This document shows, in pieces, positions 1-50,250 of a stretch of DNA of 50,250 nucleotides. The stretch is from contig JAMPDH010000009.1 in the NCBI GenBank assembly GCA_023665725.1, positions 1 through 50,250 on the forward strand. The letters run 5' to 3'. The stretch's first letter is position 1; each line of letters opens with the position of its first letter. The position numbers were made by a program, and so were the translations under genes. The DNA comes from Clostridium sp. Its GTDB lineage: Bacteria; Bacillota_I; Bacilli_A; RF39; UBA660. The notes under the pieces are model-generated. The model did not search any database. It was not told where the DNA came from and worked only from the letters and a program-made list of their open reading frames with translations.

Positions 1-1966
1 TTGTCCATAATGATCCTATTGGTAACTCTATTGTTTTATTATATTCAATTGTTACCTTTGTATCTTCTTGTGTTCTTCCATTTACTAGGATTGGAGCATA
101 TGTTACTTCTCCTACTACATCTAGTACTTTTTTATCTACTACAAAGTTAATAGTAGTTTCTTCACTTTCATTTCCTGCTTTATCTGTTACTTTTATAGTC
201 TCATTAATAGCAGTTTCTTCATTTTCTACACCTGTAAATGTTTTTTCGATTGTTGTTTCATTTACTTTTGTCCAATCTGATCCCTCTGGTAATTCAATTT
301 CCTCATTATATTCAATTGTTACTTTTGTATCTTCTTGTGTTCTTCCATTTACTAAAGCTGGTGCATATGTTACTTCTCCTACCATTTCTGGTGCATCATT
401 ATCTATATTTGTAACATTATATGAAAGTCTTCCTGCATTTCCTGCTAAGTCTACAAATTTGAATGTAAATGTTCCATTTTTCTTCATTGTAACATAATAT
501 TTTGTTATTCCATCTTCTTCAAATTCTTGAACATTTGATGATGCTAAATTTGTTATTATAATTTCTTCATCTGGTGTAAAAATTAATTTTACAGGGTCTT
601 TTGTTGGTGTTGAAGGCTCTGCAACTATAGTTCCAGATGGTGCCTTTTTATCTATTGTGAAATTAATATTAGTTTCTTCACTTTCTTTTCCTGCTTTATC
701 TGTTACTTTTATTGTTTCATTAATTGCAGTTTCTTCTTTAGCATTTCCATTAAATGTTTTTTCGATTGTTGTATCATTTACTTTTGTCCATGATGAATTT
801 TCTGCTAATTCAATTGTTTCACTATATATAATAGTTACTTTTGTATCTACTTTTGTTTTTCCATTTATTAATTCTGGTGTATATATTATATCTACTACTT
901 CTGGTGCTTGTTTGTCTATTGTAAATTTAATTTCATTTTTATTTCCGGCTTCATCTGTTACTATTAAAGTATAAGAGCCTTCTTCACTCACTACAGTATT
1001 ATTTTCTATAGGATTTCCATTTAAAGTTGCTGTTGCATCTTCATCAAATGTGATTGTTACATCCTCATCATAATACTCACCGTTTTCTACTCCAGTTACA
1101 TTAGGGGCTTGCTTATCTATTGTAAAACTTATTGTAACCTTTTTAGATTCTTCATTATCAGTTATTAAAGTATCATCAATCACAACTAAAGTATAAATTC
1201 CTTCTTCGCTTACAACAGTATTATTCTCTATAGGATTTCCATTTAAAGTTGCTGTTAAAGGAATATTTTGATTATTGAATTGTTTTGAAAACTTTATTGT
1301 AACATCTTCATTATAAATTGATCCATCAGAAACACCTTCAACTTTAATTGGAGTTTTATCTATATTTGTAACAGTTACATCAAAATTTTTAGTATAAATA
1401 CTATTTTGTATTGCAACAAGTTCAACATTTATAGTTTCACTTATACTAAATATTCTTTCTAATGTATCATTTTCTAAATATGTTGTAGTTCTATCCCAAC
1501 CATCTATTTCTTTAACAGGCATAGATGAAATAATAGTTACTAAAACATTTTGATTAGTTCTATCACTTATACTATATAAAATTCTGTAATCAAAAATCTG
1601 TATGACTGGTATATCAGAATTGCTTCTAGATTCTTCCTGAATATTGCTAGTCATTAAAGAATATTGATATGTATCATTAACTTTTCTAACATTAATAGAT
1701 GAATAACCTGAGTAATCAATACTACTATCAATATAATTTTTATTTTTCAATAAATCTAATGGTATATTAAACTCATCTGCTATACCAATATTATTATCTT
1801 TAATATAATCATTAGCAGATGTGGTAATAACCTTTTCTAGTTTTTCAGTTCCTGCAAAAAAATTTGTTCCACCATTAAAGGAAGAGTATGTGAAAAATCC
1901 TCCTATCGATAAAACAAATATTGATATTGTAAAAACTAAACTCTTTAAGTTCTTTTTATTTTTCAT
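1..1966 (-). CDS. Secreted surface protein with Ig-like repeats (C-terminus beyond window)
   Basis: An open frame runs from ATG at 1966 off the left edge, so at least 655 residues are present and the C-terminus is missing. The start has a strong ribosome binding site (AGGGGG). The N-terminus MKNKKNLKSL plus a hydrophobic stretch is a signal peptide or anchor. After a non-repetitive region of about 200 residues come repeated beta-rich units of two kinds. One kind carries NGNPIENNTVVSEEG (twice, near 1010 and 1220). The other is a unit of about 90 residues containing VNGRTQEDTKVTIEY, TTIEKTF and ETAINETIKVTDKAG (copies near 1-165, 170-400 and 660-900). These resemble bacterial Ig-like adhesin or stalk domains, so a surface role is inferred. 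A sortase motif, if any, lies outside the window. Confidence 0.8.
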   Translation of the reverse strand, partial: MKNKKNLKSLVFTISIFVLSIGGFFTYSSFNGGTNFFAGTEKLEKVITTSANDYIKDNNIGIADEFNIPLDLLKNKNYIDSSIDYSGYSSINVRKVNDTYQYSLMTSNIQEESRSNSDIPVIQIFDYRILYSISDRTNQNVLVTIISSMPVKEIDGWDRTTTYLENDTLERIFSISETINVELVAIQNSIYTKNFDVTVTNIDKTPIKVEGVSDGSIYNEDVTIKFSKQFNNQNIPLTATLNGNPIENNTVVSEEGIYTLVVIDDTLITDNEESKKVTISFTIDKQAPNVTGVENGEYYDEDVTITFDEDATATLNGNPIENNTVVSEEGSYTLIVTDEAGNKNEIKFTIDKQAPEVVDIIYTPELINGKTKVDTKVTIIYSETIELAENSSWTKVNDTTIEKTFNGNAKEETAINETIKVTDKAGKESEETNINFTIDKKAPSGTIVAEPSTPTKDPVKLIFTPDEEIIITNLASSNVQEFEEDGITKYYVTMKKNGTFTFKFVDLAGNAGRLSYNVTNIDNDAPEMVGEVTYAPALVNGRTQEDTKVTIEYNEEIELPEGSDWTKVNETTIEKTFTGVENEETAINETIKVTDKAGNESEETTINFVVDKKVLDVVGEVTYAPILVNGRTQEDTKVTIEYNKTIELPIGSLWT

Positions 1967-2019
1967 AAACTTGTCCCCCTAAATTTTAAATATTACTATA
2001 AAAATTTCTAAATAGAGTG

Positions 2020-2054
2020 TGCAGAATAAGGAAATTAATTTAACCTTTATTCTG
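2020..2054. repeat. Inverted repeat between the two surface-protein genes
   Basis: The arms GCAGAATAAGG (2020-2030) and CCTTTATTCTGC (2043-2054) can form a hairpin in the 81-bp gap. One arm contains the stop codon of the upstream gene. No uridine run follows on the minus strand, so it looks more like an attenuating or mRNA-stabilising hairpin than a full terminator. Confidence 0.5.
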
Positions 2055-3015
2055 CTACAACATTAATAACAATTGTGTAAGTTATTACTTCTCCAGTTCC
2101 CCAATAAACATCTATATCAAAACTCTTTTGTGTTGGAGAAAATTCTTGTACAAATTCAATAAATGGTAATCCATTTGCATCATACCTTAATATAGAAGCA
2201 TCAAATTTTTGACCTGAATAATTAAATTTAACATACATATTCTCTAATATTTCATTTGAATATTTTTCTGGTGCTTTTACTTGTACATTTAATTTATTAA
2301 TACTAAATATATTATCATTATCTTCTTTACTAATATTACCTGTAAAAGTAATAGTTTTTTCATCACTTGATTTACTTGCAGAAACTCCTGCTGTTGGAGT
2401 AGAAAAATCACTAATTACTACCTTGTTTTCATCATTTGATGGATTGTTACTTCCTGAGTTATTCCCTGTTGAACTTCCACCTGATGTATTACTACTTCCT
2501 GAGTTACTTCCTGTTGAACTTCCACCTGATGTATTATTACTTCCTGAGTTATTTCCTGTTGAACTTCCACTTGATGGTTTTGTACTTCCTGAGTTATTTC
2601 CTGTTGAACTTCCGCTTGATGGTTTTGTACTTCCTGAATTATTTCCTGTTGAACTTCCACTTGATGGTTTTGTACTTCCTGAATTATTTCCTGTTGAACT
2701 TCCATTTGATGGTTTTGTAGTATCTGAATTATCTCCTTCTACTATACCTAAATTATCTCCTTCAGTTCCATCAATTATATCAATTGTATTATTCTCATTA
2801 TTATCTTGTGTAACATCATCTGTTGACCCATTTCCATTATTTAATTCACCATTATTAGTTGATGAATTTCCATTATTATTTTCTACTGTACCTATACCTG
2901 ATTTATCTGATGAATTATCATCTAATTTTTCATCAGGTGTAGCAGCAAATGAAAATATTAAAAATCCTGTTGCTACAAAAACTATAACTCCAGCTATTAT
3001 TTTTCTATTGACCAT
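2047..3015 (-). CDS. Secreted Ser/Gly/Asn low-complexity repeat protein
   Basis: Not a family I recognise. The ATG at 3015 is preferred over an upstream ATG at 3075 because AAAGGGGA lies just before it and a clean signal peptide follows (MVNRKIIAGV, then a hydrophobic core ending near SFAAT). Residues about 25-100 are Asn/Ser/Asp-rich. Then come six tandem 15-residue units of the type GSSTGNNSGSTKPSS (2434-2703), and a C-terminal domain of about 125 residues rich in beta-type sequence. The layout is signal, flexible linker, folded domain, typical of a cell-surface protein whose repeat spaces the domain from the membrane or wall. It lies between the Ig-repeat gene and the PH-domain/lepB pair, all on the minus strand. 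Confidence 0.75.
   Translation of the reverse strand: MVNRKIIAGVIVFVATGFLIFSFAATPDEKLDDNSSDKSGIGTVENNNGNSSTNNGELNNGNGSTDDVTQDNNENNTIDIIDGTEGDNLGIVEGDNSDTTKPSNGSSTGNNSGSTKPSSGSSTGNNSGSTKPSSGSSTGNNSGSTKPSSGSSTGNNSGSNNTSGGSSTGSNSGSSNTSGGSSTGNNSGSNNPSNDENKVVISDFSTPTAGVSASKSSDEKTITFTGNISKEDNDNIFSINKLNVQVKAPEKYSNEILENMYVKFNYSGQKFDASILRYDANGLPFIEFVQEFSPTQKSFDIDVYWGTGEVITYTIVINVVAE
2434..2703 (-). repeat. Six tandem 45-bp repeats in a surface-protein gene
   Basis: Six copies of a 45-bp unit encode GSSTGNNSGS followed by TKPSS, NNTSG, SNTSG or NNPSN. The first three units are identical in protein. The array is free of stops in several other frames on both strands, which explains long antisense open frames here. 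Copy number is likely to vary between strains. Confidence 0.9.
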
Positions 3016-3071
3016 AAATATTCCCCTTTCAAATTTATTTAGAAAGATTCTAACACAAATGTAGAAAAATG

Positions 3072-3512
3072 TCAAGTAGTGCTAAAATCTTTATTTTTAA
3101 AGTTTATATTACTATTAACAAAACTTTTTTTATTTATTACATTAGTAAAAAACATTCGCATTTTAACTTTATCATTTGGATTCATATTAACAAAATTTAG
3201 TCTTAACTGATATCCACTATCTAATGATAATAATAAACTCATTTTCTTTGGTTTAAAATCAAGTGCTGCCGAAGAAATAGAAGCTACAGGGAAAAAATGT
3301 ATCCTTTTATTTTTTCCTAAAACTCCTCTAACATCAAACAAAATAATTTTATGTTCAGTTAAAACAAATTTATCTCTAATAGTTTCATATGCAATTAAAA
3401 TTTTTTCGTCACTATCAATATATTCTAATACGTAATTAGGTAAATTATTAATATCCAATTCCTTGTAAAAATTAAAATATTGTGTCAATTCTTTATATTT
3501 TATATATGCCAT
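3072..3512 (-). CDS. Bacterial PH-domain protein
   Basis: 146 residues from ATG 3512, chosen because AGGTGG lies six bases upstream; a longer frame from 3563 would overlap lepB by 41 bp and has no such site. The middle (about residues 30-125) fits the bacterial PH fold: a DEKILIAYETIRDKFVLTEH strand pair, then a D-x-RGVLGKNKRIHFFPVASI segment and a run of beta strands. Such domains are usually small cytosolic proteins of unknown role, often near the membrane. It starts 10 bp after lepB ends, so the two are probably co-transcribed. The family call is from sequence pattern only. Confidence 0.65.
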   Translation of the reverse strand: MAYIKYKELTQYFNFYKELDINNLPNYVLEYIDSDEKILIAYETIRDKFVLTEHKIILFDVRGVLGKNKRIHFFPVASISSAALDFKPKKMSLLLSLDSGYQLRLNFVNMNPNDKVKMRMFFTNVINKKSFVNSNINFKNKDFSTT

Positions 3513-3522
3513 TTTATACCAC

Positions 3523-4026
3523 CTATCTAGATATTGGCCATATTCTAAATTGAACTTTGCCAACTATTTCTTTTTTATTAATAAATCCATATGCTCTACT
3601 ATCTTTTGAATTTCCTCTATTATCTCCTAATACAAAGTAATAATCTTCTGGGATTACCTCATACTTTAACTCACTTATAGAATAATCATCAGTTTCTCCT
3701 CTAGCAAAATTTTCCATAATCTCTTCGCCATTCACATACAATTTTTCATCCTTATATTCAATTTTTTCTCCAGGTAAACCAATTATCCTTTTAATCATAT
3801 AATTTTCATCTTCATGCTCCAAAACAATAACTTCAAACCTCTTAGGATCTCTAAATCTATATGAAATTTTATTTAATATAAGCAAGTCGCCTGATTTATA
3901 ATTAGGTTCCATAGATGGTCCTACTACTTGTTGAAAACTAATAACATACTTCATAACTAAAATAATGATTACAATAATAATTACGTATATTAAAATATCT
4001 TTAATTATTTCTTTTAAATCTCGCAT
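3523..4026 (-). CDS. lepB: Signal peptidase I
   Basis: Type I signal peptidase that removes signal peptides from exported proteins at the outer face of the membrane. ATG 4026 has GAGGT just upstream and gives 167 residues; an ATG at 4059 is in frame but lacks a site. One N-terminal membrane segment (about residues 10-30) is followed by the catalytic serine in VGPSMEPNY (about Ser38), the general-base lysine in YMIKRIIGLPGEKI (about Lys79), and the conserved GDNRGNSKDSRAYG box near residue 133. The Ser/Lys dyad marks it as the ordinary bacterial type rather than the SipW type. It heads a run with two secreted proteins, which may be among its substrates. Confidence 0.93.
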   Translation of the reverse strand: MRDLKEIIKDILIYVIIIVIIILVMKYVISFQQVVGPSMEPNYKSGDLLILNKISYRFRDPKRFEVIVLEHEDENYMIKRIIGLPGEKIEYKDEKLYVNGEEIMENFARGETDDYSISELKYEVIPEDYYFVLGDNRGNSKDSRAYGFINKKEIVGKVQFRIWPISR

Positions 4027-4225
4027 ATAACTACCTCTATTATTGATTATAACATTCATATAAATTAAAGTAAATTTAAAAATAAATTTTTTTTACACTT
4101 TTTATGTACATATTTTTAATATTTTACATTTTTAAATAATACTCCATTATCTTAAAGTACAAGTATATGTAGCTTCATACAATATATTATTATAACATTT
4201 TAAATGGTTTTATCCTTAAAAAAAT

Positions 4226-4981
4226 TTATTGCAGTGGGACAGAAAAATTACTATTTAATCCATTAGAATAATAATTTGGAACTGTTCCTTGTATCATTTT
4301 AATAGCTATAGGCACATTTGTGTCGATTGTAATGTTTTCACTTGATAATGGTAAAATTACTTTTATAGTTAATTTTATATTAACACTTAACTCTATCATT
4401 GCGTTATTTATACCATAATTAGTTACTTTTGTGTTTACTCCACTTACAACATCTCCTACTACGGTAAATCTAACAGGTATCTTAGGACCCAAATTCGTAA
4501 GAAGTGGATTATTAAATACTACCCCTGTTGGTATTTTAAAAATTATGCCCTTTTTTAAATTTTCTTTGTCATAATACATTAATATATCATCACTTACTTC
4601 TAATAAATCTAAATTACCTTCCTCTAAATTTTTTAAATTCATTTGAACACTACTTGTTACCTTAGTTAAAACTTTATTTACTGTTATTGAATTAAAATCT
4701 ATTGATATAATCTCCCCATTTTCATTTCTATTTATTATATAAAGTTCTTCCTCTGTAAGATTATTAGCGACATTTTTTTCAATTGCTTTATTTATTATAA
4801 TACTTGCGAACTTTTTCGCTTCTAATTCTGCATAACTTAATAATATTGGAGTTACTTTATCGTTAATTATTTTAAATACCAAAAATATTATTATAAAAAC
4901 TAAAATTAGTGAAATTAAAATTATACTTAACTTACTACTTGTTTTCTTTCTTTTTTTCTTTAAATTCATTAAACGTCTCAT
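4226..4981 (-). CDS. yunB: Sporulation protein YunB-like
   Basis: 251 residues starting at ATG 4981 behind AGGAGA. A basic N-terminus (KKKRKK) and one membrane segment (about residues 18-42) are followed by PILLSYAELEAKKFASIIIN, a hallmark of YunB, and a C-terminal part containing GPKIPVRF, VVGDVVSGV, TNYGINNA and a late IKMIQGTVPNYY. In Bacillus subtilis YunB is made in the mother cell under sigma-E and contributes to spore formation; its biochemical role is not known. Upstream at about -20 the minus strand has CATAAAAT, close to a sigma-E -10 element. The gene stands alone, divergent from the CBS-domain gene. Confidence 0.85.
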   Translation of the reverse strand: MRRLMNLKKKRKKTSSKLSIILISLILVFIIIFLVFKIINDKVTPILLSYAELEAKKFASIIINKAIEKNVANNLTEEELYIINRNENGEIISIDFNSITVNKVLTKVTSSVQMNLKNLEEGNLDLLEVSDDILMYYDKENLKKGIIFKIPTGVVFNNPLLTNLGPKIPVRFTVVGDVVSGVNTKVTNYGINNAMIELSVNIKLTIKVILPLSSENITIDTNVPIAIKMIQGTVPNYYSNGLNSNFSVPLQ

Positions 4982-5047
4982 ATTTATCTCCTATTTAATT
5001 TTATGAATAATACTTAATAATTATCTAATAATATTAATGGTGATTTT

Positions 5048-5503
5048 ATGAAAGTAATAGATGTTATGAGTAAAAATTTAATTATATGCAGTTATGATAT
5101 AAATGTTGTAAACCTTTCTAATATAATGAAAAAATATAATATTGGATTTATTCCTATAGAAAAAAACAAAAAAATAATTGGTATTGTAACTGATAGAGAT
5201 ATTGTAGTAGATATGATTTCTAATAAAATTAATTATAGTTCAAAAATAGAAGCATATATAAATAAAAAAGCAATTAGTGTAGATTGTAATAGTACCATTG
5301 AAGAATGTTTAGAGATAATGGCAAAAAATAAAATTAAACGTTTAATAGTAACTGATTCCAACAAATTAGTAGGAATTGTATCTATGTCGGACATATTAAA
5401 TTCTATTTATTATGATAAAATAATTGAAGCTATGAAAACTATATGGGCAAAAACTAAAACTAGTGATACTTATAAAACAGAAATAGATGAATTTTATCTA
5501 TAA
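5048..5503 (+). CDS. CBS-domain-pair protein
   Basis: 151 residues made almost entirely of two CBS domains (about residues 1-60 and 68-130). Each has the pattern of a V-x-x-x-x-x-I-x-x-x-x-x-x-x-I motif and a glycine-rich end: KIIGIVTDRDIV in the first and KLVGIVSMSDIL in the second. Stand-alone CBS pairs bind adenine nucleotides and act as sensors of energy state; no partner domain is present. It is the only plus-strand gene in this part, divergent from yunB, with GGTGA before the ATG, and it ends in front of a bidirectional terminator. Confidence 0.88.
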   Translation: MKVIDVMSKNLIICSYDINVVNLSNIMKKYNIGFIPIEKNKKIIGIVTDRDIVVDMISNKINYSSKIEAYINKKAISVDCNSTIEECLEIMAKNKIKRLIVTDSNKLVGIVSMSDILNSIYYDKIIEAMKTIWAKTKTSDTYKTEIDEFYL

Positions 5504-5526
5504 AAATAAGCCTTTAAAAATTCAAT

Positions 5527-5583
5527 AAAAAAGATAATTAATTATCCCTTATTCAATTAGGGCTGATTAATTATCTTTTATTT
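5527..5583. terminator. Bidirectional terminator after the CBS gene
   Basis: A long A/T stem (AAAGATAATTAAT against ATTAATTATCTTT) with the inner pair CCCT/AGGG closes a small loop. The run of T on the right serves the plus strand and the run of A on the left serves the minus strand. Confidence 0.8.
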
Positions 5584-5626
5584 ATAAGTACAAAAAGACT
5601 ACTAACTTATAAAAGTTAATAGCCAT

Positions 5627-5651
5627 AAAAGAATAAATAAACTATTCTTTC
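5627..5651 (-). terminator. Terminator of the 50-residue peptide gene
   Basis: On the minus strand AAAGAATA and TATTCTTT form an 8-bp stem followed by a short T run, directly after the small gene ending at 5655. Confidence 0.55.
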
Positions 5652-5654
5652 ATA

Positions 5655-5807
5655 CTACATCATATCATCTAATTTGGTGTCAACTTCTTTAGCTACCTTA
5701 TTAAACTTCTTCTTTATAGCTTTCATCATTGGTTTACTATACTTTTGATATGCAAGGGTTGCTCCCATACCAATCCCAATAAGCGCTATATTTTTACCTA
5801 ATTTCAT
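5655..5807 (-). CDS. Small hydrophobic/basic protein, 50 residues
   Basis: A short frame from ATG 5807 with an excellent AGAGGTG site. It begins MKLGKNIALIGIGMGATLAY (one glycine-containing membrane segment) and continues with a basic helix (KPMMKAIKKKFNKVAKE) and an acidic tail ending DDMM. It has its own upstream dyad and downstream terminator, so I regard it as a real gene. The layout (membrane anchor plus amphipathic cationic helix) resembles small YtxH-like or membrane-associated peptides. No function can be assigned. Confidence 0.75.
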   Translation of the reverse strand: MKLGKNIALIGIGMGATLAYQKYSKPMMKAIKKKFNKVAKEVDTKLDDMM

Positions 5808-5826
5808 ATTTTCACCTCTTTAGCTA

Positions 5827-5857
5827 TAATGTATTCGTATGCTTAAAACATACATTA
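5827..5857. promoter_or_regulatory. Dyad upstream of the 50-residue peptide gene
   Basis: An inverted repeat TAATGTAT (5827-5834) and ATACATTA (5850-5857) surrounds a second nested pair GTATG/CATAC, in the 67-bp gap before the small gene. It could be a repressor operator. The minus strand also reads GTATG-N17-CATTATA, not far from a forespore sigma-G pattern, but this is weak. Confidence 0.4.
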
Positions 5858-5874
5858 TTATAATTTCTTTATTT

Positions 5875-8091
5875 TTAAAAATTATTCGTTGAAATTAATT
5901 TTTCTTTTAAACTTGTCTTCCTAATATATTCTTGGTTATTAGAAACAGCTCTTACAAAAGCTTCTACCTCTCCAATTATAATTAATTTTTTCTTTGCTCT
6001 AGTTACAGCAGTATATACAAGTTTTCTATAAAGCATTCTCCCATATGACAAAACCATAGGAAGTATTACTAAGTCATATTCACTTCCCTGTGATTTATGA
6101 ATACTCACAACATAACCATGCTTAATTTTATTAAAATCTTTTGGTAAATATTTGACTATATTACCATCATAATCAACATATATTTCATCTTTACCGCTTT
6201 TACTAGTATTAGAATAAATGATGTATTTAATTATTCCTATATCTCCATTAAAAACATTTTCTTCTGGCATATTTACAAGTTGTAAAATCTTATCATTTTC
6301 TCTAAATATAACATCCGAATATTTTAATTCTCTTTTGTCACTATTACTAGGATTAAATACATCCTGTAACATTTTATTTAATTCATCAATTCCATTTTGG
6401 GTTGCATATATAGGCGCCATTACCTGAAATTTTCTGTAATCAAAATTTTTTTCATTAACTTGTTTACAAAGATTAGATAAATTATTTTTAAGTGAAACAC
6501 TAGAACACTTTAAAAATGTATAATCTTCCTTAGTATCTAAAAAATTTTCATTTAAATCATTTTGATTTATCTCACGAGCTAAAATAGGAATATAAGAATC
6601 TTGGCTTTGTCTATAAAGTAAATCAAGTTTTATTACATCAACTACTTCACTTTCTATTATATCTTTTAACACTTGACCAGGTCCAACACTTGGTAATTGA
6701 TTAATATCACCTACTAAAAGAATTTTAACATTTCGAACTAATCCTTTAAAAAGTGAATCTAATAAACTAATGTCAACCATACTCACTTCATCTATTATTA
6801 TAAATTTACAATTTGATTTATTATATTCATCTATTTTAAACTTATTTAAATCTTTATTCCAACCTAAAAATCTATGTATAGTAGTTGAAGGAAATAAGGT
6901 TGCTTCACTTAATCTTTTACTTGCACGTCCTGTTGGCGCTAAAAGAGCAATACTCTCTACTAATTCATCATAATTTAAATCATTAAGCACTTTATATAGT
7001 TCTACAATAGTTTTAATAATTGTAGTTTTTCCGGTACCTGGTCCACCAGTTATAACTAATAGATTATTTTTAAGAGCTTTCTTTATTGCTTTGATTTGCA
7101 TTTCATCATATATAATTTGATTTTCCTCTTGCAAGGTACTTATACATTTATCTATCTTTGAATAATTTGTTTTAGGTAATTTTAAAAGATCATTAATTTT
7201 ATCAATCACTCTAGTTTCAGAGCAATATATTTCTTTTAAATAAAATCTATCATTTTCTATTATTATTTTTTCCTCATTTTTTAAATCTTCTAAATATTCT
7301 TTAAATTCATTACTATCTATATCAAATTTTAAATAATTTAATGTATTATTATATATTTCATCAAAATTTAAATATGTATCCCCCTTACTATATGTTAAAT
7401 TTTTCATAAAATAAATTATACAGGATTTTATTCTATTTTCATCATTATCATTTACGTTTAGTTTTTTTCTTATTAAATCCACCTGCATAAACGATATATC
7501 TTCAACATTATCTAGTATTTTAAATATATTATTTTCTATTTGTAAAATAGTGTTTTCTCTATAATAATTATAAATATTTAATGAGTCTTTCATAGTAAAA
7601 CCTAATTCATTTAAATAAACTATAGTTTTATGACTATCTTCATATTTGACTAATGTATCATATATTCTATCTGCTTTTAACTTAGATAATTTAGGTACTT
7701 TATAAAGGCATGTTTTATCCTCTAAGATTTTATCTAATGTATTTGGTGTAATATGCTCGACAATAGAAGTTGCCATTTTTTCTCCTATGCCATTAAATAA
7801 ACTACTCGATAAAAATGAAATTATACCATCTTTATCTTGTGGCATTATCCTTTCATATGAAGAGGTACTAAACTGAATTCCATATTTAGGATGATTAACC
7901 ATATCACCATAAAATATATATGTATCATTTTCTTGAAGATCAAAAAAAGTTCCTGTAAATGTTATAACCCTATTTATATATTCTTTTAAATCCTCTTTAT
8001 TAGTATCTATTACTTTAGCTAATCCAATTACATAACCATTAGAAGAAGAAAATATTATTTTTTTACAACTACCTTTTATAAATGTATCCAT
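5875..8091 (-). CDS. recD2: ATP-dependent RecD-like DNA helicase
   Basis: 738 residues from ATG 8091 (AAAGGTGG four bases upstream; a longer frame to 8166 lacks a site). The N-terminal third has the RecD2-specific OB and helix-hairpin-helix region (FNGIGEKMATSIVEH near residue 100). The helicase core has Walker A GGPGTGKTT near residue 350, FIIIDEVSMVD near 435, and in the C-terminal part VVSIHKSQGSEYDLVILP and VYTAVTRAKKKL. It is a superfamily 1B 5'-3' helicase of the kind found in bacteria without a RecBCD partner, involved in tolerance of DNA damage and replication problems. It is transcribed alone or with the small gene downstream. Confidence 0.95.
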   Translation of the reverse strand: MDTFIKGSCKKIIFSSSNGYVIGLAKVIDTNKEDLKEYINRVITFTGTFFDLQENDTYIFYGDMVNHPKYGIQFSTSSYERIMPQDKDGIISFLSSSLFNGIGEKMATSIVEHITPNTLDKILEDKTCLYKVPKLSKLKADRIYDTLVKYEDSHKTIVYLNELGFTMKDSLNIYNYYRENTILQIENNIFKILDNVEDISFMQVDLIRKKLNVNDNDENRIKSCIIYFMKNLTYSKGDTYLNFDEIYNNTLNYLKFDIDSNEFKEYLEDLKNEEKIIIENDRFYLKEIYCSETRVIDKINDLLKLPKTNYSKIDKCISTLQEENQIIYDEMQIKAIKKALKNNLLVITGGPGTGKTTIIKTIVELYKVLNDLNYDELVESIALLAPTGRASKRLSEATLFPSTTIHRFLGWNKDLNKFKIDEYNKSNCKFIIIDEVSMVDISLLDSLFKGLVRNVKILLVGDINQLPSVGPGQVLKDIIESEVVDVIKLDLLYRQSQDSYIPILAREINQNDLNENFLDTKEDYTFLKCSSVSLKNNLSNLCKQVNEKNFDYRKFQVMAPIYATQNGIDELNKMLQDVFNPSNSDKRELKYSDVIFRENDKILQLVNMPEENVFNGDIGIIKYIIYSNTSKSGKDEIYVDYDGNIVKYLPKDFNKIKHGYVVSIHKSQGSEYDLVILPMVLSYGRMLYRKLVYTAVTRAKKKLIIIGEVEAFVRAVSNNQEYIRKTSLKEKLISTNNF

Positions 8092-8272
8092 TTTACCACC
8101 TTTTATATTATAACAGACACTTGTTCGTATATCAATATTATATAATATTAAAAAGTAATTAAACACTTATATTTAATCACTTAATATTTTAAATATTAAA
8201 AATTATATTTTAATTTAGGAAAAGAAACAAATTACCTTTTATATAATTTATATTACCACTTTATAATTATTT

Positions 8273-8752
8273 TTAACTTTGAGTTTTTTTGTATTCTTTT
8301 ATACTTGAAATATTATCAATCGTATCAACTAATGCTTTATCTAATATAGATTGGTCAAAACCAAAATCTCTATATCCCTCTGTACATATATCAATATATC
8401 CTTTTGCTGGAAAATGATATTCAAAATAATCATTTATTACATAAATTAAAGCTTTTTTAGTTTTATTATCTATTTTTATTGGTATATAATGTTTGGAATA
8501 AAGATTAGGATAGCCCTCATAGATATCCAATAAATATATATCAAAACTTGAAATTTCGAAAACACCTAATGGAACACTGTAACTCTCACACTTTTCTATA
8601 GTTAAATATGCAAAATTATTCTCTCTTCCTTTATATACTAATCTATACCCTTCTAAATTAGTTGTCCCTATTGGCTTTGCATTATGGCATCTATAATTCA
8701 TTTGTGTGAGATTTAAATTACTACCATAAGCTAAATAATACTTTTTAAACAT
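8273..8752 (-). CDS. Gamma-glutamylcyclotransferase (AIG2)-like protein
   Basis: 159 residues. The N-terminal YLAYGSNLN is the substrate-binding loop of the GGCT/AIG2 fold, followed by PIGTTNLEGYRLVYKG and a conserved acidic position in LLDIYEGYPNLY. The family releases 5-oxoproline from gamma-glutamyl amines or peptides. It sits eight bases downstream of an amidoligase remnant. This pairing is biologically sensible, since amidoligases make and GGCT-like enzymes cleave gamma-glutamyl-type isopeptide bonds and the two families are often adjacent. With the partner decayed, this gene may be the surviving half. Confidence 0.85.
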   Translation of the reverse strand: MFKKYYLAYGSNLNLTQMNYRCHNAKPIGTTNLEGYRLVYKGRENNFAYLTIEKCESYSVPLGVFEISSFDIYLLDIYEGYPNLYSKHYIPIKIDNKTKKALIYVINDYFEYHFPAKGYIDICTEGYRDFGFDQSILDKALVDTIDNISSIKEYKKTQS

Positions 8753-8759
8753 AAATCAC

Positions 8760-9380
8760 CTATTTAACAAACTTCTTTGTTTTTATAGCAAACTCTATAC
8801 CATAATTTTCCTCAAAATTTTTTAAATATTGTCTTAAAAAATACACTTTATCTAGATTATTATCAAATACTAAATCAACAAATTCTAATACATTTTTTAA
8901 ATTTACATTATTATATAAATATTTATTACTTGAATATGAGATAAATTCATGTTTTAATTTATAATCTAAAAACTCTTCATCCATTAATTTTTCTCTTGAA
9001 GTAACTAACATTTTTGAAAATACATTTATATTATTTTGCCAAATTACTGGATTTATTGTAGCATTCTGGCTTCTAAATTCTATTGTATTTTTATCATAGT
9101 TTCCAAATATATCGCGAAATTTTACATTACAAAAATTTAAAGCGATATATCTTATTTTTTCAGTAAAACCATCATGCCTTTTTTTAATAATAACAGAGCA
9201 TTTAATATCTTTCATACTTGTTGCATAATTAATCATAGGTAATTTTTTATATAATTTTTTAGCTACTGGAGGTTCAAATTCAAACAAACGACTTCTACCA
9301 CTTATTTTATCTCCATATATAAATCTAAATAATACATTTTCATAAGCAATATATAGTTTTAAAAATTGTTTCCATAAATA
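8760..9380 (-). pseudogene. Amidoligase, N-terminally truncated remnant
   Basis: The frame is open from just after an in-frame TGA at 9381-9383, and contains the C-terminal part of a putative amidoligase: QFLKLYIAYENVLFR, FEFEPPVAKKLYKKLP and the diagnostic TIEFRSQNATINPVIWQNNI. The N-terminal catalytic half (with the FGVEIE-type motif) is absent, and no ATG exists in this frame before the conserved part. The only ATG with a ribosome binding site (9375, after GGTGAT) is out of frame and stops after 11 codons. A TTG at 9287 could still start a 175-residue product, but this would lack the catalytic half. I read it as a decayed gene. Confidence 0.65.
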
Positions 9381-9411
9381 TCACCTTATATATATTTAGA
9401 TTACAAAGCTT

Positions 9412-9681
9412 TTAACAACTATAAAATTCTTCTAAAATATTCATATCTTGACAAGCTAAAGTTAAAAAATTATTATTATATTTTTTATTTAAATTATTAA
9501 ATTTAGTTTTAAATTCTTCAATATCTAATATAAATAAATCTAAGTAATTTTCAACTAACTCATCACAATAATCACAACCATTTTGTTGCAGAAAATTAAT
9601 AATTTTATTTAAATTATCTATATTTATATTTTCTATTATACCTTTATCATATTTATCTAGTATTTCATCAATATCTATCAT
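9412..9681 (-). CDS. Unknown protein, 89 residues
   Basis: Not recognised. A small acidic, mainly helical protein beginning MIDIDEILDKYDKGIIENI, with a CDYCDE pair of cysteines in the middle and two more cysteines near the C-terminus (ACQDM, FYSC). Its start overlaps the stop of the upstream gene by one base (TAATG), so translation is probably coupled and the two products may work together. It is followed by the amidoligase remnant. Confidence 0.6.
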   Translation of the reverse strand: MIDIDEILDKYDKGIIENINIDNLNKIINFLQQNGCDYCDELVENYLDLFILDIEEFKTKFNNLNKKYNNNFLTLACQDMNILEEFYSC

Positions 9682-10211
9682 TATTTTATTTTCCCTTCTG
9701 ATATCCTATTTAAATTTTTTATATCAATATTATATTTTTCTTTTAAATGCTTTTTACTTGCATTTAATATTGGATTTAATTTTTGTTCACCATTACTATT
9801 TCTAACAACAAGATCAATATCATTATTAATTAAATATTCAATAAGATTTCTTAAATCACTTGTCGATTTTCTTAAGCAACAAATAGTTATATATTCACTA
9901 ATATTATATTCTTCAAATAACTTTATTCCATTTACAATATTTTTTGATGATAAAAGAAATATACTAGGAGTAAATAAATTTTTATATTTATTATTACTAA
10001 AACATAGAAGATTTAATTTTTCCTTTATACTTTGATAATTACTACACCATATAGTTGGCGTCAGTAAACCTGCAAATTTGGGATTATTCCATTCTTCCAT
10101 TTCCAAAACTTTTTTAACAAAGTTACTACTTCTTTTATATAGTTTGTCACTTTTCAAATATTCTTTTCCTCTTATTAATTCATCTATTATTAACTTTGAA
10201 CTATCATTCAT
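9681..10211 (-). CDS. Unknown helical-repeat protein, 176 residues
   Basis: Not recognised by name. Helical, with two segments of a similar pattern: NPKFAGLLTPTIWCSNYQSI near residue 43 and NNKYKNLFTPSIFLLSSKNI near residue 73, each followed by a Lys/Leu-rich helix. This gives an internal repeat of about 30 residues (K-F/Y-x-x-L-L/F-T-P-x-I). The end has KLNPILNASKKHLKEKY. It lies 18 bp after ogt ends, on the same strand, and overlaps the next small gene by one base. The repeat may be a superhelical binding surface; that is inference only. Confidence 0.6.
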   Translation of the reverse strand: MNDSSKLIIDELIRGKEYLKSDKLYKRSSNFVKKVLEMEEWNNPKFAGLLTPTIWCSNYQSIKEKLNLLCFSNNKYKNLFTPSIFLLSSKNIVNGIKLFEEYNISEYITICCLRKSTSDLRNLIEYLINNDIDLVVRNSNGEQKLNPILNASKKHLKEKYNIDIKNLNRISEGKIK

Positions 10212-10229
10212 ATTTTTTCCTCCATATTA

Positions 10230-10769
10230 TTATAAAGCTTTACCTTTTTTAGGTCTAAAAAATTTATCAACATCTACTTTTTCATGTCTTAATAATCCAA
10301 TCTTTACATCAAGTCCTCCACCATACCCTGTTAAACTTCCATTAGAACCAACTACTCTATGACATGGTACTATTATTGAAACTTTATTATAACCAACTGC
10401 ATGCCCAACAGCTTGACTAGACATATTTTTTAAACCATTTTCTTTTTTTATCTGTTCAGCAATTTGTTTATAAGTAACAATGTCTCCATAAGGAATCTTT
10501 TTTAATATATTCCAAACCTTATTACTAAAATCAGTTCCAATAAGCTTAATAGGAACTTCATTTAAATTAGGTTTTTCTCCATTAAAATATCTATCTAACC
10601 ATTTTTTAGTAATATTAAATATTTCTAATTCATCATTAATTTGTTCTTTTAAAACATTTCTAAGTTCTAAAAATCTAGATGTTGTAAACCATAATCCAGT
10701 TAAATATTTACCATCACTTGTTAATATTATTTTACCAACAGGTGATGAATATAAACTTTTATATTCCAT
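10230..10769 (-). CDS. ogt: Methylated-DNA--protein-cysteine methyltransferase
   Basis: 179 residues, usual length for Ogt. The C-terminal domain has the acceptor motif IIVPCHRVVG, with the cysteine that takes the methyl group from O6-methylguanine, followed by GSLTGYGGGLDVKIGLLRHE. Before it lie IPYGDIVTYKQIAEQI and QAVGHAVGYN, the DNA-binding part. It is a suicidal direct-reversal repair protein acting on alkylated DNA. It lies three bases from the 3-methyladenine glycosylase gene, so the two major alkylation repair activities are in one transcript. Confidence 0.95.
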   Translation of the reverse strand: MEYKSLYSSPVGKIILTSDGKYLTGLWFTTSRFLELRNVLKEQINDELEIFNITKKWLDRYFNGEKPNLNEVPIKLIGTDFSNKVWNILKKIPYGDIVTYKQIAEQIKKENGLKNMSSQAVGHAVGYNKVSIIVPCHRVVGSNGSLTGYGGGLDVKIGLLRHEKVDVDKFFRPKKGKAL

Positions 10770-10772
10770 TTT

Positions 10773-11315
10773 TTAATCTCCTTTATATAAATAGCAGTTT
10801 CTATCATGCGAATTTATAACACCTATTGCTTGAAGATAAGAATAAATAATTATAGAACCAACAAATTTCATACCCCTATTAATCAAATCTTTTGATATAG
10901 TATCTGATAATATAGATGTAGTTTTATCACACTCATAAATAATTTTACCATTTGTAAAATGCCATATATAATTAGAAAATGTTCCATATTCATTTTGAAT
11001 ATTTTTAAATATTTTAGCATTTTCTATCGATGCATTTATTTTTAATTTATTTCTTATAATACCTTTATTATTATATAAAATTTGTAATTTATCTTCATTA
11101 TAATTAATTACTTTTTCTATATCAAAATTATCATATATAGCTCTAAAATTTTCTCTTTTATTTAAAATACATTCCCATGAAAGTCCTGCTTGAAATGACT
11201 CTAAAATTAAAAGTTCAAATAATTTTTTATCATCATAAGTAGGTACTCCCCACTCTTCATCATGATATTTTAAATAAAGTTTATTTTTATCATTTACCCA
11301 TTTACATCTATCCAT
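10773..11315 (-). CDS. tag: DNA-3-methyladenine glycosylase I
   Basis: 180 residues. Starts MDRCKWVNDKNKLYLKYHDEEWGVP, with the zinc-ligand Cys4 and His18. It contains LILESFQAGLSWECILNKRE, which holds the purine-binding pocket, and ends with NSHDRNCYLYKG, which supplies the last His and Cys of the zinc site. The enzyme removes 3-methyladenine from DNA to start base excision repair. The ribosome binding site is weak (AGAAAG). The next gene, ogt, starts three bases after its stop. Confidence 0.95.
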   Translation of the reverse strand: MDRCKWVNDKNKLYLKYHDEEWGVPTYDDKKLFELLILESFQAGLSWECILNKRENFRAIYDNFDIEKVINYNEDKLQILYNNKGIIRNKLKINASIENAKIFKNIQNEYGTFSNYIWHFTNGKIIYECDKTTSILSDTISKDLINRGMKFVGSIIIYSYLQAIGVINSHDRNCYLYKGD

Positions 11316-11350
11316 TATAATTCATTCTTTCTAAGCATATTTAAAATATT

Positions 11351-12016
11351 TTATTTTTCTGTATATTTATGACTTATTTCTATATAACTAACTATTTCCT
11401 TAGTTTCTACTTTTTCATCTAAAATAATTGTAATCCAATTATTTTTATTCATATGGTAAGCCTTATAAAATCCATTTTTATTAAGTAATTCTTTTATTTT
11501 ATCTTGAGGTAATTTAACATTTAATATTTCTACTTTACCATTACCAGAATCTATTTTACTTTTATCAATTTCCATAATTAACCCATACCACTTGCCATTA
11601 CTGGGATTTCTAAAAACAGCGCCTTCTGGCGATTTTTTCCATAAAAATTCTGGAGCATCTTTATATTTATCAATAATTATATTTGTAATTTCATTTGCTT
11701 GATTTGTTGTAAAATATTTTTTATTAAAACAATTATCTCTTATATCTACTAAAAGTTTTTCATATTCTAAACGAATAGAATTAACAAATTCACCATTTTG
11801 ACTTTCTACCCTAAAATTTGTATATTCAAAATCATCATTTAAATCATATATCTTTCCTATAACATTATTTTCTTCAATACATAAATCTACTCTAAAACTA
11901 TCATTCATAATATTTTTTGAATAAATATATTTATTATCTATTTTAGTAAATCCATATTCTAATAGTTTGTTTATATCTACACCATATCTTTTAAAAACTT
12001 TACTTTCTATATTCAT
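11351..12016 (-). CDS. MmcQ/YjbR family protein
   Basis: 221 residues starting behind AGAGGT. The C-terminal half is a MmcQ/YjbR-type (CyaY-fold, double-wing DNA-binding-like) domain: PEFLWKKSPEGAVFRNPSNGKWYGLIM, then LNVKLPQDKIKELLNKNGFYKAYHMNKNNW. The N-terminal 90 residues form a second, less conserved part typical of longer family members. The molecular function is not established. It lies 34 bp upstream of tag, in a run of repair and nucleic-acid-related genes. Confidence 0.8.
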   Translation of the reverse strand: MNIESKVFKRYGVDINKLLEYGFTKIDNKYIYSKNIMNDSFRVDLCIEENNVIGKIYDLNDDFEYTNFRVESQNGEFVNSIRLEYEKLLVDIRDNCFNKKYFTTNQANEITNIIIDKYKDAPEFLWKKSPEGAVFRNPSNGKWYGLIMEIDKSKIDSGNGKVEILNVKLPQDKIKELLNKNGFYKAYHMNKNNWITIILDEKVETKEIVSYIEISHKYTEK

Positions 12017-12030
12017 AACTACCTCTATAT

Positions 12031-12423
12031 TTAATCTGATTCATTATAATCCCAAAGACCAAGTTTACCATTAATATATATTGGATTTATTTTTTTTATA
12101 TTTTCCAATTTAAAACCATATCCATCAAAGTCTTTAGATTTTAAAACACCTTTATAAACTATTGGATTAATTTCTTTTAACTTTTTTCTTAACTCATCAT
12201 TAACTTTTACACAATCTGTAATATCCACCTGTGCGATTATTTGCCCACTATGATACTTTAAATTTAAATATTTAAATCTATCCATTGCTTCTTTATCTAT
12301 GCCTTTACCAGCATGAATTAAAAGTTTCCCTCTATATTTTGTTTTCCATGTTCTAAATTCATATTCTTTTAAACCTTCTGCTATTAAAGTTGCCCATGGT
12401 TCTTTAATTGTTATTACTTTCAT
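12031..12423 (-). CDS. ASCH-domain protein
   Basis: 130 residues. MKVITIKEPWATLIAEGLKEYEFRTW followed by YRGKLLIHAGKGI is the classic ASCH/PUA-like start, with the KEPWA motif and the E-x-R-T-W nucleic-acid-binding turn. It ends in GKLGLWDY. ASCH domains bind RNA or modified nucleosides; some hydrolyse N4-acetylcytidine. Located between the DUF1848 gene and the MmcQ gene with gaps of 20 bp or less, hence probably one operon. Confidence 0.85.
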   Translation of the reverse strand: MKVITIKEPWATLIAEGLKEYEFRTWKTKYRGKLLIHAGKGIDKEAMDRFKYLNLKYHSGQIIAQVDITDCVKVNDELRKKLKEINPIVYKGVLKSKDFDGYGFKLENIKKINPIYINGKLGLWDYNESD

Positions 12424-12443
12424 AATATCCCACCTACTGATTT

Positions 12444-13325
12444 TTATATTTTTCTTACCTTAATTATATCATCATTAGATAATTTTCCTATTAATAAAGA
12501 TGAATTTTTATCATAATTTTTAAGATTAGATAATACTTTATTTTCATCAAAATTTGCATAACAATATTTACAAAAATGTGGACAGGTATTATAAACTCCT
12601 ATATCTACCATCTCAACACAACTACATTTTCTAGCACCCCAATTTTTAAAACCAGTTTTTTTAGTCATTTTAAATACCATTTCATGTGACAAACATTCGC
12701 TCTTTTTAAATCCATATTCAACTAAATTTCTATTCTCAAAACAAGTTTGAACTGTCATGCCATTACTTTTAGCTGATTTACTAAAAGATTTGCCTATTGT
12801 TTCATAATCTAGTTGCATAAATTCTCTATAATTTAATATATTTTTATTTTTTTTAACATTCTTATACTCATCTAAAAAAGATACTATAAAATATTTTACA
12901 TAACCATTAAGAAGCTTACATAATTTATCAAATGATTTAACATGATATTCTAAATTATATTTATCACTTAAAAATATTGGGTCATATCTTACATATAAAT
13001 TATCAATTCCTATGATAGAAGATAATTTTTTTATTGCTTCTATTATTTTCCCTTTAGGGGGAATATTTGGCTCAATATCTTTTTTATAAGGTGTTAAAGT
13101 AACATGAAATATAATAGGCTTATCTATTTCTTTTATTTTATCTAATATAGGAATTGGATTTTTAGTACAAAACATAATTAAATCTACATCATCAAAATTT
13201 ATTCTACTTACTAATCTTTGATTAAATGGATTTCTAACATCAATAAAGCCTTCTTTATATCTATTCATAAACCAATCTGAATAGAATGCAACTACATCAG
13301 TTCTTCCACTTACATTTAATACCAT
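12444..13325 (-). CDS. DUF1848 family protein (SPL-like radical-SAM-type)
   Basis: 293 residues. The N-terminus VLNVSGRTDVVAFYSDWFMNR and the C-terminal cysteine cluster CSCVEMVDIGVYNTCPHFCKYCYAN identify DUF1848. The CPHFCKYCYA motif is a C-x3-C-x2-C arrangement like that of radical SAM enzymes, but located at the C-terminus, as is normal for this family. A distant relation to spore photoproduct lyase has been noted for the family; the substrate is unknown. It is the first gene of a run of five, ending with ogt, concerned with DNA or nucleoside damage. Confidence 0.85.
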   Translation of the reverse strand: MVLNVSGRTDVVAFYSDWFMNRYKEGFIDVRNPFNQRLVSRINFDDVDLIMFCTKNPIPILDKIKEIDKPIIFHVTLTPYKKDIEPNIPPKGKIIEAIKKLSSIIGIDNLYVRYDPIFLSDKYNLEYHVKSFDKLCKLLNGYVKYFIVSFLDEYKNVKKNKNILNYREFMQLDYETIGKSFSKSAKSNGMTVQTCFENRNLVEYGFKKSECLSHEMVFKMTKKTGFKNWGARKCSCVEMVDIGVYNTCPHFCKYCYANFDENKVLSNLKNYDKNSSLLIGKLSNDDIIKVRKI

Positions 13326-13389
13326 ACTTATTACTTCCTAGCATATTACATTTAAATTGCAATTATTTTAAAAAAAATTAGATTAAATT

Positions 13390-13963
13390 TTATAATTCTT
13401 CTTTAGTTAATCCAGTTATTTTAGATATTGTTTTTAAATCAAAATTTTCTTTTTTCATTTTTTCAGCAGTTTCTACTATTCCTTCAATTATTCCTTCTTT
13501 AAATGCTTTTTCTTTTGCTTCACTTATCTCACCATTTTTTAAAGCTAAAGCATCTTGTTCATAATCAAAATAATTTAATATTTCTTCATCTTCGCTTAAA
13601 TCTTCCATTGTTTCTTTAATATCTTTTATCATCTTTTCTTCCATTTCTATTTCCCTAATATTTTTATTAAATTCTGCTTTTTTTCCTGCATCATTAATGA
13701 TCCTATTTTTATTATTTCTTGCTCTTCTTTTGTATATTTTTTTACACATTCAGTATAACAAATCTCCCTACATTTTTCAATATCTATTATATTTGTAACT
13801 TTTAAGTTAACTTATAACTAGTTTCATCTACTAAATAAAATTTAGTTATTAAATCATTCAAATTTAAACTAAATCTGTATTACAAGCATTATTTCACTAT
13901 AATATTGTTTTCTTACATCACTACTTATATACAACATAAATCTTAAAAATCCTTTTGTATCAA
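13390..13963 (-). pseudogene. Rpn-family recombination-promoting nuclease, decayed
   Basis: Pieces of the C-terminal half of a PD-(D/E)XK Rpn/transposase-type protein appear in different frames. YISSDVRKQYYSEIMLV lies near 13900-13950 and then hits stops. EKCREICYTECVKKYTKEEQ lies near 13720-13780. AEFNKNIREIEMEEKM, SEDEEILNYFDYEQDALALK and FDLKTISKITGLTKEEL are read in the frame ending at 13390. The switch between the last two frames is at a run of seven T (13678-13684). Several stops and the missing nuclease half show it is not a single sequencing slip. The family is spread as multicopy mobile-like genes. Confidence 0.75.
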
Positions 13964-13990
13964 AAAAATAACTAGATTAATTTAATCTAA
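13962..13990 (-). terminator. Terminator after murC
   Basis: TAGATTA and TAATCTA (13973-13989) form a seven-base stem with a 3-nt loop. On the minus strand it is followed by GTTATTTTTTT. It ends the uvrC-pseudopilin-mutL-murC run and separates it from the Rpn remnant. Confidence 0.75.
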
Positions 13991-15313
13991 TTATTCAATA
14001 CCTAATTTTTCTTTTAATAACTTTTCATAAGTATCCTTTAACAAATAAATTTCCTTACTACTCATAAAAAGTATAACAGCATTTTCATACTCTAGTAATT
14101 TTTCTTCCATGCCTTGTTCTATATATTCTGCACCTTCTACATTATCAATTATAGTATAAGGAGTAATACCTGGATAGTCATTAGGATCTTCCCTATCATA
14201 ATTTATATCCATAACATAAGCTTTATCAGCAATAGACAATGCTTTAACAAATTCATCTTTAAAATCCGCTACCCTTGAAAAAGTATGAGGTTTAAAAACT
14301 GCAATTATTTTTTTATTTGGATATTTTTGTCTAGCAGCTTTTATAGTAACTTTAAGTTCAGTTGGATGATGTGCATAATCATCAACTAATACCATATCAC
14401 CAATAAATTCTTCCTTAAATCTTCTTTTAGCACCTTCAAAACTTTCTAAAGATTTAGCCACCTCTTTAGCATTCATTCTTTCATAATGACAAACAGCAAT
14501 TACAGCCAATGCATTTAAAAGCATATGCTTACCAAACAAAGGCAATTCAAAATGACCATAAAATTCATCTTCAATAAATACATCAAAACTAGTTCCGTCA
14601 TTTCTATAATCTATATTTTTTGCCTGTATATCATTTTCATCATTTATTCCATAATAATATATTTGCTTATTCATATTTAAAGTATGAGTATATTGATCAT
14701 CACCACATGCTATTACCATTTTTTTAGCTTTATTTGCAAAAGTATTATAAGCATCAATTATATCATCTATTCCCTTAAAGTAATCTAAATGATCTAACTC
14801 TATATTAGTTATAATTACATACTCGGGCTCATAATTTAAAAAATTACGTCTATATTCACATGATTCTAATACAAAATTTTCACTATCCTTAACAGCTTTA
14901 CCCGTTCCATCTCCAATTATATAACTACAATTAGATATATCAGTTAAAACTTTACTTAACATTGCCGTTGTTGTAGTTTTACCATGACATCCAGAAATAC
15001 AAATAGTTTTAAACATCTTTGTGAGTTTACCAAGCATTTGTTCATATTCATATGTTACAAGTCCCATCTCATTAGCTTTAACAAGTTCAGGATGGGTAGA
15101 TCTAATAGCAGGAGAATAAACAACTATAGTATTCATATCTATAGAATTATTTTTGTCAGTATATATTTTTATTCCTCTTTCAATCAAACTATCCTCAGTA
15201 AATCTATGTTCTTTAGCATCATCATAGCCAATTACTTCATAACCTAAATCATTTAAGAAAAGCGCTAAAGCACTCATCCCAGCACCCTTTACTCCTATTA
15301 AATAATATTTCAT
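13991..15313 (-). CDS. murC: UDP-N-acetylmuramate--L-alanine ligase
   Basis: 440 residues, normal for MurC. Adds the first amino acid (L-alanine) to UDP-MurNAc in the cytoplasm. Seen: nucleotide loop IGVKGAGMSALALFLNDLG at the start, ATP loop SGCHGKTTTTAML near residue 110, ITNIELDHLDYF, and DDYAHHPTEL near 290. It lies 53 bp downstream of mutL, away from the murG/murB/fts cluster; split murC positions are common in Bacilli. Start ATG 15313 has AGGAAGTG upstream. Confidence 0.96.
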   Translation of the reverse strand: MKYYLIGVKGAGMSALALFLNDLGYEVIGYDDAKEHRFTEDSLIERGIKIYTDKNNSIDMNTIVVYSPAIRSTHPELVKANEMGLVTYEYEQMLGKLTKMFKTICISGCHGKTTTTAMLSKVLTDISNCSYIIGDGTGKAVKDSENFVLESCEYRRNFLNYEPEYVIITNIELDHLDYFKGIDDIIDAYNTFANKAKKMVIACGDDQYTHTLNMNKQIYYYGINDENDIQAKNIDYRNDGTSFDVFIEDEFYGHFELPLFGKHMLLNALAVIAVCHYERMNAKEVAKSLESFEGAKRRFKEEFIGDMVLVDDYAHHPTELKVTIKAARQKYPNKKIIAVFKPHTFSRVADFKDEFVKALSIADKAYVMDINYDREDPNDYPGITPYTIIDNVEGAEYIEQGMEEKLLEYENAVILFMSSKEIYLLKDTYEKLLKEKLGIE

Positions 15314-15366
15314 ATGTTCACTTCCTATTTTTATTTTATGCTAATAAATAAATATTAACAACCATA

Positions 15367-17175
15367 TCAAAATCCACTTCTTTTAAATAATTTTTCTAAA
15401 TCATAATTGGAATAATAAATTATAGTTGGCCTACCATGTGGACAATTAAAAGGATTTTTACAATGCCTTAAATCATTTATTAAATTTTCCATTTCTTCCA
15501 TTGTAATATTCATATTCGCTTTAATTGCTTTTTTACAACTTAACATTGTAGCCGCCTTTTCATTAAATTTTGTAATAGAAAAATCTTTATTACATAATAT
15601 AACTATTTCTAATATTTTTCTTACCTGCTCCTCTTCAAATCCTTCTTTAAGCCATGCAGGATGCGATTTAACTATTAAAGAATTAATTCCAAACGTTTCT
15701 ATATCAAAACCTAAACTTTTTAAAAAATCAAATCTTTCTTTTAAAATTATAAATTCATTTGCAGAAAACTCTAAAGTGATTGGTACTAACATGCTTATTG
15801 AATTGCCATCAGGATTACCAAGTTTTTCTTTATACATTTCATAATTTACTCTTTCTTTAGCAGCATGTTGATCAATAATATACATTCCCTCATCATTTTG
15901 ACATATTATATATGTTCCATGCACAAGACCTACTGGATATAATTCGGGAAGTCTTTTTTCTGATTCTTCTATTTCATTACTTATTTCTTCATTTTCTAAA
16001 ATTTCACCATCTTTAATTAAATCTTTATTTAAAACAAGAGGTTGTTCTTCCACGTCAACTTTTTCTTTAAATATAGATTTATCTGTATTATAACTTATTT
16101 TATTTTCGCCTATTCTATCTAAATCCAATTTAATTTCTTCATAAACTTTTTTAGGAGTTTCTAAACTATTTACTTCTACATGTGGTATTAAATTTCTTTT
16201 ATAAAGTTTATCTTTAATCATTTTTTCTATTAAAGAATTTAATTCCTCTAATTTAGAAAACTTAATATCCATTTTAGTTGGATGTATATTTACATCAACT
16301 AATATTGGATCAACTGTTATATTTAAAATAGCTATAGGATATCTTGTATCTGGTTTAAGTGAATGATAACTATCATTTATAGTTCTATTTAATTCTACAT
16401 TCCTAACAATCCTATTATTTACTAAAGTTATCATATTATTTCTGCTAGTACGATGTACCTCAGGTAAACTTATATACCCTTCTATAGCATAATCAGAATT
16501 TTCTATTGACACAGGTAACATTTTTTTAGCAACCTCTACCCCATATACATCCTTTATAGTTTTAAGTAAATTATTAGAACCATCTGTTGATAATATAACA
16601 TTACCATTATTTTTAAGTAAAAATCTTATATCGGGCCTAGAAAGCGCTAATTTATTTATATATTCTGTTACATTAGCAAGTTCTGTATATAAACTTTTTA
16701 AATGTTTTAAACGGGCTGGTGTATTATAAAATAAGTCATTAACACAAATTGTTGTACCACGTTTTGCATCTGAGGAAGATACCTCTAATATTTTTCCACC
16801 ATTTATTTTAACTAATGTTCCAATATCCCCTGTAGATGTTTTTAAAGTTATGTTACTTACACTACTAATTGCTGCAAGAGCTTCTCCTCTAAAACCAAGA
16901 GTTTCTATATGATATAAATCATCCTCATCTTTTATCTTACTCGTAGCATGTCTAGAAAATGCTAAAACAGCATCATCTTCTTCCATTCCTTTACCATTAT
17001 CTATTACTTTTATTTCCTTAGTACCAGCATCTATAAGTTCAACACTTATTTCTGTAGATAATGCATCTATACTATTTTCTACTAATTCTTTTACAACTGA
17101 TGAACATCTTTCTACTACTTCTCCTGCTGCAATTTTATTTGCAAGAAGCTCATCCATTACTTTTATTATAGCCAT
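15367..17175 (-). CDS. mutL: DNA mismatch repair protein MutL
   Basis: 602 residues. The N-terminal GHKL ATPase has VKELVENSIDA, DNGKGM and LGFRGEALAAIS. The C-terminal domain carries the endonuclease motif DQHAAKERVNYE near residue 440, with ACKKAIKAN and CPHGRPT near the end, so it should nick DNA as in Bacillus-type methyl-independent mismatch repair. The usual proline after GEVVER is replaced here (ERCSS). The start lies just after the pseudopilin stop (3-bp gap) behind AGGTGA that overlaps that gene's end. mutS is not in the window. Confidence 0.96.
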   Translation of the reverse strand: MAIIKVMDELLANKIAAGEVVERCSSVVKELVENSIDALSTEISVELIDAGTKEIKVIDNGKGMEEDDAVLAFSRHATSKIKDEDDLYHIETLGFRGEALAAISSVSNITLKTSTGDIGTLVKINGGKILEVSSSDAKRGTTICVNDLFYNTPARLKHLKSLYTELANVTEYINKLALSRPDIRFLLKNNGNVILSTDGSNNLLKTIKDVYGVEVAKKMLPVSIENSDYAIEGYISLPEVHRTSRNNMITLVNNRIVRNVELNRTINDSYHSLKPDTRYPIAILNITVDPILVDVNIHPTKMDIKFSKLEELNSLIEKMIKDKLYKRNLIPHVEVNSLETPKKVYEEIKLDLDRIGENKISYNTDKSIFKEKVDVEEQPLVLNKDLIKDGEILENEEISNEIEESEKRLPELYPVGLVHGTYIICQNDEGMYIIDQHAAKERVNYEMYKEKLGNPDGNSISMLVPITLEFSANEFIILKERFDFLKSLGFDIETFGINSLIVKSHPAWLKEGFEEEQVRKILEIVILCNKDFSITKFNEKAATMLSCKKAIKANMNITMEEMENLINDLRHCKNPFNCPHGRPTIIYYSNYDLEKLFKRSGF

Positions 17176-17178
17176 TTT

Positions 17179-17556
17179 TTATTCACCTGTACATGAATTT
17201 TCTATATATTCGTAATTATACTGTTTACATGTTTCACTTGAACATTTAATACGTATACAACCATTCATTACCTCTCCATTAATTGGATTTATTATATCAC
17301 CTTTTTCAAAACTTCCACTTTTCTTTAAATCCTCAAGTGAAAGTTCATATACTTCATCCGGATTTGTAGGTAAAACACCTATATTTTCAACTTCCCAATT
17401 TTGCTTAGCAGCTGAAATTATATTGTTAACTTGTATTTTGTATGCTTGTTCCTCTGCTGTTTTTGTTGTATCATCAAAATTAATATATACTATTAAAGCT
17501 ATCATTCCTATTAGAATTATTACAACCATTAGTTCTATTAAAGTAAAACCTTTCAT
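17179..17556 (-). CDS. Type IV pilin-like pseudopilin A
   Basis: 125 residues. MKGFTLIELMVVIILIGMIA is a perfect class III (prepilin) signal: cleavage by prepilin peptidase after Gly3, then Phe, Glu at +5 and a hydrophobic helix. The C-terminal half (ELSLEDLKKSGSF, PINGEVMNGCIRI, two later cysteines) is clearly related to the second pseudopilin at 41265. No other secretion or competence gene is nearby; instead it is the middle member of uvrC-pilin-mutL. It may be part of a DNA-uptake or minor-pilus apparatus encoded elsewhere. Confidence 0.88.
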   Translation of the reverse strand: MKGFTLIELMVVIILIGMIALIVYINFDDTTKTAEEQAYKIQVNNIISAAKQNWEVENIGVLPTNPDEVYELSLEDLKKSGSFEKGDIINPINGEVMNGCIRIKCSSETCKQYNYEYIENSCTGE

Positions 17557-17609
17557 AAGTAACCTCCATTATAATTTTAACACTATTTATATAATTTAAC
17601 TATACTTTT

Positions 17610-19379
17610 TTATAACTTATCCATATCATTTAAAAATTGTTTTAATTTTAAAGCAATATCAGTTGGTATTATTAAAGATAAATCTTCTATACTAGCTTCT
17701 TTTATTTTAGATATCGTTTTATATTTTTTTAATAATTTATTTCTTCTAATCTCTCCAATACCATCTACATTATCAAGTATCCCTGAAAGTGTACCTTTAC
17801 TTCTTATTTGCTTATGATAATTTATTGTAAAGTTATGAACTTCATCTTGCATTCTTTCTAAATAATAAAATAAATTGCTTTTTTTATCAATTTCTATTTC
17901 CACTATAGGAGAGTTTGCAAGTAAAGCAGAAGTTGAGTGTTTATCGTCTTTTTTTAGACCAATTACAGGTATTTTCATATTTAATGAATCAATAACTTCC
18001 CTAGCTATGTTCATTTGGCCTATACCACCATCAACTATTATTAAATCTGGTCTTTCTAAATTATCCTTTAATACTCGAAAATACCTTCTGTATATTACTT
18101 CTCTCATTGTATTATAATCATCATTTTTATCAAAACTTATTTTAAATTTTCTATAATCATTTTTACTTGGAACTCCATTTTTATAAACAACCATTCCTGA
18201 TACATTATAATTTCCAAATAAGTTAGAATTATCAAATATTTCTATTCTATCTAACTTTTCCAATTTTAATATATCTTTTAATTCTTCATTAGCTTTAACT
18301 GTTTTTTCTTCATTTTTTTCTATTAAATCAAATTCTTCTTTTAAGGCAATTTCTGCATTTTCATTTGCCATTTTTAGTAACTTCAATTTTTCACCTTTTA
18401 AAGGTATACGTACATTTACTTTAAGAAACTCTTCAAGTACTACATTATCTACTTCAGGTGGTACTAAAAGTTCTTTAGGTAAAATAACCCCTTTTTGATA
18501 GAAATTAGCTATATAACGAGTTAGTTCCTCTTCCTTTTCATCTATAAGTGGAAATATAGCTTTATGTCTTTCTAAAATTTTACCGCTTCTTATAAAAAAT
18601 ACTTGTATACTTATATAACCTTTATATACATAAAATCCAAATAGATCCCTATCTATATTATCTTTGATTTCAACCTTTTGTTTTTTTAATGTAATACTTA
18701 TATATTCTAGTAATTCTTTTAATTCAATAGCTTTTTCATATCGTAAATTGTTACTTTCTTCTTCCATTTCATTTTTTATTTTTTCTATTATTTCAGTGTC
18801 ATCACCTTTTAAAAATTTTATTATTTTTCCCTTCATATCATCTATAACTTTTTTGTCTACTTCGCTAGAACAATATCCAAGGCACTGGTGGATATGATAA
18901 TATAAGCATGGTTTTTTATTATAAGTTTTACATTTTCTAAGTGGATATAACCTATTTAAAAGTTCTACTGTTTTTTTTGCTGCATAAACATTAGGATATG
19001 GGCCATATAAATTATTATGATTTTTTTTCCTATTAATATTTCTAACTATTAAAAGTCTAGGAACTTCCTCATCTGTTAATTCTATATATGGATAACTCTT
19101 ATCATCTCTAAGTAATATATTATATTTTGGGTCATATTTTTTTATTAAATTAATTTCTAGTATTAATGATTCTGTTTCGCTCCCAACAACTATATATTCA
19201 AAATCAACTATTTCACTTACTAATTTTGCAGTTTTTCCAGTATGTGTTCCTCTAAAATAAGAACTAAGTCTATTTTTTAATTTCTTAGCTTTTCCAACAT
19301 ATATTACAATATTATCTTTATTTTTCATAAGATAACAACCTGGTTTATTTGGTACAAGTGAAAGTTTATCTTTAATCAT
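17610..19379 (-). CDS. uvrC: Excinuclease ABC subunit C
   Basis: 589 residues from ATG 19379; an in-frame ATG at 19391 overlaps the GGTGA site and is not used. The N-terminal GIY-YIG nuclease (PGCYLMKNKDNIVIYVGKAKKL) makes the 3' incision. A UVR region follows near residue 200 (EEESNNLRYEKAIELKELLE), then the RNase H-like nuclease with FDNSNLFGNYNVSGMVV and IVDGGIGQMN for the 5' incision, and a C-terminal helix-hairpin-helix (VDGIGEIRRNKLLKKY). Works with UvrA (46534) and UvrB (not in the window) in nucleotide excision repair. Confidence 0.96.
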   Translation of the reverse strand: MIKDKLSLVPNKPGCYLMKNKDNIVIYVGKAKKLKNRLSSYFRGTHTGKTAKLVSEIVDFEYIVVGSETESLILEINLIKKYDPKYNILLRDDKSYPYIELTDEEVPRLLIVRNINRKKNHNNLYGPYPNVYAAKKTVELLNRLYPLRKCKTYNKKPCLYYHIHQCLGYCSSEVDKKVIDDMKGKIIKFLKGDDTEIIEKIKNEMEEESNNLRYEKAIELKELLEYISITLKKQKVEIKDNIDRDLFGFYVYKGYISIQVFFIRSGKILERHKAIFPLIDEKEEELTRYIANFYQKGVILPKELLVPPEVDNVVLEEFLKVNVRIPLKGEKLKLLKMANENAEIALKEEFDLIEKNEEKTVKANEELKDILKLEKLDRIEIFDNSNLFGNYNVSGMVVYKNGVPSKNDYRKFKISFDKNDDYNTMREVIYRRYFRVLKDNLERPDLIIVDGGIGQMNIAREVIDSLNMKIPVIGLKKDDKHSTSALLANSPIVEIEIDKKSNLFYYLERMQDEVHNFTINYHKQIRSKGTLSGILDNVDGIGEIRRNKLLKKYKTISKIKEASIEDLSLIIPTDIALKLKQFLNDMDKL

Positions 19380-19432
19380 AGATATCACCATATATATTAT
19401 ATATTAAAATTATTAAAATAAAAAGATATTTA

Positions 19433-19457
19433 CAAAAAAAGAGGAGAACCTCTTTTA
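19433..19457 (-). terminator. Terminator after the YjcZ-like peptide genes
   Basis: AAAAGAGG and CCTCTTTT form an eight-base stem with a 4-base loop, followed on the minus strand by a run of T. It overlaps the stop codon of the first peptide gene and should isolate uvrC from the peptide transcript. Confidence 0.85.
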
Positions 19458-19580
19458 ATAAATAACTGCTCCTAGTAGAATCGCAAGTAAAATATATAAC
19501 ACTAGCAATATTATGTAATTAATGTTATTACTTTTAGGAGTGTTACTGCATGATGTATCACATTTTCTTTCACATGACAT
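19455..19580 (-). CDS. YjcZ-like small membrane protein, 41 residues
   Basis: ATG 19580 behind a perfect AGGAGG. The first 20 residues are hydrophilic with three cysteines (MSCERKCDTSCSN). Then comes one hydrophobic segment (YIILLVLYILLAILLGAVIY) that matches the sporulation-peptide pattern of YjcZ-type proteins. It lies 29 bp after a second such gene, and the pair is closed by a terminator. YjcZ-type peptides are spore- or mother-cell-associated in Bacillus; the role is unknown. The cysteine-rich head is unusual. Confidence 0.75.
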   Translation of the reverse strand: MSCERKCDTSCSNTPKSNNINYIILLVLYILLAILLGAVIY

Positions 19581-19609
19581 ATTAAAACCTCCTATCTTTA
19601 TTTAACCTA

Positions 19610-19702
19610 TTAAATATATGCTCCAAGTATGATGATTAAAAGGATAAATAAAACTAAAACGATAGCTGCTCCACTTACTCCTGTATTATTACACATATTC
19701 AT
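19610..19702 (-). CDS. YjcZ-like sporulation peptide, 30 residues
   Basis: MNMCNNTGVSG followed by AAIVLVLFILLIIILGAYI, a close match to the YjcZ family pattern (IVLVLFILLIIVGA). AGGAGG is 4 bases before ATG 19702; ATG 19696 is an alternative start two codons later. A candidate sigma-K promoter lies 27 bp upstream. Together with the 41-residue peptide downstream it forms a two-gene unit that is probably expressed late in sporulation. Confidence 0.8.
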   Translation of the reverse strand: MNMCNNTGVSGAAIVLVLFILLIIILGAYI

Positions 19703-19728
19703 CAAACCTCCTTTTTTACTTTCTAAAA

Positions 19729-19755
19729 TATTTTATGGGAAATATAAATATATGT
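19729..19755 (-). promoter_or_regulatory. Candidate sigma-K promoter of the YjcZ-like pair
   Basis: On the minus strand AC (19755-19754), a 16-base spacer, then CATAAAATA (19737-19729). This fits the Bacillus sigma-K pattern (AC, 16-17 bp, CATAnnnTA). It lies 27 bp before the first peptide start. Confidence 0.5.
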
Positions 19756-19835
19756 GATTACTTGAGTTTAAATTATTGTTTTTTTTACATTTTTTTGATA
19801 TCATTATTTTGTATGATTATACATAAGGAGGAAAA

Positions 19836-20792
19836 ATGAAAAAGAAAGTATTAGTATTTGCGGTTTGTGGATTGTTTATTTTATCTGGATGTTCAAAATC
19901 GCCAAAATTATCAGATGGAAAGCAAGTAGTAGCTTCATTAAATGGTAAGGATATAACAGCGGAGGAATTATTTGATAATATGAAGCAAAGTTACGGAACA
20001 AGTTCATTAATTTCATTAGTTGACGAATATATAATAAGTAAAGAAATAACTGATGAATCTGAATTTATCGAAGAAGCAGAAATTCAAATTCAACAATACA
20101 AGATTTCTTATGGAGATCAATGGAATGATTTCTTACAATATTATAATTATTCATCTGAAGAAGATTTAAAAAAAGATTTATTATTACAACTTAAGTCAGA
20201 AGAACTTGCAAAAAAACAAATTAAAGAAAGTATAACTGAAGAAGATTTAAAAAAATATTATGATGAAAATATTTCAACCGAATTAACCGTAAAACATATA
20301 TTAATTAAACCAGATGTTGATAAAGATGCATCTAGTGATGAAAAAGCTAAAGCAGAAGAAAAAGCATATAGCGAAGCAGTTGAACTTATAAAAAAACTTG
20401 ATGAAGGTGCAGACTTTGAAACACTTGCAAAAGAAAATTCAGATGACACAGGTTCAGCAAGTAATGGCGGTTTAATAACAGGAGTAACAAAATCTGGATA
20501 TGACGCTAACTTTTATAAAGGTGCTTTAGAACTAGAAGACGGAAAATATTCAAAAACACCTATTAAAAGTGAATATGGTTATCATATTATTTACACTATA
20601 AGCCGTACTGAAGCTGAAAGTTATGATGAAATGAAAGAAAGTTTATATGACAAAGTTATAAGCAAAAAAATTTCTGATGACCCTTACCTAACTTATAAGG
20701 CATGGGATGAAATAAGAAAAAAATATAATATTAATATAATAGATACAACTATTAAATCTTCATATGAAGCTGCAATAGGAAACCTTAAATAA
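19836..20792 (+). CDS. prsA: Foldase PrsA-type lipoprotein (parvulin PPIase)
   Basis: 318 residues, start behind AAGGAGG. The lipobox LSGC with lipidation at Cys19 places it on the outer face of the membrane. A SurA-N-like helical region follows, then a parvulin domain from TVKHILIKPDV (about residue 150) through GADFETLAKENSDDTGSASNGGLI to EYGYHIIYTISR (about 252). The C-terminal tail is helical. PrsA helps secreted proteins fold after translocation. It is a single-gene plus-strand unit with its own terminator; the PPIase histidine in VKHILI is present. Confidence 0.93.
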   Translation: MKKKVLVFAVCGLFILSGCSKSPKLSDGKQVVASLNGKDITAEELFDNMKQSYGTSSLISLVDEYIISKEITDESEFIEEAEIQIQQYKISYGDQWNDFLQYYNYSSEEDLKKDLLLQLKSEELAKKQIKESITEEDLKKYYDENISTELTVKHILIKPDVDKDASSDEKAKAEEKAYSEAVELIKKLDEGADFETLAKENSDDTGSASNGGLITGVTKSGYDANFYKGALELEDGKYSKTPIKSEYGYHIIYTISRTEAESYDEMKESLYDKVISKKISDDPYLTYKAWDEIRKKYNINIIDTTIKSSYEAAIGNLK

Positions 20793-20820
20793 AAAAGCTA
20801 ACAACTTTTTTATTTTTTTT
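20791..20820 (+). terminator. Terminator of prsA
   Basis: AAAAAAG and CTTTTTT with a 7-base loop, followed by a long run of T. It starts directly at the prsA stop. Confidence 0.85.
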
Positions 20821-20910
20821 CCCATTTTTTAATTCTAATTTTAAAATTTTTTTCATTTGATAAATAAATTGGTATAACTTTATTCTTAAAAATGTTGAAA
20901 ATAAAGAGAC

Positions 20911-20936
20911 AATAAAAGACTACTATTATGTAGTCC
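20911..20936 (-). terminator. Terminator of the fts/HPt-receiver run
   Basis: On the minus strand GACTAC-ATAATA-GTAGTC followed by TTTTATT, directly after the HPt-receiver gene. Confidence 0.8.
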
Positions 20937-20941
20937 TAATT

Positions 20942-21706
20942 CTATTTAAAAGTTTCCATTGAGTTTATAACTCTTCTTACATTTGCCTCATTAAATGGTT
21001 TTGTTAGAACATCTACTATTGTATATGTAAATGCCCTTTCTATTGTTTCTTTAGTATCATCACCAGTTATTATAGCAACTGGTATTTTAGAAAATAAACC
21101 ATTTTCTTTAAAATACTCAAGTACTGCAAAACCATTTACATTTGGCATATTTAAATCTAATAAAACCCCAAATAATTCTGAATTTGTTCTTACAATTTCT
21201 AAGGCTTCCTCCCCATCATTTGCAGTTAAAATTACAAATTCATCATCAAACATTTTCTTTATTAAATTTCTTATTATATCTGAATCATCTACAACTAATA
21301 TTTTCTTGTCTGACTTAGAAACATTAGCAGTTGATATAACAATTGGTGTTTTTCCTAAATACTCTCTTACTACATTTATTACTCTATTTGTTTCACTAAT
21401 TAAATTATCATAGTTATCATATACATATAAGGAATTATTCGCTTTACTCTCCATTTCATGATTTAATGCAAGTTCAGCTAAATAAGTAAATCCTAAATAT
21501 CTAGCATCACTTTTTAAGGAATGAATAAATATTGCATAATTTTTCATATCAGATGATTCTTTATATTTTTGAATATTTGATAATTTTTCATCTACAGTAT
21601 TTAAAAAATCCTGTAACGTTTCATTATATGTATCCATATCGCCAAAAAGTTCTAAACTGCTATCTACATTTACACCACTATTTTTTAAAAAATTAACATC
21701 TTTCAT
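20942..21706 (-). CDS. HPt-receiver phosphorelay fusion protein
   Basis: 254 residues. Residues about 15-118 are a helical HPt domain with the phospho-accepting histidine in FIHSLKSDARYLG (His62). Residues about 134-250 are a complete receiver domain: acidic pair in LVVDDS (Asp140/141), phospho-acceptor in LLDLNMP (Asp184), Thr in ITGDD (Thr214) and Lys in LTKPF (Lys236). No DNA-binding or kinase domain is present, so it can only relay or store phosphate. It begins 26 bp after ftsZ and ends the run at a terminator, so it should be expressed with the divisome genes. Which kinase and acceptor it serves is not visible. Confidence 0.85.
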   Translation of the reverse strand: MKDVNFLKNSGVNVDSSLELFGDMDTYNETLQDFLNTVDEKLSNIQKYKESSDMKNYAIFIHSLKSDARYLGFTYLAELALNHEMESKANNSLYVYDNYDNLISETNRVINVVREYLGKTPIVISTANVSKSDKKILVVDDSDIIRNLIKKMFDDEFVILTANDGEEALEIVRTNSELFGVLLDLNMPNVNGFAVLEYFKENGLFSKIPVAIITGDDTKETIERAFTYTIVDVLTKPFNEANVRRVINSMETFK

Positions 21707-21732
21707 ATACTCAACACCTATCTATAAATTAT

Positions 21733-22797
21733 TTAAAATCCTCTTTTTCTTAAGAAGGAAGGTATATTTGTTCCATCATCATCAGACGTATCTGGCATCT
21801 CTTCCTTTGCCTCTACTTTTGGTTCATAGGCCTGATATACAGGTTCTTTATTTTCATCAAAACCTGTTGCAATTACTGTTACGATAATTTCATCATTTAA
21901 GTTTTCATTTATAACAGCCCCAAATATAGTATTTATATCTGTATTTGCACTTGTTCTTACAATTTCAACTGCTTCTTCTACTTCAAATAAAGTTAAATTA
22001 GCACCACCTGTTACATTTATTATAGCATCTGTTGCTCCGTCAATACTTGTTTCAAGTAATGGACTAGATACTGCTTGTAAAGCCGCCTCTGTAGCACGAT
22101 TTTCACCGGCACCTATACCTATACCAATTAAAGCATTCCCACGTTTTTCCATAACCGCTTTTACATCGGCAAAATCAAGATTTATAAGTCCTGCTACTGC
22201 AATAAGGTCAGATATAGATTGAACACCTCTTCTTAAAACATTATCTACTTCTCTAAAAGATTCTAACAAAGGTGTAGTTTTATCTATAATTTCTCTTAAT
22301 TTATCATTTGGAACGACAATTAATGTATCAACATGTTTTTTTAATTCTTCAAGGCCACCTAAAGCTTGTTGCATTCTTTTCTTTCCTTCAAATGAGAAAG
22401 GTTTAGTAACAATTCCTATTGTTAAAGCCCCTAACTGTTGTGCAATATCAGCAATGACAGGAGCTGCTCCTGTTCCAGTTCCACCACCCATTCCACAAGT
22501 AATGAAAACCATATCCGCACCTTCTATAGCCGCTTCTAATTCTACTTTAGATTCCATGGCTGCTTCTTTTCCAATTTCTGGATTTGCTCCTGCTCCTAAA
22601 CCATTAGTAAGTTCTGTTCCTATTTGTATTTTTGTAGGCGCCTTAGAGTTATTTAAAACTTGTAAATCGGTATTTGCAACAATGAAGTCAACACCTTTTA
22701 CTCCTGATTCTATCATACGGTTAACAGCGTTTCCGCCTCCACCACCAACACCTATTACTTTTATTTTTGCTAATTGATCTGTTTCTAATCCAAACAT
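21733..22797 (-). CDS. ftsZ: Cell division protein FtsZ
   Basis: 354 residues. Tubulin-like GTPase that forms the division ring. Seen: [15 protein letters not shown] at the start, the nucleotide signature [13 protein letters not shown] near residue 105, the T7 loop [11 protein letters not shown] near 205, and a short linker ending in the conserved tail [11 protein letters not shown], which contacts FtsA. The start follows ftsA after 12 bp (GAGGAAAT site). Confidence 0.98.
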
Positions 22798-22809
22798 TAT
22801 AATTTCCTC

Positions 22810-24045
22810 CTATTCGCCGAAAAAGTATCCAAATACTTTATCTAACATTGATTCGTTTGAAACGTTTATTATACTTTTTTTAGTTGATGCCAGAACTTCT
22901 ACATCAGTTTCACTTACCATTGTATAGTCCCTACCTTTTACTTTTAATTTATTTATAAAATATACAATATTTCCTACTGCAGATGAGTATTTATTATTTC
23001 TAATACCAATTAATCTAACATTACCTACAATTACATTTTCACCAAATACACTTTGAGCAACTAAGTCAAAATGACTCATATTACTCATGCCCCCAGTTAT
23101 AATAATATATTCCATTTCACGATTTGTCAATTCTAAAAGTTCTTTTTTTGTAAGTGATAATATTTCTTGTAACCTAGACATAGCTGCATCTGATACTCCC
23201 AATTGGTCTATTTTAACTTCATTTGGTAGTATATATGTTTCAGAATTACTTGCATATTTTGTATGGGCTAAAGCAAATTTTTCCTTAACTTTTTTTGCAG
23301 CTATTAAATCAATTTTGTATTTATATGCAATGTCACTATCTACATCTTTACCACTCATCCCTATAATACTGCTTTTTATTAGTACACATTTATTATATAT
23401 AGAAATTGTAGTAGTTTCATCTCCAATGTTTATAATAGCACCTATTTTATCATCCATGCCTTTTTGTTTTAGTGCATTTATATCTCCTATGCTATTTAAA
23501 GATATATCAACAACCTCAATACCAATACTTTCTATTAAATTTACAACAGAATAAATATTTTTTTTAGGAGTAGATATCAATATTGCTCTTGCTTTTAATT
23601 TATTCCCAATTAAACCCTTTGGATCTTTAATGCCAGATTTACTATCGACACAAAAGTCTATTGGAATTGCTGTTACCATTTCTTTAGTTGCAGATATTTT
23701 AGTTCTCATTGCTTGTTGAAGTACTCTTACAACATCATCACCTGTAACCTCATGTTCTTCATTTGTTATTTCTATTTCTCCATCAATTTTAACATATTCT
23801 GCAAAATATGCTGGAATACTTGTTATTACTTTTTTTATTTTTATTCCAAGCATATCCTCTACTTCAGCTATTGCAGCCTTAAGTGAATTTGATGCTGCAT
23901 TTACATCAGTTATTAATCCCTTTTTTATTCCTTGTGATTTAGTAGATGATGCAGCAAGTAAATTTAATTTACCTTTATATAACTCTGAGGTTACTACTTT
24001 AATTGTATCAGAACCTATATCAATGCTTGTATAAATATGCCTCAC
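22810..24045 (-). CDS. ftsA: Cell division protein FtsA
   Basis: 411 residues with a GTG start at 24045 (ATAGGAGA upstream). Actin-like ATPase that anchors FtsZ at the membrane. Seen: YTSIDIGSDTIKVV (phosphate 1), the 1C domain region with KKVITSIPAYF, GAIINIGDETTTISIY (phosphate 2), IIITGGMSNM (adenosine motif), and the C-terminal MLDKVFGYFFGE amphipathic membrane helix. Directly upstream of ftsZ, as in most Bacilli. Confidence 0.96.
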   Translation of the reverse strand: MRHIYTSIDIGSDTIKVVTSELYKGKLNLLAASSTKSQGIKKGLITDVNAASNSLKAAIAEVEDMLGIKIKKVITSIPAYFAEYVKIDGEIEITNEEHEVTGDDVVRVLQQAMRTKISATKEMVTAIPIDFCVDSKSGIKDPKGLIGNKLKARAILISTPKKNIYSVVNLIESIGIEVVDISLNSIGDINALKQKGMDDKIGAIINIGDETTTISIYNKCVLIKSSIIGMSGKDVDSDIAYKYKIDLIAAKKVKEKFALAHTKYASNSETYILPNEVKIDQLGVSDAAMSRLQEILSLTKKELLELTNREMEYIIITGGMSNMSHFDLVAQSVFGENVIVGNVRLIGIRNNKYSSAVGNIVYFINKLKVKGRDYTMVSETDVEVLASTKKSIINVSNESMLDKVFGYFFGE

Positions 24046-24067
24046 CCTATCATCTCCTATAATTTTA

Positions 24068-24073
24068 ATTATA
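24068..24073 (-). promoter_or_regulatory. Possible -10 element for ftsAZ
   Basis: A minus-strand TATAAT in ATAGTATAATT lies 22 bp before ftsA, after the weak attenuator. No good -35 is visible, so this is only a weak promoter suggestion. Confidence 0.3.
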
Positions 24074-24085
24074 CTATATTTATAT

Positions 24086-24125
24086 TAAAAAAAAAAGAAA
24101 AATTAGAAAAAAATACTCTAATTTT
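24086..24125 (-). terminator. Weak terminator/attenuator between ftsQ and ftsA
   Basis: A nine-base stem AAAATTAGA/TCTAATTTT starts inside the ftsQ stop region and is followed on the minus strand by TTTCTTTTTTTTTT. The low G+C content of the stem suggests partial termination. Confidence 0.5.
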
Positions 24126-24909
24126 CAAAAATTTGGAAATATTCACCGGAGTCAAGATATAAAATTCCTTTAGCGCCATTAATATTTTCTATAATATTAA
24201 AATAATCATTTATTTTTTCAAATTGATTAAGACTTAAATAAACATAATTGCCATCATCCATAGTAAATAAAAATCTTGTATCATCAACATCATTTTTATC
24301 ATATTTTATTTCTGATATTCTGTTTAAGACATTTATATCTATATTAGACATTTTAATTACAAACTTTTGATACAATGTATCTGGTATTAAATTTATAAGT
24401 ATTGGGCATTTTAGTTGTTCATTAACTGTTTTACCATCTATTAACACAGTTTCTTTCATAGCATCATTATAAAATAGTGGTCTATTTTCCTCAACTTCTA
24501 TATAAACAATAGTAAACCATTTTTTATAAACTTTCGCACTTTTTATATAAATATTTGATTCAAGTCTATTCTTTAATACAAATGATAAATTTAAAAATGT
24601 ATTAGGATAGTCTGAAATTTTTGCTATATCAATTATTTCTCTTTCTTCTAAAATATTATTACCAGATATATAAATATTTGTTATTTTTAACCTTAAAAAT
24701 GATATAAACGCATATATGACAATTAAAAATATAATTATAAAAATAAATAATGTTTTATATTTGATTTTAAACTTTTTCTTTTGTTTTATATTATTTTGTT
24801 TTATATTATTAGCGTTTTTTTTACTTTTAACACTTTTATTTATTTTAATATTTTTATTATTATATGTGTTTTTAGTATTATACTTTTGACTCCTTGTCAT
24901 ATTAGCCAT
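24118..24909 (-). CDS. ftsQ: Cell division protein DivIB/FtsQ
   Basis: 263 residues. A long basic, Asn/Lys-rich cytoplasmic tail (about 1-50), one membrane helix (about 52-72), then a POTRA domain (LKITNIYISGNNILEEREIIDIA) and the beta domain (YIKSAKVYKKWFTIVYIEVEENRPLFY, KGILYLDSG near the end). This is the DivIB/FtsQ layout of the divisome, where it acts with FtsL and DivIC outside the membrane. It lies 14 bp after murB. Confidence 0.9.
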   Translation of the reverse strand: MANMTRSQKYNTKNTYNNKNIKINKSVKSKKNANNIKQNNIKQKKKFKIKYKTLFIFIIIFLIVIYAFISFLRLKITNIYISGNNILEEREIIDIAKISDYPNTFLNLSFVLKNRLESNIYIKSAKVYKKWFTIVYIEVEENRPLFYNDAMKETVLIDGKTVNEQLKCPILINLIPDTLYQKFVIKMSNIDINVLNRISEIKYDKNDVDDTRFLFTMDDGNYVYLSLNQFEKINDYFNIIENINGAKGILYLDSGEYFQIFEN

Positions 24910-24923
24910 TTTTTATTCTCCCT

Positions 24924-25817
24924 TTATTCTACATATTCTTGTTCGACATATAATTCTATATCATATTTTTCCCTTACATTTTGTTTTACTGTCTCTATTA
25001 ATTCCTTTATATCTTTTCCAGTTGCATTACCTGTATTTACTATAAAATTAGCATGTTTTTCACTTACTTTAGCATCCCCTATACTTTTGCCTTTATAACC
25101 TATATCTTCTATTAATTTTCCAGCAAAATTATTAACTGGATTTCTAAATACTGATCCAGCACTTGGATATTCTAAAGGTTGAGTAATACTTCTTCTAATT
25201 CTTCTTTCCTCTATCAAATCCATTATTTCTTTTTTATCACCTTTTTTTAATATAAAAGTTGCCTCTAAACATATATATCCGGGATTATGTTGTAAAAAAG
25301 AATCCCTATAATGGAAATTTAAGTTTCTATTGTAAAGAGTCTTTACTTTTAAATCCGGTGTTAAAACTTTTATTTCACTTACAATATATCCCATATCGCT
25401 ATTATAAGCACCTGCATTCATATATACTGCTCCACCAACTGTACCAGGAATTCCTGTTGCAAATTCTATTCCAGTAAATCCGAGTTTAGATAATTTAAGT
25501 GCAAGTTTAATTAAACTATACCCTGCACCTACTATTATTTTATTTCCATTTATTTTCAAATGATTTACTTCTTCTAATTTTATAAGTATTCCATCATAAT
25601 ATTTATTAACAAATATTAAGTTAGAACCATTTCCAATTATTTTATGTTTAATATTATTTTCTCTTGCATATTTCAATATATTTAACAATTCATCTATAGT
25701 TTTAGGAAATACCATATACATAGCAGTTGATGAAATTTTGTATGTAGTATATTTTCTTAAATCTACATTTTCAAGTATTCTCCCACACTTTATATTTTTT
25801 ATATTTTCCTTATTCAT
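24924..25817 (-). CDS. murB: UDP-N-acetylenolpyruvoylglucosamine reductase
   Basis: 297 residues. FAD enzyme that makes UDP-MurNAc. Seen: IIGNGSNLIF near residue 62, GIEFATGIPGTVGGAVYMNAGAY near 118 (FAD-binding), the catalytic serine motif PSAGSVFRNP near 220, and a C-terminal helix EKHANFIVNTGNATGKDI. It starts 2 bp after murG ends, so the two are co-transcribed. Confidence 0.97.
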   Translation of the reverse strand: MNKENIKNIKCGRILENVDLRKYTTYKISSTAMYMVFPKTIDELLNILKYARENNIKHKIIGNGSNLIFVNKYYDGILIKLEEVNHLKINGNKIIVGAGYSLIKLALKLSKLGFTGIEFATGIPGTVGGAVYMNAGAYNSDMGYIVSEIKVLTPDLKVKTLYNRNLNFHYRDSFLQHNPGYICLEATFILKKGDKKEIMDLIEERRIRRSITQPLEYPSAGSVFRNPVNNFAGKLIEDIGYKGKSIGDAKVSEKHANFIVNTGNATGKDIKELIETVKQNVREKYDIELYVEQEYVE

Positions 25818-25819
25818 AT

Positions 25820-26902
25820 TTACTTCCCATCTATTATAGTTTTAATTGTTTCATAAACCTTCGTCGCACTCTCTGGTACATATAACTTTTCTAGATTTTG
25901 TGACATTATCATTAACTTTTCATTATTATTAAGCAGTTCATCTATTGTATTTGAAAGTAATGTCCCATTCAAATTTTTTTCTTCTATCAATATTGCAGCA
26001 TCATTCTCTACTAAGTCCAAAGCATTTTTATATTGATGATTATCAGGAACATATGGACTAGGTATTAATATTGAAGGTATCTTAAGCGCGATTATTTCAC
26101 TAAGAGTCGAAGCCCCTGCACGCGATACGATTAAATCTGTATTTTTCATAATCCTAGTAATATTTTCAATGTAAGGAACAACATGAACGTTAGATGGAAA
26201 TTGTTGTTTAGATATTTCATCATATAAAGTAGGACCTGTTACAAATAAAATCTCGTAATTTTTGTTTTTTGATAAATTGATTGTTTTTATTAATATTTCA
26301 TTAACCTTTGTAGACCCTAATGAACCCATTACAAATAACACTAGTTTTCTATCTTTTGATAACCCAAAATCTTTTTTGTTTTGAGCATCTTTATTTAATG
26401 CTTCTTCACTACAGGGATTACCTGTAAATACACATTTATATTCTGGAAAATATTTTATTGATGACTTTAGTGATATACCAATTTTATCTACATATTTACT
26501 TAAAAACAAATTACATTTCCCGGGAACACTGTTTTGTTCATGTATAAATGTTTTAAATCCTAGTTTTTTAGCGGCATAAATAACAGGACCTGTTACATAG
26601 CCACCTACTCCTATAACTACATCTGGATTAAATTCTTTTATTAATTTTTTACATTTTTTATAACTATTTATTATATACTTAATTGTTTTAAAGTTTTTAA
26701 ATATTTTTTTTCTATTAAAACCATATATTTCTATAGTTTCAAATGGAATATTATACTTTGGTATTATATCTTTTTCCATTCTATTATGTGTGCCTATATA
26801 TAAAAATTCACTATCTGGTTCATAATATTTTATTTTATTTATAATTGAAAGCGCGGGATAAATATGTCCGCCTGTCCCTCCTGCACTTATAACTACTCTC
26901 AA
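25820..26902 (-). CDS. murG: UDP-GlcNAc transferase MurG (lipid II synthesis)
   Basis: 360 residues. Transfers GlcNAc to lipid I at the inner membrane face. Seen: SAGGTGGHIYPALSII at the N-terminus, FIHEQNSVPGKCNLFLSKY near 137, the acceptor-side GSLGS loop, and in the C-terminal domain SRAGASTLSEIIALKIPSIL, the donor-binding signature. It is the first gene of the murG-murB-ftsQ-ftsA-ftsZ run and is divergent from yigZ. Confidence 0.97.
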   Translation of the reverse strand: MRVVISAGGTGGHIYPALSIINKIKYYEPDSEFLYIGTHNRMEKDIIPKYNIPFETIEIYGFNRKKIFKNFKTIKYIINSYKKCKKLIKEFNPDVVIGVGGYVTGPVIYAAKKLGFKTFIHEQNSVPGKCNLFLSKYVDKIGISLKSSIKYFPEYKCVFTGNPCSEEALNKDAQNKKDFGLSKDRKLVLFVMGSLGSTKVNEILIKTINLSKNKNYEILFVTGPTLYDEISKQQFPSNVHVVPYIENITRIMKNTDLIVSRAGASTLSEIIALKIPSILIPSPYVPDNHQYKNALDLVENDAAILIEEKNLNGTLLSNTIDELLNNNEKLMIMSQNLEKLYVPESATKVYETIKTIIDGK

Positions 26903-27017
26903 TTGCTATCACCTTCTTATTCATTATATCATAATAATATTCAAATTAAAATAAAATTAGAACTGTATAATTGATTTTAAAAGTTTAGTAATATATAATT
27001 ATTTTAGGTGAATAATA

Positions 27018-27605
27018 ATGCATTCAATAAAGTCAAATGTAGAAAATGAATACACTATAAAAAAATCTAAGTTTATTTGTAAACTTTATAGAATAAATAA
27101 TCTTAACAATATTGATATTATACTTAAAAGCATTAAAATGGAATATAAAGATTCAACTCATATTTGTTATGCATATATATTAGATAACATTAAAAGATTT
27201 AATGATGATAATGAACCAAGTGGTACTGCTGGTATACCGATATTAAACGTTTTAGAGAAAAATGAATTAAATTATATTTTATGTATTGTTATAAGATATT
27301 TCGGGGGTATTAAATTAGGCTCTGGTGGATTAATAAGAGCATATTCTACTTCAGTAAGTAATACATTAAAATTAGCAAATGTAATAGAACTAGTAAATGG
27401 CAAAGTAATTGAAATTACATTTTCATATGAAAATATTAAAAAAATAGATAAAATTTTATCTAATTTTAATATATTAAATAAAGAGTTTAATGATGATATA
27501 AAATATGTATTTGAAATAAGTAATAAAGATTTTACTGAATTAAATTTAGATAACTTATGTATCAATATTAAAATTATAAAGACCGATTTAATAGTTAAAA
27601 ATTAA
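27018..27605 (+). CDS. yigZ: YigZ/IMPACT family protein
   Basis: 195 residues. The N-terminal UPF0029 domain has STHICYAYILDN, NDDNEPSGTAGIPILNVL and IVIRYFGGIKLGSGGLIRAYS, the classic YigZ signature. A C-terminal ferredoxin-like DUF1949 part is shorter. The family is linked to translation control in eukaryotes; the bacterial role is uncertain. Single plus-strand gene, divergent from murG, with AGGTGA upstream, ending in a terminator shared with the convergent gene. Confidence 0.93.
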   Translation: MHSIKSNVENEYTIKKSKFICKLYRINNLNNIDIILKSIKMEYKDSTHICYAYILDNIKRFNDDNEPSGTAGIPILNVLEKNELNYILCIVIRYFGGIKLGSGGLIRAYSTSVSNTLKLANVIELVNGKVIEITFSYENIKKIDKILSNFNILNKEFNDDIKYVFEISNKDFTELNLDNLCINIKIIKTDLIVKN

Positions 27606-27618
27606 ATCGGTTTAATTT
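27582..27618. terminator. Bidirectional terminator between yigZ and the unknown 148-residue gene
   Basis: ACCGATTTAAT and ATTAAATCGGT form an 11-base stem with an 8-base loop, followed by TTTAATTT on the plus strand. It overlaps both stop codons. Confidence 0.75.
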
Positions 27619-28058
27619 AAATAATTTAAATTAGATGATCTATTATCTATAATTAAAAAATCATTATTTGTATAAACTTCTAGGTATTTTCCATCATTTG
27701 TAGTTATATACCCTATTGTATTAAGATTATCACCGTTATTACTAATTATATCTTGACTTTTTATACCAGATGATAAATATGACCTTATAAATTTTTCCAT
27801 TACTCTTTTGCCTGTCTCATTTTTCGGTATTCTAATTCTACTAAAACTTATTTTATTCTTTTCCTGTACCATTCCTATAGAAATAAAATTTTCGTCTGTT
27901 TTCCCGTCGCAGTTATCACCTATAGCTGCATACCATTTATCAAATTGTGGAGCATTTTTATATCTTTCAATAAGCTCTAAAATCAAATTTTCAAAAAAAT
28001 TATAATCCTTTTCTTGTAAAAGAGTTATTGAAGCATATTGATTCCTTTCATTAAACAT
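27612..28058 (-). CDS. Unknown protein, 148 residues
   Basis: Not recognised. Cytosolic, no signal or membrane segment. A helical N-terminus (YNFFENLILELIERYKNAPQ), then DKWYAAIGDNCDGKTDENFI and a mixed alpha/beta remainder with SRIRIPKNETGKRVMEKFIRSYL. It starts behind AGAGGTG, converges on yigZ and follows another unknown gene by 78 bp. Confidence 0.7.
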   Translation of the reverse strand: MFNERNQYASITLLQEKDYNFFENLILELIERYKNAPQFDKWYAAIGDNCDGKTDENFISIGMVQEKNKISFSRIRIPKNETGKRVMEKFIRSYLSSGIKSQDIISNNGDNLNTIGYITTNDGKYLEVYTNNDFLIIDNRSSNLNYLN

Positions 28059-28136
28059 AAATTACACCTCTTTTATTCTACTTATATAATAATAACATAT
28101 TTTTATATTTTTAAAAAGAGTTTTATGTTTTTTTAT

Positions 28137-28952
28137 TTAAAAATTATCTGATAAATTAACTTGATTCTTATACACATTTATCCATGATAGTTTTTTTACT
28201 GGAGTTTCCTTCGTATAATCAAACTCTATCCCCCAATTATTTACTAAGGTTTGTGTAATTTCATTAGATATATCTATTTGTTTTTGACCATACTTTTCTA
28301 AAATATTTAGTGTATCTTTCATATGTTCTAATCTTTGCCTATCAAAAAATTTTTTCCTTTCACTAACACCCGTGTATACTGGTAATCGTATTTGATTTCC
28401 ATAGTAATATTTATATGATTTTTTCTTTTCTTTTTGAATAATTTCATCTAATTTTTCTATATTGTTCTCTAATAATTCTATTTGCGTAGCTAATGGCATA
28501 TTAATTTCATATAGGTCTATAATCATCTTAGTCGAAGCAACTTCATGATTATTAATTTGATTATTTATATATAAATAATTACTACGTGTATATATTTTTC
28601 TCATTGAAAAATCAAAATCAAATACATCAAAGCATAGTAAACTATCTTTATATGTTATAGAAAATCTGTCATTTAAAAATATTGGTTGTAATTTTTCTTT
28701 ATCTAAACTTTGAATTTCTTTAATAACTTTTATAGTATGGTTACATATATTGTATTTAGCTATTTCTATAAATAATTCTAAATCTCTAAGCATGCTTTCT
28801 CCTAATTGAGCATCTGAAAATACGGATTTTTCTAATTTTACTAATGATTCTAAAAATTCTATTGTATGCCTATCAAAGTATCCTACTAAACGACATATTT
28901 TCCCTAATAAATCATATTTTTCCTTAAGGGTTAAGTAATTTTCTTCTTTCAT
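28137..28952 (-). CDS. Unknown protein, 271 residues
   Basis: Not recognised. Mostly helical with heptad-like stretches (LLENNIEKLDEIIQKEKKKS, RLEHMKDTLNILEKYGQK) around a short beta part (RFSITYKDSLLCFDVFDFDF). No signal, membrane segment or nuclease motif is seen. GGTGAT precedes the ATG. It faces a 304-bp gene-free stretch and has the same direction as the next unknown gene, with which it may form a pair. Confidence 0.65.
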   Translation of the reverse strand: MKEENYLTLKEKYDLLGKICRLVGYFDRHTIEFLESLVKLEKSVFSDAQLGESMLRDLELFIEIAKYNICNHTIKVIKEIQSLDKEKLQPIFLNDRFSITYKDSLLCFDVFDFDFSMRKIYTRSNYLYINNQINNHEVASTKMIIDLYEINMPLATQIELLENNIEKLDEIIQKEKKKSYKYYYGNQIRLPVYTGVSERKKFFDRQRLEHMKDTLNILEKYGQKQIDISNEITQTLVNNWGIEFDYTKETPVKKLSWINVYKNQVNLSDNF

Positions 28953-29256
28953 ATGATCACCAGTTTCTATGTAATTATATGATTTTATCTTTATTATTAT
29001 ATACTTTAAACATATGCGTGCTTATTTAAACAATTTTTAAAAGTAGTTTTACTAATATAAGTATAACATAAAAATTTATAAATTCAAAATTTTAGTACCT
29101 AAATAGTACCTTATAAAATAAAGAACTAAATTAACTTTAAATTTATTTCAATAAAAATGTTTATTTAAAATTACTTAGATTTCACCTTCTGGAACACAAT
29201 ATAGTACACCATAAAATTACAAAAATAAAAACCCTTATTTAGGGTTTATTACTAAA
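28953..29256. other. Gene-free stretch before tRNA-Arg
   Basis: No open frame or RNA gene is seen. It holds the region upstream of the unknown 271-residue gene, a doubled AGTACCT/AGTACCT pattern near 29094-29113, and the tRNA terminator at the right end. Confidence 0.6.
29227..29249 (-). terminator. Terminator of tRNA-Arg
   Basis: On the minus strand AAACCCT-AAATA-AGGGTTT followed by TTATTTTT, eight bases after the encoded CCA. Confidence 0.85.
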
Positions 29257-29331
<75 letters not shown>

Positions 29332-29333
<2 letters not shown>

Positions 29334-29357
29334 ATGTTCTAGTAATCTAGAACATGT
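29332..29357. repeat. Perfect 11-bp inverted repeat at the 5' end of tRNA-Arg
   Basis: ACATGTTCTAG and CTAGAACATGT are separated by TAAT. The repeat overlaps the first two tRNA bases and lies between the promoter and the mature 5' end, so it would form a hairpin in the precursor leader. Confidence 0.75.
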
Positions 29358-29360
29358 TTA

Positions 29361-29389
29361 ATTATACTATATTTTTTATATTTATTCAA
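29361..29389 (-). promoter_or_regulatory. Promoter of tRNA-Arg
   Basis: TTGAAT (29389-29384), 17-base spacer, TATAAT (29366-29361) on the minus strand. The -35 box lies across the gerM stop codon. Confidence 0.75.
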
Positions 29390-30347
29390 TAGTTTTTAAT
29401 ACAGTTTTAAAAATTTGCTCATCATCAACATTTATTACAACACCACTTACATCATAATTATCACATACAGATAAACTTATTGTATATATAACTTCCTCTA
29501 ATATGTTTTTTTCATCAGCATCATTAAATATATAATTATTAAATGTAAGATACATCATATCTTCATCCTGTTCGGAAGATATTAATTCTACATTATTATT
29601 TAAAAAACTCATTAAATTAGTATTATAAATTGGATTCCCACTTAACTCATCAATTACTATTCTTATCTTTTCTCTATCATCATTTAAATACTTAGTAACT
29701 GGGACATAATAATAATTATCATTATTTCTATTTATATAATATACTGTAACTTTATTAATGTCTTGTAAACTTGTTAAATCATATTCCTTATTTATTCCAT
29801 AACTTCTATCTAAAGTACTTGGCAAAATTATATTAGTTTGTGGTAACTTTGTTAATATATTTCCATCAACATAAATTATTACTTTATTTACACCATTTAT
29901 AGAAGTTAAAGTATAAACAATCGCTTCAATTATTTTTTCTTCATTTTCTTTACTAGTTTTTAATAATTCATTAGAAAAATCAACTTTTATTAATTTATTA
30001 TCACTATCATACGTTAAACTTAATATTTGTGTTGAACTAGGAATTAATGAACGAAAACCATTGGGTATTTTATCTTCATTTGCACCACCACTAATTAGTA
30101 CCTCAAGCATTTCTTTTGAAAGGGTTTCAATATCTTTAGAACCTGTTACAACCTCAGTCTTAGCAAGCATATTATAACTATCTAGCAAAAATACACTAGA
30201 TGTAACTACATTGTTATTAACATATTCTAACTCTTGTGGTATTTCATCCTGTACTTTTTTTTCACTTGGAATTAAATATATCAAAAATAAAGCAAAAAGG
30301 CCTAAAAAAGATACAGCAAATTTCCTTATTGATATTTTTTTTAACAT
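29382..30347 (-). CDS. gerM: Spore protein GerM-like (two GerMN domains)
   Basis: 321 residues. One N-terminal membrane segment (about 10-28) followed by two GerMN repeats (about 70-185 and 200-318). Each has the pattern KVDFSNELL...EEKIIEAIVYTLTSINGVNKVIIYVDG, seen again as MYLTFNNYIF...ILEEVIYTISLS. Length and domain order match Bacillus GerM, a mother-cell protein needed for engulfment-stage stability of the SpoIIIA-SpoIIQ complex and for germination. It follows gerE by 49 bp, the same neighbourhood as in B. subtilis. Starts behind GAGGTGA. Confidence 0.93.
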   Translation of the reverse strand: MLKKISIRKFAVSFLGLFALFLIYLIPSEKKVQDEIPQELEYVNNNVVTSSVFLLDSYNMLAKTEVVTGSKDIETLSKEMLEVLISGGANEDKIPNGFRSLIPSSTQILSLTYDSDNKLIKVDFSNELLKTSKENEEKIIEAIVYTLTSINGVNKVIIYVDGNILTKLPQTNIILPSTLDRSYGINKEYDLTSLQDINKVTVYYINRNNDNYYYVPVTKYLNDDREKIRIVIDELSGNPIYNTNLMSFLNNNVELISSEQDEDMMYLTFNNYIFNDADEKNILEEVIYTISLSVCDNYDVSGVVINVDDEQIFKTVLKTIE

Positions 30348-30360
30348 AATTCACCTCTAT

Positions 30361-30390
30361 CTAAATATATGAAAAAAGCATATAATAATA
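30361..30390 (-). promoter_or_regulatory. Candidate sigma-E promoter of gerM
   Basis: On the minus strand GCATATT (30390-30384 region), 15-base spacer, then CATATATT. This fits the sigma-E pattern (kmATATT, 14-15 bp, CATAnAnT). It is embedded in the gerE terminator hairpin, about 16 bp before gerM. B. subtilis gerM is sigma-E-dependent. Confidence 0.4.
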
Positions 30391-30398
30391 TGCTTTTT
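30372..30398 (-). terminator. Terminator of gerE
   Basis: AAAAAGCATAT and ATATGCTTTTTT pair with a 3-base loop; a run of T follows on the minus strand. It overlaps the gerE stop codon. Confidence 0.8.
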
Positions 30399-30603
30399 AT
30401 AATGAAATTTCGCCAATTTTTAAAAGTTCAACTATTGCCCCAGCTCTTCCTTTTACTCCAAGTTTTTGCATAGCATTTGAAATATGATTTCTTACTGTTT
30501 TTTCACTTATTTTTAAACATTCAGCAATTTCAGTTGTTGTTTTTCCTAAAACAAGTAACTCAAAAACTTCTTTTTCTCTTTTGGTTAAAATGCTTTTTGA
30601 CAT
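30397..30603 (-). CDS. gerE: Late mother-cell sporulation regulator GerE
   Basis: 68 residues from ATG 30603, chosen because GAGGG lies five bases upstream; a GTG at 30615 is in frame but overlaps this site. The whole protein is a LuxR-type helix-turn-helix: LTKREKEVFELLVLGKTTTEIA, then ISEKTVRNHISNAMQKLGVKGR and AGAIVELLKIGE. This is nearly identical in pattern and length to Bacillus GerE (74 residues), which activates and represses late coat genes after sigma-K. It has no receiver domain. gerM follows in the same direction, as in B. subtilis. Confidence 0.95.
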   Translation of the reverse strand: MSKSILTKREKEVFELLVLGKTTTEIAECLKISEKTVRNHISNAMQKLGVKGRAGAIVELLKIGEISL

Positions 30604-30620
30604 TATTTCCCTCACTTCCT

Positions 30621-30632
30621 AGTTGGGTGGTT
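30621..30632 (+). promoter_or_regulatory. Candidate GerE-binding box
   Basis: AGTTGGGTGGTT matches the Bacillus GerE consensus RWWTRGGYNNYY at 11 of 12 positions. It lies between the candidate sigma-K promoter and the gerE start, as an autoregulatory site would. Confidence 0.35.
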
Positions 30633-30647
30633 TATATTTACTCATAT

Positions 30648-30674
30648 TATTTTATGTAATCCGTTAACTTTAGT
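30648..30674 (-). promoter_or_regulatory. Candidate sigma-K promoter of gerE
   Basis: On the minus strand AC (30674-30673), 16-base spacer, CATAAAATA (30656-30648). It fits the sigma-K pattern. gerE is a sigma-K gene in B. subtilis. Confidence 0.55.
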
Positions 30675-30741
30675 GAGGGAAATATTAACTATAATATAAA
30701 TAAAAAAATCTTTGTATTTTACAAAAATTTTTCAAATTATT

Positions 30742-31251
30742 TTATTGTTGAAATTTAACAGATACATACATTTCATTCTCATAATTACTTTGCACTGTTC
30801 TCATTATATTATTAGCCAAAGAGGAATCATGTTCTGCTCCTGCTATAACCACTCTTACTTGGTTTCCATTTACTTTTACAAATGATTTAAGATTATATGT
30901 AGTTTGTATTTGATTTTCTATTTGTTGTTCCTCTCCTTTATTTAAATTAAGTTGTTTTATTTTTTCATAAGCAGTATTTTTTTCTTCGACACTTGCATCC
31001 TTGCTAGTTAATACCGTTTGAAGCGCGCCTATCTCATTCATCATTTGTTCATCACTTTCTACTCTAAGACTTGTTAATATAGTACTTTCTTCTACCTTTA
31101 CTGTTGGATTTGCTTCATTTTTATTATTTGTATTTGTATAATTGCTATTGGCACTTAAAAGTAATTCACTTGGCATAGTTACATAATATACGCTTAAAAC
31201 TAGTATCAAACAAAATAAAGTTAAAAACCATATACTTCTTTTATTAATCAT
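30742..31251 (-). CDS. spoIIIAH: Stage III sporulation protein AH
   Basis: 169 residues. MINKRSIWFLTLFCLILVLSVYY is a membrane anchor of the SpoIIIAH type, followed by a low-complexity linker (about 35-60) and a C-terminal YscJ/FliF-like domain (about 65-169) with SDEQMMNEIGALQTVLTS and FVKVNGNQVRVVIAGAEHD. In Bacillus it forms the mother-cell half of the channel across the intermembrane space with SpoIIQ in the forespore. Here it stands alone: no other spoIIIA gene is in the window, though in most spore-formers it is the last gene of an eight-gene operon. Confidence 0.9.
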   Translation of the reverse strand: MINKRSIWFLTLFCLILVLSVYYVTMPSELLLSANSNYTNTNNKNEANPTVKVEESTILTSLRVESDEQMMNEIGALQTVLTSKDASVEEKNTAYEKIKQLNLNKGEEQQIENQIQTTYNLKSFVKVNGNQVRVVIAGAEHDSSLANNIMRTVQSNYENEMYVSVKFQQ

Positions 31252-31307
31252 AATATTCCTCCAATACTTTTCTATTAAATAATATTTAATTTTTAAAAAT
31301 ATATTAC

Positions 31308-31346
31308 AAAAAACTATTAACGTTTTGTTGTTAATAGTTTTAATTT
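31308..31346. terminator. Bidirectional terminator between the ABC permease and spoIIIAH
   Basis: AAACTATTAAC and GTTAATAGTTT (31311-31340) with an 8-base loop; A and T runs on both sides. Confidence 0.8.
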
Positions 31347-32656
31347 TTTATAGCCTTAATCATTTTTTTCCATAAATCCTTAGAAGAATAGTTAAGTATT
31401 CCTACCTTATATACTTTAAGTCCATATTTAATTAATATAAGTATAAATACAATTGTTATTAATATTGATATAACCATTTCAAATACACTAAATTGTCCTA
31501 AAACTAAAAGAGAAGGCGCTAAAACGGAAGAAATTAATGGGAAAAATGCTAAAACCTTAATAAATACAGCTCCTTCAAATATTTGAGACATTATACCTAA
31601 ATAATATCCTATTAAAGATATTACAATGATAGGAGTTTGTAATTGTTGAAAGTCCTCTGTGTTAGTTGTCATTGAAGCAAGTATACCTGCAAGAAGTGAG
31701 TAAGCAAGGAATGTAGTTAGAATAAGCACTAATGCGAGTGGGATAATATATATAAGTTTAGAGCCTATATCTGATGTCATTAAACTTTCAAACATTATTG
31801 TAACTTCACTTCCAAGACCACCTGTTATATCAGATACGCCTATTTTATTTCTTATAAAAATTCCTAAAACTAAATATAAAATTAATAGTATACCTTGGAT
31901 TATTACAAAAAGGTTTCCTGCTATTACCTTAGAGAAAAAATGAGTTTTTGGAGAAACATTTGAAATTATTATTTCCATTCCTCTAGTTGTTTTTTCATCA
32001 TTTACTTCTGCGCCTATCATTTGTACTAAAAATAATGTAAGCATAAATATAGGCAATACTACAACCGGAAATATAGTTGTAAACATCATGTTCATATTTT
32101 CATCTTCAGTTGTTTTTTCATCATCAAGCCATTGTCTTTCTATTTCTATTGTTTTATAAATATTATTAAGTTCCTCTTGTGATATAGAAGATGACATAAT
32201 CGCAAGAGTTACCTTTGTATTATTAATCGCACTTGTAATTACTTGTGTATCAACTAAATCTATATATTCTTTAGTAATCATAGTTACATCTATTGTATTT
32301 ATTTCAGATGGATTTATAATTAAAATTATGTTGTTTTCTTCCTCTTTTTGTTCATTTATTATTTGTTTTAATTCATCTATAGATTTATCAGCAGAAACAA
32401 CATTATAAGATATAGAACCCAAGGTTTCTTGTGTAGAATCAAATTGATTTTTTAAAATTTCATAAGAAGAAGCATTATCTACAACATATATTGTAGGCAC
32501 TTTGTTAAAATCTCCTCCAAAGAAATTTATAATACTATCTATATTTATAAGTGCAACTATTACTAAGGCAAGCAATAAATTTGCTATTAAAAACCATTTA
32601 GTTTTAATTTTTCTTTTTAAACTAACACCTGTTAGATATCCTAATTTACTTCTCAT
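31340..32656 (-). CDS. ABC-2 transporter permease (NatB/YhaP-like)
   Basis: 438 residues from ATG 32656, chosen because AGGTGA lies five bases upstream; a GTG at 32665 overlaps that site. One N-terminal membrane helix (about 20-40), an extracytoplasmic domain of about 150 residues, then at least five helices in the second half (from TTIFPVVVLPIFMLTLFLVQMI onward), with the signature NDEKTTRGMEIIISNVSPKTHFF. This is the ABC-2 exporter layout of NatB/YhaP. Its start overlaps the end of the ATPase gene by 11 bp. Substrate unknown; Na+ or drug export is possible. Confidence 0.88.
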   Translation of the reverse strand: MRSKLGYLTGVSLKRKIKTKWFLIANLLLALVIVALINIDSIINFFGGDFNKVPTIYVVDNASSYEILKNQFDSTQETLGSISYNVVSADKSIDELKQIINEQKEEENNIILIINPSEINTIDVTMITKEYIDLVDTQVITSAINNTKVTLAIMSSSISQEELNNIYKTIEIERQWLDDEKTTEDENMNMMFTTIFPVVVLPIFMLTLFLVQMIGAEVNDEKTTRGMEIIISNVSPKTHFFSKVIAGNLFVIIQGILLILYLVLGIFIRNKIGVSDITGGLGSEVTIMFESLMTSDIGSKLIYIIPLALVLILTTFLAYSLLAGILASMTTNTEDFQQLQTPIIVISLIGYYLGIMSQIFEGAVFIKVLAFFPLISSVLAPSLLVLGQFSVFEMVISILITIVFILILIKYGLKVYKVGILNYSSKDLWKKMIKAIKN

Positions 32657-33542
32657 ATGCTTCACCTACTTTTGCAACAAATATTTCATTTAATGATGGT
32701 TCTTCTACTACAAATTTAGTTATATCCTTATTTTTAATTTTTTTAAATACACTAGGTACTATACCCTCATCTTCTATTTTTACTTCTAATTCATCGGAAT
32801 GTTCAATTACATCTATTACCCCTTTTACAGTTAACAACTCTTCCTTTGTTATATCTCCTTTTATAAATATATTTTTCTTTCTATATTTTTCTTTTATATC
32901 TTTTATATTACCTGATAAAACATTTTTCCCTTGTAATAAAATTGCAATTTTTTTACAAAAAAGTTCTACATGTTCCATTCTGTGAGAAGAAAAAATTATA
33001 ATACTTCCTTTTTTAGACATTTCTATTATCTCATTTTTAAATAGTTCTACATTAAATGGATCAAGTCCTGAAAATGGCTCATCAAGTATTAAAAGTTTTG
33101 GATCATTAAGTATTGCTGTTATAAATTGAATTTTTTGTTGATTACCTTTTGATAATTCTTTTATTTTTCTATTTTCATATTGTGATACACCAAATTTTTC
33201 AAGTAAATATTTCATTTTTTCTATTATAGAGTTATCATCCATACCCTTTAATGCACCATAAAATAAGCATTGTTCTTTTACAGTTAATTTTGTCAGTAAA
33301 CTTCTTTCTTCTGTTAAAAAACCAATTTTATCTGTTTGTGAATAATCTATTGGTTTTCCATCTAAAGTTATTTTACCTTTTGTTGGTTCAAGTAAATTAA
33401 TAATCATTCTAAATGTAGTTGTTTTTCCAGCTCCATTTACGCCTAATAAACCGAATATTTCTCCATCATTTACTTCAAAAGATAAATTATCTACAGCTAA
33501 AAAATTTCCATAATATTTTGTTACATTCTCCAGTTTTAACAT
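32646..33542 (-). CDS. ABC transporter ATP-binding protein (NatA/YhaQ-like)
   Basis: 298 residues. Walker A GLLGVNGAGKTTTFRMI near residue 35, signature LSKGNQQKIQF near 133, Walker B KLLILDEPFSGLDP near 153, and switch His in IIIFSSHRMEHVE. A C-terminal part of about 90 residues (VKGVIDVIEHSDELEVKIEDEG) is the regulatory extension of this exporter class. Partner of the permease that overlaps its 3' end. It follows the 98-residue unknown gene by 15 bp, in the rseP-cdsA direction. Confidence 0.93.
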   Translation of the reverse strand: MLKLENVTKYYGNFLAVDNLSFEVNDGEIFGLLGVNGAGKTTTFRMIINLLEPTKGKITLDGKPIDYSQTDKIGFLTEERSLLTKLTVKEQCLFYGALKGMDDNSIIEKMKYLLEKFGVSQYENRKIKELSKGNQQKIQFITAILNDPKLLILDEPFSGLDPFNVELFKNEIIEMSKKGSIIIFSSHRMEHVELFCKKIAILLQGKNVLSGNIKDIKEKYRKKNIFIKGDITKEELLTVKGVIDVIEHSDELEVKIEDEGIVPSVFKKIKNKDITKFVVEEPSLNEIFVAKVGEAYEK

Positions 33543-33557
33543 TTTATTTACCTCCTA

Positions 33558-33854
33558 CTAAATCCAATGTGGCGCCTGCTGTATAGTTATTGTTTGTTCC
33601 AGACAAAACATATCATATGCTTCATTAAGTGAATCGAAATCTACATTTCTACCATCCTCAAAAAATTCTACAACAAAATTTTTAAAACCTGTTCTTTCTT
33701 CGGAAAATAATTCATCTATAATTTCTTTTATTTTTAATAAATTTTCTTCACTTACCATAGGATTACTTATAAAATCAGAAAAATAATTTTGTATTTCTTT
33801 TAATAATAAATAACTATTTCTGTTATCTACCTCTACTTTTATTTGTGTTGTCAT
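33558..33854 (-). CDS. Unknown protein, 98 residues
   Basis: Not recognised. Small acidic protein with beta (TTQIKVEVDNRNSYLLLKEI) then helical parts (EENLLKIKEIIDELFSEER) and a C-terminal IQQAPHWI. No signal or membrane segment. Nine bp after rseP and 15 bp before the ABC ATPase, so it is inside the same transcript. Confidence 0.65.
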   Translation of the reverse strand: MTTQIKVEVDNRNSYLLLKEIQNYFSDFISNPMVSEENLLKIKEIIDELFSEERTGFKNFVVEFFEDGRNVDFDSLNEAYDMFCLEQTITIQQAPHWI

Positions 33855-33863
33855 AATTACCTC

Positions 33864-34898
33864 CTAAAATAAATTTATTATATCGTTATATGTAATAAAC
33901 ACCATTAATACCATAAGTAATATAAGGCCAATTGAGTGTATCCAATTTTCTATTTTTGGATTAACTGGACTTCCTTTTATTTTTTCAATTATCAAAAATA
34001 AGATTCTACCTCCATCAAATGCAGGTAATGGTAAAAGGTTTATAAAGCCCACATTCGCGCTTATTATGGCCATTAAATATATAAGATTTATTAAACCCGC
34101 TTTAGCAGTTTCTCCTACCATTGTAAAGATACCAACAGGTCCTGAAAGACTAGATACACTCAAAGACCCTGTAATTAAATACCATATTACTAAACACATA
34201 TATTTAATTAATTCTAATGTTTTTAAAAATGCATATTTAATAGATTTTAAAAATCCCTTTTCTGTAAAAGAAGCGAGTTTAAATCCATATTTATATTCTG
34301 TTTTTCCATTATTTTCTTCTTTATCAGCTTGAAACTTTACCTCTTTTATATTTCCATCTGAATCTCTATATTTTATATTAACTTTCTCTTTAGTAGAAGT
34401 AATAAGTTCTAATGTTAACATATCTTGTGAATTTGAATCTTCTTTATTTACTGATATTATTTCATAATTTTGTCTTAATCCAGCATCATATGCAGATGAG
34501 TTTTCGTCTATAGAATAAATATAAGTTTTTGTTGGCACCCCATCAATTATACCTACTATAAATAATAAAACTAATGTCAAAATAAAATTAAAAAATATCC
34601 CTGCTATCATTATTGAAAATCTTTGAAACCAGGTTTTTGATTGCATTCTTTTATCTTTAGGAATTTTTTCATCAAGTTCTATTTCTTCACCAGCCATTTG
34701 TACAAATCCACCAATTGGAAATAATCTTATAGAATAAGTAATTTTATCTTTTTTTCCAATCCATTTAAATATTTGAGGTCCCATGCCTATTGAAAACTCG
34801 TATATATATACACCAGATTTTTTGGCAAACAAATAATGCCCAAATTCGTGAAAAAAAACTATACCACCTAAAATCAAAATAAAATAAATTATTGTCAT
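33864..34898 (-). CDS. rseP: Site-2 zinc metalloprotease RseP/RasP
   Basis: 344 residues. FFHEFGHYLFAKKSG at residues 16-30 holds the zinc-binding HExxH; the third ligand is in LLPLPAFDGGRILF near 293. Four membrane segments and a PDZ domain (about 120-200, YDAGLRQNYEIISVNKE) lie between them. The enzyme cuts membrane-embedded remnants such as anti-sigma factors and signal peptides. It follows cdsA by 13 bp, a classic pairing, but dxr is not beside it. Confidence 0.95.
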   Translation of the reverse strand: MTIIYFILILGGIVFFHEFGHYLFAKKSGVYIYEFSIGMGPQIFKWIGKKDKITYSIRLFPIGGFVQMAGEEIELDEKIPKDKRMQSKTWFQRFSIMIAGIFFNFILTLVLLFIVGIIDGVPTKTYIYSIDENSSAYDAGLRQNYEIISVNKEDSNSQDMLTLELITSTKEKVNIKYRDSDGNIKEVKFQADKEENNGKTEYKYGFKLASFTEKGFLKSIKYAFLKTLELIKYMCLVIWYLITGSLSVSSLSGPVGIFTMVGETAKAGLINLIYLMAIISANVGFINLLPLPAFDGGRILFLIIEKIKGSPVNPKIENWIHSIGLILLMVLMVFITYNDIINLF

Positions 34899-34911
34899 TT
34901 AATCGCCTCTT

Positions 34912-35712
34912 CTAAATTATTGAGATAAAAAACATAAACCCTAAAACAATAAATATAATACTATCTAATCTGTCTAAAATACCACCGTGACCTGGTATTA
35001 GATTTGAAAAATCCTTCACATTAAAATATCTTTTAATTGCTGAAAAACATAAATCACCAAACTGACCTAAAATTGATAGAAATAAAGATACTATAGTTAT
35101 TATATAAATTTCAACCTCATTATCTATAAAATTGTGATAAAAAAGCACTGATACAAATACTCCCATTAATGTTCCACCTATCATACCTTCTATTGTTTTT
35201 TTAGGAGAAATTTGTTCTATCATTTTATGTTTTCCAATTAAAAATCCAGTAATATAAGCATATGTATCGGTTATTATTGCGATTAAAAGTAAATAAACTA
35301 GTAATAATATGTTTTGAACTCTAACTGTTGCTAATAAAGAAAATGATATTCCCAAAAATATTATTCCGCTTATCATATAAAACGCATCATTTATACTATA
35401 AATTTTCTGATCATGATATAAAACTACCGGGGTTAAATACATTATAAAAATACCGCAGAAAAGTCTATAATCTATAGAAAATTCTAATATTTCTTTTCCT
35501 GAATTTAAAAGTATTATTAAACTTATTAATATATATGAGATAAATTTTATAAAATTAGGTAATTCTTTTTTAGTTTGTTTAACTTTTATAAATTCATATA
35601 ATGAACATATAGATAAAACAAGGCATAAAAAATTGAAAATTTGTCCACCTACTAAAAGCACTGGAATAAATATTAATAACATTATAATAGCGCTTATTAC
35701 TCTTGATCTCAT
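34912..35712 (-). CDS. cdsA: Phosphatidate cytidylyltransferase
   Basis: 266 residues with about eight membrane helices. The family signature is in the C-terminal half: SPKKTIEGMIGGTLMG near 178 and SAIKRYFNVKDFSNLIPGHGGILDRLDSI near 215-245. It makes CDP-diacylglycerol for all phospholipid synthesis. Starts behind GTGAGGT and is upstream of rseP. Confidence 0.96.
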   Translation of the reverse strand: MRSRVISAIIMLLIFIPVLLVGGQIFNFLCLVLSICSLYEFIKVKQTKKELPNFIKFISYILISLIILLNSGKEILEFSIDYRLFCGIFIMYLTPVVLYHDQKIYSINDAFYMISGIIFLGISFSLLATVRVQNILLLVYLLLIAIITDTYAYITGFLIGKHKMIEQISPKKTIEGMIGGTLMGVFVSVLFYHNFIDNEVEIYIITIVSLFLSILGQFGDLCFSAIKRYFNVKDFSNLIPGHGGILDRLDSIIFIVLGFMFFISII

Positions 35713-35761
35713 ATTCTTACCTCACTACTACAATTATAGTATAAATGTATTATTTTTACAA

Positions 35762-35801
35762 GAAAAAGAATTAATATTATATTGAATCAATATTAATTCT
35801 T
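35762..35801 (-). terminator. Terminator after khpA
   Basis: A 12-base A/T stem (AGAATTAATATT/AATATTAATTCT) overlaps the khpA stop, followed on the minus strand by TTTTCTT. It separates rpsP-khpA from cdsA-rseP. Confidence 0.65.
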
Positions 35802-36022
35802 ACTTTTTTACTATTTTTAGCATAAGAAACTGCTTGTACTATTGTTCTAATTGATTTAGCAGTTGCTCCATTTTTGCCAATAACAACTCCCATATCATCT
35901 TCATTTACCAATACCTCTACAGTTATAAAATCTTCATCCATATCAAATTGTTTAACAGAAACACTATCTGGATTTTTCACCAAGTTTTTTATTAACATTT
36001 CAGTTAATTCTGCAAAATTCAT
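35777..36022 (-). CDS. khpA: KH-domain RNA-binding protein KhpA
   Basis: 81 residues, one type-II KH domain with the GxxG loop in VVIGKNGATAKSIRTIVQAV. KhpA works with KhpB (Jag) in RNA binding that affects cell division in Gram-positives. Its ATG overlaps the rpsP stop by one base (TAATG) with no clear own ribosome site, so it depends on translational coupling. The rpsP-khpA order is the common one. Confidence 0.95.
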   Translation of the reverse strand: MNFAELTEMLIKNLVKNPDSVSVKQFDMDEDFITVEVLVNEDDMGVVIGKNGATAKSIRTIVQAVSYAKNSKKVRINIDSI

Positions 36023-36297
36023 TATTTACTCGTACTTTTAGCGTTATGTCTTTTTGCAAGTATACCTTGTTTTTTTAGAAGATTTCTTACAGTATCAGTT
36101 GGTTGAGCACCATTATCTAACCATTTATTAACTAATTCTTCATCAATTTTTACTAGAGCTGGTTCTGTTATTGGATTATAGGTTCCAACAACTTCTATAA
36201 ATTTACCATCTCTTGGGCTTTTACTATCAGCTGCTACTATACGATAAAATGGTCTCTTTTTTGCTCCCATTCTTTTTAATCTTAATTTAACTGCCAT
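36022..36297 (-). CDS. rpsP: 30S ribosomal protein S16
   Basis: 91 residues. [42 protein letters not shown] is the diagnostic S16 start, with the usual [22 protein letters not shown] at about 60-80. Strong GGAGGG site and a consensus promoter 27 bp upstream. ffh, trmD and rplS, often nearby, are absent. Confidence 0.98.
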
Positions 36298-36323
36298 TTA
36301 TATTCCCTCCGTTTTCTTAAATA

Positions 36324-36352
36324 ATAATATCATATTAACAAAAATGTGTCAA
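36324..36352 (-). promoter_or_regulatory. Strong sigma-A promoter of rpsP
   Basis: TTGACA (36352-36347), 17-base spacer, TATTAT (36329-36324) on the minus strand. The -35 is part of the second arm of the cotE terminator stem. Confidence 0.85.
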
Positions 36353-36369
36353 CATATTTTTGTTGACAC
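36338..36369 (-). terminator. Terminator of cotE
   Basis: GTGTCAAC and GTTGACAC (36346-36369) form an eight-base G/C-containing stem, followed on the minus strand by ATTTTTGTT. It also carries the rpsP -35 box. Confidence 0.8.
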
Positions 36370-36373
36370 TTAA

Positions 36374-36901
36374 TTATATGTAATCTTCATTAACTTTATC
36401 AATTTCTTCTTCCATTTCTTTTGTTAATTCTTGATCTAAATCTTCCCATGGTTCTTCATCTTCTTCTATTGATATTTTAACCTTTGTTTCACCTACTATT
36501 TCTACCCCTAATTCCTTTTCTATATCAAAGGTAATTCCTGTATCAGTTATTTCCACTTTAGATACTGTTGGTTGTTTTAAAACTCTAACCATAATATCTG
36601 TATCATCTGTTATATCACTAGTTTCTTTCATTTTCACATTAAATAAATCACTATAATCAATTTGTTTTTTTACTACGTTAGTTTTACTGTCATTATCAAA
36701 TGAATACCATATATTAACATCATAACTTCCTTCTACTCCTATGTTTTCTCCCGCTTTATATCCTTTGAATTTATGATTTATTACCCAACAACCCAATACT
36801 GTAGTTGGTTTATTTTCTACATCAATTGAATAATTGTTTTTAAAGTATTTTTTACCTTTTCCAACAACCGCTTTTGTAACAATTTCCTTAAAAGCTGCCA
36901 T
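36374..36901 (-). CDS. cotE: Outer spore coat morphogenetic protein CotE
   Basis: 175 residues. FKEIVTKAVVGKGKKYFKNNYSI followed by LGCWVINHKFKGYKAG and SYDVNIWYSFDNDSKTNVVKKQIDY is an unmistakable CotE pattern. After VRVLKQPTVSKVEI and EIVGETKVKI comes an acidic tail (EEDEEPWEDLDQELTKEMEEE), as in Bacillus. CotE organises the outer coat on the developing spore. Length is near that of B. subtilis CotE (181). Preceded by GAGGTGA and a candidate sigma-K promoter. Confidence 0.93.
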   Translation of the reverse strand: MAAFKEIVTKAVVGKGKKYFKNNYSIDVENKPTTVLGCWVINHKFKGYKAGENIGVEGSYDVNIWYSFDNDSKTNVVKKQIDYSDLFNVKMKETSDITDDTDIMVRVLKQPTVSKVEITDTGITFDIEKELGVEIVGETKVKISIEEDEEPWEDLDQELTKEMEEEIDKVNEDYI

Positions 36902-36922
36902 TACTATTCACCTCTTCAATAG

Positions 36923-36950
36923 TAATTTATGCAATAAACCTAAAAAGTGT
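36923..36950 (-). promoter_or_regulatory. Candidate sigma-K promoter of cotE
   Basis: On the minus strand AC (36950-36949), 17-base spacer, GCATAAATTA (36932-36923). It fits the sigma-K pattern including the preferred G before CATA. One of the two B. subtilis cotE promoters is sigma-K-dependent. Confidence 0.5.
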
Positions 36951-36978
36951 ACAAAAATATATAATTTAGTTTTATAAA

Positions 36979-37566
36979 TCAATTTGAAACTAATTCTTTT
37001 TCATCTTTATGAAATTTTCCATTTTCATAATATTCTATATCACCATTTTCTCTTAGTACGTAAAATTTATTATCATTTTCTTTCTTTTTCTTAATAATTT
37101 TAGTTGGACTACAAACAGCTATAGAATTATCAGGCATATCTTCATATACAACTGCATTTGCACCAATTCTACAGTTATCTCCTACTCTAACATTACCAAT
37201 TATTTTTGCACCTGCACCAATATAACAATTATCTCCAATTATAGGATTTCCTACTCGTTTACTTCCCTTTGTTCTAACCGCGCCTATTGTTACTTGTTGA
37301 AATATAACGGCATTTTTACCTATTTTGGTTCTATCGGAAATAAATACTCCTAATACTCCATGCGGAAAATAAGGTGTATTATCAAACTGAGCATTAATTC
37401 CTATATAACTACCTTTTTTATCTAAATAATAAGAATATACACTCGCACATATTCCACTTTGTTTTTTCCTATTTACTAAATATTTTTTTAAATTCCAAAT
37501 ATTTTTAAATCTAATAAAAACAAATAAACTAGCTATTTCTTTAATCCAATTTTTTAATATATTCAA
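36979..37566 (-). CDS. Serine acetyltransferase-like hexapeptide protein
   Basis: 195 residues. Left-handed beta-helix from about residue 50 (GSYIGINAQFDNTPYFPHGVLGVFISDRTKIGKNAVI) with the CysE-like FQQVTIGAVR and IGDNCYIGAGAKIIGNVRVGDNCRIGANAVVYEDMPDN. The N-terminal helical domain of true CysE is short here (about 45 residues), so another O-acetyltransferase role is possible. The C-terminal 35 residues (about 160-195) are an extra basic/acidic tail. Its start overlaps the MBL gene stop by four bases (ATGA). Confidence 0.75.
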   Translation of the reverse strand: MNILKNWIKEIASLFVFIRFKNIWNLKKYLVNRKKQSGICASVYSYYLDKKGSYIGINAQFDNTPYFPHGVLGVFISDRTKIGKNAVIFQQVTIGAVRTKGSKRVGNPIIGDNCYIGAGAKIIGNVRVGDNCRIGANAVVYEDMPDNSIAVCSPTKIIKKKKENDNKFYVLRENGDIEYYENGKFHKDEKELVSN

Positions 37567-38087
37567 AATAAATCACCTCTACTAAAATACATAAAATTCT
37601 TCTTTTCTTCTCCTAGCATTGTTCCATTGCCATGACCCGGATAAATAATTATATCATCATTATATTGTAATATTTTGTTTAAACTTTTTTTCATTTCAAT
37701 TAAATTTCCACCTTCTAAATCAACTCTTCCAATAGAACCTTTAAATATAAAATCACCTGTAAACATTACATTTTCATTTTTAAAATATATTGTTATTGAA
37801 TCTTCTTTATGTCCAGGTGTGTGTATTACTTCAAAATTAAATTGTCCAATATTATAAGTCCCATTTTTATATTTATAATCTATTATTTCTGTATTAAAAT
37901 AACTTAATGCTCCTATATGATCAAAATGATAATGTGTAATTATTATTCCTATTACTTGTCTATTTCCAATTACATTTTTTATTTTATCATATTCGTCTCC
38001 TGGATCTATAACCATACAATTATCCCCATATGAAATAATATAACAATTAGTTTGTAAAGCTCCAACTACTATTTTTTCTATATTCAT
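37563..38087 (-). CDS. MBL-fold metallo-hydrolase (glyoxalase II-like)
   Basis: 174 residues. Metal site THYHFDHIGAL near residue 50, VIHTPGHKEDSI near 110, MFTGDFIF and IIYPGHGNGTML near 150. N-terminal VGALQTNCYIISYGDNCMVIDPG is the usual start. This is the short single-domain form without the glyoxalase II C-terminal helix. Probably a thioester or thiol-conjugate hydrolase. Overlaps the acetyltransferase gene by four bases. Confidence 0.9.
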   Translation of the reverse strand: MNIEKIVVGALQTNCYIISYGDNCMVIDPGDEYDKIKNVIGNRQVIGIIITHYHFDHIGALSYFNTEIIDYKYKNGTYNIGQFNFEVIHTPGHKEDSITIYFKNENVMFTGDFIFKGSIGRVDLEGGNLIEMKKSLNKILQYNDDIIIYPGHGNGTMLGEEKKNFMYFSRGDLF

Positions 38088-38107
38088 GATTTTACCTTTC
38101 TAAACAT

Positions 38108-38653
38108 CTAAAATATAATATCAGTATATAATATAATAAATAATAATAAATTAAATATTAACCCAATAATAAATATAATTAAACTTTTATCCTTATGATT
38201 TATAAGTATATTTTTATAATTATTTTTATTATATTTTATCTTTTTTATTTTAATATTGTCTAACTTTAAACATATTGTATTTGAAAAAATAGTATATAAA
38301 AATCTTTTAAATAAAAACATTAAAGATATTAAAAATTGTCCTAATTCATATAAGTATAATGTAAAAAATTGTTTTGTTAGACTACATATAAAATATGAAA
38401 TAAAAATATCTAATGCACTAATTATAATTCCAAAAATAAAATGATTTCTATAATAAAAATATAATGGTCCAAATAAAAATATTAAAAATTTATTTTTATT
38501 TCTTTGCATCCTATCAAACGAATTATTATAAAGTTTTTGATCTTCAAATTTATCTATTTTTGAAACTTTACCAACATAATTGCCATTAAGCATATAACCA
38601 CATTTAATACAACAATTATTTATAATTTTTGAATTGCATTTTGGACATAACAT
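38108..38653 (-). CDS. Zinc-ribbon membrane protein, 181 residues
   Basis: MLCPKCNSKIINNCCIKCGYML is a zinc-ribbon with two C-x2-C pairs. A linker and about three membrane helices follow (FLIFLFGPLYFYYR, FIFGIIISALDIFISYFI, LIIFIIGLIFNLLLFIIL). A cytosolic Zn knuckle fused to a DUF-type membrane part is common in Bacilli; the function is unknown. Starts behind GAGGGT and ends 20 bp before the MBL gene. Confidence 0.8.
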   Translation of the reverse strand: MLCPKCNSKIINNCCIKCGYMLNGNYVGKVSKIDKFEDQKLYNNSFDRMQRNKNKFLIFLFGPLYFYYRNHFIFGIIISALDIFISYFICSLTKQFFTLYLYELGQFLISLMFLFKRFLYTIFSNTICLKLDNIKIKKIKYNKNNYKNILINHKDKSLIIFIIGLIFNLLLFIILYTDIIF

Positions 38654-38728
38654 ATTTCATACCCTCTTATATTTAATAATAACATCTTTAAATTTATAAG
38701 TAAATAGTTGTTGAAATTTATTTAATTT

Positions 38729-38734
38729 TATGAT
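38729..38734 (+). promoter_or_regulatory. Possible -10 of the convergent RNA
   Basis: TATGAT at 38729-38734 on the plus strand, with TAGTTG 18 bases or TTGTTG 15 bases upstream as weak -35 candidates. It would start an RNA near 38741. Confidence 0.35.
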
Positions 38735-38740
38735 AACATG

Positions 38741-38860
38741 TATATAGATGAGAGAAATCTCATAAAATAAAAAAGGATACATTTGAAGTTAGAATCAGAT
38801 GTAATCCCAGTAATGAGAAACACCTGAAATCAACATTAGTTGAAATCAGATGTTTTTATT
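38741..38860 (+). ncRNA. Candidate regulatory RNA antisense to the 25-residue peptide gene
   Basis: No open frame. The segment ends in a strong stem (AACACCTGAAATCAAC against GTTGAAATCAGATGTT, 38819-38856) followed by TTTTTATT. The motif GAATCAGATGT/GAAATCAGATGT occurs twice, near 38791-38802 and 38843-38852. The central arm could therefore pair with either copy, a switch-like layout. No plus-strand gene follows, so it is not an ordinary leader. Its 3' end reaches the stop codon of the minus-strand peptide gene. No known riboswitch class is recognised. Confidence 0.4.
38781..38804 (-). terminator. Possible terminator of the peptide mRNA
   Basis: On the minus strand ACATCTGA and TTCAAATGT pair with one mismatch, followed by ATCCTTTTTTATTTT. 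A transcript ending here would overlap the convergent RNA by roughly 80 bases. Confidence 0.4.
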
Positions 38861-38936
38861 ATCTAAAAAGCAAAATAATTACTATAAAGAATAATAGTAT
38901 TATTATAATAAATTGAGAATATTCTCTTTTTGTCAT
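38859..38936 (-). CDS. 25-residue hydrophobic peptide (candidate type I toxin)
   Basis: ATG 38936 behind AAAGGTGGTGG. The product starts MTKREYSQF and continues as a single hydrophobic segment to a final Arg (25 residues). It has a near-consensus promoter (39004-39033), a leader of about 65 bases with an SD-sequestering hairpin (38949-38968), and a convergent terminated RNA at its 3' end. This combination matches type I toxin genes, though a small sporulation membrane peptide (like the YjcZ-like ones at 19.6 kb) is the main alternative. It lacks their glycine motif. Confidence 0.6.
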   Translation of the reverse strand: MTKREYSQFIIIILLFFIVIILLFR

Positions 38937-38948
38937 AATAAACCACCA

Positions 38949-38968
38949 CCTTTCTTTTACAAGAAAGG
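38949..38968 (-). promoter_or_regulatory. Hairpin over the ribosome binding site of the 25-residue peptide
   Basis: On the minus strand CCTTTCTT-GTAA-AAGAAAGG; the second arm contains the AAAGG of the Shine-Dalgarno sequence. It would lower translation of the full-length mRNA. Confidence 0.6.
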
Positions 38969-39003
38969 GAAAACACCTAACTTTTTCAAATATATCCACA
39001 TTC

Positions 39004-39033
39004 ATTATATAAGAACATATGTATGTGTATCAA
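39004..39033 (-). promoter_or_regulatory. Strong promoter of the 25-residue peptide gene
   Basis: TTGATA (39033-39028), 18-base spacer, TATAAT (39009-39004) on the minus strand, between the end of the U32 gene and the peptide gene. Confidence 0.75.
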
Positions 39034-39042
39034 TATACCATA

Positions 39043-41214
39043 TTAATTATTTATAAATTTAATTAATTCATCTGTTATATCACTTTTAAAATTAACTATA
39101 ATTCTTTTATTTATATTTAAATCAAACTTATTAAATTCGAATTTACTACCATATATATACATTAAATTATCACGTTCTAATATTGGATATTTTTCATTGA
39201 ACTTATCTAATAAATAAGTTGATGTCATATTATATTTTTGATTTAAATTAAATTTAGATACCATTGCCTCTTTCCTCGATGCAATTATAACTTCTATATT
39301 AGGTTCACAATTATATCTGTTAATATAATTATTATAAATACTATTTATCATTTCACCAGTAACTTCATATGAAAGAGTTACTTTTTTTACTCCAACTCTA
39401 TGTAAAAATGCAACAGAATAAGAATTAGTAACATTTAATGAAAAATCAGTTTCTATATTTTTATATTTACATAAACTACCAATATCACCAACTAAAATAT
39501 TAGAATCCAAATTTATATATTTATTTATAATTCTAGGCATTTTAAATATTACCCTACTATCATTTATATCTTTATTAAAATTTATATAAATCTTATCAAA
39601 TTTATATTCTTTTAAATAATTATATATTTCTTCATTAAATACCTCTAAATTAAATTCATGTTTTTGTTTTAAATAAGGTACTTTTATTTCATATTTTCTT
39701 TTTAAATAATTAGTTTTATACATACGTTTATTATTTAACATTTCCACTAACTGTCTTCTTAAAAAATTTAAATCTTTTATATTTACAAAAATATTATTAT
39801 CACTTTTTATTTTAAAATCATTCATTTCATAAACAGTATCGCCAAGTTTCGATAATTGTTCTTTTATTTTTTCATTAGTTACGGGTGAATTTATAGCCTT
39901 ATTTATAATAGGTCCTAAAATACTTACTGAATTTATCCCATCACTATATTCTATCCTTATATTTTTATTTATTATTGCTTCAACATTACAACTTATTAAT
40001 ATTTTCTTTTTAATAGATATTTCTTTATTTATCCTTTGTAACTGATTATAATCAGTTGTTTTAACAACAACACTATTTTTTTTAATGAAATCATTTACTT
40101 TAATATCAATTAAATCATTTTTATATGCTTTGTTTATTCTCTTTTTATTTTTAAACATACTTGTAACTATAAAACCGATATCTTTACAATCTAATATCCT
40201 AATTCCGTCATTAATACTAAGATTATCACTTAACTTTATAGTAATTAAATTATCCTTATACCCTACTACTTTACCAATTTCGATTCCTTGATGATTTGGT
40301 CTTTTATCATTTACAATATTTTTAATACTTTCATTAAATATAAAACCCTTAGTAAACTCCCTATTAAATATTTTTTTCATTTCTTTAATATCGTCATTTG
40401 TTACATTTAAATTTCCATTTTTTATATATGAATCAATTGCTTTTTTGTATAAAGATACTATTAAATATACATATTCTGGTCTTTTCATTCTACCTTCTAT
40501 TTTTAAACTATCAACACCTATATCAATAAATTTATCAATATAATTCAATGTATTTAAATCTTTCATACTTAATGGATAAAAATTATTTATACTTTTTTCA
40601 TTTGAAATAAGTTTATAAGGTAATCTACAACTACCAGCACATTCTCCTCTATTACCACTTCTTTTCCCTATTAAGTAACTCATAAGGCATTGCCCGGAAT
40701 AACTTACACAAAGCGCTCCATGGGCAAAAATTTCTATTTCAATATTTGTATTTTCTTTAATTTTTTTAACTTCTTCTATATCTACTTCCCTTGATAAAAC
40801 TACTCTTTTTACCCCTAGTTGTTGTAAAAATAAAACGCCCTCTAATGTATGGATATTCATTTGAGTTGATGCATGAATTTCTAAATTAGGATATGTTTTT
40901 CTTATTAAATCAAGCATTCCTATATCTTGAATTATTATTGCATCAACACTATTTTTATGCAAAAAATCAATATATTCTAAAAAATCATTGACTTCATGTT
41001 CAAATATTAAAGTATTAACGGTCACATATACTTTTACACCATATAAATGACTGATATTTATAGCATCTATTAACTCCGAATTTGTAAAATTATTAGCAAA
41101 TGCTCTCGCACCATATTTCTTTCCACTTAAATAAATCGCATCACATCCCGCACTTATTGCAGCGTTTAAACATTCCATAGACCCAACCGGCGCTAGTAAT
41201 TCTGGTTTTTTCAT
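39043..41214 (-). CDS. U32 peptidase family protein (RlhA-like)
   Basis: 723 residues. The N-terminal PELLAPVGSMECLNAAISAGCDAIYL, EIHASTQMNIHT and the cluster HGALCVSYSGQCLMSYLIGKRSGNRGECAGSCRLPY near residue 165-200 are the U32 signature with its cysteines. A central DUF3656-like region and a second half of unclear fold follow. Relatives such as RlhA hydroxylate a cytidine of 23S rRNA and others act in tRNA modification, so an RNA-modifying role is likelier than proteolysis. Single gene between a pseudopilin and the peptide locus. Confidence 0.9.
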   Translation of the reverse strand: MKKPELLAPVGSMECLNAAISAGCDAIYLSGKKYGARAFANNFTNSELIDAINISHLYGVKVYVTVNTLIFEHEVNDFLEYIDFLHKNSVDAIIIQDIGMLDLIRKTYPNLEIHASTQMNIHTLEGVLFLQQLGVKRVVLSREVDIEEVKKIKENTNIEIEIFAHGALCVSYSGQCLMSYLIGKRSGNRGECAGSCRLPYKLISNEKSINNFYPLSMKDLNTLNYIDKFIDIGVDSLKIEGRMKRPEYVYLIVSLYKKAIDSYIKNGNLNVTNDDIKEMKKIFNREFTKGFIFNESIKNIVNDKRPNHQGIEIGKVVGYKDNLITIKLSDNLSINDGIRILDCKDIGFIVTSMFKNKKRINKAYKNDLIDIKVNDFIKKNSVVVKTTDYNQLQRINKEISIKKKILISCNVEAIINKNIRIEYSDGINSVSILGPIINKAINSPVTNEKIKEQLSKLGDTVYEMNDFKIKSDNNIFVNIKDLNFLRRQLVEMLNNKRMYKTNYLKRKYEIKVPYLKQKHEFNLEVFNEEIYNYLKEYKFDKIYINFNKDINDSRVIFKMPRIINKYINLDSNILVGDIGSLCKYKNIETDFSLNVTNSYSVAFLHRVGVKKVTLSYEVTGEMINSIYNNYINRYNCEPNIEVIIASRKEAMVSKFNLNQKYNMTSTYLLDKFNEKYPILERDNLMYIYGSKFEFNKFDLNINKRIIVNFKSDITDELIKFINN

Positions 41215-41264
41215 AAGATATCACCAAACATATTATATAATATACAAAAAAAAATTTAAACATA

Positions 41265-41639
41265 TTAGTTTAAATTTTTGTCACTTGGACAATTTTCATT
41301 ATAATTATATGTATATTGATTATAATTTTCATTAAATTCTATTACTACACAACCATTCATAACTGAATCATCAATCGGACTTATCAAATCCTTTTCTTCT
41401 AATAAGCCTTCACTTTTTAAGGTATCTAAAGATAAATAATAAGGCTCATTTTCTGAAAATAAATTTGAATTTGAAACTCCCCAATTTCTAGAAATTTTTT
41501 CTATTTGACTAACCTGCTCTTTATATAAAGATTCTTCAGATCTTTTTATACTATCTGATATTTTTGGAACAGTAATTAATAAAATTATTCCTAATACTAT
41601 TATTACCGCCATCATTTCTATAAGAGTAAATGCTTTCAT
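41265..41639 (-). CDS. Type IV pilin-like pseudopilin B
   Basis: 124 residues. MKAFTLIEMMAVIIVLGIIL carries the prepilin peptidase site (here Ala before Phe instead of the usual Gly) and Glu at +5. The C-terminal part (YLSLDTLKSEGLLEEKDLI, SPIDDSVMNGCVVI, a final Cys) is a clear relative of the product at 17179. It lies between a U32 gene and an M16-type gene with gaps of 50 and 72 bp. No pilus or secretion genes are near. Ala at -1 is tolerated by some prepilin peptidases. Confidence 0.85.
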   Translation of the reverse strand: MKAFTLIEMMAVIIVLGIILLITVPKISDSIKRSEESLYKEQVSQIEKISRNWGVSNSNLFSENEPYYLSLDTLKSEGLLEEKDLISPIDDSVMNGCVVIEFNENYNQYTYNYNENCPSDKNLN

Positions 41640-41711
41640 TACACTTCACCATTCCTAGAATAATTATATCATGTAAGTAATAAATATTCAAATAATAGTT
41701 CTAAAAGTATA

Positions 41712-42989
41712 TTATTTTTTATCGATAATAACTATTGAATTATTATCAAAACTCATATTTTTTAAAATAGTTTTAGCTTCTTTAATATTCAAAGACCTTA
41801 TTATATCACAAATATCATATATTACTTTGTCATATGATATTATATTTTGCATTACTCTTTCATTAATATTGAAAACATTATCGCTTCCAAATAAATACGA
41901 ACTTATAATATTTTTTTTACTTCTTTCTAATTCTTCTTCTGTTATTTCTAATTTCTTAGTTTCATTCATAACTAAGTTTATAGCTTTTTCCAAATATTGA
42001 GTTTCTAAAAATATTGTATAAAGAATATGAGTGTCTGATTTCATTGTAGATATTTCTAAATCTGTATTAGTTACTTCCATCTTCTTTAAACTTTCATTGA
42101 ATAATGACACACTACCAAAATTAACATCAAATATTATAGATAAATAAAATAATTTTTTTATTTTTGAGATATTTCCAAGACTTTCTAAATCAAATTTAAA
42201 ATTTATTGTCATTTTTGGAATAGAAACATTCATTTTTATAATTTCTTTTTCCTTATAAACTTTATCTTCTTCCGAATAAGATTTTACCTTAATTTCAGAT
42301 GATTTTTCGAAAGTTTTTTCATCCTGATTTTTCTCTATAACTTTTATAATATCATCAGGATTTACATTACCTGTAATAACCATAAACATATTACTTGGAT
42401 TATAAAATGTATTATAACACTTATACAATATTTCTTTAGTAATACTATTTATACTTTCAACTGTGCCTATTACAGATTCTCTAATAGGATGTTTTGTAAA
42501 TGAATTATATAATGTTTTCTCGTATAAAACACTATATGGATCATCTTCATACATTTTTATTTCTTGCTCTATAATGCCCTTTTCCTTTTCAACATTTTTA
42601 TCAGTAAAATAAGGAGATTGGACATAATTAAGTAAATAATTTATATTTTCTTCTACAAAATCAGATCCTGAAAAAAGATATGTTGTTTTATAAGCAGATG
42701 TATTTGCATTTGCATCTGCTCCTCTTTCTGAAAAAAATGTAAATGGATCTACTCCATCTTCTTGCTCAAACATTTTATGTTCAAGGAAATGAGCAACTCC
42801 ATTTGGTACTTGTATCATTTTTTTCTCTCCTATTGGAATAAACTCATTTTGAACAGAACCATACTTTGTAGAAAAAGTAGCATACACTGTTTTTACATTT
42901 TCTTTAGGTATAATATATACTTCTAATCCATTAGAAAGTTTTTTAGAGTAAACTGTTAAATCTAGATTTTCTATTTCTTTTTTATTCAT
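41712..42989 (-). CDS. M16 zinc peptidase (YmfH-like)
   Basis: 425 residues from ATG 42989, which has AAGGTGA five bases upstream and overlaps the previous gene by eight bases; an ATG at 43022 is in frame but has no site. Inverted zinc motif HFLEH in VPNGVAHFLEHKMFEQEDG near residue 75, followed by ERGADANANTSAYKTTYLF and the third ligand in IEQEIKMYEDDP. The C-terminal domain is the non-catalytic half. Together with the upstream gene it forms the YmfF/YmfH pair seen in Bacilli. Confidence 0.92.
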   Translation of the reverse strand: MNKKEIENLDLTVYSKKLSNGLEVYIIPKENVKTVYATFSTKYGSVQNEFIPIGEKKMIQVPNGVAHFLEHKMFEQEDGVDPFTFFSERGADANANTSAYKTTYLFSGSDFVEENINYLLNYVQSPYFTDKNVEKEKGIIEQEIKMYEDDPYSVLYEKTLYNSFTKHPIRESVIGTVESINSITKEILYKCYNTFYNPSNMFMVITGNVNPDDIIKVIEKNQDEKTFEKSSEIKVKSYSEEDKVYKEKEIIKMNVSIPKMTINFKFDLESLGNISKIKKLFYLSIIFDVNFGSVSLFNESLKKMEVTNTDLEISTMKSDTHILYTIFLETQYLEKAINLVMNETKKLEITEEELERSKKNIISSYLFGSDNVFNINERVMQNIISYDKVIYDICDIIRSLNIKEAKTILKNMSFDNNSIVIIDKK

Positions 42990-44247
42990 CAGTATCACCT
43001 TCCAATAAATATACTGTATCAATATGTATTTTTTTAACTATATCTACTACCATACTTTTATTTACTTTTTTAATATTTTTAATTCTTTCTTCTACTAAAT
43101 CAAAATCTAAATATTCATGTGATTCATAAGAATTTATAATTGAATTTTGAGAATCTGTTATACTTTCATATGCACTTATATATGTAGTTATAGCTGCCTC
43201 AATATCTTCTTCCTTAAAATCTCCTTTTTCCATCTTTTTAACTTGTTTTTTTATAAGATTTAAACATTTTTTAAAAGCCTCTTTATTTATACCTGCTCTA
43301 ATTTTCATTATATTATTAACCGGACTATATGAAGCATTTATAGAGTAACATAATGAATTTTTTTCCCTAACTTCTTTAAATAATTTAGAATTAGGTCCTC
43401 CACCTAATAAAAACTCATATACTCGCATTACATACTTTTTTTCAAAATCATTAAGTTTATCTAATTTAAAATTTATTATTAAATTACTTTGTTCAAAATG
43501 CATTTTTTCAATAACTATTTTAGTTCTTTTTCTGTAAGTTTTATGTTCAAGAAAATGTGTCCCTAATGGTTTCTTTATAGTTTTTATTTTAAATTTTTTA
43601 CTAAATTCTTGTTTTATTTCATCTTCATTTATATCTCCAATTACAAATATATCTACACAATCACTTTTTAACATTGATTCATAATAATCATATAAAGATT
43701 TTTCATCAATGTGCTCTAAATCTTCAATATAACCTATCGCATTAAATGAATAACTGGCCTTCTTATCAGTTTCTTCATCTGCCCTTAAATTACTATAAAA
43801 TCTTGGATTTTCTTTTTGAGATTCTAATTCTTGCTTCAATGATTCAAAAGCTAAATTAAATGGTTCTTTACAAAATTTATTATTTTCAATATCAGGCTCA
43901 AATAATAACTCGAATATAAAATCTAATGATTTTTTAACCTGATCCTTTTCTGTATATTTATCATTTAAAAATGTAGAAGATATTCTAAATATACTAAAAT
44001 TTCCAGATATATATGTAGAAGTATTTACAGACAAACCGTATAAATCTTGAGTTTTAATTTCTAATAATCTATTACTTTTATAATTTTTATTAGATTGCAA
44101 TAACACCTTAGATAATAAACTACTTTTTGTAAGATCGCTCTTCTTAACTTTTCTTTTAAAATTTATTCTCACTGTAACAGTTTTAAATTTATCGGTATTT
44201 ATAAGATGTAGATTATAAGAACCTAAATCAATTTTTTTATATTTCAT
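42982..44247 (-). CDS. M16-like protein without zinc motif (YmfF-like)
   Basis: 421 residues. M16 fold by LLSKVLLQSNKNYKS, DLYGLSVNTSTYISGN, EFLLGGGPNSKLFKEVREKNSLCYSINASY, but HxxEH is missing from the N-terminal domain, so it is the inactive partner. It would pair with the downstream active protein, as two-subunit M16 peptidases do. The stop overlaps the next start by eight bases. Confidence 0.9.
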   Translation of the reverse strand: MKYKKIDLGSYNLHLINTDKFKTVTVRINFKRKVKKSDLTKSSLLSKVLLQSNKNYKSNRLLEIKTQDLYGLSVNTSTYISGNFSIFRISSTFLNDKYTEKDQVKKSLDFIFELLFEPDIENNKFCKEPFNLAFESLKQELESQKENPRFYSNLRADEETDKKASYSFNAIGYIEDLEHIDEKSLYDYYESMLKSDCVDIFVIGDINEDEIKQEFSKKFKIKTIKKPLGTHFLEHKTYRKRTKIVIEKMHFEQSNLIINFKLDKLNDFEKKYVMRVYEFLLGGGPNSKLFKEVREKNSLCYSINASYSPVNNIMKIRAGINKEAFKKCLNLIKKQVKKMEKGDFKEEDIEAAITTYISAYESITDSQNSIINSYESHEYLDFDLVEERIKNIKKVNKSMVVDIVKKIHIDTVYLLEGDTDE

Positions 44248-44285
44248 GTTTCACCTCTTTATTATTATGCTATTTTTTTATTATT

Positions 44286-45002
44286 TTATAATAGTATTGA
44301 TGTATCAAGTGCGATTTTAATCATTTCATTTAAAGAATTTTGTCTTTCTTCACCTGTTATTTCTCTACTATCATATGGACTATCTACAACAGTTAACAAA
44401 CAACTTGCTTTCTTATTTAATATTTTAGCAATAAAAAATAATCCATAAGCTTCCATCTCACTTGCAATTGAATTTAAATCACTTGGGTAATTTGACATAT
44501 ATTTTTCATTATCTACATAAACATTAAAAACATCACTAGTTATAATAGTTCCTACTTTTAATGGAATATTTACTTTATTTGCTGCTTCTATTATTTTTTC
44601 ATTTAAACTAGTAGATGCCTGCATTACTTTATCTTTTGTACCATCAAAAAGTTCAGCAAATGTGCTTAAACTATATGAACTGGTTGCTAAAAGAACGTCT
44701 AGTATTTTTATATCTTCTCTATTCGATCCACAAGTTCCAATTCTAATTATATTTTCAACATCATAAAATTTATATAATTCATATGAATATATACCAATAC
44801 TTGGAATTCCCATACCAGATCCCATTACAGTTATTTCATTACCATTATATGTTCCTGTATAAGCATACATATTCCTTAAAGTATTAACAATCCTTACATT
44901 TTCTAAAAATTTTTCTGCTATAAATTTAGCGCGTAATGGATCTCCTGGCATTATTACTGTTTTAGCTATTTCCCCTTTTTTCGCACTTATATGTGGTGTC
45001 AT
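44286..45002 (-). CDS. deoD: Purine-nucleoside phosphorylase
   Basis: 238 residues, normal for the hexameric PNP. MTPHISAKKGEIAKTVIMPGDPLRAKFIAEKFL at the start, VMGSGMGIPSIGIYSYEL near 58, and IASEMEAYGLFFIA and VVDSPYDSREITGEERQNSL in the second half. Splits purine (deoxy)nucleosides with phosphate. It has a strong GGAGG site and runs toward the M16-type pair. Confidence 0.96.
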   Translation of the reverse strand: MTPHISAKKGEIAKTVIMPGDPLRAKFIAEKFLENVRIVNTLRNMYAYTGTYNGNEITVMGSGMGIPSIGIYSYELYKFYDVENIIRIGTCGSNREDIKILDVLLATSSYSLSTFAELFDGTKDKVMQASTSLNEKIIEAANKVNIPLKVGTIITSDVFNVYVDNEKYMSNYPSDLNSIASEMEAYGLFFIAKILNKKASCLLTVVDSPYDSREITGEERQNSLNEMIKIALDTSILL

Positions 45003-45069
45003 TTTATCATCCTCCTATTAATAGTATACCACAATAATACCATTAAAACCTTTTGATTTTTATATAAAT

Positions 45070-45097
45070 TTGCATTTTTATAAAAATGTGCTATAAT
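45070..45097 (+). promoter_or_regulatory. Promoter of the 163-residue unknown gene
   Basis: TTGCAT (45070-45075), 16-base spacer ending in the extended TGTGC, TATAAT (45092-45097). A GGAGGGG ribosome site follows. Confidence 0.75.
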
Positions 45098-45122
45098 ACA
45101 TACTTAATTCGGAGGGGATAAT

Positions 45123-45614
45123 ATGACTTTTTATGTAAAAGATAATAATAAAATAAGTCTATATTCTATTGACATTGATATTTACAAATTATCAAGTTTA
45201 AAAAGAAAAATAGATTTATTAGATGATAAAGGCATACTTAGAAATAAAAAAAATATAAGTTATGTTGAATTTGATCCACATTTTTTATCTATATTATGTT
45301 ATAAATTTATAGATGCTAAAAATAGTTTAGAAATTACTAAAATTATAAATGAATTAATTAAATATTTAGATGGAGAAATAAACGCTAATGAAATATGCTT
45401 ATGTAAAGAATTAATAGAAATATTAAATATAACTAAAGTAGATAATGATGCAAATAAATTATTACAACATGATATTAAAGAAGAAGTATCATCTATAAAT
45501 AATTTCTTTGATAAATTCGATAAAATTATAAGTAAAAAAGAAGAAAAAAGTATTCAAAACAGTATTTTCAACAGCATTCCTGAATACTCCAATTTATATT
45601 TAATAATGAATTAA
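45123..45614 (+). CDS. Unknown protein, 163 residues
   Basis: Not recognised. Helical, acidic/basic with no membrane segment; it starts MTFYVKDNNKISLYSIDIDI and has a Lys/Glu-rich C-terminal third (KFDKIISKKEEKS). It has its own good promoter and GGAGGGG site and ends at a bidirectional terminator shared with the convergent gene. Divergent from deoD. Confidence 0.75.
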   Translation: MTFYVKDNNKISLYSIDIDIYKLSSLKRKIDLLDDKGILRNKKNISYVEFDPHFLSILCYKFIDAKNSLEITKIINELIKYLDGEINANEICLCKELIEILNITKVDNDANKLLQHDIKEEVSSINNFFDKFDKIISKKEEKSIQNSIFNSIPEYSNLYLIMN

Positions 45615-45640
45615 AAAAAATAGGAATCCCTATTTTTTTT
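45613..45640. terminator. Bidirectional terminator between two unknown genes
   Basis: AAAATAGG and CCTATTTT with a 4-base loop, flanked by A and T runs. Confidence 0.85.
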
Positions 45641-46469
45641 AATTTATTGAACCTGGCCATAATTTCTTTTTTTCTTTTTCTTTTACAAATCTACTTTTTG
45701 TAAGCTCATTTAAATTTTCATCATTTAATTTTTTCTGATACACATTATAAACTGGTATATCTTTAAATGTCTGAAAAGACCCTTTATCATACAAACTACC
45801 TTTTTTAATAATTTCAAAATCATATATCAATACTTCATTACTTGATTTATCATTATTAACTTTCATATAAACTTCATATAAATAAGGTTTTCCATACCCT
45901 TTTTTTAAAGCTTTTGGTTGTTTTATATACATATGAATTTTATCATAAAGTATAAGTTGTAAATTTTCTTCACTTTCATCGTAATAAGATGCATCCTGAC
46001 AAGTTGAATGTACATTAAATTTTTCTGGTTCAGAAAAGTCTATTATTTCCTGAATAAATTTTGTATTTTGATATAATCTTGGTGTACCATTTTCTTCTAT
46101 TAAGTATGATGAACAAACATAATTCCAAAAAGATGCCACTCCAGATGAATTAATAAATAATGTTTTTTTACCATTTAAAATTGGTATTATTGAAAACTGT
46201 TTACTATTTATAAAAATAGCATAGTAATCATTATATGAATTATCTTTAAGAAATAAATTAGTAAAATTTTTATCTTGCATATATTTAGAACATATTGAAC
46301 GTTCTTTCTCACTTATATTTTGAAATAAAACTTCTTCGCCTGTTAATAATTCCATCTCACCAAAATTTTCATAGTAAATTGATTTAACCTGTGCTGTGTT
46401 AAAATTTTTAAAACTTTTTAATTTATCTTCATGTTTTTTTAATATTAATGGAAAAACATCAAACATCAT
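45639..46469 (-). CDS. Unknown protein, 276 residues
   Basis: Not recognised. No signal or membrane segment; mixed alpha/beta with aromatic-rich stretches (SSGVASFWNYVCSSYLI, YYDESEENLQLILYDKIHMYI, KGYGKPYLYEVYMKV). GAGGGTGA precedes a pair of ATG codons, of which either could start. It lies 64 bp downstream of uvrA's stop in the same direction. Confidence 0.7.
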   Translation of the reverse strand: MMFDVFPLILKKHEDKLKSFKNFNTAQVKSIYYENFGEMELLTGEEVLFQNISEKERSICSKYMQDKNFTNLFLKDNSYNDYYAIFINSKQFSIIPILNGKKTLFINSSGVASFWNYVCSSYLIEENGTPRLYQNTKFIQEIIDFSEPEKFNVHSTCQDASYYDESEENLQLILYDKIHMYIKQPKALKKGYGKPYLYEVYMKVNNDKSSNEVLIYDFEIIKKGSLYDKGSFQTFKDIPVYNVYQKKLNDENLNELTKSRFVKEKEKKKLWPGSIN

Positions 46470-46533
46470 AAAATCACCCTCTAAATAAGATAATAATATA
46501 TAAATTAACTGTTGTCAATAATTATAAAAATAG

Positions 46534-49347
46534 TTATTTTAATAAAGGCTTTAAAAACTGACCAGTATAACTTTCACTTACCTTAGATACATCTTCAGGT
46601 GTACCAGTTGCAACAACAGTTCCACCCCCATCGCCACCTTCTGGTCCTAAATCTATTATGTAATCACTTACCTTTATAACATCTAAGTTATGTTCAATCA
46701 CTACCACTGTATCACCATTATCAACGATACGATTTAATATGACAAGTAATTTTTTAATATCATGAGTATGTAATCCCGTTGTTGGTTCATCTAATATAAA
46801 TAAACTTTTCCCTGTAGGTTTTTTTTGAAGTTCTTTAGCAAGCTTTACTCTTGCGGCCTCACCACCTGAAAGTGTTGGAGCAATTTGACCTAATTTTATA
46901 TAAGTAAGACCTACATCCATTAGTACTTTAAGTTTATTTTTTACTTTTGGATGATTTTCAAAAAACTCATAAGCTTCTTCTACTCTCATTTCTAATATAT
47001 CATATATATTTTTACCTTTATATTTTATGCTTAAAGTTTCACTATTAAACCTTGTACCATTACATACTTCACATGGAACGTAAACATCTGGTAAAAAATG
47101 CATTTCTATTTTTTTTACTCCATCCCCCCAACAAGCTTCACATCTACCACCTTTTACATTAAATGAAAATCTACTCTTATCATATCCTTTCATTTTAGCT
47201 TCTTTTGTTTGTGAGAAAACATCTCTTATATCATCAAATACACCTGTATACGTTGCTGGATTACTTCTAGGTGTACGACCTATTGGCGCTTGAGAAATAT
47301 TTATAACTTTATCAATATATTCTAATCCTTTTACACTTTTATGTTCACCTGGTTTAGTTTTAGAACGATATAAATTATTGGAAACAATTTTATATAAAAG
47401 TTCATTTACTAAGGTACTTTTACCGCTTCCACTAACCCCTGTTACACATATAAATTTTCCTAAAGGAAATTTAACATTAATGTTTTTTAGATTATTTTCT
47501 TTAGCACCTTTTATTTCTAAAAAACATCCATTTCCTTTTCTTCTTGTTTTAGGCAAATCTATTTTTTCTTTTCCTGATAAATATCTACCTGTTAAACTAT
47601 TGTCATTTTTCATAACCTCTTCTGGTGTCCCTTGCGCTACCACCTTACCACCATGAAGTCCTGCCCCTGGACCAATGTCTACTAAATAATCACTTGCAAG
47701 CATAGTATCTGTATCGTGTTCTACTACTATCAATGTATTACCTAAATCTCTCATTTCTAACATTGAGTTTATAAGTCTTTGATTATCTCTTTGATGAAGA
47801 CCAATACTAGGTTCATCTAATACATATAAAACTCCTGTAAGGCGAGAACCTATTTGTGTTGCAAGACGTATTCTTTGTGCTTCACCACCCGAAAGTGTCC
47901 CAGCTTCACGTGCAAGTGTTAAATAAGAAAGACCAACATTTTCTAAAAATTCTAACCTTGAATTAATTTCTTTTACAATAAGCTCTGCTATTTTTTGTTG
48001 TTCTTTATTGAGCTTTAAATTATTAATAAATTTATGTAATGCACCTATACTTAAAAGTGTTGCTTCATATATATTTTTTCCATTTAAATAAACTGATAAT
48101 ACTGAATCATCAAGCCTTGAACCATTGCATTTTGGACATGTACTTTCTATCATGTAATTTTCTATCCAATCTCTAATCCACGTACTTTTTGTTTCAACAT
48201 AACGTCTTTCTAAATTAGTAATAATTCCCTCAAAATAATCAGTAGTTGTTCTTGTATTACCATTTTTAGAAATATAATTAAATTCTAATGGCTCATTAGA
48301 CCCATATAATATTATATCCAAATCTTTCCTTGGTAAATCTTTGACCTTTTTATTTAAATCTATTCCATAATGTTTAGCGACTGTATTTATTTGTGTACTT
48401 ATTATACTTTGTTCTTCATCCAAATTTATTGCTACTATGGCGCCTTCATTTATACTTAATGTTTTATTTGGAATTATTAAATCTTCATCTATAGATAATT
48501 TTATTCCAAGTCCTTTACATTCACTACAAGCTCCATAAGGTGCATTAAATGAAAACATTCTTGGTTCTAATTCTGGAAGAGAAAAATCGCATTCAGGACA
48601 AGCATATTTTTCACTCATTATAATTGGTTCATGCCCTACTATATCTATTACAACCTTACCTTTGGATAATTTTGCTGCCGTTTCTATTGAATCATATAAA
48701 CGACTTCTAATCCCATCTTTGATAATAATTCTATCAACTACAACCTGAATATTATGCTTTTTAGTTTTAGATAATTCTTTCAATGAATCTCCATCTAACT
48801 CTTCGTCATCAATAATAAATCTAAAATATCCATCTTTTTTTAAACTTTCTAATAATTCTTTATGTGTACCTTTTTCACCATATATTATTGGACTTAATAC
48901 CTTAATTTTAGTATTTTCTTCTAAATTCATTATTTGATTAGTCATTTCTTCATAACTCTGACTAGTTATTGGTTTTTTATGAACAGGACAATATGGTACT
49001 CCAATTCTTGCATATAAAAGTCTCAAAAAGTCATATATCTCAGTAACTGTTCCAACTGTACTCCTTGGATTTTTATTTGTAGTTTTTTGATCTATACTTA
49101 TAGCAGGGCTTAATCCCTCAATAGAATCTACATTAGGTTTATCTGTTCCACCCAAAAATTGTTTAGCATAGTTATTTAAACTTTCTATGTACCTTCTTTC
49201 GCCTTCTGCATATATTGTATCAAAAGCAAGACTGCTTTTACCACTTCCACTTACTCCTGTCATTACTATTAATTTATTTTTTGGAAGTTCTATATCTATA
49301 TTTTTTAAATTATTTTCCCTCGCACCTTTTATTATTATCTTATCCAT
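46534..49347 (-). CDS. uvrA: Excinuclease ABC subunit A
   Basis: 937 residues from ATG 49347, five bases after AGGTGA; a GTG at 49356 lies inside that site. Two ABC ATPase modules: Walker A VMTGVSGSGKSSLAFDTIY near residue 30 and VTGVSGSGKSTLVNELLY near 637. The signatures are TLSGGEAQRIRLATQIGSR and TLSGGEAARVKLAKELQKK. Zinc clusters: CPECDFSLPE...CSECKGLG, CPKCNGS, and the C-terminal CEACWGDG...CEVCNGTRF. Recognises DNA damage and loads UvrB; partner of UvrC (17610). uvrB, usually next to it, is not in the window. Confidence 0.97.
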   Translation of the reverse strand: MDKIIIKGARENNLKNIDIELPKNKLIVMTGVSGSGKSSLAFDTIYAEGERRYIESLNNYAKQFLGGTDKPNVDSIEGLSPAISIDQKTTNKNPRSTVGTVTEIYDFLRLLYARIGVPYCPVHKKPITSQSYEEMTNQIMNLEENTKIKVLSPIIYGEKGTHKELLESLKKDGYFRFIIDDEELDGDSLKELSKTKKHNIQVVVDRIIIKDGIRSRLYDSIETAAKLSKGKVVIDIVGHEPIIMSEKYACPECDFSLPELEPRMFSFNAPYGACSECKGLGIKLSIDEDLIIPNKTLSINEGAIVAINLDEEQSIISTQINTVAKHYGIDLNKKVKDLPRKDLDIILYGSNEPLEFNYISKNGNTRTTTDYFEGIITNLERRYVETKSTWIRDWIENYMIESTCPKCNGSRLDDSVLSVYLNGKNIYEATLLSIGALHKFINNLKLNKEQQKIAELIVKEINSRLEFLENVGLSYLTLAREAGTLSGGEAQRIRLATQIGSRLTGVLYVLDEPSIGLHQRDNQRLINSMLEMRDLGNTLIVVEHDTDTMLASDYLVDIGPGAGLHGGKVVAQGTPEEVMKNDNSLTGRYLSGKEKIDLPKTRRKGNGCFLEIKGAKENNLKNINVKFPLGKFICVTGVSGSGKSTLVNELLYKIVSNNLYRSKTKPGEHKSVKGLEYIDKVINISQAPIGRTPRSNPATYTGVFDDIRDVFSQTKEAKMKGYDKSRFSFNVKGGRCEACWGDGVKKIEMHFLPDVYVPCEVCNGTRFNSETLSIKYKGKNIYDILEMRVEEAYEFFENHPKVKNKLKVLMDVGLTYIKLGQIAPTLSGGEAARVKLAKELQKKPTGKSLFILDEPTTGLHTHDIKKLLVILNRIVDNGDTVVVIEHNLDVIKVSDYIIDLGPEGGDGGGTVVATGTPEDVSKVSESYTGQFLKPLLK

Positions 49348-49488
49348 TATATTCACCTAACTTTACACATCTAAATATATCACAAGAACATACGTTTGTC
49401 AATTGTGAAAATATTTATAATTTATTTTCGATTATATCATAATTATTTATATTTTTAAATATTTTTAATTTTTTTTGTTATATAAAAC

Positions 49489-49517
49489 TTGATAAAATAA
49501 TAAAAATATAGTAGAAT
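49489..49517 (+). promoter_or_regulatory. Promoter of tRNA-Ser
   Basis: TTGATA (49489-49494), 17-base spacer, TAGAAT (49512-49517), 16 bases before the tRNA. Confidence 0.7.
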
Positions 49518-49532
49518 TAATTTATGGTGCTT

Positions 49533-49623
49533 GGAGTAGTACTCAAGAGGCTGAAGAGGCGCCCCTGCTAAGGGTGTAGGTCGGGTAACTGGCGCGAGAG
49601 TTCAAATCTCTCCTACTCCGCCA
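49533..49623 (+). tRNA. tRNA-Ser (anticodon GCU)
   Basis: 91 bases with a long variable arm, as expected for serine. Acceptor GGAGTAG/CTACTCC, anticodon loop CTGCTAA giving GCU, T arm GAGAG-TTCAAAT-CTCTC, and encoded CCA at the end. It decodes AGC/AGU. Confidence 0.97.
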
Positions 49624-49634
49624 TTTAGTTAAAC

Positions 49635-49677
49635 AAAAAGTCTTAATTTCTTTTAATAGAAACTAAGACTTTTTTTC
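49635..49677 (+). terminator. Terminator of tRNA-Ser
   Basis: AAAAGTCTTA and TAAGACTTTT with a second inner stem (TTTC/GAAA), followed by a run of T. Confidence 0.85.
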
Positions 49678-49728
49678 TAATATATAATTAATAGATAAAA
49701 TTTTACTAAACAAAAAACAGAAAAAATC

Positions 49729-49758
49729 TAATTTTGTTTAGTATACTAAACAAAATTA
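49729..49758. repeat. Perfect 30-bp palindrome
   Basis: TAATTTTGTTTAGTA is followed immediately by its exact complement TACTAAACAAAATTA. A further half-site TACTAAACAAAA lies at 49704-49715. It sits about 48 bp before the AAA ATPase remnant and could be its operator. Confidence 0.9.
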
Positions 49759-49805
49759 ACAAATAACATATGCAATGATGTAATCTATTTAGAAAGTACG
49801 ATATC

Positions 49806-50027
49806 ATGATTATTCGAGAAAAATATTTATCTAAAGACCATTTTATGATCAGGACCTTATAAAAGTTATAACTGGTATAAGAAGGTGTGGTAAATAAATA
49901 ATTTTATCTCAAATTATTGATGAAATTATGGAAAAAGCTATTAATTCTTTTAAAGCAAAATATAAAGAAAATGTTTCTATTTTTATAACTGGTTCTAATA
50001 GTGATTTATTATCTGGATAACTTGCAA
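49806..50027 (+). pseudogene. AAA_14/DUF4143-type ATPase remnant
   Basis: Pieces of one ATPase in different frames: MIIREKYLSKDHF at 49806, then KVITGIRRCGK (a Walker A start) followed by a stop, IILSQIIDEI, and after a jump that removes most of the protein KYKENVSIFITGSNSDLLSG, which hits TAA. The AAA_14 family has RELYLxK..LIKVITGIRRSGKS and SIFITGSNSxLLSGELAT, matching the order. In-frame stops and an internal deletion of several hundred residues show decay. Confidence 0.75.
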
Positions 50028-50217
50028 CTACATCATCATTAAAGTTATTGCAATCAATTATTTTTTTATCATTGCGATTTTGCAAATAAGTTAATAACTG
50101 AGACTGCCTTTGGTTTTTTTCTGGGTATAATAACAAGTAATCATCTAAAATTTTAATAAGTTGTTTACCATGAGGCCTTTCTGTAAATTTATCTGAATTT
50201 TCATTTGTTTGCTTGTT
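50022..50217 (-). pseudogene. NUDIX-hydrolase-like N-terminal fragment
   Basis: Open minus-strand frame between a TAA at 50218-50220 and the join with the ATPase remnant. It encodes GKQLIKILDDYLLLYPEKNQRQSQLLTYLQNRNDKKII followed by DCNNFNDDVVAS, the pattern that begins a group of NUDIX hydrolases (LYPEEKERQSQLLNYL... then WNNFNGHVVA). The NUDIX box itself is absent; the frame then continues antisense into the ATPase remnant. It is therefore a broken gene joined head-on to another. Confidence 0.5.
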
Positions 50218-50250
50218 TTAATAAATGACAGATAGTATAATATTTTATAG

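Follow-up and report, generated by a model that had tools for sequence, protein, structure and literature searches.

A chromosomal multicopy family of candidate type I toxin-antitoxin modules with probable SOS control in uncultured gut Bacilli

A convergent gene pair occupies positions 38711-39033 of the window, the whole 50,250-nucleotide stretch of DNA analysed here, which lies on contig G000:C29 of a 1.09 Mb genome assembled in 29 contigs. The minus strand would specify an mRNA for the peptide MTKREYSQFIIIILLFFIVIILLFR and the plus strand a ∼111 nt non-coding RNA, with the following features.

38711-38739, plus strand: antisense promoter TTGAAA-17-TAACAT with an extended -10 TG, conserved across the aligned copies and lacking a LexA box
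38747-38857, plus strand: antisense RNA, the candidate antitoxin, ∼111 nt, no ORF, three hairpins, source of covariance model R1
38747-38763, plus strand: 5' hairpin of the antisense RNA, GATGAGA-GAAA-TCTCAT, replaced in other copies by CAAGGAAACTTG or TGAAGGAAACTTCA
38769-38808, both strands: hairpin 1, resembling the mRNA leader in the antisense RNA and, in the mRNA, contributing the 3' side of the long-distance interaction as well as a terminator with TTTTTT
38820-38857, both strands: hairpin 2 with a plus strand T-run (TTTTT, to 38857), the antisense terminator, also present in the mRNA 3' UTR
38769-38997, minus strand: predicted toxin mRNA, ∼229 nt, starting at the GG that follows the -10 and reaching the T-run beyond the second hairpin, both ends placed by sequence
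38859-38936, minus strand: candidate toxin ORF, 25 aa, MTKREYSQFIIIILLFFIVIILLFR, stop included (stop codon at 38859-38861)
38949-38969, minus strand: SD-hiding hairpin CCTTTCTT-GTAA-AAGAAAGG, predicted in full, trimmed and leader-only mRNA folds
38967-38997, minus strand: mRNA leader, beginning GGATATATTTG at 38997, the 5' half of the 5'-3' long-distance interaction
39004-39033, minus strand: toxin promoter TTGATA-18-TATAAT, -35 at 39033-39028 and -10 at 39009-39004, both conserved in 48 aligned copies
39013-39024, minus strand: LexA-type operator ATACATATGTTC in the promoter spacer, one mismatch to the lineage consensus RAACAWWTGTTY, 10.9 bits

The anatomy of the module, like its conservation, covariation and box position, was established by computation, using an alignment of 48 copies from the same genome and its relatives. 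The TTGATA-18-TATAAT promoter proposed for the peptide in a first-pass annotation is present and, matching at 11/12 positions, is the best promoter match in 38000-39700, a region in which promoter-like sites as a class are not in excess (22 found, 22.8 expected from shuffled sequence). The leader hairpin said to hide the ribosome binding site is equally evident, mean unpaired probability of the SD being 0.17-0.22 over 47 copies; it is followed by GGTGGTGG and the ATG at 38936 of a hydrophobic peptide of 25 aa with a charged N-terminus. On the mRNA strand, a TTTTTT run at 38774-38769 follows hairpin 1, the second of the two hairpins in the direction of the mRNA, and we infer that the toxin mRNA ends there.

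A terminated, ORF-less RNA does converge on the peptide gene, but it does not run into the gene as had been thought, as the overlap is confined to the toxin mRNA 3' UTR and ends at the toxin stop codon. Since the T-runs on the two strands follow different hairpins, the two RNAs would overlap by ∼89 nt, each apparently terminating after the hairpin far from its own promoter. The 3' overlap of the original proposal stands with two tandem hairpins, whereas a single shared bidirectional terminator of the par kind was not found with the RNA ends placed in this way. Similarly, the duplicated GAATCAGATGT motif is real, at 38793 and 38843, but belongs to a larger network in which it supplies arms of the two strong hairpins and occurs again in the peptide leader. 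The leader is itself complementary to the antisense RNA, adding a second such region to the 3' overlap. The architecture of par/Fst and TxpA/RatA type that had been suggested, comprising both promoters, SD hairpin, peptide, convergent RNA and overlap, recurs across the 48 aligned copies, and the layout is found in more than 100 other genomes. The window RNA scores 100.1 bits (E 2.2e-16) against model R1, in which it is included by construction.

The module is a member of a multicopy family. A DNA search added four full-length copies from this genome, of which three are in tandem, and many from relatives, while model R1 has 13 matches in this genome and a maximum of 19 per genome in the order sample. 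R1 matches were detected in 80 of the 117 family genomes in the sample, in 141 of 193 genomes of the order, where all members among the matches listed belong to that same family, and in 36 of 395 genomes of the class, one of which lies outside it; in a phylum sample, 1 of the 11 positive genomes was from elsewhere. The only two matches seen outside the family (G409:C32:11748-11856, E 3.8e-8; G712:C20:3051-3162, E 7.5e-5) are attributable to transfer, contamination or chance. When 257 Gb were searched for an exact pattern built from both mRNA ends (GGATACATTTGA...TCAAATGTATCC, 175-205 nt apart), 31 stretches were recovered, titled as Bacilli, Bacillales, Bacillota, Firmicutes, Tenericutes or 'bacterium' MAGs, and several of the names refer to gut samples of ruminants, deer or chicken. 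The group probably corresponds to the order RF39 or to a neighbouring lineage. The modules are thus virtually confined to one family of uncultured gut Bacilli, with almost none outside. Copies on mobile elements were not found among viral contigs with the exact end-pairing pattern, or in phage and plasmid collections with blastn.

The peptide is under purifying selection, with a pN/pS of 0.28 over 31 intact 25-aa copies. Three subfamilies are recognised: A, with a peptide resembling MTKREx(S)(Q/L)FIIILLLFFIVITLLFK; C, a divergent MNKKDFL... group; and B, which is intermediate, retaining the peptide with different RNA motifs. A few broken copies also occur, through a stop codon (G022_C15_105688), frameshifts (G029_C20, G034_C15) or, in some, loss of the start. 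The first-pass annotation had named a peptide conserved without any convergent RNA as the observation that would speak against a pair. A peptide profile search of 40 genomes gave 27 strong matches, all 27 with the antisense RNA adjacent and none a toxin without its RNA, which answers this point in favour of a pair. The peptide had not been recognised as a member of any family, and no match to a known protein or RNA family was obtained here, searches of Pfam, NCBIfam, PHROGs, PADLOC and Rfam returning sub-threshold matches only and Fst in Pfam giving no match at E≤1. One Rfam candidate, sau-19 (E 0.084), was taken as chance.

Several observations concern the surroundings of the module. In the congener G001, a U32 peptidase gene is followed directly by a metallo-beta-lactamase-fold gene, the toxin-antitoxin module and a 181-aa ORF that separate the two genes in the window being absent; the window copy has therefore been gained here or lost there. 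The 181-aa protein (38108-38653, minus strand) has an N-terminal zinc-ribbon-like CxxC..CxxC, a hydrophobic C-terminal part and no Pfam match. A CotE spore-coat protein (36374-36901, minus strand; Pfam PF10628, E 9.6e-51) is encoded in this 1.09 Mb genome, a hint of possible sporulation in a lineage with reduced genomes.

Regulation of the toxin promoter was investigated using a LexA matrix built from recA, lexA and uvrA boxes with a cut-off of 8 bits. A lexA gene is present in the same genome, and in relatives recA and lexA bear RAACAAATGTTY-type boxes, that of recA lying ∼80 bp upstream of the start. A LexA box, GAACATACGTTT, is also present in the window itself at 49386-49397, upstream of a minus strand uvrA-like gene, and served as a control for the SOS regulon. 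Boxes above the cut-off occur between the -35 and -10 of 30 of the 48 toxin promoters and in only 2 of the 48 antisense promoters. Among 39 extra loci, nine lacking a leader/3' pair under a strict script rule were left out and duplicates were dropped; of the 29 further loci, which include a few repeats of copies already counted, 23 exceeded 8 bits and in all 23 the box lies at -26/-27 relative to the leader. In total, 53 of the 77 toxin-promoter copies tested have a LexA box in this constant position.

This genome has six strict boxes RAACAWWYGTTY, of which lexA accounts for two, recA and uvrA for one apiece and subfamily C toxin promoters for the remaining two. The window copy and four close paralogues bear the one-mismatch form ATACATATGTTC; a similar form, ATACATTTGTTC, is a second lexA-upstream site in two relatives and is also found at unassigned sites elsewhere in this genome. 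The strict pattern GAACRNRYGTTY alone gave two matches compared with eight for a reversed control, indicating that site counts by themselves prove nothing, and the argument for LexA consequently rests on the genes at the sites, the fixed position and the matrix. Toxin promoters of the GAACAAATGTTT type are candidate LexA targets; SOS control is well supported for the family as a whole, and only likely for the window copy. As 18 of the 48 and 6 of the 29 copies are without a good box, SOS control would not be universal.

The same data bear on an alternative in which the module is of type I with a main trigger other than SOS, the box reflecting ancestry and many copies answering other signals or serving solely in addiction or anti-phage defence. 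The 24 of 77 copies without a good LexA box are consistent with this, as are the degenerate box of the window copy and another inverted repeat, CCACTTTG..CAAAGTGG, shared by the G014 copies near the promoter. We nevertheless consider it improbable, since the position of the box is fixed in most copies across many genera, its sequence matches the recA/lexA boxes of the lineage, and the other strict boxes in this genome lie only at SOS genes. Three of the G014 copies are close together (L048, G014:C23, 700-1700), with promoters sharing the inverted repeat rather than a LexA box, perhaps the site of a different regulator.

The toxin mRNA is predicted to fold end to end. The window mRNA has a predicted fold of -75.6 kcal/mol with ∼27 pairs between the leader and the 3' end, and at least 10 such pairs are present in the MFE structure of 47 of 48 copies. 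RNAalifold returned the leader-3' end helix unprompted from 41 copies. In the alignment, 96.9% of the cells of this helix are paired, falling to 28-42% when the partner is slid as a control, and competing local hairpins fit less well (88.7% paired, score 0.252). The helix contains 101 double changes compared with 33.8 in shuffles, affecting 14 of 23 pairs, and its covariation score is 0.395 compared with 0.229 when shuffled, where the cells represent related sequences and not independent events. Because the leader resembles the antisense RNA, part of this covariation could stem from gene conversion between inverted repeats; however, non-Watson-Crick cells comprise 65 G-U and 13 A-C, a bias that is better explained by RNA pairing in the mRNA sense than by gene conversion of a simple kind.

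The folding data do not assign occlusion of the SD to the long-distance interaction. Predicted unpaired probability of the SD is 0.17 in the full mRNA and 0.18 after removal of 35 nt from the 3' end, and occlusion by the interaction itself, as in aapA, is therefore not supported. Trimming of the 3' end is, in contrast, predicted to raise the unpaired probability of the leader from 0.18 to 0.39. As the SD is closed in either state and the leader is opened by trimming, the interaction appears to hide the antisense targets and not the SD.

A further explanation, that the locus is a MITE-like mobile repeat with inverted ends in which the ORF and hairpins are incidental, was already disfavoured and is regarded as very improbable. 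It would account for the multiple copies, including tandem copies ∼350 bp apart on G000:C10, for the inverted-repeat character and for the unoccupied site in the congener. It would not lead one to expect purifying selection on the peptide, conservation of both promoters, the SD and the start, a constant position of the LexA box or an excess of G-U over A-C in the mRNA sense, and no transposase link was seen. The type I-like reading of the first-pass annotation is largely supported; its account had lacked the presence of 13 copies in this genome, the toxin promoter's LexA box and the pairing between the 5' and 3' ends of the mRNA.

Recognition between leader and antisense RNA differs between subfamilies. 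For leader and antisense RNA of one subfamily, A or C, predicted pairing energies range from -19 to -22.5 kcal/mol, compared with -12.7 to -15.4 kcal/mol for A against C, whereas subfamily B leaders pair with C antisense RNAs approximately as well as with those of B, leaving B and C poorly separated. The first antisense hairpin has a mean identity of 0.73 to the leader compared with 0.54 for shuffled leaders. We tentatively suggest, as a possibility short of an even chance, that the antitoxin RNA mimics the toxin mRNA leader and competes for the same 3' segment, silencing being a switch between intramolecular and intermolecular duplexes, that A and C are kept apart by covarying sequences and that up to 19 loci form an SOS-driven arsenal in one small genome.

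The locus is quite likely a type I toxin-antitoxin module that is chromosomal, present in multiple copies and regulated by the SOS response. The mechanism envisaged extends to transcription, processing, LexA binding, toxicity and physiological role, all of which we infer. LexA would hold toxin mRNA at a low level while the antisense RNA is made constitutively. Toxin mRNA arising from leaky transcription would fold end to end, with both antisense-binding regions hidden and the SD closed. Trimming at the 3' end would free the leader, and the antisense RNA could then pair with the freed leader and the 3' UTR, resulting in silencing or RNase III decay of the toxin mRNA. In response to DNA damage, LexA would be cleaved and toxin mRNA would outrun the antisense RNA, the peptide entering the membrane and causing depolarisation and growth arrest in the manner of TisB. 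The peptide could instead be an SOS checkpoint factor, a small membrane protein which, at normal levels, delays division after DNA damage while the antisense RNA guards against leaky expression, and neither an addiction nor a persister toxin. The LexA box evidence applies equally to such a peptide, and the family is chromosomal with no plasmid or phage copies in the collections searched. This seems unlikely to us, as up to 19 copies per genome, subfamilies, broken copies and the unoccupied site in the congener are more typical of selfish or arsenal-type toxin-antitoxin loci, and the double post-transcriptional lock suggests strong toxicity.

The preferred reading, an SOS-regulated type I module, places the locus beside several known systems. 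As expected of type I systems in general, a small hydrophobic peptide under purifying selection is accompanied by a conserved complementary antisense RNA. With par (fst/RNA II) of Enterococcus pAD1 and the Fst/Ldr superfamily it shares 3'-overlapping convergent RNAs, an SD-hiding 5' stem-loop and repeats transcribed in both directions, through which the leader gains a further complementary stretch (PMC7472228); convergent promoters and the SD-hiding 5' stem-loop are both found in the present family. In contrast, the PXXXG motif and charged C-terminal tail of Fst/Ldr toxins are absent among the peptides listed for it, and it has two tandem hairpins in place of a single shared terminator, a long 5'-3' interaction and a LexA box. 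The txpA/RatA and bsrG/SR4 systems of B. subtilis and the CD2517.1-RCd8 type of C. difficile also have convergent, 3'-overlapping mRNA and antitoxin RNA, and the B. subtilis systems share SD sequestration (PMC6562991, PMC6563280). The C. difficile toxins are 50-53 aa long compared with 25 aa here (PMC6562991, PMC6563280), and a search by term in these two reviews gave neither a LexA box nor a long-distance interaction for the B. subtilis or C. difficile systems.

Control of transcription resembles that of tisB/IstR-1 and dinQ/AgrB of E. coli, in which a short hydrophobic peptide (29 and 27 aa for TisB and DinQ, respectively) is repressed by LexA and the antisense brake is outside LexA control (PMC8309996, PMC5848175). 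Correspondingly, the toxin promoter contains a LexA-type operator, with one mismatch in the window copy, and the promoter of the antitoxin does not. In E. coli, IstR-1 and tisB are divergently arranged (PMC4147584), whereas the present genes are convergent with a 3' overlap, encode a different peptide and reside in gut Bacilli. With aapA/IsoA of Helicobacter and hok/Sok the family shares a 5'-3' long-distance interaction in full-length toxin mRNA and a multicopy chromosomal distribution (PMC6733600); it differs in the leader-like sequence of its antisense RNA, in the overlap of that RNA with the 3' UTR and in the local hiding of the SD.

Conversion of inactive to active toxin mRNA by processing has been presented as a Gram-negative device (reviewed in PMC6562991), and SOS-controlled type I toxins are recorded only from E. 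coli in the part of the literature covered (PMC6563280, PMC6562991). If the present reading is true, the family would unite SOS control and activation by mRNA processing in Bacilli, in many copies in most sampled members of an uncultured gut group with ∼1 Mb genomes. DNA-damaging drugs are used in the gut, where a damage-triggered growth-arrest arsenal would bear on persistence, and the covarying subfamilies offer natural material for the question of how paralogous RNA antitoxins keep to their own targets. The module thus appears par/Fst-like in architecture, hok/AapA-like in mRNA folding and TisB-like in transcription, with a peptide that falls in none of these families, and is best classed as a new family of putative function in which such controls are newly combined.
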